Of a DNA stretch of 32,753 nt, positions 1 to 32,753 are shown one piece after another. Numbering within the stretch: the first letter of the stretch is position 1; each line of letters opens with the position of its first letter. The position numbers and the translations under genes were made by a program. The notes under the pieces are model-generated. The model saw only the letters and a list, made by a program, of their open reading frames with translations, ran no database searches and was not told the origin of the DNA. The DNA is from Scytonema sp. UIC 10036 (GTDB lineage Bacteria; Cyanobacteriota; Cyanobacteriia; Cyanobacteriales; Nostocaceae). The stretch is taken from positions 1 to 32,753 of the forward strand of contig NZ_WJFC01000148.1 in NCBI RefSeq assembly GCF_009725235.1, written 5' to 3'.

Positions 1-314
1 CTCCCCACCCCGCCCCCCGCCCCCGCCTAACTCATACTAACTCCGCCGTGACATTTCCCCCATTCTTTTATATAAACCAAAGGGAGAAATATCACACACC
101 GATGCATTAAATATAACTACTACTGAGACGAGCCTAAACCATAGAGACTTCTCGTGAGATTCGCAAAAACATCTGGTTAAATTCAATTAATTAACTAGTT
201 ATAACCACTTGACGCGACATTCTGTAACCAGTTATAGTATATGCATAACAGGTTGAGGTGAACCACGCCACGAAACACCCAACCAGCAACTAGTAAAAAT
301 AAGGAGAAAACCAG
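1..314. other. Gene-free left end with TAACCA-like repeats
   Basis: No gene is visible. The first 27 bases are almost pure C with a few other bases and give no sign of a hairpin telomere; the right-end palindrome sequence is not present here. From about 195 to 290 there are several related motifs, such as ATAACCA at 201, GTAACCAGTTAT at 224, ATAACAGG at 244 and CAACCAG near 280. They are of the same kind as the array at 1125-1470. The stretch ends with a clear ribosome binding site AAGGAG before the gene at 315. Confidence 0.5.
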
Positions 315-527
315 ATGTTCGCTAAATTCAATTCCATCACCGCTCAAAATATTGCTGCTACCGAAGACCTCATTAATGACCTGCAAGCCGAACTGGAAGC
401 TGCCCGCCAGCAGTTAGCGCGGTTCCAGCAAGAGGAGCAAGCACAGCTTACAGCCAAGGCAGCTGCTGAGTCGGCGCTGGAGGCTGCTGCCAAGGCATTT
501 AAGGCAGTCGCGATAAGCGAAGCTTAA
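315..527 (+). pseudogene. Small coiled-coil protein, probably the N-terminal part of a split gene
   Basis: The ATG at 315 follows a good Shine-Dalgarno sequence (AAGGAG, about 301-306). The 70 residues are alanine, glutamine and glutamate rich with a heptad-like pattern from about residue 15 to 60, so a coiled coil is likely. The last codons and the stop lie inside a 36-bp palindromic repeat at 510-545. If 34 or 37 bp of that repeat are removed, the frame runs directly into the ORF at 562. I therefore read 315-942 as one former gene (coiled coil, acidic linker, SAP-like domain) interrupted by a repeat. The fragment could still be translated as an independent peptide. The function is not recognised. 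Confidence 0.6.
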
Positions 528-545
528 CGGCTAAAGCCGTATCGC
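510..545 (+). repeat. 36-bp palindromic interspersed repeat, copy 1
   Basis: It begins GCGATAAGCGAAGCTTAACG and ends GCTAAAGCCGTATCGC. Copies of the same 36-bp length lie at 1048-1083 (same orientation) and 5093-5128 (inverted, inside the insertion element). The ends are mutually inverted (GCGATA/TATCGC) and the centre holds a GGCTAAAGCC hairpin, like the short interspersed repeats of filamentous cyanobacteria. This copy carries the stop that ends the frame of the gene starting at 315. Confidence 0.8.
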
Positions 546-561
546 ATATGGTGAGGACGGA

Positions 562-942
562 GTGCAAGAGTTCAAGGATGCTCTGTTGGCACTGACAGAA
601 GAAGAACCAGAAGTGCCAGCGCTGCCAGCAGATAAAGAAGAGCCAGAGACTGAAGAAGCTGAACCTACACCACCCAACGATGGACCCGTTGTAGAGGTTG
701 CAGCTGAGGTTGTTAGCGCTGATGAACCAGTTGAAACCCCAGAGGAAGCACAGGAGGATTGCGAAAGCACAGCTGAAATTGACTTACCCTCGCCCGACGC
801 GATCGCATCCATGAAAAAACCTGATTTGGTCGCATGGTTGAAGCGTTGCGAGCTTCCTTCTGGTGGAACGGTTCGTGAGATGCGATCCAGGCTAAACGCT
901 CACGTGATTTCGTACCGCAATCCAAACCTTCAAGCTGCCTAA
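562..942 (+). CDS. Acidic protein with C-terminal SAP-like domain (downstream half of a split gene)
   Basis: The predicted 126-aa product starts at GTG 562 with no convincing ribosome binding site, which fits it being the 3' part of a gene that started at 315. Residues about 15-75 are a very acidic, proline-rich linker. Residues about 83-115 (MKKPDLVAWLKRCELPSGG and following) match the SAP helix-extended loop-helix pattern, in which a Leu/Trp helix is followed by a Gly-containing loop and an R-L helix; SAP domains bind DNA. With the coiled coil upstream this would be a small DNA-binding architectural protein. The domain call rests on pattern only. Confidence 0.6.
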   Translation: MQEFKDALLALTEEEPEVPALPADKEEPETEEAEPTPPNDGPVVEVAAEVVSADEPVETPEEAQEDCESTAEIDLPSPDAIASMKKPDLVAWLKRCELPSGGTVREMRSRLNAHVISYRNPNLQAA

Positions 943-949
943 TCTATCA

Positions 950-990
950 GACCTTTGCGGTGACAATTCCGGAATGTTGCCGCAAAGGTC
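950..990 (+). terminator. Stem-loop after the SAP-like gene
   Basis: GACCTTTGCGG at 950-960 pairs perfectly with CCGCAAAGGTC at 980-990, a stem of 11 bp starting 7 bases after the stop codon. The 19-base loop contains a second small palindrome (ATTCCGGAAT). There is no T-run after it, so it is either a weak terminator or an mRNA 3'-end stabiliser. Confidence 0.5.
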
Positions 991-1047
991 ACAGGGGACT
1001 GGAGGCGCGGCGGATGTGGCAGATGTGAGGAGTAGGGAATGGGGAAT

Positions 1048-1083
1048 GCGATAAGCTTCGCTTAACGGCTAAAGCCGTATCGC
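1048..1083 (+). repeat. 36-bp palindromic interspersed repeat, copy 2
   Basis: It begins GCGATAAGCTTCGCTTAACG and ends GCTAAAGCCGTATCGC. It has the same length and orientation as the copy at 510-545, differing by a short inversion-like change in the first third (AGCTTCGCT versus AGCGAAGCT). It lies in non-coding DNA. Confidence 0.85.
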
Positions 1084-1124
1084 AACAACTAGTTACGCCA
1101 ACTTTATCCTGTTATCTCATGACG

Positions 1125-1475
1125 TAACCAGATAAGAAATGCGATAGCCTTTCAGCGTCACGAGGAACCATTGGATTTTCCTCAGATTTTGAGTCAGCAC
1201 TTAGGCATTTCTCTATAGATACAACTGGTTACGGATTTCAAGAATATCTGTAACCAGTTGTATCTTGTTCTCTCTCGTGACATAACCAGATATCAGTAGA
1301 TATAACCAGTTACAAGGACAAGCTGTGCAAAATATAACCAGTTTCTTAACTGTCCTAACCAGTTGCATCCATGCCAGCAAGCGAGCGTAACCAGATGCAA
1401 GACGCGATAGCCAAAAGCCGCTCCGTGCAATACTTCTAGCAGTCCACTCGCTACGACGTTGTAACCAGTTATGCA
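1125..1475 (+). repeat. Array of TAACCAG(T/A)T sites
   Basis: TAACCAG occurs at 1125, 1251, 1283, 1303, 1335, 1356, 1388 and 1462, with an inverted AACTGGTTAC at 1223. Most copies read ATAACCAGTTA or GTAACCAGAT. The distances from 1251 are 32, 20, 32, 21, 32 and 74 bp, so neighbouring sites are mostly two or three helical turns apart. Such arrays are typical of iterons, partition sites or telomere-proximal protein binding sites. No role can be proven from sequence. Confidence 0.75.
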
Positions 1476-1612
1476 CTTGTCGCAAATGATTGATTTCACG
1501 ACATCTTCACCCACAGGCGACAGCATAGCCAAGCTCGATGCCGCACCCAACACCCCGCCCACCTCCCGGTCACAGCAAAATTTAACGTACTAATTAAACT
1601 ACAAGCTTAATG

Positions 1613-2219
1613 AGTGTATTTTCAATAATTTACAAAATCCTCACCAGTTTCTCACGTTATATATCTAACCTTTTATTAAGTGGATCATTGATACTAGAGC
1701 TTTGCATCTATCTTCAGTATAATTGCTTATTGCTTTTAGCAAAGCTATCTTAACTTGTCACGAATGGTTGTGCGATGGGTGTGTTTCCTCGTGCTTAAAT
1801 GTATCAAAAGTGTATACGTATCAGACTCTCTGGCTTTGGGAACTGGGGACTGGGATGGGCTTGCTATGGGTGGACTCGCGACGGATTGGTTTCCGAAAAG
1901 TTGCGATCGCAATTCGTGGCACAGTATCACGCCAAAATGCGTAGTAAGTGTATGTATTTTTAATAATCTACAAAATCCTCACAAGTTCCTCACATCTTAG
2001 TATCTAATATCAACATAAGCGTTTAAATTGTTACAAGTGCTCTGAACCCAAATTTCTTCCAGCTTTGAGTTACAGTCCACACGTTGATGATGCAGTGTTA
2101 ACAATTAGAACAATCTTTACATCTACCAGTCTGGAATACCCCGAAAGTTATATTAGTAGGTTAAGTAAGTTAATTTGATACCTAGGCTTGGCATTTACCC
2201 TCAGCAGAATTGCCTAGTA
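1613..2219 (+). repeat. Degenerate direct duplication upstream of the gene at 2306
   Basis: The block around 1613-1670 (containing TACAAAATCCTCACCAGTTT) recurs at about 1947-2006 (TACAAAATCCTCACAAGTTC). A second block at 1690-1729 (GATACTAGAGCTTTGCATCT) recurs at 2177-2219 (GATACCTAGGCTTGGCATTT). Their order is the same, so a leader or promoter region has probably been duplicated and has diverged, with different filler between the blocks. Confidence 0.55.
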
Positions 2220-2305
2220 TGCTGTACTAATCTATGTAATCTTACTAACTACACGTAAAAATTTCAAGAAAACAATATCAGCAATTCACAACTAAGGAGT
2301 TGAAT

Positions 2306-2590
2306 ATGAAAGATTTCAAAACTGTACGTAACCATGCACGTCCAGACCGTTTTCCTTGGGACGTTACTAAGTCTCACTATTTATTAACTGATTTAGATAG
2401 CATCTTAGATCAAGCTTTACAGAATACAACTGAATATTTAAGTCAGTTCCGGTTTGATGCTGATTACACCCAGAAGCTAGAAACTGCATTTGGTAGTGAT
2501 TTTAATCAGGAAAGAGCTAATCACTGTACGTTCGCTCATTTTGTGAGGGGGGGACGAATTAAAACCTTAGTGTGTAAGGTTTTAACGTGA
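2306..2590 (+). pseudogene. Unknown gene truncated by the insertion element
   Basis: The start is ATG 2306, preceded by TAAGGAG at 2293-2299. The genuine part is about 73 residues (MKDFKTVRNHARPDRFPWDV and following) and ends at about 2523, where the terminal repeat of the insertion element begins; the remaining residues up to the stop at 2588-2590 are encoded by the element. The matching 3' part of the gene is not found on the far side of the element at 6757, where a different gene is cut instead. The family is not recognised. The strong ribosome binding site and long upstream leader suggest a once well-expressed plasmid gene. Confidence 0.65.
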
Positions 2591-2613
2591 TTCTGGATCT
2601 GACGATCGTGATA

Positions 2614-2799
2614 CCGTGTAATACTTGGAAAAAGATTTGTCAGCTTAACGGTGTATCACACGGAACAAAGGAAGCAGATTATCCGTGTAATATATGGAGA
2701 GCGGAGAATGCACAAAAAAGATTTTAAGAGTACAGGCTCTTCGGTGTAATACATGGAAGAAGAGCGCTATTCAAATAGGACTTACGGTGTAATACACGG
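2614..2799 (+). repeat. Subterminal CCGTGTAATACACGG-like sites, left end of the element
   Basis: Fifteen-base sites of the form C(C/G)GTGTAATACA(C/T)GG lie at 2614, 2649, 2683, 2742 and 2785. The same family occurs at the right end at 5010, 5135, 5169, 5204, 5555, 5676, 5711 and 5746, and once inside the accessory gene at 4809. They are near-palindromic and concentrated at both ends of the element, so they are good candidates for transposase or accessory-protein binding sites. Confidence 0.75.
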
Positions 2800-2879
2800 T
2801 GGGGGCTGATGTTGAAATGGGACATTCAATTCCGTGTCTTATTGTCAAGGAGTGCTGATTTTATAGGGGGAAGACGTAA

Positions 2880-4586
2880 TTATGTAGGGCTTTGCACTTG
2901 TTCTAGCTGATAAAGGGACTCAGGCATTTTTATTAAGGAGAGAATTTGTTTTTGCAGATCGGACAGAGGCGTGATGAAGATGGTAGAATCAGGGAGAAAA
3001 TAGAGAGTTAAATTGCAAAAAGCCTTAAGCATTCGCTCCGCAGATGGGCGATTGGTTTTTCGCTTTGGATTGCCATCATAAAGACCAGCTAAAGATTGTT
3101 GAGTTTGCTCAAGAGCCAGCCGTACCACAAACTCCATTACTGTAAATACGCGCAAAGCTATGTTCAAAATGAACATTAAGCCAGTAATTCGGTCTTCGTT
3201 TTGGAAGTAAATGGGTAAGGCTGGCAAAGAACCTCTTTTAAAACGGTGAAACCCACGCTCCAAAAGCCATTCATCCCGGTAATACATTACAGCTTGTGGT
3301 AGGGTCAGTCGAGTGGTCGGGGCATTGGTGACATACAATCGCCATCCTGCCAAGGTTTCTGCTTCCTTAATCGCAGTATCAATCGGATGTATATGAAGTT
3401 GAAGACATATCTTAGTCACGCACTCAGTTGGAGAGTTTTTTGATGGTCGTCCCCGTCCGACATGGCGAGTTTGGTGAGTGATTTCTTCTGTAATTGTGGT
3501 TGAGAAAAAATCGTTGACACGATAGCGCGTGAGAATGTTTTCTACTTTCTGGGTGAGTTGAAAGCGATCCTCTCCTGGTTTGGCTGCTAATTTATCCAGA
3601 GCAGTTTGTGCATTGTTAATGCGTTGCTGTTGACCACGGATAATAGATGCTGCAAGGCTTTGGGAATAAACTACTAAGTAGCGTTCATGCCAACGTACCC
3701 ACTTGTTAGTTTCTTCGTTGAACCAAAACTTGCCTAACTCTACTTCAAAGCCTTTTCCCACAGCAGGTTCTTCTTCATCAAGTCGCGGTAAACGAATCTC
3801 CACAGTTTCTGCTGGCGGGGAGAGTACCCATTGCTTCAGATATTGGGGGTGTTGCCCACTCATGGGTACAGGAACGCAGTAAATCCCTCGGTTTGCTGCA
3901 ATGGTGGCGCGGGTTGCAATCGAGCCTGCTTTACAATCAGCGATGAAGACAAAATTTTTGTGTCCAATCACCTTTACCATTTGTTGCCAGGTAGGAAAAT
4001 ATAATGGATCATCAGCTCCATTCCCTTCTAGGGTGGCACTGACCAAAGGCATTCCCATTGGGTCAAGGGTTGCTAGTAATTGACGGTATTGCAGCAAGTC
4101 TGGGCGAAAATCTTTGGAGTACCCATGACGCAGTAGACTTTCTTCTGGCGATTCTCCCTGTTGATGATTCACACTAAAACTAGTTGTATCAGCTCGTGCC
4201 ACAACAGTCGGCAATTCGTAGGCACGAATTAGATGCCGTCCTAGCTTTACTTCTATTTCCAACCTGGCTTGTGACTGCAACCCTAACTCTTCGACTACCC
4301 TTGCTAATCGGTCATCACTGGCATCTTTTTCCCCTATCGACCACCCCGTACTTAACTCTAAAATCGTTCGATGTGTTTGCACCCAAGGTTCCACAGCAGA
4401 CAACCTATGGTCTGACTCGGTGATGATATATGTTAATAACAATACACTCAATTGTCCGTAGCTCAGTCCTTTGTGGTTTCCGTGGGGTTCCCTCAGTTTT
4501 TGGTCAATACATTTGGCTAGATCCATCTGTTTGAGCCATTCCACGATTAACGGAATATCGTCTATCCGCTCGGAACTTATTTCCAC
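2880..4586 (-). CDS. IS1634-family-like DDE transposase
   Basis: The 568-residue product catalyses cut-and-paste or copy-type movement of the element. The N-terminal part (about 1-110) resembles the DUF4277 domain of IS1634-type transposases. A DDE core is visible: Asp in ARADTTSF near residue 132, Asp in FIADCKAGS near residue 210, and the C-terminal YRDEWLLERGFHRFKRG, which corresponds to the Y-(2)-R-(3)-E-(6)-K-like signature. The start is GTG at 4586, with AGAGGAAA about 6 bases upstream. It lies 36 bp downstream of the accessory gene, so the two are probably cotranscribed. It looks intact. The family assignment comes from motif reading and total length, which fits IS1634 members. Confidence 0.85.
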   Translation of the reverse strand: MEISSERIDDIPLIVEWLKQMDLAKCIDQKLREPHGNHKGLSYGQLSVLLLTYIITESDHRLSAVEPWVQTHRTILELSTGWSIGEKDASDDRLARVVEELGLQSQARLEIEVKLGRHLIRAYELPTVVARADTTSFSVNHQQGESPEESLLRHGYSKDFRPDLLQYRQLLATLDPMGMPLVSATLEGNGADDPLYFPTWQQMVKVIGHKNFVFIADCKAGSIATRATIAANRGIYCVPVPMSGQHPQYLKQWVLSPPAETVEIRLPRLDEEEPAVGKGFEVELGKFWFNEETNKWVRWHERYLVVYSQSLAASIIRGQQQRINNAQTALDKLAAKPGEDRFQLTQKVENILTRYRVNDFFSTTITEEITHQTRHVGRGRPSKNSPTECVTKICLQLHIHPIDTAIKEAETLAGWRLYVTNAPTTRLTLPQAVMYYRDEWLLERGFHRFKRGSLPALPIYFQNEDRITGLMFILNIALRVFTVMEFVVRLALEQTQQSLAGLYDGNPKRKTNRPSAERMLKAFCNLTLYFLPDSTIFITPLSDLQKQILSLIKMPESLYQLEQVQSPT

Positions 4587-4622
4587 TGTTTTTCCTCTAA
4601 TCTATTCGGATTCTTGTGTATA

Positions 4623-4994
4623 CTAGCTAATTAGTGCTGCAATAAAATGATTCAGGGCTTTAAGTGCTGCTTTGTAGCCTGGAGCTTGCTTACCTAACTT
4701 CAATTGTAGTAAAACTTGGTCACGTAAGGTTTCAAGTGTTGCCACCAACAGTGGCGTAGTCGCAAGTTCAACAACAGTAGTTTTGGCTTGATTTATCGGC
4801 TCTTTTTCCCATGTAATACTTGGACTAGCATTGTCCCTAAGCACCTGTTCCAAGTAATCAGATCTAGTCATACCAAAACATTCAGCTGCGATCCCCAAAG
4901 CTTTCCAGGTATCATCAGTTAATCTTAGTGAGCGCACTTGACGATAATCATCGTCCTTGAGCGCGAACTTCCCTTGAATGTCCCGCTTCAACAT
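4623..4994 (-). CDS. Insertion-element accessory protein, ribbon-helix-helix-like
   Basis: The 123-residue product has a segment at about 20-50 (RSLRLTDDTWKALGIAAECF, then MTRSDYLEQVL) that matches the beta strand, helix, turn, helix pattern of small ribbon-helix-helix DNA-binding proteins. The C-terminal half is helical with no recognised domain. It precedes the transposase on the same strand. One CCGTGTATTACACCG site sits at 5010-5024, just upstream of its start codon, and another lies inside the gene at 4809-4823. Autoregulation by binding these sites is therefore a reasonable inference, as is a role in end recognition during transposition. Neither is demonstrated. Confidence 0.65.
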   Translation of the reverse strand: MLKRDIQGKFALKDDDYRQVRSLRLTDDTWKALGIAAECFGMTRSDYLEQVLRDNASPSITWEKEPINQAKTTVVELATTPLLVATLETLRDQVLLQLKLGKQAPGYKAALKALNHFIAALIS

Positions 4995-5009
4995 TACTCT
5001 ACTCTTCTC

Positions 5010-5760
5010 CCGTGTATTACACCGTAATTTTAACCCTTAATCGGTATCTTTCGGACGTAATATGAAGAATTACACCCAGGGCATATTTCTGCGCGATACG
5101 GCTTGAGCCGTTAAGCTTCGCTTATCGCCTCCTTCGATGTATTACACGGAAAGACCTGACCCCTCTTACCGTGTAATACACCGTTGGGCTGACAAACCCT
5201 TCCCCAAGTATTACACGGTATCACCACTATCAGATCCACAATCACGTTGAAACCTTACACAGTAAGGCATTAATTCCTCTCACCCTTTCAACCAGGAGCA
5301 AACGCACAGCAATAAAGTCTGACACTGAAACCCTACTAAAAAAGACACTGCTCCGCTGCTTTTGGGTAGAAAACCCTTTGTTAAAGGGCAATTCCGGTAA
5401 ATCTAGGTGATAACTTTATTGTCATTGGCATCCCCCTAAAAAAGGTGTGAGTTCAGTTCAGGGTAAAACTTTATTGTCAATTCAGGTTGTACAGCGCACG
5501 TAAAATCAAGGTTTCTGGGTAATACCACTCTTAGAACATTATTGTTTCTCTACACCGTGTATTACACCGAAAGTCAGTGCGATAAGCACCATGAGCGGCT
5601 TGCGCCGAAGCGATAAGCCGGGGGAGGCTTGCGCGATCGAGCGATCGCAGTCTTTTTTGTGAATTCTCTGTATTTCCATGTATTACACGGAACGTTTGAT
5701 TTCCCTCGTACCGCGTAATACACCGTTAAGCTGACAAATCTTTTTCCAAGTATTACACGG
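5010..5760. repeat. Subterminal CCGTGTAATACACGG-like sites, right end of the element
   Basis: Fifteen-base sites lie at 5010, 5135, 5169, 5204, 5555, 5676, 5711 and 5746, in both orientations. The outermost pair (5711 and 5746) mirrors the outermost left pair (2614 and 2649), with the same 35-bp spacing. This supports a role as end-recognition sites. Confidence 0.75.
5093..5128 (-). repeat. 36-bp palindromic interspersed repeat, copy 3
   Basis: It begins GCGATACGGCTTGAGCCGTT and ends AAGCTTCGCTTATCGC, the inverse orientation of the copies at 510 and 1048. It lies in the non-coding right part of the insertion element. Confidence 0.85.
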
Positions 5761-5850
5761 TATCACGATCGTCAGATCCAGAATCACGTTAAAACCTTAG
5801 TGTGTAAGGTTTTAATTCGTCCCCCCCTCACAAAATGAGCGAACGTACAG

Positions 5851-6400
5851 AACTGAGTGCGTGACTAAGATATGTCTTCAACTTCATATACATCCGATTG
5901 ATACTGCGATTAAGGAAGCAGAAACCTTGGCAGGATGGCGATTGTATGTCACCAATGCCCCGACCACTCGACTGACCCTACCACAAGCTGTAATGTATTA
6001 CCGGGATGAATGGCTTTTGGAGCGTGGGTTTCACCGTTTTAAAAGAGGTTCTTTGCCAGCCTTACCCATTTACTTCCAAAACGAAGACCGAATTACTGGC
6101 TTAATGTTCATTTTGAACATAGCTTTGCGCGTATTTACAGTAATGGAGTTTGTGGTACGGCTGGCTCTTGAGCAAACTCAACAATCTTTAGCTGGTCTTT
6201 ATGATGGCAATCCAAAGCGAAAAACCAATCGCCCATCTGCGGAGCGAATGCTTAAGGCTTTTTGCAATTTAACTCTCTATTTTCTCCCTGATTCTACCAT
6301 CTTCATCACGCCTCTGTCCGATCTGCAAAAACAAATTCTCTCCTTAATAAAAATGCCTGAGTCCCTTTATCAGCTAGAACAAGTGCAAAGCCCTACATAA
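5851..6400 (+). pseudogene. Transposase C-terminal fragment
   Basis: The frame encodes the last approximately 180 residues of the transposase at 2880-4586 with no visible difference, including the YRDEWLLERGFHRFKRG motif. The first in-frame start candidate (5861) lies just after the junction. It lacks the two catalytic aspartates, so it cannot be an active transposase. If translated, it might act as a dominant-negative fragment, but no promoter or ribosome binding site is seen. Confidence 0.85.
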
Positions 6401-6756
6401 TTACGTCTTCCCCCTATAAAATCAGCACTCCTTGACAATAAGACACGGAATTGAATGTCCCATTTCAACATCAGCCCCCACCGTGTATTACACCGTAAGT
6501 CCTATTTGAATAGCGCTCTTCTTCCATGTATTACACCGAAGAGCCTGTACTCTTAAAATCTTTTTTGTGCATTCTCCGCTCTCCATATATTACACGGATA
6601 ATCTGCTTCCTTTGTTCCGTGTGATACACCGTTAAGCTGACAAATCTTTTTCCAAGTATTACACGGTATCACGATCGTCAGATCCAGAATCACGTTAAAA
6701 CCTTACACACTAAGGTTTTAATTCGTCCCCCCCTCACAAAATGAGCGAACGTACAG
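5851..6756 (+). mobile_element. Inverted 906-bp partial copy of the insertion element
   Basis: This segment is the reverse complement of 2524-3429 over the same length of 906 bp. It keeps one complete end (the CGTACAG end at 6756) and is cut at 5851, immediately next to the right end of the full copy. It therefore contains the C-terminal third of a second transposase gene and the corresponding subterminal sites at about 6480, 6524, 6583, 6618 and 6652. The arrangement fits insertion of one copy into another, followed by adjacent deletion or inversion. Confidence 0.85.
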
Positions 6757-7555
6757 TCTTATCTCCAGTCTCAGATTTTTTGAACTTGACCCCAGTTTCG
6801 ATACTCCGATTAATCACGTCCTTGCTGGGGGCTTGCTTGATTAGTGCTTTAAGGTCGGAGTTAACAGTGATTTTTTCAATCAGGTATTCTGCACCAAAAT
6901 CCTTAACAACTGGCTCACCAACAAGTTCGGAGTTAAAGAAACGAGTGATGGACGTGTTGCCACCGCCAATGTCACAGATAGTTACCGCACCGTCTAAGTT
7001 TTGACTTTTGAGCGCGGCTATACCTTCTGGGTACACTGAATTAATCTTGATTTGTACCAATACGGGTACACCTGCTAACTCTACTTTGTGGGTACCTTCG
7101 TTCTTTCTAATTACTGGTTCGTGTCGCTTAACGTCGTTACAGGTCACGGTGACTTCAAAAGCCATCTCTGAATTAACTTGTGGCAAGTGAGCTAATGCAC
7201 CAAGAAAGTACTGTAACCACAAGGAAGATTTACCCGTGTAATCATCGACCAATCTAATGAGGTCACTGCTACCACTTCTTGCGGCTTGAGTCCCAACCAA
7301 CCAGCAAGTGTTTTTTAAATCTTCCCGAATGCCATCAATATATTTAACATGACCGGGAATCTTATCTGAAGTGTTGTTGAGACAGCGAGCATACCAGCTT
7401 GGTTCTCTCAGATAGTCGTAGCCTTCTACATATGCTTTAATCCAATGGTTTCCAAGGTCGATGACTGACCGGAAGTGTTTTTTGATTTTAGATGGTGTTT
7501 TTGAGGCGGTTTTTTTACGGGTACTTTTGGGTACATTAGCAGTTTTATCACTCAT
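6734..7555 (-). pseudogene. Actin-like plasmid segregation ATPase (ParM/StbA type), C-terminus cut off
   Basis: ParM-type proteins polymerise with ATP and push plasmid copies apart. The start is ATG 7555 with AAGGAG about 9 bases upstream. After a basic N-terminal tail of about 28 residues, the phosphate-1 motif SVIDLGNHWIKAYV appears at 30-43, and the phosphate-2 motif TICDIGGGNTSI appears at about 190-200. Native sequence ends at about residue 266, where the insertion-element end (6757) supplies the final residues VRSLIL and the stop. Family members are usually 320 residues or more, so the last subdomain, including part of the adenosine pocket, is probably lost. The small gene at 7656 is probably its operon partner. 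The product is most likely non-functional, in which case segregation must come from elsewhere. Confidence 0.7.
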
Positions 7556-7655
7556 TTCTAAATCTCCTTATTGTTTACTGGATAAAGACTTGAAGCTTTA
7601 ATTATTGTCATCGTAACACGTGAAAGAGTCAAAAGTACCCAATTGGGAACAAATT

Positions 7656-7877
7656 TTACCAATGAGGTCTATTCAGTGGTTCTTGACCTAAAACTTTTCT
7701 TAACTGGTTAATTAGCTTATAGTCGTCAGAAATTGTGTAATATAGTTCGACTTCATTGTTATTGTTTAGTAAAACTTTCACACATGATTCACCCTTAATT
7801 CCTAAAACGCTCCAATGAATCAGAGTGATTTTCTCAATGTCAAAAGTGTGTGTATCGTTACCTATGAATTTAGCCAT
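7656..7877 (-). CDS. Small protein upstream of the parM-like gene
   Basis: The 73-residue product is unknown. I chose ATG 7877 because AGGAG lies about 8 bases upstream; an earlier ATG at 7895 would place that ribosome binding site inside the gene. The sequence looks beta-rich in its first two thirds (FDIEKITLIHWSVLGI, CVKVLLNNNNEVELYYTI) and ends in a short helix. It sits between the TGGTGCT array and the parM-like gene. By position it could be the adaptor of a ParM-type partition system, although it shows no ribbon-helix-helix pattern. Confidence 0.6.
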   Translation of the reverse strand: MAKFIGNDTHTFDIEKITLIHWSVLGIKGESCVKVLLNNNNEVELYYTISDDYKLINQLRKVLGQEPLNRPHW

Positions 7878-7910
7878 TTGATTTTCTCCTAACATTAATT
7901 GTTGGCTGAT

Positions 7911-8029
7911 TGGTGCTAATGGTGCTATTGGTGCTAACCCCCTATAGGGAAAAATGTGGTGCTAGCAGTCAACGTAGAATCAAGGATTTCAGGCTTTATT
8001 TGGTGCTGTGTTGGTGCTGTGTTGGTGCT
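7911..8029 (-). repeat. Array of seven TGGTGCT repeats, possible partition site or operator
   Basis: TGGTGCT occurs at 7911, 7920, 7929, 7957, 8001, 8012 and 8023, in one orientation only. Copies are 9 bp apart in the first cluster and 11 bp apart in the second. Between the clusters lies the palindrome CCCCTATAGGG near 7938. The array lies directly upstream of the small gene and parM-like gene, the usual place for a parC-type centromere that also serves as an operator. Confidence 0.7.
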
Positions 8030-8081
8030 GAAAATTGATTACCACCACGAATAAAAATGCAACAACAACACCTACAAATGT

Positions 8082-10397
8082 CTAATTACTGTTAGTAATA
8101 GACTCATCTATTTTGAAATGATGTCCACAATCCTTACAATTCATTTTTCTCAAACCTTTATACCAGCCGTTCTTTTTAGTCTTTGTAGAACCGCACTCAG
8201 GACAAGTAACAACAGGTTCTAACTCTTCATTTTCTATCTCTTTTTCAACCTCATTCAAAATGTTAGAAATTAGTGTTTTTTGAGTATTTGTACTCATTTC
8301 AGCAACTTTTTCAAACGGCTTGGACGCTAACCAGGACTTACCATCATTGAGCATACCTTTGTGAGCCACAGGGATTTCCAATAACAATGCTTGACCATTG
8401 CAGTACAAAGCAGCCAATCGGTATTGGTTCTCTGGGGAGATGTCCTCATTAGCTTTTGCGATCCATTTAGATGCTTTGTTGTAGTTCTTAGAAAACTTCT
8501 CCAGCGTCTCAGGATTCATCCCAAGGTCTTTATCGGCGTGTTTGATGAAAGTGTCGATCGCATTCGAGATAAACAGCAAGCAGCAGTTGTTCATCTCATC
8601 CCACGTCCAACGATTTTTACCAACTTCCCCAGACTGACCAATTAAAACCAGTCTCATGCTGTGATGCCTAATGGTAGTCCAGATTTCACTTGCGGTCTTT
8701 TTATCATCCAAGTCGTGTTTTTTGTCGAATTCATCAAAGATAGCTAGGACTGGTGTTTTAGGGTCAGTGGACGTTTTAGCATCACGCGATCGCAACAGTT
8801 GAGCAAACTTGTTAAACAGGTTTGATGCTTGATCGGGGTTGGTTGCTGCTTTTTCACAATCCCAGTAGTCCTCTTCTGACCCGTGCTGAGGGTCACTCAA
8901 CCAGATTTCATAACCATCTAAATTGTGTAGGTAGTAGTGAAGTAGGTTTTTGACCGCTATACCCTTACCTCCACCTGTGGCACTCATGACCCGTAACGTA
9001 GGCTTACCAGTTTTCTCAATATGGTACTTGCGGATAGTTTGCCCAAATAGTTCAGCCCGAATAATGCCGCACTCCCTAAAAATGTCTTCTACGGTGATTT
9101 CCTTAGTCACTGGCTTGCGTAGGGTAACATCAAGGGTAACAGTGCTGTGTTGATAGTTGAAAGTAAATTTGGGTAGCGTTCCAACTAAACAATTGGTAAA
9201 TGCTGCTAACTGTTCTAGGGTGTTGTGTGGTAGCAGCATATCTTCTGTTAAACCGGGATTACGACGTGTTGCAAATAAAATACTGTATCCCGTTTCTGTC
9301 TCAGTCCAGTTAATCACATCAAGCTTATAACCGTAGTTCTCATGATAGTAATTAGCAATTCTGTTAGCAGCTAACGCATAATCAGAAGTGCCAATTGCTA
9401 ACAGTGGCTTTTGCAGTTCTTTGTTTTCATTTTGTAAATTTTCTATCTCATTGGTTAGGTCATTGATTACTAAATTTCGTTGCTCCAGTAGGTCTAATAG
9501 TTGAGCGTGGATTGAATTGTTATTCAGCAGTAAGTTCTCATATTTCTCTGTAATTCGTTCATCCACTTCATCTAATCCTTGCTTGTGTCGGTCTATAGCA
9601 ATATCTAAGGGCATTGAGTTTTTGAGCGATTCTTTGAGTTCTTTATTTTCTAGCTGGCTTGATTTTAGTAGTGAATTCCTCCACTTAACCTTCATTCCTA
9701 GAAAATTGTTATCGAATTCATAAATGAAGTCTAAGACTGTCTTAAAGTCCTTAATGTTAAGGTTTTTTAGTTCTGATAAGGCTTCATTCATTTCATCTTT
9801 GAGTTCCCGTACATCTTTGAGCCTTTGCTGGATTGCTGGGCTATCTTCTAGTTTCTTAAGGTCTTTCTCTATTGATGCTAGTTGGGCATACCTCAATGAG
9901 AAAAAGTTTCTAGTGTACTTCCTAGAATCTTCTAAGAATTCCTCAACTCGCTTGTCACGCTCACTAACAATACCTTGTAACTCGCTGATTTTTAAGTCTT
10001 TCTCAGCAACAATTCTTAAAAAATGTTCTGACTTCTCATTGAGTTGAGACTTGAGATTGTTGATTTGTTCAGTGTACCTACCCTCTTGACTTTCAAGTAC
10101 TTTAATGCTGCTTTTCAGGTTATCGATAGTAACTTTTAAATCAGTTAGCTCTCGGTTTTTAGTTTGCTCAATCTGGTGAATTCGTTCGGTAGTTTCTTTT
10201 TCTAATGACCGATGTTTTTCACCATAAGCTATTCCCAATCCAACACAAACTAAAGCTGAAGTAGTACCTGCAACACCAATAGTTAGTGCTAGACTTTTCT
10301 GCCATCCTTGGGGTAAATTCCAAGCTTGGATACTGCCAACAATTCCGAGTAGGCTACTACCAACAAATACCCCATAATAGATATGATTAGCTATCAT
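8082..10397 (-). CDS. Membrane-anchored coiled-coil P-loop ATPase with C-terminal zinc ribbon
   Basis: The 771-residue product is counted from ATG 10397, which has AAAGGAAAAG upstream; the earlier ATG at 10439 lies inside a hairpin. Two hydrophobic segments at about 6-25 and 34-58 anchor it in the membrane. Residues about 60-335 form a long coiled coil. An ATPase core follows, with a Walker A-like SATGGGKGIAV near 471 and Walker B VLAIFDEFD near 550. The C-terminus (about 735-765) is a CPECG...CKDCG zinc ribbon like those of IS1-type and phage DNA-binding proteins. The plan suggests a membrane-tethered DNA translocase or segregation motor, loosely like FtsK/HerA/VirD4 proteins, but the P-loop GGGKG lacks the usual Ser/Thr. 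Its partners are probably the next two upstream genes. I do not recognise a named family. Confidence 0.7.
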   Translation of the reverse strand: MIANHIYYGVFVGSSLLGIVGSIQAWNLPQGWQKSLALTIGVAGTTSALVCVGLGIAYGEKHRSLEKETTERIHQIEQTKNRELTDLKVTIDNLKSSIKVLESQEGRYTEQINNLKSQLNEKSEHFLRIVAEKDLKISELQGIVSERDKRVEEFLEDSRKYTRNFFSLRYAQLASIEKDLKKLEDSPAIQQRLKDVRELKDEMNEALSELKNLNIKDFKTVLDFIYEFDNNFLGMKVKWRNSLLKSSQLENKELKESLKNSMPLDIAIDRHKQGLDEVDERITEKYENLLLNNNSIHAQLLDLLEQRNLVINDLTNEIENLQNENKELQKPLLAIGTSDYALAANRIANYYHENYGYKLDVINWTETETGYSILFATRRNPGLTEDMLLPHNTLEQLAAFTNCLVGTLPKFTFNYQHSTVTLDVTLRKPVTKEITVEDIFRECGIIRAELFGQTIRKYHIEKTGKPTLRVMSATGGGKGIAVKNLLHYYLHNLDGYEIWLSDPQHGSEEDYWDCEKAATNPDQASNLFNKFAQLLRSRDAKTSTDPKTPVLAIFDEFDKKHDLDDKKTASEIWTTIRHHSMRLVLIGQSGEVGKNRWTWDEMNNCCLLFISNAIDTFIKHADKDLGMNPETLEKFSKNYNKASKWIAKANEDISPENQYRLAALYCNGQALLLEIPVAHKGMLNDGKSWLASKPFEKVAEMSTNTQKTLISNILNEVEKEIENEELEPVVTCPECGSTKTKKNGWYKGLRKMNCKDCGHHFKIDESITNSN

Positions 10398-10429
10398 TAT
10401 TTCTTTTCCTTTACTTACAAAATGAGAGG

Positions 10430-10448
10430 GGAATTTCACCCCTCTTTT
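10430..10448 (-). terminator. Hairpin between the coiled-coil gene and the ATPase gene
   Basis: GAGGGG and CCCCTC flank a seven-base AT-rich loop, and the stem is followed on the minus strand by ATTTTG. It lies after the stop of the gene ending at 10460 and ahead of the ATPase start at 10397. It may attenuate transcription between them. The T-run is weak, so full termination is doubtful. Confidence 0.45.
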
Positions 10449-10459
10449 TTCTCAGCTAT

Positions 10460-11299
10460 TTAGAATCCTGCTGCAAATTTAGCCACAGCCTCTTGCTTGA
10501 TTTTTTCTTTTTCGTATGCGATATTCTCTATCTCATACTTCTGTTTTTCGACTTCCTCACGAAGTTTATCAACCTTAAGCTGTTCTTGCTCCTTAATGAG
10601 TTCGGTCTGGTTTTGAGTACCCTCAGTTCTAATTTGTTGTTGTGTGAGTAGTTCGTTATCTTGTTCAAGTTTTGACAGTTCAATGTCACGACCAACAACC
10701 GAACGGTGATAGGTGACAGCTTTTTTCTCATTGTTGATTCGGGCTGTTTTACCATCAATTAATAAGCCAATCAAGCGTTGTTGTTCTAGGTCAAGTGTTG
10801 CTAAATCTTGCTTAAGCTTGGTGTTGTTGATGGCAACTCCAACATAATTTCGCTGTCTGGCTATGATTATGTTGCGTTTAATGGCTTCACCGGAATCTAA
10901 CTGAGGTACGGACTCATCTACAGAAGCATCTGCTTTAGAAAGTATGCCAGCCGCGTCTACAGTGCCATTGGTTAAGCTTGAGGGATTGTAATCAATTGAC
11001 CCGTTAACCGTGGCTGTTACTTGACTCGCTACTCCCTTAACAGCTGCGCCAACCGCACCAACCACGGGTGCAATGACTTGTCCAGCTTGTTGAAGTTTTT
11101 CTTTAAGATTTGCTCGTGCCGCTTCATCTGTAGCCGCAACCTCTGGGGAGGAATCGAAACCATATGGACTGGGGACATCTGGCAATGGTGTGCCTTCACC
11201 CTCCCCGGTGACGCGTTTAGACCCGGTTAAAGCGCCTTTCTTGCCACGGTTGGGATTATCAAGGTTTGCGCCTGTTACTGTACCTTTTCTTGATGGCAT
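10460..11299 (-). CDS. Coiled-coil protein of the ATPase cluster
   Basis: The 279-residue product is unknown. I start it at ATG 11299 (MPSRKGTVTGANLDNPNRGK), which has AAGGA upstream; the frame is open for another 46 codons, but that part looks non-coding. The N-terminal about 60 residues are Gly/Lys-rich and basic, suggesting nucleic-acid or phosphate contact. An Ala/Val-rich segment (VIAPVVGAVGAAVKGVAS, about 75-93) could be membrane-active. From about 145 to the end, the protein is a continuous glutamine/glutamate/lysine-rich coiled coil. It lies between two other coiled-coil genes on the same strand, so the three may form one complex. No catalytic motif is seen. Confidence 0.6.
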   Translation of the reverse strand: MPSRKGTVTGANLDNPNRGKKGALTGSKRVTGEGEGTPLPDVPSPYGFDSSPEVAATDEAARANLKEKLQQAGQVIAPVVGAVGAAVKGVASQVTATVNGSIDYNPSSLTNGTVDAAGILSKADASVDESVPQLDSGEAIKRNIIIARQRNYVGVAINNTKLKQDLATLDLEQQRLIGLLIDGKTARINNEKKAVTYHRSVVGRDIELSKLEQDNELLTQQQIRTEGTQNQTELIKEQEQLKVDKLREEVEKQKYEIENIAYEKEKIKQEAVAKFAAGF

Positions 11300-11442
11300 A
11301 ATTAAAAAATCCTTTGTTTGAGTATTGTTAGCAGAGGTCGTTGAAGTCGGGGAAATTTTGCGATTCGTCCCGACTTTCAACCTAGAATGCAATATCGAGT
11401 AGTACAGATATCGCAAGTGTCGTGAGCGATAGAGCAAGGATT

Positions 11443-12069
11443 TTAGTTGTCAGCATCAACAGGGGAGAAGAATTTATTGATGGGATACACCACAGATCGC
11501 GCATAACCGCAAAATGGGGTAAGGGCATTACCACAGGTGAATGATGCAGCGTAGGAACCTAGAACAATTAACAAGATAAACGCTAGAGAAGTATTGAGTA
11601 TGCCGTTTATCTGTGCTGGAAAAGTTAGGTTCAATTTTCTGTGTTCTAGCTCTCGTGTCTCTTTGGTGTGCTTGATTTCTTCTAGCATTTGAATAGCCTG
11701 GGTCAGGTTGAGAATTAATTCCTGATTAGGCTGTCTCAGTCGCACTTCACGGTATAAGTCAGCTTTAAGAGTCCGAAGCTTTTCGTCATCCGAAATCAAC
11801 CCTAGTGCTACACTCTCATCGTTCCATTCTTTATGCCGCTTAATCATATCGTCAATTTTGTCTAGAGAGCCTAGAACAGTGTTTTCTAAATGTTCACCAA
11901 AGCTCACTTTTTCCTCCTTATTTTCAATGATTTGTTGGCTTGGCTCTAACAACTGCACTTGGTTAGTGTTGGTGCTTGCGTCAACTCTATAAGCAAGTTC
12001 TTGCATAGCTTCACAGTTGTTTTTACGTGCCAATGTCTGATAAATAATTGGCTTGATTTCAGGATTCAT
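11443..12069 (-). CDS. Coiled-coil membrane protein of the ATPase cluster
   Basis: The 208-residue product is unknown. Residues about 45-150 are charged and helical. One strong transmembrane segment lies at about 153-176 (NGILNTSLAFILLIVLGSYA), followed by a short tail with two cysteines (CGNALTPFCGYARS) that would lie across the membrane. It follows the HTH gene by 11 bp and precedes the next coiled-coil gene. This gives an operon of regulator, membrane protein, coiled-coil protein and membrane ATPase. A structural or anchoring role is inferred from this context alone. Confidence 0.6.
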   Translation of the reverse strand: MNPEIKPIIYQTLARKNNCEAMQELAYRVDASTNTNQVQLLEPSQQIIENKEEKVSFGEHLENTVLGSLDKIDDMIKRHKEWNDESVALGLISDDEKLRTLKADLYREVRLRQPNQELILNLTQAIQMLEEIKHTKETRELEHRKLNLTFPAQINGILNTSLAFILLIVLGSYAASFTCGNALTPFCGYARSVVYPINKFFSPVDADN

Positions 12070-12080
12070 AGTTGCAGATC

Positions 12081-12668
12081 CTACCGTTCAAACTCAGTTG
12101 TTTCTAGGACTTCTTGAACAGCTTGCTTGATTTCCGTTGCGTATTCGCTCGCAAACTCCTGCTTAAATCGTGCCGCGAACAATTTAGCCAGTCCTTTAGC
12201 TAGTGTGGGCTGTTGTTGGTATGCGTCCTTGATGGCTTCTCTAGTGGTGTCTAAAATCTCAGCTGATTGGGTCAGTTTGCGATCGGCTAGCGTATTGTCA
12301 CGATGGGCTGACAAAACAATTGCACTTCCAGAATTAACCTGTTTTGCTGGGGCTTGTATAGTCCATATCTCATCTCTGTAATTCTGGTATGGCTTGCCTC
12401 CATCTACCACAGTCGATTTATAAGCTTGCAGTTGGTCAAAACAGAATTGACTGTAACGAGTGCCAGCCGTCAATTTATCCGGACACCAGTAAAAAATTTC
12501 GCGTACCCGCTTCAGCCAGTTTCTAATTGTGCGATCGCTTGTCTGAAAATGTTGGGCTAGTTCGGAACTACTGTAAGTGATCAAAGATGTTGCAGAAATT
12601 TCCGCACTTTCCGTTACCACTTCCGGTGGAAGTTCCGGAATTATTTCCGCTTGGATAGGTTGATTCAT
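12081..12668 (-). CDS. HTH DNA-binding protein, probable operon regulator
   Basis: The 195-residue product contains a helix-turn-helix at about residues 32-55 (SSSELAQHFQTSDRTIRNWL), similar to MerR/excisionase-like folds that read a sequence and then bind as dimers. The C-terminal half (about 130-195) is helical and Ala/Gln-rich and may oligomerise. It is the first gene of the minus-strand cluster and faces the divergent + strand genes at 12855. TTCCG motifs recur every 10-12 bp within its own first 70 bases of coding sequence (12599-12649) and again at 12713 and 12723. It may therefore repress itself by binding them. A role as a replication or partition adaptor is an alternative. Confidence 0.65.
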   Translation of the reverse strand: MNQPIQAEIIPELPPEVVTESAEISATSLITYSSSELAQHFQTSDRTIRNWLKRVREIFYWCPDKLTAGTRYSQFCFDQLQAYKSTVVDGGKPYQNYRDEIWTIQAPAKQVNSGSAIVLSAHRDNTLADRKLTQSAEILDTTREAIKDAYQQQPTLAKGLAKLFAARFKQEFASEYATEIKQAVQEVLETTEFER

Positions 12669-12730
12669 TCAAAGTCCTTGTTATTACTGCGTTTGAGCGA
12701 TTATCGCGGTACTTCCGATTAGTTCCGGAA
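12599..12730. promoter_or_regulatory. Phased TTCCG repeats over the start of the HTH gene
   Basis: TTCCG occurs at 12599, 12609, 12621, 12633, 12645, 12713 and 12723, the last as the palindrome TTCCGGAA. Adjacent copies are 10-12 bp apart, about one turn of DNA. Five of them lie inside the N-terminal coding region of the HTH gene, two in its upstream region. This is a plausible operator for the HTH protein. Confidence 0.55.
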
Positions 12731-12738
12731 TTGCCGCT

Positions 12739-12796
12739 GTGTCGCATCTATGCTAATATAGCACGTATACGACACTAGACAGCATTTATAAATGCT
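12739..12796. promoter_or_regulatory. Nested palindromes in the divergent intergenic region
   Basis: GTGTCG at 12739-12744 pairs with CGACAC at 12770-12775. Between them lies TGCTAATATAGCA (12751-12763), and just right is the perfect palindrome AGCATTTATAAATGCT (12781-12796). They sit between the divergent genes at 12668 and 12855, where promoters and operators are expected. The ribbon-helix-helix protein at 12855 is a natural candidate to bind the last one. Confidence 0.5.
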
Positions 12797-12854
12797 AGTT
12801 TTTATTTAGGTCAACACAAAACAGCATGGAAAAGCGATAATTTGGTGATGAGTT

Positions 12855-13052
12855 ATGTTTACTGAAATGAGTAAAAGATTAGCCGTATATTTGCCAGACG
12901 GTGTATATGACTTCCTAGAAAAGTGGGCAGATGAGGAAAGAAGGTCAGTAAGTAACCTAGCAGCTGTTCTTCTAGAACTTGCCGTAAGAGATAGAGAAGG
13001 ATGGATAGAATCACGAGATGAATCAGCCAAGAAAGATAGAGGTGTAGCATGA
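12855..13052 (+). CDS. Ribbon-helix-helix (CopG/Arc-like) protein
   Basis: The 65-residue product shows the pattern of a short basic strand (KRLAVYLPDGVYDFLEKWAD) followed by a helix, turn and second helix (ERRSVSNLAAVLLELAVRDR), typical of small dimeric RHH repressors. Two starts are possible: ATG 12855 and ATG 12867; neither has a strong ribosome binding site, and the RHH motif is included in both. Its stop overlaps the start of the next gene (ATGA at 13049-13052), so translation is coupled. It probably represses the three-gene unit that includes the tyrosine recombinase. Confidence 0.7.
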   Translation: MFTEMSKRLAVYLPDGVYDFLEKWADEERRSVSNLAAVLLELAVRDREGWIESRDESAKKDRGVA

Positions 13053-13366
13053 CCCAAGACCAGCCAGATGACGACATCCGCCAGATACTAACCGAACTGG
13101 CGCAAAGACAAGCCAGGACACAAGAACAGCTTGACAATCTAGCAGTACGACAAGCCAACACCCAAAACCAATTAACCATGCTTACTGACAATGTGGATCG
13201 GGTGTTAGCACGTAGCGCCATCTTAGATGACGTGCTGCTAGAACTACGCGATAGTCACGAACGACACCAACGCAATTTTGAGGAGCATCAAAGGACTACC
13301 AATGCTGCTTTACAAAGTTTGGAAGCCATACTTCTACAGCTGATGAGAAATTTTCCCCAAAACTAA
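13049..13366 (+). CDS. Small coiled-coil protein
   Basis: The 105-residue product is glutamine, arginine and asparagine rich and contains repeated segments of the type QAxTQxQLxxL (about 22-50), which look like a dimeric or trimeric coiled coil over nearly the whole length. Proteins of this form are frequent next to recombinase or DNA-binding genes in cyanobacterial plasmids, but I know no function. It is translationally coupled to the RHH gene and ends one base before the recombinase start. Confidence 0.65.
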   Translation: MTQDQPDDDIRQILTELAQRQARTQEQLDNLAVRQANTQNQLTMLTDNVDRVLARSAILDDVLLELRDSHERHQRNFEEHQRTTNAALQSLEAILLQLMRNFPQN

Positions 13367-13367
13367 C

Positions 13368-14030
13368 GTGAAGATTGACGGACACGGTAAAGCAAAGGTT
13401 TTGTCTACCGAAGAAATCCAGAGGTTGTTTACTTCTGGCTTGCTTACCATCAGGGACAAAACTTTATGTGCTGTAATGCTTTATACTGCTTGTCGGGTCA
13501 AAGAATGCGTAACTTTGAGGGTCAAGGACGTGTACGATTCAAAAGGTCGAGTCAGACCAGAACTCATTATCCGCAAAGGCAACACCAAAGGTAAACTTGC
13601 TACCCGCACCATTCCCGTACTGGATGATTTGCGGCAACATCTAAAAGTTTACAAGCCATTACAGACTCTGGACGGTTATCTCTTCCCAGGTCGTTGGGGG
13701 AGAGGTCATATTCATGAGGATAGTGCTGCTTTTATTTTCCGAGAAGCGTGTAAGCGGGTAGATATTCTTGGGGCTTCTAGTCACAGCTGCCGTCGTACCG
13801 CGTTAACTCTAATGAGTAATGCTGGGATACCGTTACGAGTCATTCAGGAGGTTAGCGGACACAGGAACTTAGAGCAATTGCAAAAATATCTTGAGGTTGA
13901 AGAATCGCAGGTTCGGGGGGCTATTGCCGCTTTGTCGATGTTGACACCTGTGGATGAAGACAGCATCGGGAAATATTGTTATCCCGATGTATCCTCAATC
14001 CCCGACACTGAAACGTTTTTGAGCGATTGA
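13368..14030 (+). CDS. Minimal tyrosine recombinase (phage-integrase family)
   Basis: The 220-residue product has the complete catalytic set: Arg in box I (LYTACRVKECVTLRVKDV, near 42), the beta-hairpin Lys (RKGNTKGK, near 72), HxxR (SSHSCRRTALTLM, near 143), His in SGHRNLEQL (near 166), and the nucleophile Tyr in LQKYLEVEE (near 174). The N-terminal arm-binding domain is missing, so only the catalytic domain is encoded. The start is GTG 13368, one base after the previous stop. It could resolve plasmid multimers or act in site-specific integration. It is distinct from the telomere resolvase at 25190. No attachment site was identified. Confidence 0.85.
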   Translation: MKIDGHGKAKVLSTEEIQRLFTSGLLTIRDKTLCAVMLYTACRVKECVTLRVKDVYDSKGRVRPELIIRKGNTKGKLATRTIPVLDDLRQHLKVYKPLQTLDGYLFPGRWGRGHIHEDSAAFIFREACKRVDILGASSHSCRRTALTLMSNAGIPLRVIQEVSGHRNLEQLQKYLEVEESQVRGAIAALSMLTPVDEDSIGKYCYPDVSSIPDTETFLSD

Positions 14031-14046
14031 ACCTAATCAGAAAATT

Positions 14047-15000
14047 ATGAACGAAGAATTATTATGGAATCAGCTTCAAGAAATACATGGGAGGCAACAG
14101 AAGGGGGGGATTATTTCAGAGGAAAAATCAAAACTGTTCAATGACTGGGTTGTCAAAAGTTACGCACTCACCCCCATAGGAAAACTAGAGATTCATGATT
14201 GGCGGCATCCTAACAATATTTTATTTAGTTTGTCGTCACCAGCTTTACCTCATCAGATTAACTTATGTAGGGTCAGGCATAAAAATGCAAATAAAAATCT
14301 GGGTATTTGCATCAAACAACAAACTTTAAAAAAAATCCCTGTTCCGGGAATGGAGAAGCCTTTAAGGTCTATAGGGTCTAGTTTTATCTTGCTGCCAAAC
14401 ACTTTAAATGACTTTCAGGAACAAAGACTATTACAACTTGAATTTTGTTTAAGTTACGCATCTGTCTACATCATCCGTGAAAGTTGGGGAAAAAATTTAT
14501 GCTCTCTTCCTAAAGTGGACAATCAGATAAAATCAGTGCTTAACGCCTGGTCAGAACCCTGGTTACAATTATCAAATTTATGTATTAAATGTCGAGATTT
14601 TCTAAGTGATGCTGAATTGCAACAAATGCCTAGAAGTTGGGATTGGCTTGATGCTATTGCTCAAGAACACAGGCAATCCGTCCTTAAGTTCATCACTAGC
14701 GAAGAAGTCCTAGTCAGTACCAGCAAAGACGAAGAAGCAAAAGCAATACGAGACTTTGCAGATTTTTTAGAGGACGGTGGAGCTAACGCTGGAAGCTCAT
14801 TTGAGCAGCCACAAACTTATCGGCTTTACAGTATCGCTACCAATCTAGCAGATAAAGCCGACACTTTCCGCTCTGATTATTGGCAACAATATATATCTTC
14901 ACTTCGACAATGGGCAGCAACAATCAAAAAAAACTCACATATTATAGCTATCCATTGCGATCGTGGCAAAACGAAACGTGAAAGGAGGGGGAGGGGATAA
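14047..15000 (+). CDS. Unknown protein downstream of the recombinase
   Basis: The 317-residue product is not recognised. It begins at ATG 14047, 16 bases after the recombinase stop, and is probably part of the same transcript. It has no signal peptide and no membrane segment. There is one CIKC dithiol motif (near residue 178) and several aromatic-rich segments such as RSWDWLDAIAQEHRQS and FRSDYWQQYISSLRQW. The extreme C-terminus is strongly basic (DRGKTKRERRGRG), which suggests nucleic-acid contact. Position between a recombinase and the replication block hints at plasmid maintenance, but this is a guess. Confidence 0.6.
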   Translation: MNEELLWNQLQEIHGRQQKGGIISEEKSKLFNDWVVKSYALTPIGKLEIHDWRHPNNILFSLSSPALPHQINLCRVRHKNANKNLGICIKQQTLKKIPVPGMEKPLRSIGSSFILLPNTLNDFQEQRLLQLEFCLSYASVYIIRESWGKNLCSLPKVDNQIKSVLNAWSEPWLQLSNLCIKCRDFLSDAELQQMPRSWDWLDAIAQEHRQSVLKFITSEEVLVSTSKDEEAKAIRDFADFLEDGGANAGSSFEQPQTYRLYSIATNLADKADTFRSDYWQQYISSLRQWAATIKKNSHIIAIHCDRGKTKRERRGRG

Positions 15001-15156
15001 AGCCGAAATGCTTATCAAGTAAATACGCTACGCTAGCATCGAAGGGGGCATCCTGAAATCCTTACAGAATAAGCTTTTTGGGATTTTCTGGAAAAATTTC
15101 TTTTGCCCAATTAAGTATGCTCCAATCTAATTAGTAAAGCGGGTGACAGCTTTTAG

Positions 15157-15360
15157 CTTTCGGACAGTAGCTCAGCTTACGAACTCCACCAAGAATGGTT
15201 GACAGCCATTCACCTAGCTGCGGATGACACCCAGCAAAACGATATTTCACCTTTATCTTAGCTGAGTCAATGCCTAGCCACACCAGAGGCTAAAAAAGTT
15301 AAGGGCTGTCCTCCAATAATTTGGGAGACAGCCGATGATTTTTTTGAATTTTTCTACTGA
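15157..15360 (+). pseudogene. Possible gene remnant with internal TAG
   Basis: One frame reads like coding sequence on both sides of a TAG at 15259-15261: SSAYELHQEWLTAIHLAADD before it and LATPEAKKVKGCPPIIWETA after it, ending at a TGA at 15358. There is no start codon with a ribosome binding site. The rest of 15001-15334 shows no other gene. It could be the decayed end of a small gene that once preceded the replication operon. Chance cannot be excluded. Confidence 0.35.
15304..15333 (+). promoter_or_regulatory. Hairpin covering the ribosome binding site of the leader ORF
   Basis: GGCTGTCCTCC can pair with GGGAGACAGCC with one bulge, placing the GGGAG of the 55-aa ORF in the stem, one base before its start codon. 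Such a structure could limit translation of the leader ORF and, by coupling, of the replication protein. This might be a copy-number control point. Confidence 0.4.
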
Positions 15361-15502
15361 CGACATTTTACCAAAACTCGGTGCTTTAATCAAGCAAAAA
15401 CGCCTTACTGATTGTCTGCAATGTTTAGAGGCGTTTGGATACAGCAGTGAATCAGCCCTGAATCTACTAGCCTACCTGCAAGCAGAGGGGGTAGGGCAAT
15501 GA
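15335..15502 (+). CDS. 55-aa protein translationally coupled to the replication gene
   Basis: ATG 15335 begins a 55-codon frame (starting MIFLNFSTDDILPKLGALIK) whose stop overlaps the start of the replication gene (ATGA at 15499-15502). GGGAG lies upstream at 15323-15327, inside a hairpin. The predicted peptide looks like two or three helices. By position it resembles the short leader ORFs that control translation of plasmid replication proteins, and it may also act as a protein partner. The function is unknown. Confidence 0.6.
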   Translation: MIFLNFSTDDILPKLGALIKQKRLTDCLQCLEAFGYSSESALNLLAYLQAEGVGQ

Positions 15503-18500
15503 GTTATACCCCTAATCCTTCACATCTTCATGAATGGTTTGCCAGCGCAGTAGATGAAGATATCATTCGGCTAAACGTTAAATCTTTAGAAGGAAACTCC
15601 GCACTAGAACATCTGCTCTATGCTCTGCCCGAAAATGCTAGACGCAATGACAGAAGACTGCGAGATAAATATCTCAGGCAATATGACCACGTAACCAAGG
15701 GTGGTTGGTGGATTAGCGGACTCGATCCCCTAAACAACTGGGAACCAATGGAGTGGGGAAGGTTTAAACCAGATTTTGCCCGCATGGGATGGGACAAGGA
15801 AGCTCAAAAACCTACTGAGAAACCTGTAAAATATGAGTCACCCCCTAAGACCCCCAACCGCGTTACCTACTTGCGGGTCCCGTTGCATATCTGGGAGATG
15901 GTATCTAAGAGGTATGGAGTCCCCATGCCAGAACAAATTGTCACCACAGAAGCAGGGGAAGCGATCGGTTTTTGGGCTTGGGTGGTTTCTCATCCCGAAA
16001 TCCCGATTGTTCTGAGTGAGGGTGAGAAAAAAGCCGCGTCTTTATTATCACTGGGATTTGTGGCTGTAGGATTACCGGGGATATGGGGTGGTCGCATCGG
16101 TGAGCGTGAACTAGAGCGGATGCATCCTGATTTAATTCCTGTTGCCCAAACAGGACGGGAATTTATCATTTTATTTGACTACGAAACCAATCCCTCAACT
16201 AGAAAACAAGTTTACAAAGCTACTACGCGCACCGGATGGGCAATTACCCGTCAAGCAAGCCATTGCAAAGTCGCTTTACTCCCAGGTCAGGAAAAGGGGA
16301 TCGATGATTGGATTATCGCTTTGGGTAAAAAAGCTAACACATCTGTCACCGCGCTCATTGGTGATGCTAGAAAGCTTACCGAATATCAAGCAGAAATTCG
16401 CCTCAACAGGTCAAGAGGGCTGCATAAGTACAGACCTGATATCATGGTCAACACGCGCTTCCTCTCGGATGCGGTCACAAAACTACCTGACTCTGGGTTG
16501 ATATGTATTCAAAGTGACATGGGTACTGGGAAAACTGAACTCTTGTCACGTTGGCGGAAGGAACACCCAGAAGAGAGCTTTTTAAACAACGGTCACAGGG
16601 TAAACTTGCTGAGAAATCTTGCAGGCAGACTGGAGACTGTTATGTACAACGCAGTCAACGGCGGTAGCTTAGGGGAAACCAAAGCTCTCAGCATCACCAT
16701 TGATTCGCTGTATAAAATGGCAAATAATTTACAAGCCTACGGGTGTGTTTTTGTTGATGAAGCTTGTCAGTATCTCGCTCACCTGCTGAAGTCTAAAACC
16801 TGTCGCAATCATCGGGCAAGTATTCTAGAGGTTCTGGAAGCTGTAGTTTACCGAGCAAAACTCGTAGTTTTGGCGGATGCCCATCTAGACGACTTGACAA
16901 TAGACTTCTTCCGTGCTATGCGTCCCCAAGGAGAGTCACCTTTTATTATTCAGAATAACTGGAAGTCGGGAGGGCGAGAGGTTTTTTGGTACGAAGGTAC
17001 TAACAGCAGTGCTTTGATAGCACAAATACACGCCCAAGTACTGACCGGAAAGAAAGCGATAGTTGTTAGTGATTCTAAGCGCTTTATTAAAAAGCTTGAG
17101 CGCAGTTTTTTGATGCTGGGCAATGTTTTGCACAGCGACACCCAAGACGATACCCCAGAACCAGAGGCAGACCGTCAGTTACGAGTGTGGGCAATCCACA
17201 GTGAGAATTCTGGCAGCGAAGAAAACCAATTGTTCATACAAGAAATTAACACAGCTCTTAAGAGCATAGACGTGTTGCTAACCAGTCCTAGCTTGGGAAC
17301 GGGGGTTGACATTAGTGTTGATTATTTTGATATCATTTTCGGCGCATTCCATGCAGTTTCTCAATCAGCAAACGAGTGCGCCCAACAACTATGGAGGAAC
17401 AGAACTAACATCCCCATGCACGTTTGGGTGGCTGAACGTCCACCGTTTGGCTACAACGAAACCAACCCCAGACGTATTAAAGAACGATACTTACAAAAAA
17501 ATGAGATGACCGCGTTCCTCATTCGCATTGACCGCGAGACCGGTCGCAGAGGGGTTGAGAAGGATTGGGCGCTAGATATCTCTTGCCAGCTTGAGGCGCA
17601 ACGAAACTTATCCATCAATAATTTACGCCAAGATTTGCGATCGCTTCTTGATTTCATGGGAAATACCATTATTCCGATGGGAGATGGAGCTAATGAAGCA
17701 GCTAAGAATTTAATGAAGACCGCCTGTGAGATTCTTGACCGAGAACATTGTGAAGCGGTTGCCAATGCCAAAGATATCGACCGCAAAACATATGATGCCC
17801 GCCAAAAACAAGATTATCTCAAACCAGAGGAAAGTCTTGAATGCGAGAAGTTCCGAATCTTTGATAGCTACGGGATGCCTGTCACCCCAGAATTAGTAGA
17901 AAAAGATGATTCTGGGCGATTAATTCGTAAGTTAGTAAGTCTGGAAGCAATTTTACTGCCCCCAGAAGAAACAATTGTTGATGAACAGGGGAGAGAGTTC
18001 CAAACTCCACCGCAATTAGTTGCAGAACGCGACAAGCAGGAGCGAGAGCGCTTGTCAATTTGTACTGATTGGGGTAACTACTCTACCAGTTGGCAAATGC
18101 GTCACTCATTAGGACTGAGAGATGTTTTGCTCTCAATGATGCTCAAAGGTCAGGAGTTTACAGGCACCGAGGAAATTCTACTTAATTTACGAGAGCGATC
18201 TCATCAATTTGCCCCCCACATCAAGCAAATACTCGGCATAACAATTCCAGTTGAAAATGTGAACCCAATGTGGATTTTGGGAACTTACCTACAACAGTTA
18301 GGACTATCTACTGTTTCACGTCGAATCGGAGCCAGAGGACACCGAGTTCGCCAGTATACCCTTAACCCAGATGATTTAACTTTCGCCCAACAGGTTTTAG
18401 AATACCGCCAATTGCGGCGAGAGGAGAAAGAGCGACAGCGACAACTTGACAAAGAGACAGCAGAACGCCGAACTGCTGGAATGCTTGCACAGTACGGCAT

Positions 18501-18843
18501 TAACCCCGAATCTCCTCCCGTGTCCACACCCCCCCCATTTATAGGTGGAAAGTACTTTGAGGGGGGGTCTGGACACCAATCAACAGAGGCAGAAAACGAG
18601 CGCTCAAATCAGCCAAATGATGATAATACTGAGGATAGCCCTTTCACGGAACGAGCAAAAAAAGTGGCTCGGTTGGCAATGAACTCACTTCGATTTGGGG
18701 TCAAGGCAATCCAAGACCTTCTTCAGTGTTTGAGTGAGGATGAAAGGTTTGCAGTTATGTCTCTGTGGGAAGATGCCGATTCAACCCAATTTGCGCGATT
18801 TCTCGAACTAGCACCAAACTGGGTTGAATGGTGTATCTCTTAA
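15499..18843 (+). CDS. Plasmid replication protein, CyRepA1-like (DUF3854 primase/helicase)
   Basis: The 1114-residue product is the probable replication initiator. The N-terminal half has a Toprim/DUF3854-type segment: LSEGEKKAASLLSLGFVAVG (about 172-191), then FIILFDYETN (about 222-231) and GIDDWIIAL near 260. A helicase core follows, with Walker A QSDMGTGKTELL (K345, T346) and Walker B VFVDEACQYL (D420, E421), plus DAHLDDLTI and a later SPSLGTGVDI segment like helicase motif V. The C-terminal third is Glu/Arg-rich. The length and order match the CyRepA1 family found on cyanobacterial plasmids. The gene is coupled to the 55-aa ORF in front. The origin is not identified but is likely near this gene. 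Linear plasmids with resolvase telomeres normally replicate from an internal origin, which fits. Confidence 0.8.
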   Translation: MSYTPNPSHLHEWFASAVDEDIIRLNVKSLEGNSALEHLLYALPENARRNDRRLRDKYLRQYDHVTKGGWWISGLDPLNNWEPMEWGRFKPDFARMGWDKEAQKPTEKPVKYESPPKTPNRVTYLRVPLHIWEMVSKRYGVPMPEQIVTTEAGEAIGFWAWVVSHPEIPIVLSEGEKKAASLLSLGFVAVGLPGIWGGRIGERELERMHPDLIPVAQTGREFIILFDYETNPSTRKQVYKATTRTGWAITRQASHCKVALLPGQEKGIDDWIIALGKKANTSVTALIGDARKLTEYQAEIRLNRSRGLHKYRPDIMVNTRFLSDAVTKLPDSGLICIQSDMGTGKTELLSRWRKEHPEESFLNNGHRVNLLRNLAGRLETVMYNAVNGGSLGETKALSITIDSLYKMANNLQAYGCVFVDEACQYLAHLLKSKTCRNHRASILEVLEAVVYRAKLVVLADAHLDDLTIDFFRAMRPQGESPFIIQNNWKSGGREVFWYEGTNSSALIAQIHAQVLTGKKAIVVSDSKRFIKKLERSFLMLGNVLHSDTQDDTPEPEADRQLRVWAIHSENSGSEENQLFIQEINTALKSIDVLLTSPSLGTGVDISVDYFDIIFGAFHAVSQSANECAQQLWRNRTNIPMHVWVAERPPFGYNETNPRRIKERYLQKNEMTAFLIRIDRETGRRGVEKDWALDISCQLEAQRNLSINNLRQDLRSLLDFMGNTIIPMGDGANEAAKNLMKTACEILDREHCEAVANAKDIDRKTYDARQKQDYLKPEESLECEKFRIFDSYGMPVTPELVEKDDSGRLIRKLVSLEAILLPPEETIVDEQGREFQTPPQLVAERDKQERERLSICTDWGNYSTSWQMRHSLGLRDVLLSMMLKGQEFTGTEEILLNLRERSHQFAPHIKQILGITIPVENVNPMWILGTYLQQLGLSTVSRRIGARGHRVRQYTLNPDDLTFAQQVLEYRQLRREEKERQRQLDKETAERRTAGMLAQYGINPESPPVSTPPPFIGGKYFEGGSGHQSTEAENERSNQPNDDNTEDSPFTERAKKVARLAMNSLRFGVKAIQDLLQCLSEDERFAVMSLWEDADSTQFARFLELAPNWVEWCIS

Positions 18844-18868
18844 AATATTGTTTGATGGAGGTTTTTCC

Positions 18869-19207
18869 ATGGGAGAAGCGAAGCGAAGAAAACAGCTTGA
18901 CCCTAATTATGGCAAATCTAAAGTTTTTGAAATAGTGGGTAGTGTCGGTAATTTGACACAAAATGAGTACTCAGGTACTGCAATGTTAAAAGGAACCTGG
19001 TTTGAAGTCCAATGGTACGGACAAACAGACCCTGATACAGTTCGCTCGTTTAACGCAATAGCTGATTTGATTAAATCTAAAGCTCGTCAAATCACTAAAT
19101 ATTTCAACTACAGGCAGCTTTATACCTGGAATGCTATTGTCGATGGCGAGCGTTTAAAAATTTCAGTTATTGGGGTGATGCAAGATTTTATCATGCTTGA
19201 TGCATAA
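18869..19207 (+). CDS. Small protein after the replication gene
   Basis: The 112-residue product is counted from ATG 18869, which has a strong GGAGG 8 bases upstream; an earlier in-frame start would overlap the replication gene. The N-terminus MGEAKRRKQLDPNYGKS resembles the short basic MGEAKRRK-type leader found on several small bacterial proteins of unknown role. The rest looks like an alpha/beta domain with strands GTWFEVQWYG and LKISVIGVMQDFIML. It lies 25 bases after the replication gene and is probably cotranscribed. A copy-number or replication accessory role is a guess. Confidence 0.6.
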   Translation: MGEAKRRKQLDPNYGKSKVFEIVGSVGNLTQNEYSGTAMLKGTWFEVQWYGQTDPDTVRSFNAIADLIKSKARQITKYFNYRQLYTWNAIVDGERLKISVIGVMQDFIMLDA

Positions 19208-19284
19208 ATGCGTCAAGTCGCTTTGCTCCAATTCGTCACGTCCACGCTGAATGGGTTATGCGTCGTAGTGTGTCAAAGGACTTA

Positions 19285-19304
19285 GCGACAATGTTACGAC
19301 AATG
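19285..19304 (-). promoter_or_regulatory. Two (A/G)CGACAATG motifs downstream of the terminase-like gene
   Basis: GCGACAATG at 19285 and ACGACAATG at 19296 are 11 bp apart and match, in the opposite orientation, the TGTCG motifs upstream of the HTH gene at 20739. The operon is thus flanked by the same motif at both ends. Confidence 0.4.
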
Positions 19305-19341
19305 AAACGAGAAATTTCCATAGCATGGCTGGATAATGTTG

Positions 19342-19926
19342 TCAAGAATTCTCTTCTTCAACCTCGCTCTCAATGAGTTGGATATCGTTGTGGTGTTGCT
19401 CATCTGACAGGAGCCATGTACCGTTCTCTTGATATAGATGCAAGCCATATTTTCTTAGTGTCGCGAGCGCAAAGTTCAAATCATGGTTCAACCCAGAAAT
19501 TTGAGCAAGTGCCTGCAACGCTCTAGATTTGTCATGCATTGATAAAGTGATATCCGTCTGAGTCACTTGAATTTCACGAATAGCTGCTTGAAGATTGTTA
19601 TCGTTGCTTCCCTCTCCAAAATTTTCTATCAAATTCGGAGAACGAGAAAAAGCAATTTTTTCAAATTCTTTCACTACACGTCGAGGTAGGTCTAATACCT
19701 GGCTGGACTCTTGAGCTTTTAGTTCCTGTAGTTTGGTTTGAATTTTTGTTAGTTTCAATAGTCTTGAACTTTCTTTTTCAGCTACTTTTCCTCGACCAAG
19801 GTATCCAGCCCTTATATACGCAAAAATTGGATTTTTATCAATCATGTATTCATGACAAAACGCTAATTGTTTCAGACTTAAGCTTTCTTCTAGACCTGAA
19901 GATTTTCTCAATGGAAGTTCGACCAT
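19342..19926 (-). CDS. Phage terminase small subunit-like protein
   Basis: The 194-residue product begins (about 15-72) with a segment that fits the Terminase_2 pattern: LSLKQLAFCHEYMIDKNPIF, then AYIRAGYL, SRLLKL and IQTKLQELK, that is, a helix, 'AxxRAGY', 'SRLL' and a helix-turn-helix. In phages this protein binds DNA and hands it to the large terminase. No large terminase or other capsid gene is visible in the window. It is therefore either a relic, a DNA-binding protein recruited to plasmid functions, or part of a phage-plasmid. The start ATG 19926 has AAGGG upstream. It lies 30 bases after the HTH gene at 19957 and probably shares its promoter. Confidence 0.6.
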   Translation of the reverse strand: MVELPLRKSSGLEESLSLKQLAFCHEYMIDKNPIFAYIRAGYLGRGKVAEKESSRLLKLTKIQTKLQELKAQESSQVLDLPRRVVKEFEKIAFSRSPNLIENFGEGSNDNNLQAAIREIQVTQTDITLSMHDKSRALQALAQISGLNHDLNFALATLRKYGLHLYQENGTWLLSDEQHHNDIQLIESEVEEENS

Positions 19927-19956
19927 TTCATCCCTTAGTTAAATTTTCGGCTGCTT

Positions 19957-20739
19957 TCAACATTGGTAACCGCGTGAGCGCAAAACTTTCACCGCTTGTT
20001 GGTAGACTTTGTAATCTTCTGAGTCATCCGAATCGCATTCTAAAGAGTTCAAGAAATAGTTTATATCAAAATCCTGACTTAGTGAGTCGGGAAGAGTTTG
20101 AGTGCGCCAAAAGTTCTCATAAATCTCATCATTGTACTTGCGGATTCTTTCTTTTGAAGCTGCTTGTTTTTGCCTTTGCTCTTCGTTCAGTCTCCACTGG
20201 GCGGACAATACGTCTCGTGACTTGACGATTGCAGATGATTTCTCAATATTTACGGTTTCTAGGTCAGCGCCACAAGTAAGAGCTACTTGAGCGATGATTG
20301 ACCTTCTGTCCTTGTCATCCAATCCCACCCATTGCCCAACTATTTGAGCCGCTTTTAGTCTGTCAGATGGTTTTATATCAGAATTTGTCAAACAATCTTC
20401 AACTGTAGCGAGCGCAATTTCAGCCAGATTCAGTAAACGAATTGCCATTCTGCTGCTTATAGTGAGGTCTAAAGTTTCACCAGGTTCAAGGTTTGCAATT
20501 CTTTCTAAAATAGGTAGAGGTGTCGTTAGCGACAATGCGGTGACAGTATTCGCCTGAAAGTCTTCACTCTCAGGGGTTTCACCCTTTCCAGTAATTATTA
20601 TGGGAGTTTGCTCAAACTCCTTAAACCAGCGTTGAACTGTTCGCCTTGAAACCTTGCAGCGTACAGCTATGGAGTCACTTGTTTCTTTTTGTTGGTAAAG
20701 CTTCCAGGCTAGTTCCTTAGCTTTTTTACTGTTTTTCAT
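19957..20739 (-). CDS. HTH protein preceding the terminase-like gene
   Basis: The 260-residue product is counted from ATG 20739 (MKNSKKAKELAWKLYQQKET); another in-frame start lies 27 bases upstream. Residues about 5-40 form a helix-turn-helix (SDSIAVRCKVSRRTVQRWFK) like those of Hin/Tc1-type and terminase-like DNA-binding domains. The remainder is helical with no known motif, and the segment LNLAEIALATVEDCLTNSDI, about 120-140, looks like a packed helical bundle. Eight TGTCG motifs, phased by helical turns, cover its upstream region. A decayed second copy of its first 40 codons lies at 21020-21115. Self-regulation through these motifs is likely. Confidence 0.6.
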   Translation of the reverse strand: MKNSKKAKELAWKLYQQKETSDSIAVRCKVSRRTVQRWFKEFEQTPIIITGKGETPESEDFQANTVTALSLTTPLPILERIANLEPGETLDLTISSRMAIRLLNLAEIALATVEDCLTNSDIKPSDRLKAAQIVGQWVGLDDKDRRSIIAQVALTCGADLETVNIEKSSAIVKSRDVLSAQWRLNEEQRQKQAASKERIRKYNDEIYENFWRTQTLPDSLSQDFDINYFLNSLECDSDDSEDYKVYQQAVKVLRSRGYQC

Positions 20740-20740
20740 T

Positions 20741-20868
20741 TGTCGCTTATTGTCGCTCTGACACAACTACTTACATAATATTGTCGTTTGTTGTCGTCAT
20801 CATGGCGTACAATGTCGCCCAAATGTCGTTAGGAATGTCGCTTCTCTGTCGCTTCCCCTGATGTCACT
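20741..20868. promoter_or_regulatory. Helically phased TGTCG(C/T) array
   Basis: TGTCGC or TGTCGT occurs at 20741, 20751, 20782, 20792, 20813, 20824, 20836 and 20847, with a weaker TGTCAC at 20862. The steps are 10, 31, 10, 21, 11, 12 and 11 bp, close to whole turns of DNA. The array begins directly upstream of the HTH gene start. Further copies lie at 21049, 21127, 21137 and 21160. A cooperative operator or a replication/partition site is the likely meaning. Confidence 0.65.
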
Positions 20869-21369
20869 GTCAGACGGGCAATCGCTGGGAAAATCGTGTA
20901 GATACTAGTGTCTACGCTAGTCTCTAAAGCTGGTGAGTGCGATCTGTGCCTATCACAGTAGCTTCGCGATCTCATTCCATCTATCTATGTGTTGTAACCT
21001 GCTCGCTCTTCTGTTGCATCATTCCTGAGACTTTGCAGTGCTCGGCGATGTCGTCGGTCGTTTCTCCTTGCTGGTAAAGCTTCCAGGCTAGGTCTGTGAT
21101 TTTTTGCTAGTTTTCATTCCCGATACTGTCGTTTATTGTCGTTTCTCGTGGTCGGTTATTGTCGCTATTGGTTGATATGACGACATCGGGCTAAAACAAC
21201 CGCACAGCAAGGGATAGCAGCGTACTACACTCGGTGGTTTGTAACAAAGTGTAAAAGATATTTGACTAAAATCAAAAACCTAAGTGATTAATCTCACAAG
21301 GATTTGTTATCAATATCACACCTAGAGAAGTTAAGTTTATCCGGAACTGCTGTGTATCAAGTGGTGTAT
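20869..21369. other. Gene-free stretch with HTH-gene remnant
   Basis: No intact gene is visible. It contains the decayed copy of the HTH gene start (21020-21115) with its own TGTCG motifs on the upstream side, and otherwise unremarkable sequence before the XRE gene at 21370. An in-frame TTG at 21304 would extend the XRE protein, but it has no ribosome binding site. Confidence 0.5.
21020..21115 (-). pseudogene. Remnant of a second copy of the HTH gene
   Basis: The sequence GGTAAAGCTTCCAGGCTAG here (about 21073-21091) is identical to part of the HTH gene near 20694-20712, and similarity extends through TTTTCATT, corresponding to the start codon region, into TGTCGTTTATTGTCG-type motifs upstream. 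Frameshifts and missing bases break the frame. It shows that the HTH gene and its operator were once duplicated. Confidence 0.65.
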
Positions 21370-21609
21370 ATGAATATGCTACAAACCAAACATTCAGACA
21401 TAAAAAACCTTATTCGGGAACTCCGTCAGCGACTAGAGCTAACTCAGGAGCAATTAGCTCACCAGTTGGGCGTCACTTACTTAACGGTCAACCGTTGGGA
21501 AAATAACCATTCTAAACCATCACCGATGGCTATGAAACTTATTGAACTCAAATTAAAGGCGATGGGCGAGTTGGGTGAGGACTTGTTAAAAGAGTATTTT
21601 GCCCAGTAG
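21370..21609 (+). CDS. XRE-family HTH regulator
   Basis: The product of about 79 residues has a standard XRE/Cro-type fold: IRELRQRLELTQEQLAHQLG, then VTYLTVNRWENNHSKPSPMA, covering both the scaffold and recognition helices. I use ATG 21370; a second ATG two codons later is possible. The C-terminal helix (MKLIELKLKAMGELGEDLLK) may dimerise. It precedes the membrane protein and NACHT gene on the same strand and is the likely regulator of that module. No operator was found. Confidence 0.75.
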   Translation: MNMLQTKHSDIKNLIRELRQRLELTQEQLAHQLGVTYLTVNRWENNHSKPSPMAMKLIELKLKAMGELGEDLLKEYFAQ

Positions 21610-21700
21610 CGAGGCTTCCTAACTTTTGTTTGAAACGAAAGGGTGTATCTGTTGCTCACTATATGACCATAAAACTACAACTTTGTACCACAACAAAAAC

Positions 21701-22705
21701 ATGAGTCAAAACGCCGGAATTCAAAATAGTGGTAATAATAAGAAGTTTAACTTTAATAAATGGAGCTTTATTTTTGGCACTTCAATTGCTGTAGTTGGAG
21801 CTATTGCTACTGCGGTAACAGTACCAGAAGTAAGGTGTTCTATCGGGCTAAAATCAGAAGCTTGTGTAGTGGAAAAGCAAGAAGTTGAACTGATTACACT
21901 AGCAGAAACAGGAAACCCTTTAGCACTGGTAAGAATTCAGGTCATTTCTCAAGGAACGCCTGAAGTTACACAAACTGATAATAATGGTTATGGTAAAGTT
22001 AAAATTCCTAGTAAAGGTGATGTTAATGTCATTTTAAGTAAAGAAGGTTATCCTACTCAACGCTTCTTAATTAACTTAAAGAATGACCAAAGTACAACCA
22101 GAACTATCTGGTTAAGTCAATCAGGTAAACCAGAAGTTAAATCATCTGTTTCTTCGTCCCAGACTGCATCCGTTCCCAGTCCATCTGCAACTACATCTCC
22201 TACTGAGACTACAGCTTCTACTGAGACTACCTCTACACCTACAAGTAGCTCTAACTTATTACAAAGTTACCAATCACCTCTTTTTAATACAGACTGTCAA
22301 AGTGCTACTCCAGGTAAATCTTTGAACAGTGTTTTAAGAAAAATTGATAATGTTTCACTTACTTTAGGAAGAGAAGTATTGCCCCAGGTTGCTTACATGG
22401 GAGATGTTTTGGCTCAGTTGACAGGAAATGAACCTCTTGAATTTGTTTGTAACCTTAAGTCCAGCTATAAAGAACTGAAATTGGTATTTGGAATACACAG
22501 TGGTAATCAATACGCGTTTCCAAATCGTAAGCTTTTATTTCAAGTATTTTTAGATGGGAAATCCGCTGGGACAAGAGAAGTTGTAGTAGGAACAAAACAA
22601 GAGTGGACTCTTAATTTACAAGGCATTAAAAACGTGTCACTACGTGGTGAGTGTACAACCAATGTTTGTCCTGCTCTTGGTTTTACGGAAATGTCATTAA
22701 AATAA
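21701..22705 (+). CDS. Membrane-anchored protein with carboxypeptidase-regulatory-like domain
   Basis: The 334-residue product is counted from ATG 21701; the open frame begins 75 bases earlier at a TTG. A single transmembrane segment lies at about 22-43 (WSFIFGTSIAVVGAIATAVT). Residues about 60-125 resemble a beta-sandwich of the carboxypeptidase-regulatory/PEGA type (PLALVRIQVISQG, DNNGYGKVKIPSKGDV, LSKEGYPTQRF). A Ser/Thr/Pro-rich linker follows (about 135-185), then a C-terminal beta-rich domain (about 205-334) that recalls NPCBM-like carbohydrate-binding folds. It could sense something on one side of the membrane for the NACHT protein encoded 270 bp downstream, but that link is only positional. 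Confidence 0.6.
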   Translation: MSQNAGIQNSGNNKKFNFNKWSFIFGTSIAVVGAIATAVTVPEVRCSIGLKSEACVVEKQEVELITLAETGNPLALVRIQVISQGTPEVTQTDNNGYGKVKIPSKGDVNVILSKEGYPTQRFLINLKNDQSTTRTIWLSQSGKPEVKSSVSSSQTASVPSPSATTSPTETTASTETTSTPTSSSNLLQSYQSPLFNTDCQSATPGKSLNSVLRKIDNVSLTLGREVLPQVAYMGDVLAQLTGNEPLEFVCNLKSSYKELKLVFGIHSGNQYAFPNRKLLFQVFLDGKSAGTREVVVGTKQEWTLNLQGIKNVSLRGECTTNVCPALGFTEMSLK

Positions 22706-22974
22706 ACACACAATACGGGAGTATTTTAGTTTTGTAATGAAGATAGGTTTGTTGATTTCACTATGTTTTAAATATGCGCCACTAACCAATCTTTTTCCAC
22801 ATCAGAATGCATAGACATAGATTCTACTCAAACGGTTGCTTCCACCGTTCCCAATTCAATACTGCTCAGTGAAAATGATTTGGAACCGGAATTAATCTCA
22901 CGTGTCCTATAGAATGATGTAAATTTTTTCTATTAGTCCACACCCTTATAGTACATTAATACTGATTTTGAAAA

Positions 22975-25032
22975 ATGAGCTTATCTGGACGGCAGCGCAA
23001 GGAACTACAATCCGCTTTAGTTGATGCTTTCCCTACAAAATCATCATTAGAGCAAATGTTGTCGTTTGAATTGGATAAGAATCTGGAAGCAATTGCTGGG
23101 GAAGGAAGTTTACAAGAAATTATCTTCAGAACAATACAAACAGCACAAGCAGAGGGATGGATTAAAGAATTAATTCGTGGAGCACGAAATTCAAATCCGG
23201 GAAACCCAAAATTAGAAGCTATTACCCAAACACTTGGAAAGGAACCATCTTCTAGAAACCGCGTACAACAAGCACTGTTAAAGCAAGTCAGTACTGAAGT
23301 TATCTCACGATTAGAGCAGTCTTTACATAATCGGATTTATATTGTTCAAGATACAGACCAAAATCCAGAGCAGATTGAATTACCTTGGGCGAGTGAGGTA
23401 AAAGTAGGCTCAAAACCAAAAGTTCATTTAACGAATACGGAAATAACCACAATTTATGACCTACCTGATATTGATGGAAGATTATTAATTTTAGGTCAGC
23501 CTGGGGTTGGTAAAACTACGATGCTCCTTAAGTTAGCTGAGGAGTTAGTCAACCGTGCTAAAGATGATTCAACACATCCTATACCAGTGCTGTTTTCTTT
23601 ATCTTCTTGGAAGAATGACAATCAGAGTATCAAAGATTGGTTAGTTGACCAGCTAAAAGATAAATACGGGGTACGAAAAGATATCGGTAAAGGACTAGTA
23701 GAAAATCAAGAAATTATCCCGTTGCTAGATGGGTTGGATGAGCTAGCAGCAGAGCGTCAAGAAACGTGTGTTATCAAAATTAACGAGTTTCTTCATCCTA
23801 GCAATTGGAGTAATCCTGCAATCGTTTGTAGTCGAATAGAAGAGTATCAGCGATATCAAGCTTCGCTTCAACTAAATAACTCCCTAGAATTATGTCCGTT
23901 AACTTCTCAACAGGTTGAGCAATATTTACAAAATACAGAGAACTTAGAATTATGGAATAGTATTAGTCAAAATGAAGATTTAAAGCAATTAGCCCAAACA
24001 CCTCTTTTTTTAAATATTATTGTTATTTCTGCTCAAGAAATATCAGTACAGACTTGGAAGGAATTCTCATCTTCTGAGAATCGTTTGAGTTATCTATTTA
24101 ATGCTTATATTACGAGGACGCTAAAACGTCCATATAAAGAGAAACAGCCTAAACCAGAAAATACTAAACGCTGGTTAGGTTGGTTGGCACAGCGATTAAT
24201 TGAGGAAAATAAAACCGAGTTTTTGATTGAAAAAATGCAACTAAGTTGGTTGAAAAAAGGAAGTGAAGAAAAAAGAAATAGATTGATTGTCTTGCTGATT
24301 GTCGGGCTGATTGTCGGGCGGATTTACGAGATGATTGTCGGGCTGATTGTCGGGCTGTTTGTCGGGCTGATTTCCCGGCTGATTATCGAGTTTAATAATT
24401 TTAAAGAAATTAAAACTTATGAAACAATAGATTTGGCTTGGAATTTAAAAACTTTCTCAAAAATAGGTTCTAATCTGTTCTACGGGCTGTTTTACGGGCT
24501 GTTTTACGGGCTGATTAGCGGGCTGTTTTACGGGCTGATTTACGGGATGATTGGCAAGCTGATTTACGGGATAATTGTCGGGATGATTGGTGGGCTGATT
24601 TACGGGATGATTTACGAACTGAATGGTTTAAAAGGAGCAGAAGTAGAAAATAAGATTTTTCCGAACTATGGGATTAAGAAGAATATAAATTATATGTTCA
24701 TTTTTATTATTATTGTAACCCTTTTGATGCTACCTCTTGTTTATACGATATTCAGATTAAATGTGGAAAATAAAGATAATTTAATTAGATTGTGTTTAGC
24801 TTTCCCAACTTTATATGGAGTACTAGTTATTGGAGAACCTGTCATTTACCATTTCGTTTTACGCATAATTCTTTGGTCTAACGGCTCTATTCCTTGGAAC
24901 TATGCCAAGTTTCTTGACTACTGTACCAATCGCTTATTTTTACAAAGAGTCGGTGGGGGCTATCGTTTTATGCATGACCTACTACGCCAACATTTTGCCA
25001 ATTCCTATGCTCAAACCCAAAAACGGTCTTAA
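22975..25032 (+). CDS. EAD1-NACHT NTPase with transmembrane C-terminus (putative conflict/defence protein)
   Basis: The 685-residue product starts with an effector-associated domain 1 pattern (about 3-83: LSGRQRKELQSALVDAFPTK, LEQML, GSLQEIIFRTIQTAQAEGWI). A NACHT STAND NTPase follows, with Walker A LGQPGVGKTTMLLKL near 173-181, Walker B IIPLLDGLDELA near 245-256, and VCSRIEEYQRY near 284. The C-terminal part has two glycine-rich hydrophobic blocks (about 434-472 and 500-549) built from four-residue repeats G-L-(I/F)-(V/Y), then two more membrane segments and RFMHDLLRQHFANSY. EAD domains pair NTPases with effectors in cyanobacterial conflict systems, and NACHT proteins are known antiphage sensors. 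I infer that this one opens or disturbs the membrane when triggered. The effector pairing by EAD1 is not seen locally. Confidence 0.75.
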   Translation: MSLSGRQRKELQSALVDAFPTKSSLEQMLSFELDKNLEAIAGEGSLQEIIFRTIQTAQAEGWIKELIRGARNSNPGNPKLEAITQTLGKEPSSRNRVQQALLKQVSTEVISRLEQSLHNRIYIVQDTDQNPEQIELPWASEVKVGSKPKVHLTNTEITTIYDLPDIDGRLLILGQPGVGKTTMLLKLAEELVNRAKDDSTHPIPVLFSLSSWKNDNQSIKDWLVDQLKDKYGVRKDIGKGLVENQEIIPLLDGLDELAAERQETCVIKINEFLHPSNWSNPAIVCSRIEEYQRYQASLQLNNSLELCPLTSQQVEQYLQNTENLELWNSISQNEDLKQLAQTPLFLNIIVISAQEISVQTWKEFSSSENRLSYLFNAYITRTLKRPYKEKQPKPENTKRWLGWLAQRLIEENKTEFLIEKMQLSWLKKGSEEKRNRLIVLLIVGLIVGRIYEMIVGLIVGLFVGLISRLIIEFNNFKEIKTYETIDLAWNLKTFSKIGSNLFYGLFYGLFYGLISGLFYGLIYGMIGKLIYGIIVGMIGGLIYGMIYELNGLKGAEVENKIFPNYGIKKNINYMFIFIIIVTLLMLPLVYTIFRLNVENKDNLIRLCLAFPTLYGVLVIGEPVIYHFVLRIILWSNGSIPWNYAKFLDYCTNRLFLQRVGGGYRFMHDLLRQHFANSYAQTQKRS
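24280..24625 (+). repeat. 12-bp coding repeats in the NACHT gene
   Basis: Two blocks are built from tandem 12-bp units, GTCGGGCTGATT around 24298-24375 and TACGGGCTG(T/A)TT around 24480-24620. Each unit encodes the four residues (V/Y)-G-L-(I/F). The units are so similar at the DNA level, with the codons GGG CTG used again and again against an otherwise AT-rich gene, that slippage expansion of a membrane-spanning segment is likely. Confidence 0.75.
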
Positions 25033-25116
25033 CTAAAGTGACTTTGGTGAAGCTCTGGAAATCAAAGCGGGATAGACATGGGTATCGACAAAAATACAGA
25101 CACAACAAGTCAGCCA

Positions 25117-25186
25117 TTATTTACATACCCTCTTGACAATAGATAATTCCTTGATTACATTAATAACACAGTTTATATGTAAATAA
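25117..25186 (+). promoter_or_regulatory. Promoter of the telomere resolvase gene with flanking inverted repeat
   Basis: A sigma70-type promoter fits: TTGACA at 25133-25138, 17-bp spacer, TACATT at 25156-25161. An 11-bp inverted repeat, TTATTTACATA at 25117-25127 and TATGTAAATAA at 25176-25186, brackets it and could be an operator. The -35 lies within ACCCTCTTGAC, which is shared with the next gene's promoter and resembles the reverse complement of the telomere array motif. Confidence 0.55.
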
Positions 25187-25189
25187 GGT

Positions 25190-26224
25190 ATGTCTAGACA
25201 ACTTAAGTCAACAGATGAATTAGAAAACACGTACATTAATGACCGAGTAGCATATTTACTACCTAAATTTGAAGCTTTAGCTCCATACAAGCTAAATCAG
25301 CGTAAGAAGGGAGTAGGGAACATACCGGGATGGGAAAGACTAGCAGCACAGGAAGCCCGATTACTCAAGCTCACTTACCCAGATGACAAGCCAGAGAATG
25401 AAAAAGAGTATGGGACTTGCTTAAGACAAATTACCGCACTCAAAAAAGCACTGAAAGACGCTGCTAAGACCGAACTGAAAGACCCTGCTTTGGTGAACCC
25501 AGTAATCACTATTGCTACTCACTTTGGTAACGCTGTTAGCTATTTGTTTAGTGAGTACAAAGAACGTCAAAATGTCCGATACAGAGAGAAAGTCACCTCA
25601 CGACGGCAAAAAGAAAACCGTATTCAGATCGACTTAACCAACTCTCTCCAGTTTGCCCATAACATACTTACTGAAGTGGTAGAGGGTAAAGAGCCGAACT
25701 GGATTGATGTGTCTTGTTCTATCGCACTGGCAACGGGTAGACGCATGGGAGAAGTACACTGCTCAGCTACGTTTGAACACTCTGATGAATATGAGATTGC
25801 TTTCAGAGGTCAGTTAAAGGGTAAAGACCGCAAGGTAAAGATAGGAGCTAAGAGCATTCCACTCAAAAAAGCTACTTTTTACATCCCTACACTACTGCCC
25901 GCTCACTTAGTCTGTGCTGGTTTAGATTACCTGGAAGGTAAAGGTAAACGCTTTTCAAAGGATGAAGACCCCGAACGTGTAAATCGTACATGGTCAAAAG
26001 TTCTCAACTTGGCGGTAAAAGATTGGGACATCTTCCCAGAACAAGACCGTACATATCATAAATTTCGTGCGGCATACTTGCGGGCTTGCATTGTGAATGA
26101 TTCATCAGTCGATCCATACGACTTTACAGACTATGCCAAGGAAATTTTAGGGGATGATGATGAATCGACCATTAACGCTTATAAGCGCTACGAAATTAAA
26201 CCTGGGACAATCACAAAAATTTAA
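25190..26224 (+). CDS. Telomere resolvase (protelomerase-like tyrosine recombinase)
   Basis: Telomere resolvases cut replicated palindromic telomeres and re-seal each strand to give covalently closed hairpin ends. The 344-residue product has the catalytic features: box I Arg in LATGRRMGEVHC (R184/R185), a basic beta-hairpin RGQLKGKDRKVKIG holding the Lys, HxxR in YHKFRAAYLRAC (H290, R293), and the nucleophile in TINAYKRYEIK (Y331 or Y334). The ATGRRxxE form and the YKRY-type end resemble TelN/TelK/TelA-type enzymes more than XerC/D integrases. It is shorter than the characterised ones (about 440-640 residues), with a compact N-terminal domain. The start is ATG 25190 with a weak AAGG. The palindrome at 32678-32753 is its natural substrate. 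The assignment is from motif pattern and the matching telomere, not a search. Confidence 0.8.
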   Translation: MSRQLKSTDELENTYINDRVAYLLPKFEALAPYKLNQRKKGVGNIPGWERLAAQEARLLKLTYPDDKPENEKEYGTCLRQITALKKALKDAAKTELKDPALVNPVITIATHFGNAVSYLFSEYKERQNVRYREKVTSRRQKENRIQIDLTNSLQFAHNILTEVVEGKEPNWIDVSCSIALATGRRMGEVHCSATFEHSDEYEIAFRGQLKGKDRKVKIGAKSIPLKKATFYIPTLLPAHLVCAGLDYLEGKGKRFSKDEDPERVNRTWSKVLNLAVKDWDIFPEQDRTYHKFRAAYLRACIVNDSSVDPYDFTDYAKEILGDDDESTINAYKRYEIKPGTITKI

Positions 26225-26237
26225 AAATCTCTAGACC

Positions 26238-26273
26238 AACCCTCTTGACTTTATATTACAAGAAGGTTAGTAT
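26238..26273 (+). promoter_or_regulatory. Promoter of the gene at 26317, sharing ACCCTCTTGAC
   Basis: TTGACT at 26245-26250, a 17-bp spacer, and TAGTAT at 26268-26273 form a sigma70-type promoter. It carries AACCCTCTTGAC (26238-26249), the same element as at the telomere resolvase promoter. The reverse complement GTCAAGAGGGTT resembles the telomere array site ACAAGAGGGTAAG at 32505. Confidence 0.55.
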
Positions 26274-26316
26274 AGAGATATCCAATAAATAATCATACAC
26301 CAAAAATTTTAGCACC

Positions 26317-27528
26317 ATGTCTCAAGCAGCAATCGCAACAAAAATCGGGTCAGAGTTAGCCTCTAAGCTCCAAAATATTACTGATGAAAAAGTCATCAAA
26401 ACATCGACCATTGAAGCTTGGAAGCAATTAAAAGAAGCAATTACAAATCCCAGTACTTTCAGTTCTAGAGGTTTGTCCAATGCCCGTAAAGCAATTAAAG
26501 AAGTTTTCCCAGACAGCGAAACACCAAAACAGGGTTATTACCACACGACACAGGGTAAAGGACAAACACCACGTTACGAGCATCTAGCGCTTTGGTATCT
26601 CACTGCTAATACTGACCGATGGGAGATTACTGGGGATAAGGCTAGACAATCTTATTTTGAAAATCTCCCTAAATTAAGCTCACAGACTGAATCACAGCCA
26701 GAAACACAACCACAACCGGAAGCACAGCCAGAAACACAGACCTCTCCACAGCCAACACTTAAATTAGAAAATATGACTTTACAGCAATTAGAACTAGATA
26801 TTGAAACACATCAAATCGTTCAAGATGCCCTAAATCACTCTGGAATGAGCCTAGCTGACTTCGTTAAGCAAGCTTGTAAAGTGTATGCCCGAACTGTTAT
26901 AGGTAAAGCTCAACAAGCTACTAAATCGGAACTAGAATCCATCCCTACTGCTGAACTCTTGAATAATTCAAAGTTGAGAACATTACCGGGTAGGGCAGAA
27001 GAACTGGCTAAACGCGCTATGGTCGCCATCATGCATCACAACGATATGGCGACTGAAAAATCACAAAAGTGGTGTATTACTGCTACTGCTATCAACAAAC
27101 TCACTGGCTCAAAAATCCCGCTAATTAACAACGTTATGGAACAATACAAGCTCATGATTGATGACCATAACGCCAAACACGGACTCAATCCCTACGACAA
27201 CAGAGGACGGGCAACAAAGATTGAAGAAGATATTGATTTTGTAAATTTCTCTGAAACTTCTACACCAGTAGCAACCGCACCAGTAACAACTACGGTAGAA
27301 CCAACCAAAGTAGAACCTGTAAAACCAAAAACTACTAAACCATTACCTAAAGCTACACAAATCAAAGTAGTTCCTCTCGAAACCTCATTACTTGATATCC
27401 ATGAAATTCTAAAAGCTAACCCAGGTTCTAAGGTGCGGGTTAAAGATGGACGGAAAGCACTTACTTATGTCCTAATACCTGAAGGAATAAAAATTGAAGA
27501 AACTGGTGAGATTGAAAAACTTGCTTAA
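26317..27528 (+). CDS. Unknown three-part protein next to the telomere resolvase
   Basis: The 403-residue product is not recognised. Three parts are visible: an N-terminal helical domain (about 1-120) with ARKAIKEVFPDSETPKQGYY and YEHLALWYLTANTDRW; a glutamine/proline/glutamate linker (about 123-147, PETQPQPEAQPETQ); and a central helical domain (about 150-310) with MSLADFVKQACKVYARTVIG, LPGRAEELAKRAMVAIMHHN and YKLMIDDHNAKHGLNPYDNR. A second Pro/Thr/Lys linker leads to a short C-terminal domain (about 355-395, PGSKVRVKDGRKALTYVLIP). The linker-joined domains and the promoter element shared with the resolvase gene make it a candidate telomere-array binding or partition protein. This is inference from context only. 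Confidence 0.6.
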   Translation: MSQAAIATKIGSELASKLQNITDEKVIKTSTIEAWKQLKEAITNPSTFSSRGLSNARKAIKEVFPDSETPKQGYYHTTQGKGQTPRYEHLALWYLTANTDRWEITGDKARQSYFENLPKLSSQTESQPETQPQPEAQPETQTSPQPTLKLENMTLQQLELDIETHQIVQDALNHSGMSLADFVKQACKVYARTVIGKAQQATKSELESIPTAELLNNSKLRTLPGRAEELAKRAMVAIMHHNDMATEKSQKWCITATAINKLTGSKIPLINNVMEQYKLMIDDHNAKHGLNPYDNRGRATKIEEDIDFVNFSETSTPVATAPVTTTVEPTKVEPVKPKTTKPLPKATQIKVVPLETSLLDIHEILKANPGSKVRVKDGRKALTYVLIPEGIKIEETGEIEKLA

Positions 27529-27533
27529 GTTTC

Positions 27534-27562
27534 AGAAGTAGGAGGATAGTTCCCCTACTTCT
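27534..27562 (+). terminator. Stem-loop after the gene at 26317
   Basis: AGAAGTAGG (27534-27542) pairs exactly with CCTACTTCT (27554-27562), six bases after the stop codon, with an 11-base loop. GTTCAT follows, so the T-run is poor. It is the only obvious transcription end signal between the converging genes. The remaining bases to 27786 show nothing else. Confidence 0.6.
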
Positions 27563-27786
27563 GTTCATATACACAAAGCTCTCTCTAATAGATGTTATTG
27601 ATAATAGGTCTTTACAATAACAATCTGCAATGATTACATACCCTATCTAAATTACAGGGTAGGAGTTTAAGTTAAAACTTAAAATCTACAATGCTCTGTA
27701 GACACGCCAAACTAAATACGCTTCAGATTTACGACGATAATCGCTATTGCACTCGCTTGGAAATGTGTGGGCTATTAATGGATGGG

Positions 27787-28905
27787 TTAGATTGATTCTA
27801 TTGCTAATTTTTTATGCACTTTTTCATTTACTTCTTCTACCTCTTTTGCTGAAAGAGAAGAAGATTTCCTAGAACCTATTATTCGCGATTTTTTTATGCG
27901 ATTAATTGAATCTATCAAGTTTTGTTTTGTAATTACTAAGGAATTGTTTGAGGATTTATTTTGAATAGCTACTTTAACAGAAGCATCAATAATAGCATTT
28001 TTAATATCGCGTCCACATACGTCATCTATTAATGATGCTAATTCTTCTACAGATATATCTTTAGATAATGGTAATTCTTTAGGTAAATGGTTTTTCCAAA
28101 TTTCGCGACGACAAGCTTCATCTGGTAGAGAAAAAAATATATGCTTGATTCGGGTTTCAAACGCTTTATCATAATTTTCAACGAGGTTTGTTGAAAATAT
28201 TACTATACCTCGAAACTGCTCAAGATTAATAAGTAACTGACTTCGCATTGAGTTAATAGCTTGTTCAGAACCTTGAGTTACGTTCAGTAATCTTCTTGAA
28301 AGTAGAGAATCGGCTTCATCTATGAAAAGCAGAGCATTATCTCGTTCAGCTGCCTTAAAAATTGCTTTTACATTTTTAGGACCTTCACCATGATACTTAC
28401 TTTCTATCTCTGCATAACTAGCTATCAATATAGGACATTTTATATAACTAGCAATTGCATGTGCTGCTAAAGTTTTACCTGTACCGGGAGGTCCATAAAA
28501 ATTGAGAGATGTACGGGGAAAGGGTTCAATTTTCCGTAACCCCCATTCGTCAAAAACTGTTTTTTCAACATCTATAATACTTATTGCAGAAAGCAAATCT
28601 TCTTTAACTTCACTGGGAACGACAAGCTGATCAAAGGAGAAAAGAGGTTGCTGAGATTTATATTGCTGTGTTTTATCTTCAAATGATTCAATAATTTTTT
28701 TATCTATATTTATTTCACTTTGCACATCTTCATTTTTTTGAGAAACACGGTTGTAGATAGTAACTTTAATTTCATTTAGTTTTACCGCCTCCAAAAAGTC
28801 TTCAGTTGCCTTAATCAATCGAGAACGATAAGTAGCATTAATACTTTCAAATTTAGTATTAGGAATCCCAGAAATAAAAATATCAGGCTGTATTGTTTCT
28901 ACCAT
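27787..28905 (-). CDS. AAA+ ATPase
   Basis: The 372-residue product has a full AAA+ module: Walker A FYGPPGTGKTLAAHAIA (near 137-153), Walker B NALLFIDEADSLLSRR (near 189-204), an Arg finger region YDKAFETRIKHIFF (near 243-256) and a sensor-2-like helix GRDIKNAIIDASVKVA. The N-terminal about 100 residues are charged and may bind substrates. It is closest in plan to single-domain SpoVK/ClpX-like or Vps4-like AAA+ proteins that remodel protein assemblies. It lies 135 bp downstream of three small genes on the same strand and may have its own promoter in that AT-rich gap. No protease domain is seen. The system it serves is not known. Confidence 0.8.
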   Translation of the reverse strand: MVETIQPDIFISGIPNTKFESINATYRSRLIKATEDFLEAVKLNEIKVTIYNRVSQKNEDVQSEINIDKKIIESFEDKTQQYKSQQPLFSFDQLVVPSEVKEDLLSAISIIDVEKTVFDEWGLRKIEPFPRTSLNFYGPPGTGKTLAAHAIASYIKCPILIASYAEIESKYHGEGPKNVKAIFKAAERDNALLFIDEADSLLSRRLLNVTQGSEQAINSMRSQLLINLEQFRGIVIFSTNLVENYDKAFETRIKHIFFSLPDEACRREIWKNHLPKELPLSKDISVEELASLIDDVCGRDIKNAIIDASVKVAIQNKSSNNSLVITKQNLIDSINRIKKSRIIGSRKSSSLSAKEVEEVNEKVHKKLAIESI

Positions 28906-29040
28906 AATTACTTTATAGGTTGAAAATAGTTAAAATCATTATATAAGATTGTTGTGACTATAATTTTCGTAAAAGCCGCAATCAAACCAAGTTTCAACTC
29001 AAATAAATTATTGACGATACGTATCAATAAATTGTCATAC

Positions 29041-29403
29041 TTATGCTTCTTCAATAACAATCAATTTATTATTATCTAATTGAGCTACCTTTTCATCTAG
29101 TTGTCCAGCCTTATTAACTTCGCTATCAACAAGTATCTCTTCTCGTTTATTAAATATACCTTTAATTACAACAAACTCACCAGACTCTAATTGCGTTTTA
29201 ATTAACACTCGAATATTTTCTGTATCTTTTTCCGTTAGTTCCATTCTATTGCGAGTTTTAAACCATTCGATAATATCATCCCATTTGATAATCGTTAAGA
29301 CTACTACGCCAACAGTTATTGCAGATGCAATAATACCAGCGACAAGTTGACTTGTTAATGATATGGTAAAACCCAATATTGTAATTGTTACAATTTCTGG
29401 CAT
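29041..29403 (-). CDS. Small membrane protein of the AAA+ cluster
   Basis: The 120-residue product has one or two transmembrane segments in its first 42 residues (ITILGFTISLTSQLVAGIIA and AITVGVVVLTIIK), then a charged cytoplasmic-type domain. Its end, LDEKVAQLDNNKLIVIEE, resembles the C-terminal ends of the two genes upstream. The start ATG 29403 has GGAG 7-10 bases upstream, 22 bases after the previous stop. It is probably cotranscribed with them. Confidence 0.65.
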   Translation of the reverse strand: MPEIVTITILGFTISLTSQLVAGIIASAITVGVVVLTIIKWDDIIEWFKTRNRMELTEKDTENIRVLIKTQLESGEFVVIKGIFNKREEILVDSEVNKAGQLDEKVAQLDNNKLIVIEEA

Positions 29404-29425
29404 ACTAATTCTCCTGTTTTAACAA

Positions 29426-29902
29426 TTATTCAACAATAATCAAATCTTTATCCTCAAAAATTTCACGTAATTCATTATCGATATTTTTCACTTTAAAACG
29501 GCGACCGTAAGGTGTGTTACTTGAATCAATAACTAAGTTATTATTCTCATCTAAAAAAACTTGTGTCAGTATATAACCTTGTGAATCAATTTCCAATAAA
29601 ATAGCACCTTTTTTAACTCTTATATTATTTGGACGTTGTTCTACAAAATATTTAACAACTTCAGAATACGTTATTGTGGAGAGGAATTCTAAATTAGTAT
29701 GTATATTCTGAATATTATCCTTAATATAGCTGAATAAGTTTGTAATTCTATGTTGCTTTTGGTTCCAAAAATTAAATACAATGATGACGATAAAAGAAAA
29801 TATCGCAATTATTCCTAATGGCAAAATTACAGTGTAAAAATAAGGTGTAATTTCTTTTGGGAAAGGCAAATTAGATCTGAATTTCATTTTTTTATTATTC
29901 AA
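29426..29902 (-). CDS. Membrane-anchored paralogue in the AAA+ cluster
   Basis: The product has 158 residues from TTG 29902 or 153 from ATG 29887; neither has a clear ribosome binding site, and the former overlaps the preceding gene by 8 bases. One strong transmembrane helix lies at about 24-46 (TVILPLGIIAIFSFIVIIVF). The domain after about residue 78 is a paralogue of the C-terminal part of the gene at 29895: YSEVVKYFVEQRPNN aligns with YKDTIEFFIKKRPTN, FLDENNNLVIDSSNTPYGRR with FLDSKNDLICYPDGKPYGRV, and the last residues LREIFEDKDLIIVE with LSEIFNNKMLVLFE. The membrane-bound and soluble versions may act together. No catalytic motif is seen. Confidence 0.65.
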   Translation of the reverse strand: MNNKKMKFRSNLPFPKEITPYFYTVILPLGIIAIFSFIVIIVFNFWNQKQHRITNLFSYIKDNIQNIHTNLEFLSTITYSEVVKYFVEQRPNNIRVKKGAILLEIDSQGYILTQVFLDENNNLVIDSSNTPYGRRFKVKNIDNELREIFEDKDLIIVE

Positions 29903-30317
29903 ATAGAACTAACATTTTATTATTAAAAATTTCACTAAGTTCTGCGTCAAATTTTTCTGCTATTAGTACGCGTCCATAAGGTTTACCATCAGGATAACAA
30001 ATCAAATCATTTTTTGAATCAAGAAAAAGTTGAATTACTGTAAAACCTTTGGGATGATACTGTCGCAACAACACACCTTTGTTGGCTTCTGGGTTTGTAG
30101 GGCGTTTTTTTATAAAAAACTCAATCGTATCTTTATAAGTTAAAACGCTAACTTGCGATTGATTAGGAAATTGTTTAATTACCCAATCGAATAAACTTTG
30201 AATTAAATTAAAAAAATATATAATATTTTCCACATCTTGTACTGTAGGCGACTCTCCTTTTTGGATACGAGATGGAATTTCTAAAAGCCAAGCTATTCTA
30301 TTGTTTTGATCGTTCAT
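29895..30317 (-). CDS. Soluble paralogue in the AAA+ cluster
   Basis: The 140-residue product starts at ATG 30317 with AAGGAAA a few bases upstream and is the first gene of the minus-strand group. It has no membrane segment. Residues about 57-140 are the paralogous domain shared with the next gene (KKRPTN, KGVLL, FLDSKNDL, KPYGRV, ELSEIF). It may work as a soluble partner to the membrane-bound copy, with the AAA+ ATPase remodelling them. The family is unknown. Confidence 0.65.
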   Translation of the reverse strand: MNDQNNRIAWLLEIPSRIQKGESPTVQDVENIIYFFNLIQSLFDWVIKQFPNQSQVSVLTYKDTIEFFIKKRPTNPEANKGVLLRQYHPKGFTVIQLFLDSKNDLICYPDGKPYGRVLIAEKFDAELSEIFNNKMLVLFE

Positions 30318-30977
30318 TATTAAAAATTTCCTTATTGATTACAATAGGCAAATTGAGTTACTAAAATTTAGTAATGAAATTTAAAGTACAAGCATCTGAT
30401 TACTTGTATGTTTTTGGAATAACAATGCCAATCTTAATGTTTGTGAGAGTTAATATGATAACAAAAATAATTTTTGCACAATTTCATAAATTCAATCTAC
30501 ATTCAGAAAGAAAAAACATAAAAATCTATCTTTAGATAGATAACAAAGAGATTTTTTTTAATAGTAAAACTAATAAATAGGTGCAAGTGAGAGTAACTTA
30601 TGCAGTTTTTCCGTCAATCTGCAATAAAACGTTGTAAATCACCTTAATATTGCCCTAAAGACGTTTAAGCACTCAGGAACCTAGCTGAACTCCCATCGAA
30701 CGCCTGACTCACCTTATAGCGCCTTCCAGACACCACTAATAGAACGCACAACTCAAAGCACTCGCATCCTTCTTATAGGGAGAGAACGCCACTAGTGTGA
30801 CACTCCTCCACTCAATCCTACAAATACTACACTTAACATTTCTTAACTTAATATTTCTTAACAATTCGTTCCTGAATACTGAGTATATTTGCTGTCATCT
30901 TTACATTTCTTAACAATTTTTTCGTCATTAATAAGTACATATACTTATAAATTTGTCCCATATCATTGATATTTTGC

Positions 30978-31385
30978 GTGTCCCAAATGATTGAAAAAAC
31001 GATTTGGGACACAAAAAATCCTTATTTTACAAGGGTTTTAGCTATCGTGTCCCAAGTCCCAGATGGTTTGGCAATTATTTTTATATATAGGCATAGCTTT
31101 TTGCTTTTCCCTCTCTCCCGTTACTCCTCTCTCGTACTACAACTGCAAAAACAAAAAAAACTCCATACTTAAAATACTAGAAATGATTTGGGACTTGGGA
31201 CAAAGTAGCTAAAAGCGAGACAGGGCAAGAGTTTCGTGTGTCCCAGATGATGTCCCAGATGATTTGGGACACGAAAAAACGGCTCGATGTGGGACACAAA
31301 ATGGCTGAAACATTGATTCTTACGTTGGTAAAAATCAGGCTGAGAAATACCAACTTTTTACCATCTGGGACACGGGATGAGGACT
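30978..31385. repeat. Family of GTGTCCCA(A/G)ATGATTTGGGACAC-type motifs
   Basis: GTGTCCCAAATGA lies at 30978 and its inverse GATTTGGGACAC at 31001. GTGTCCCAAG and TCCCAGATGG lie at 31047-31065, ATGATTTGGGACTTGGGACA at about 31183, a compound copy at about 31237-31272 (GTGTCCC, TGTCCC, GGGACAC), GTGGGACACA at about 31286 and ATCTGGGACACGGG at about 31372. Direct and inverted copies alternate, so hairpins are possible. They could be protein-binding sites or a replication origin. The open frame across them at 30966-31172 has no sign of being a gene. Confidence 0.65.
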
Positions 31386-32074
31386 GAAAACTGAATCCGA
31401 CTTGAAAATAACGGTTCTCCGATAAATAAACCAGACTATTCGTTCCATAGCAATACCTATTCTGTGTCTGGGTACCATGTGAGCCGCGCTAGTCGATCAC
31501 CCTAACTGCACAGGGATATGCAAACCCACTTTACAGGATTGCCAGAAGACTCCCTCCAGAATCGCCTACAAGCTGCCTGAAAAGTTTAAGCCGTATGGAT
31601 GCCATTTACAAAAAAACGTTTCAGTGGTACCTAAAATCGCCCACAATGAAAAACAGTACTTCCGGTCACATGAGGGTCACATAGCTTCCCCGAAGCTCCC
31701 CCGACTCCCGTGAACAATTGATAAGCAAAATCTCAAAAAGTCTCCGCGATCGCATTGCCGAAACTTATATTTCCCCCCAACTCCCCTGATAGCCGTGCTG
31801 GACGGTATGCCTAAATGCCTCACAATATACAAACCTACTTGTACAGGGATGTTAGGGGGAGTACTGGAGACTGACGACCATCAAGCAAGTTGCTATATAA
31901 ACAGGGGAGACCGCTTGTGTTACATAAACTACAAAGTTTCATCAACTCTCCGTAGTGGACATCTCCCCCCACACTTGCCCGTACCACACTAATCCATGTA
32001 CATACCGTCTAGTAAAAATACCAGCTATGGTGTCATGTCCCCCCTCAAGCCCGCGCTACTGACCAAAAACCAAA

Positions 32075-32099
32075 CCCGCTCAAGAAAGTTAAGAGCGGG
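32075..32099 (+). terminator. Stem-loop CCCGCTC/GAGCGGG
   Basis: CCCGCTC at 32075-32081 pairs with GAGCGGG at 32093-32099 around an 11-base loop. It is followed by CTTGTAAG, not a clear T-run. No gene ends nearby, so its role is unclear. Confidence 0.35.
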
Positions 32100-32160
32100 C
32101 TTGTAAGCACGTTTCCAGCGTTAGTATATCAATCGGCGTAAAACTTGTCCTCTTGTGGCG

Positions 32161-32303
32161 GTGGACGCGGTAAGGTGGACTGGGAGTGGACGCGGTAGAC
32201 GGTCTTTGGGCATTGGGCATTGGGCATGGGGCTATCTATTGACTAGGTAGACAAGGGTAGTCATGGGATTAGGGATTGGGGATTGGGGAGAAGTGGACGC
32301 GGT
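32161..32303 (+). repeat. Three GTGGACGCGGT repeats with simple G-rich repeats between
   Basis: GTGGACGCGGT occurs at 32161, 32186 and 32293. Between them lie the tandem GGGCATT units (about 32208-32226) and GGGATTA/GGGGATT runs (about 32265-32290). The third copy is followed by the telomere array. The function is unknown. Confidence 0.6.
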
Positions 32304-32333
32304 TGACTTGGTGGAAACTGTGAATGCAGATAT

Positions 32334-32690
32334 CTCTATACTAGAGGGTTTAGTCCAGTTGTTCCGGTGGTCATGCAACTATGAATAGACTAGTGGGTTT
32401 AGCATGACAAACCAGGGTAGACTACGGCACTCATGCATAGACTAGTGGACAAGTCAACGAAAGTATGGCAGGACTAGAGGGTTACGCCAGATAGCCATAT
32501 ATAGACAAGAGGGTAAGCTTACGGATTTATGACTGTACCAGAGGGTTTATACACTTGTGTATGCATAGACTAGGCGGTTAGACCGGGCAAACATCAGTGT
32601 ACTAGAGGATATATCAAGGTATTAATAGGTAGACTAGAGGGTTAAGCAACGCAGAGATGCCCGATTGCAGATATCAGAGGGTTAGTACAG
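32334..32690 (+). repeat. Subtelomeric array of TAGACTAGAGGGTTTAG sites
   Basis: Eleven related sites approach the telomere, all in one orientation. The GGG of the motif lies at 32346, 32395, 32415, 32447, 32479, 32511, 32543, 32575 (as CGG), 32607 (as GGA), 32639 and 32679. Eight consecutive sites (32415-32639) are exactly 32 bp apart. The dinucleotide AT lies 14 bases before the GGG in most copies. The last site lies inside the palindrome arm. Sequence between the motifs is not conserved, so this is not a tandem duplication kept by chance and not a CRISPR array. It looks like a set of protein-binding sites on one face of the DNA. Confidence 0.85.
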
Positions 32691-32753
32691 TCCTTGCTAG
32701 CATTCCTTGTTCTCATGAGAACAAGGAATGCTAGCAAGGACTGTACTAACCCT
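32678..32753. repeat. Perfect 76-bp palindrome: hairpin telomere read-through
   Basis: The last 76 bases are a perfect palindrome centred between 32715 and 32716 (CTCATGAG). The arm reads AGGGTTAGTACAGTCC, then TTGCTAGCATTCCTTG, then TTCTCA. Such a structure at the end of a sequence is expected when both strands of a hairpin end are read as one molecule; the true tip is then at 32715/32716. It matches the form of telomere resolvase target sites. The palindrome runs to the last base, so its full extent is unknown. Confidence 0.8.

Follow-up and report, generated by a model that had tools for sequence, protein, structure and literature searches.

Does the cyanobacterial contig analysed here end in a hairpin telomere, and is this telomere made by an enzyme that the same replicon encodes? 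Hairpin telomeres are the simplest solution to the end-replication problem, and few systems have been studied. The window, that is, the whole stretch of DNA analysed, is one whole contig of 32,753 nucleotides from Scytonema sp. UIC 10036 (NZ_WJFC01000148.1). The original prediction had placed a perfect palindrome at its right end and a telomere-resolvase-like gene inboard of it. The palindrome is indeed present: its two arms of 38 nt are 100% complementary, have no spacer and run flush to the window end, compared with arms of 7-10 nt for the longest zero-spacer perfect palindromes in 20 dinucleotide shuffles of the window. The tip lies exactly where it had been predicted, in the middle of a TCATGA hexamer (Table 1). 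Taking the palindrome, the gene and the relatives described below together, we consider it very probable that the window ends in a hairpin telomere made by the encoded 344-aa resolvase.

Table 1. Features of the window that bear on the telomere, its resolvase and the replicon.
Feature	Position	Strand	Remarks
Contig break	1-30	.	C-rich low-complexity sequence, telomere absent
CyRepA1-family plasmid replication protein	15499-18843	+	NF042913, 362 bits (cut-off 200); presumed initiator at an internal origin
Putative resolvase promoter/operator	25127-25189	+	TTGACA 25133-25138, TACATT 25156-25161
Iteron-like ACCCTCTTG	25127-25135	+	within the resolvase promoter region
Telomere-box-like AATTCCTTGATTAC	25145-25158	+	overlaps the -10
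Inverted arm GTAAATAAGGT	25179-25189		at the resolvase start codon
Telomere resolvase, 344 aa	25190-26224	+	PF16684; predicted nucleophile Y331, HxxR at H290/R293, D322 where TelK has His
Partner protein, 403 aa	26317-27528	+	encoded by the gene that follows the resolvase; the C-terminal domain is homologous to that of larger cyanobacterial resolvases (616-621 aa)
Subtelomeric iterons, TAGACTAGAGGGT type	32337-32682	+	13-nt starts at 32337, 32386, 32470, 32502, 32534, 32566, 32598, 32630, 32670
Subtelomeric motif GCAGATAT	32667-32674	+	also present in cyanobacterial telomeres of a second class; repeated at 32326-32333
Very probable hairpin telomere (replicated form)	32678-32753	.	perfect 38+38 palindrome; tip 32715/32716; TCATGA 32713-32718
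Distal box AGTCCTTGCTAGC	32689-32701	+	abuts the proximal box directly; in some relatives ATTCCTTGGTTAC
Tip-proximal box ATTCCTTGTTCTC	32702-32714	+	near-invariant in the 18 ends compared
Read-around copy of the arm	32716-32753	.	outer half of the palindrome

The original prediction was right about both elements and their pairing, and needs one correction. Since the fold-back length differs between assemblies of relatives, the outer half of the palindrome is best read as the product of an assembler running round the tip rather than as separate outboard DNA. Arms of 38 nt, as in the window, and of 63 nt, as in a contig with SPAdes-style naming, would be half of k-1 for k=77 and k=127, and the 76 nt of the palindrome would be k-1 for k=77. 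No telomere was found at the left end, where there is only C-rich low-complexity sequence; the contig breaks off here, so a complete linear molecule is not present. We infer that the window covers much of a linear plasmid from Nostocales.

The resolvase ORF, which lies approximately 6 kb inboard of the palindrome, is a telomere resolvase as judged from family membership and predicted fold. It matches Pfam PF16684 (ResT-TelK_cat) with 134 bits (cut-off 27; 5.7e-39) over the full profile (1-181), and the fold predicted for the 344-aa protein matches TelA, TelK and ResT well above other recombinases. The original prediction had named a profile search against the protelomerase family as a check, and both this search and the fold bear out its assignment. 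XerC/XerD or phage integrase identity was not supported, as there was no match to PF00589 at E<=0.1 and none to an NCBIfam model, the Xer models included, at E<=0.01. A separate Xer-like ORF is present at 13368-14030. Altogether, 262 relatives of the resolvase were found at E<=0.001 in the protein search, and R184/R185, K210, H290, R293 and Y331 are invariant in 58 aligned proteins. In the sequence match to 2v6e the tyrosine aligns with the TelK tyrosine that we take to be the nucleophile, the roles of the TelK residues being assumed throughout. The second histidine of the tyrosine-recombinase set, which TelK has, is absent: D322 occupies its place in 58/58 aligned proteins, and we do not take this histidine as family-defining for telomere resolvases.

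A perfect palindromic target, as a replicated telomere would be, thus lies on the same replicon as the resolvase, and this pairing recurs in relatives. We compared 35 resolvase loci from species genomes, mostly of Nostocales together with Symploca and Phormidium; of 38 distinct loci in all, L018, L033 and L037 are outside the survey of contig ends and L035 is a second copy on the L019 contig. The tip CATTCCTTGTTCTC(TAGA/ATGA)GAACAAGGAATG ends 13 of the 35 resolvase contigs, each folding back on its own subtelomere, which upholds the predicted pairing of palindrome and resolvase. pNsp_f (56,077 bp, a linear record) has the tip as its right end and on the left stops one base inside the proximal box; pANACY.06 carries the tip internally, and 20 contigs are without it. 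Three of these 20 have perfect terminal inverted repeats (95, 141 and 711 bp), as would follow from a contig break short of the tip. We looked for the core TTCCTTGYTCTC in 25 whole genomes among the resolvase-bearing relatives (approximately 192 Mb) and found it as a palindromic pair 16 times; all 16 pairs lie no further than 400 bp from a contig end, and 14 are on a resolvase contig. In the 18 ends compared, each arm consists of two abutting 13-nt boxes. The centre of the tip is TCATGA in the window, in Richelia and in Phormidium LEGE 05292, and TCTAGA in most other relatives; TCATGA is given as the native hexamer of Agrobacterium TelA in the available text of PMC3558466.

Beyond the tip, the 13 palindromic contigs continue with the subtelomere of the same end read backwards for 14 to 390 nt and then stop, exactly there or within 9 nt; two further contigs without a resolvase fold back for 13 nt. 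This is expected of reads that turn round a hairpin or run through a replicated palindrome. Six contigs among the relatives are telomeric at both ends: UHCC 0204 C58 (20,076 bp), Richelia C59 (18,151 bp), FACHB-110 C54 (46,277 bp), Symploca C450 (29,717 bp, the left end of which stops just past the core), Nodularia C209 (89,750 bp) and the linear record pNsp_f. Each end of UHCC 0204 C58 folds on itself, even though the two ends begin to differ from one another 29 nt inboard of the core end. The comparison of sequences from relatives therefore makes a strong case for the hairpin reading of the palindrome.

The plasmid would replicate from an internal CyRepA1 origin, and forks running round both tips would, by analogy with N15, Borrelia and Agrobacterium, yield a circular head-to-head dimer, with a full palindrome at each tip. 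As family membership suggests, a dimer of the 344-aa enzyme would bind the two 13-nt boxes of each arm, cut 6 bp apart around TCATGA via Y331 and refold each side as a hairpin. From its sequence, the promoter of the resolvase would also be bound by the enzyme at the box-like sites, limiting its own synthesis. The partner protein might bind the phased subtelomeric array and have a role in the assembly, regulation or protection of the end; elsewhere among cyanobacterial plasmids the partner domain is fused to the resolvase.

Alternatively, the palindrome could be where the halves of a stable circular head-to-head dimer join, or else a long inverted repeat in a circular plasmid, with the resolvase homologue acting as an ordinary recombinase. 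A short-read assembly would give the same fold-back contig from such a molecule, pANACY.06 (L001) and UHCC 0870 (L003) are recorded as circular, and D322 stands in place of His. However, the six contigs that are telomeric at both ends show only fold-back beyond the tips, pNsp_f is a linear record with its right end at the tip and its left end just short of it, the close structures are those of hairpin-forming enzymes, and the flanks of the pANACY.06 tip are inverted, as forced circularisation would give. We consider this circular reading very improbable. A pure assembly or library artefact (an inverted chimera) at the contig end would fit a palindrome that is flush with this end and 76 nt long, a k-mer-like length, but is contradicted by one and the same centre turning up in separate assemblies from different genera, on replicons with a resolvase gene, and by the same arm ending the linear record pNsp_f; it is scarcely credible. 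A linear plasmid with Streptomyces-like protein-capped ends and incidental terminal palindromes, with which the terminal inverted repeats of some relatives (perfect over 29 to 8722 bp) would agree, is extremely unlikely given contigs that turn at one exact centre, a telomere resolvase on the replicon and a Pfam scan of ten window ORFs that gave no terminal-protein family.

Three of the relatives' records deserve mention besides the hairpin reading of their ends. In pANACY.06 (NC_019775; 21550-22823 and 1-480), which is filed as circular, the flanks of the internal tip are inverted copies when compared by eye, and the record looks like a forced circularisation of a linear plasmid. The left end of the Nostoc indistinguendum CM1-VF10 contig (L057, JAHHHS010000138) has a degenerate second core 498 nt inboard with its own iterons, starting 45 nt behind it; this internal core looks like a relic telomere buried by the addition of a new end. 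Nodularia REBL01000078 (89.75 kb; L019, L035, L059, L060) carries telomeres and resolvases at both ends, perfect terminal inverted repeats of 8,722 bp, and what reads as an adenylation-domain-like gene in its middle.

Inboard of the tip the window carries an array of iterons, six of which (32470 to 32630) are spaced exactly 32 nt apart; between the start of the last iteron and the end of the proximal box there are 45 nt. The pattern TAGACTAGAGGGTTTA (up to 4 mismatches) has 11 matches on both strands of the window, 8 of them in 32201-32680, compared with 0.09 on average and 2 at most when this stretch was shuffled 200 times. With TATAC[AT]AGAGGGT (up to 3 mismatches), the distance from the box end to the first copy is exactly 45 nt in 15 of the 22 ends that have a tip; the iteron and box patterns were derived from the same ends on which they were later counted. 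The 22 leave out XA010 and NMS7, which have no tip, and include two rows each for Richelia and FACHB-110, although their two ends are identical inverted repeats over the counted stretch. Counts for CM1-VF10 were measured from the internal relic 498 nt inside, and its true tip gives the same result (first iteron at 45, no GCAGAYAT). The spacing of 31-32 nt in Nostocales and 43 nt in Symploca corresponds to approximately 3 and 4 helical turns. Phase coherence of the iterons peaks near 10.7-11 bp and at 10.5 bp still exceeds that of uniform spacings (p 0.03, 40 distinct values); stronger figures are inflated by tandem copying.

A second subtelomeric element links the ends of two classes of plasmids, those with compact resolvases like that of the window (class 1) and those with larger, fused ones (class 2). 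GCAGACAT is the one 8-mer frequent in the last 450 nt of ends of both classes (null probability 0.001-0.016, depending on the threshold). GCAGA[CT]AT in outward orientation is found in 11/19 compact-class and 11/11 fused-class ends, compared with 2.4% and 0.6% of interior windows; 14 class-1 ends entered one of these 8-mer comparisons and 19 the other. The motif was not found at the ends of Symploca, Richelia, CM1-VF10, LEGE 05292 and Nodularia. The iterons of Gloeothece, which belongs to a third class, have TATACAAG at 22-nt spacing in common with class 1.

Telomere-like sequences are also found in front of the resolvase gene. TTGACA-N16-18-TA[CT][ACT][AT]T precedes 19/35 resolvases and 0/353 of the remaining ORFs at these loci; a telomere-type box covers the -10, and an inverted arm is located at the start codon. 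When upstream regions were scored with a matrix derived from 18 telomere arms, the median was 6.0 bits for the resolvases (n=35) versus -0.7 bits for 353 controls, where the p value of 2.5e-14 overstates the difference because resolvase promoters are homologous; scores of at least 8 bits were reached by 12/35 resolvase regions and 5/353 controls. The natural reading is that the resolvase would repress itself via a telomere-like operator, which makes it testable whether resolvases set their own dose.

The gene following the resolvase encodes a protein that we call the partner. A homologue adjoins the resolvase in 36/38 class-1 loci (missing in L014 and L034); in Nostocales it lies downstream, whereas the two genes diverge in Symploca and Phormidium LEGE 05292. 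In a tblastn search of 72,556 plasmid records, ten had a partner match and all ten carry a telomere resolvase; this fraction gives the presence of a resolvase in partner-match records and not the converse, the 229 resolvase-match plasmid records being mostly enterobacterial and including seven from Leptolyngbya that were left out. Three of the ten are compact-class plasmids and four (AP025026, AP018302, AP018300, AP018305) have the match inside the larger resolvase gene. The other three are linear plasmids from unicellular cyanobacteria, in which the match adjoins a resolvase of the third class (334-339 aa, PF16684 191-195 bits). The search did not find the class-2 resolvases of N6, C052 and pNsp_d, the link of which to the partner is the profile comparison. 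Here, the C-terminus of the partner matched the C-terminus of 25 large resolvases with a probability of 97.1 (E 6.5e-11), and the other 11 pairings reached at most 1.2; at the level of sequence this confirms that the partner domain is fused to the resolvase in the large-resolvase plasmids. The rest of the partner gave no convincing profile match. In L002, a small ORF after the partner gene (42748-42942; pNsp_f 48847-49041) is overlapped by an 82-aa stretch with 91.5% identity to the C-terminal domain of class-2 resolvases.

GCAGAYAT and the partner domain are common to the compact and fused classes, while the tip and most of the enzyme are not, which is why we propose that the partner domain binds the subtelomere. 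More specifically, the partner, adjoining or fused to the resolvase, might bind the phased array from the first site 45 nt behind the tip as a bacterial telomere cap, recruit the resolvase, join the control of its synthesis via the telomere-like operator, and protect or segregate the ends. We put this forward tentatively, as quite possible but short of probable. The partner might instead be a partition, copy-control or antitoxin-like protein that merely shares the resolvase operon, which would affect its role and nothing else; we regard this as possible, if somewhat doubtful. It would agree with a weak TacA1 antitoxin-like match (E 0.04) and with N-terminal and middle parts that have no profile match to the resolvases compared. 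Against a merely shared operon stand the linkage across three resolvase classes, in any gene order and as a fusion, and the GCAGAYAT motif common to compact and fused classes.

Compared with TelA of Agrobacterium tumefaciens (4e0z, 4dwp), the window enzyme is without the N-terminal region and has 19% identity in the structural alignment; its system differs further in D322, two 13-nt boxes per arm, the partner gene and location on a plasmid rather than a chromosome. It resembles TelK in matching 2v6e (E 1.2e-9) with the nucleophile tyrosine aligned, and the N15 and phiKO2 records were matched by tblastn. However, it has 344 aa compared with 558 in the solved TelK chain of phiKO2, the match covers only chain residues 229-450, and the best identity to phage records is below 36%. 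The comparison with ResT of Borrelia (8vs5) covers the catalytic domain only.

The original prediction expected a cyanobacterial plasmid to widen the range of hairpin-ended replicons. Hairpin plasmids in cyanobacteria are not new, as covalently closed hairpins have been inferred for the linear plasmids pNPM8-10 of Nostoc sp. N6, with the end given as AAATTAACRGAC in the available text of PMC5987646, the main text of which does not name the resolvase (0 matches for telomer/resolvase). Like the window enzyme, the N6 resolvases belong to PF16684, and the N6 plasmids have subtelomeric GCAGAYAT and the partner C-terminal domain. They differ in having larger enzymes (621 aa on pNPM10, 495 aa as annotated on pNPM9), to which the partner domain is fused, and the tip TCYGTTAATTT/AAATTAACRGA. 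This tip is used by the large-resolvase plasmids of Nostoc and Calothrix NIES-22 that were read; the Fischerella and Calothrix PCC 7716 records did not show it. The linear record pC052_H (L069, NZ_CP040280) reads through the class-2 hairpin around 38103 and 14179, with a palindrome of 444-nt arms inside and mirrored resolvase genes. Two Fischerella records filed as circular, AP018305 and AP018302 (L072, L073), carry a resolvase gene and have terminal inverted repeats that are perfect over 1,491 and 2,828 bp; they are probably linear with yet another tip. P0183, a chromosome-sized record of Nostoc N6 (8,214,648 bp), encodes a class-2 resolvase, either on an integrated plasmid or as a host-encoded copy. 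The linear plasmids of Stanieria, Gloeothece and Chondrocystis resemble the window in having a compact resolvase (334-339 aa) and a separate adjoining partner gene, with terminal iterons in Stanieria and Gloeothece (TATACAAG being clear in Gloeothece only). They differ in 24-26% identity to the window enzyme, iterons of 21-22 nt and, in Gloeothece, the end CTCGCGAG.

Public records already label such proteins protelomerase or telomere resolvase. Cyanobacteria are listed among hairpin bearers, without reference, in PMC3558466, and the available text of PMC4379921 and PMC8987985 does not describe cyanobacterial resolvases. Searches on telomere resolvase/protelomerase and linear hairpin plasmids in cyanobacteria gave no title or abstract start on this tip, the iterons or the partner among the matches listed, from which subscription journals are mostly absent. 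These searches did not show the two 13-nt boxes per arm, the first iteron 45 nt inboard, the phased iterons, the telomere-like operator or the adjoining partner gene, nor the fusion of the partner to the resolvase and the shared subtelomeric motif. The plasmids form a large cyanobacterial family in which the ends are known, the tip is conserved and a partner is linked to the resolvase both by its neighbouring position and by gene fusion. With this family it can be tested whether an accessory end-binding protein is required at bacterial hairpin ends. The comparison further suggests linearity for some plasmids that are filed as circular, and the family might be a source of new pairs of hairpin-forming enzymes and sites.

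Several other features of the window were observed. The ORF at 19342-19926 is terminase-small-subunit-like (phrog_51, 3.8e-17), and weaker matches of this kind were found in two others of the 8 window ORFs scanned, in which portal, capsid and tail families were absent; the adjoining ORF 19957-20766 has a weaker packaging match. A phage-plasmid ancestry of the replicon is possible from these matches, and has likewise been raised for the N6 plasmids in the available text of PMC5987646. The region 22975-25032, adjoining the resolvase, encodes a defence-like EAD1-NACHT STAND NTPase and contains tandem repeats of 12 and 36 bp (24284-24616). A perfect inverted repeat of 907 bp (2523-3429 and 5851-6757) represents part of a transposase-like ORF (2880-4586) copied in inverted orientation (ORF 5861-6400), and its edge enters a ParM-like ORF (6734-7555), which may have been cut short. 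MITE-like repeated palindromic elements of the CGGTGTAATACACGG type are located at 2733-2801, 5002-5575 and 6476-6499.
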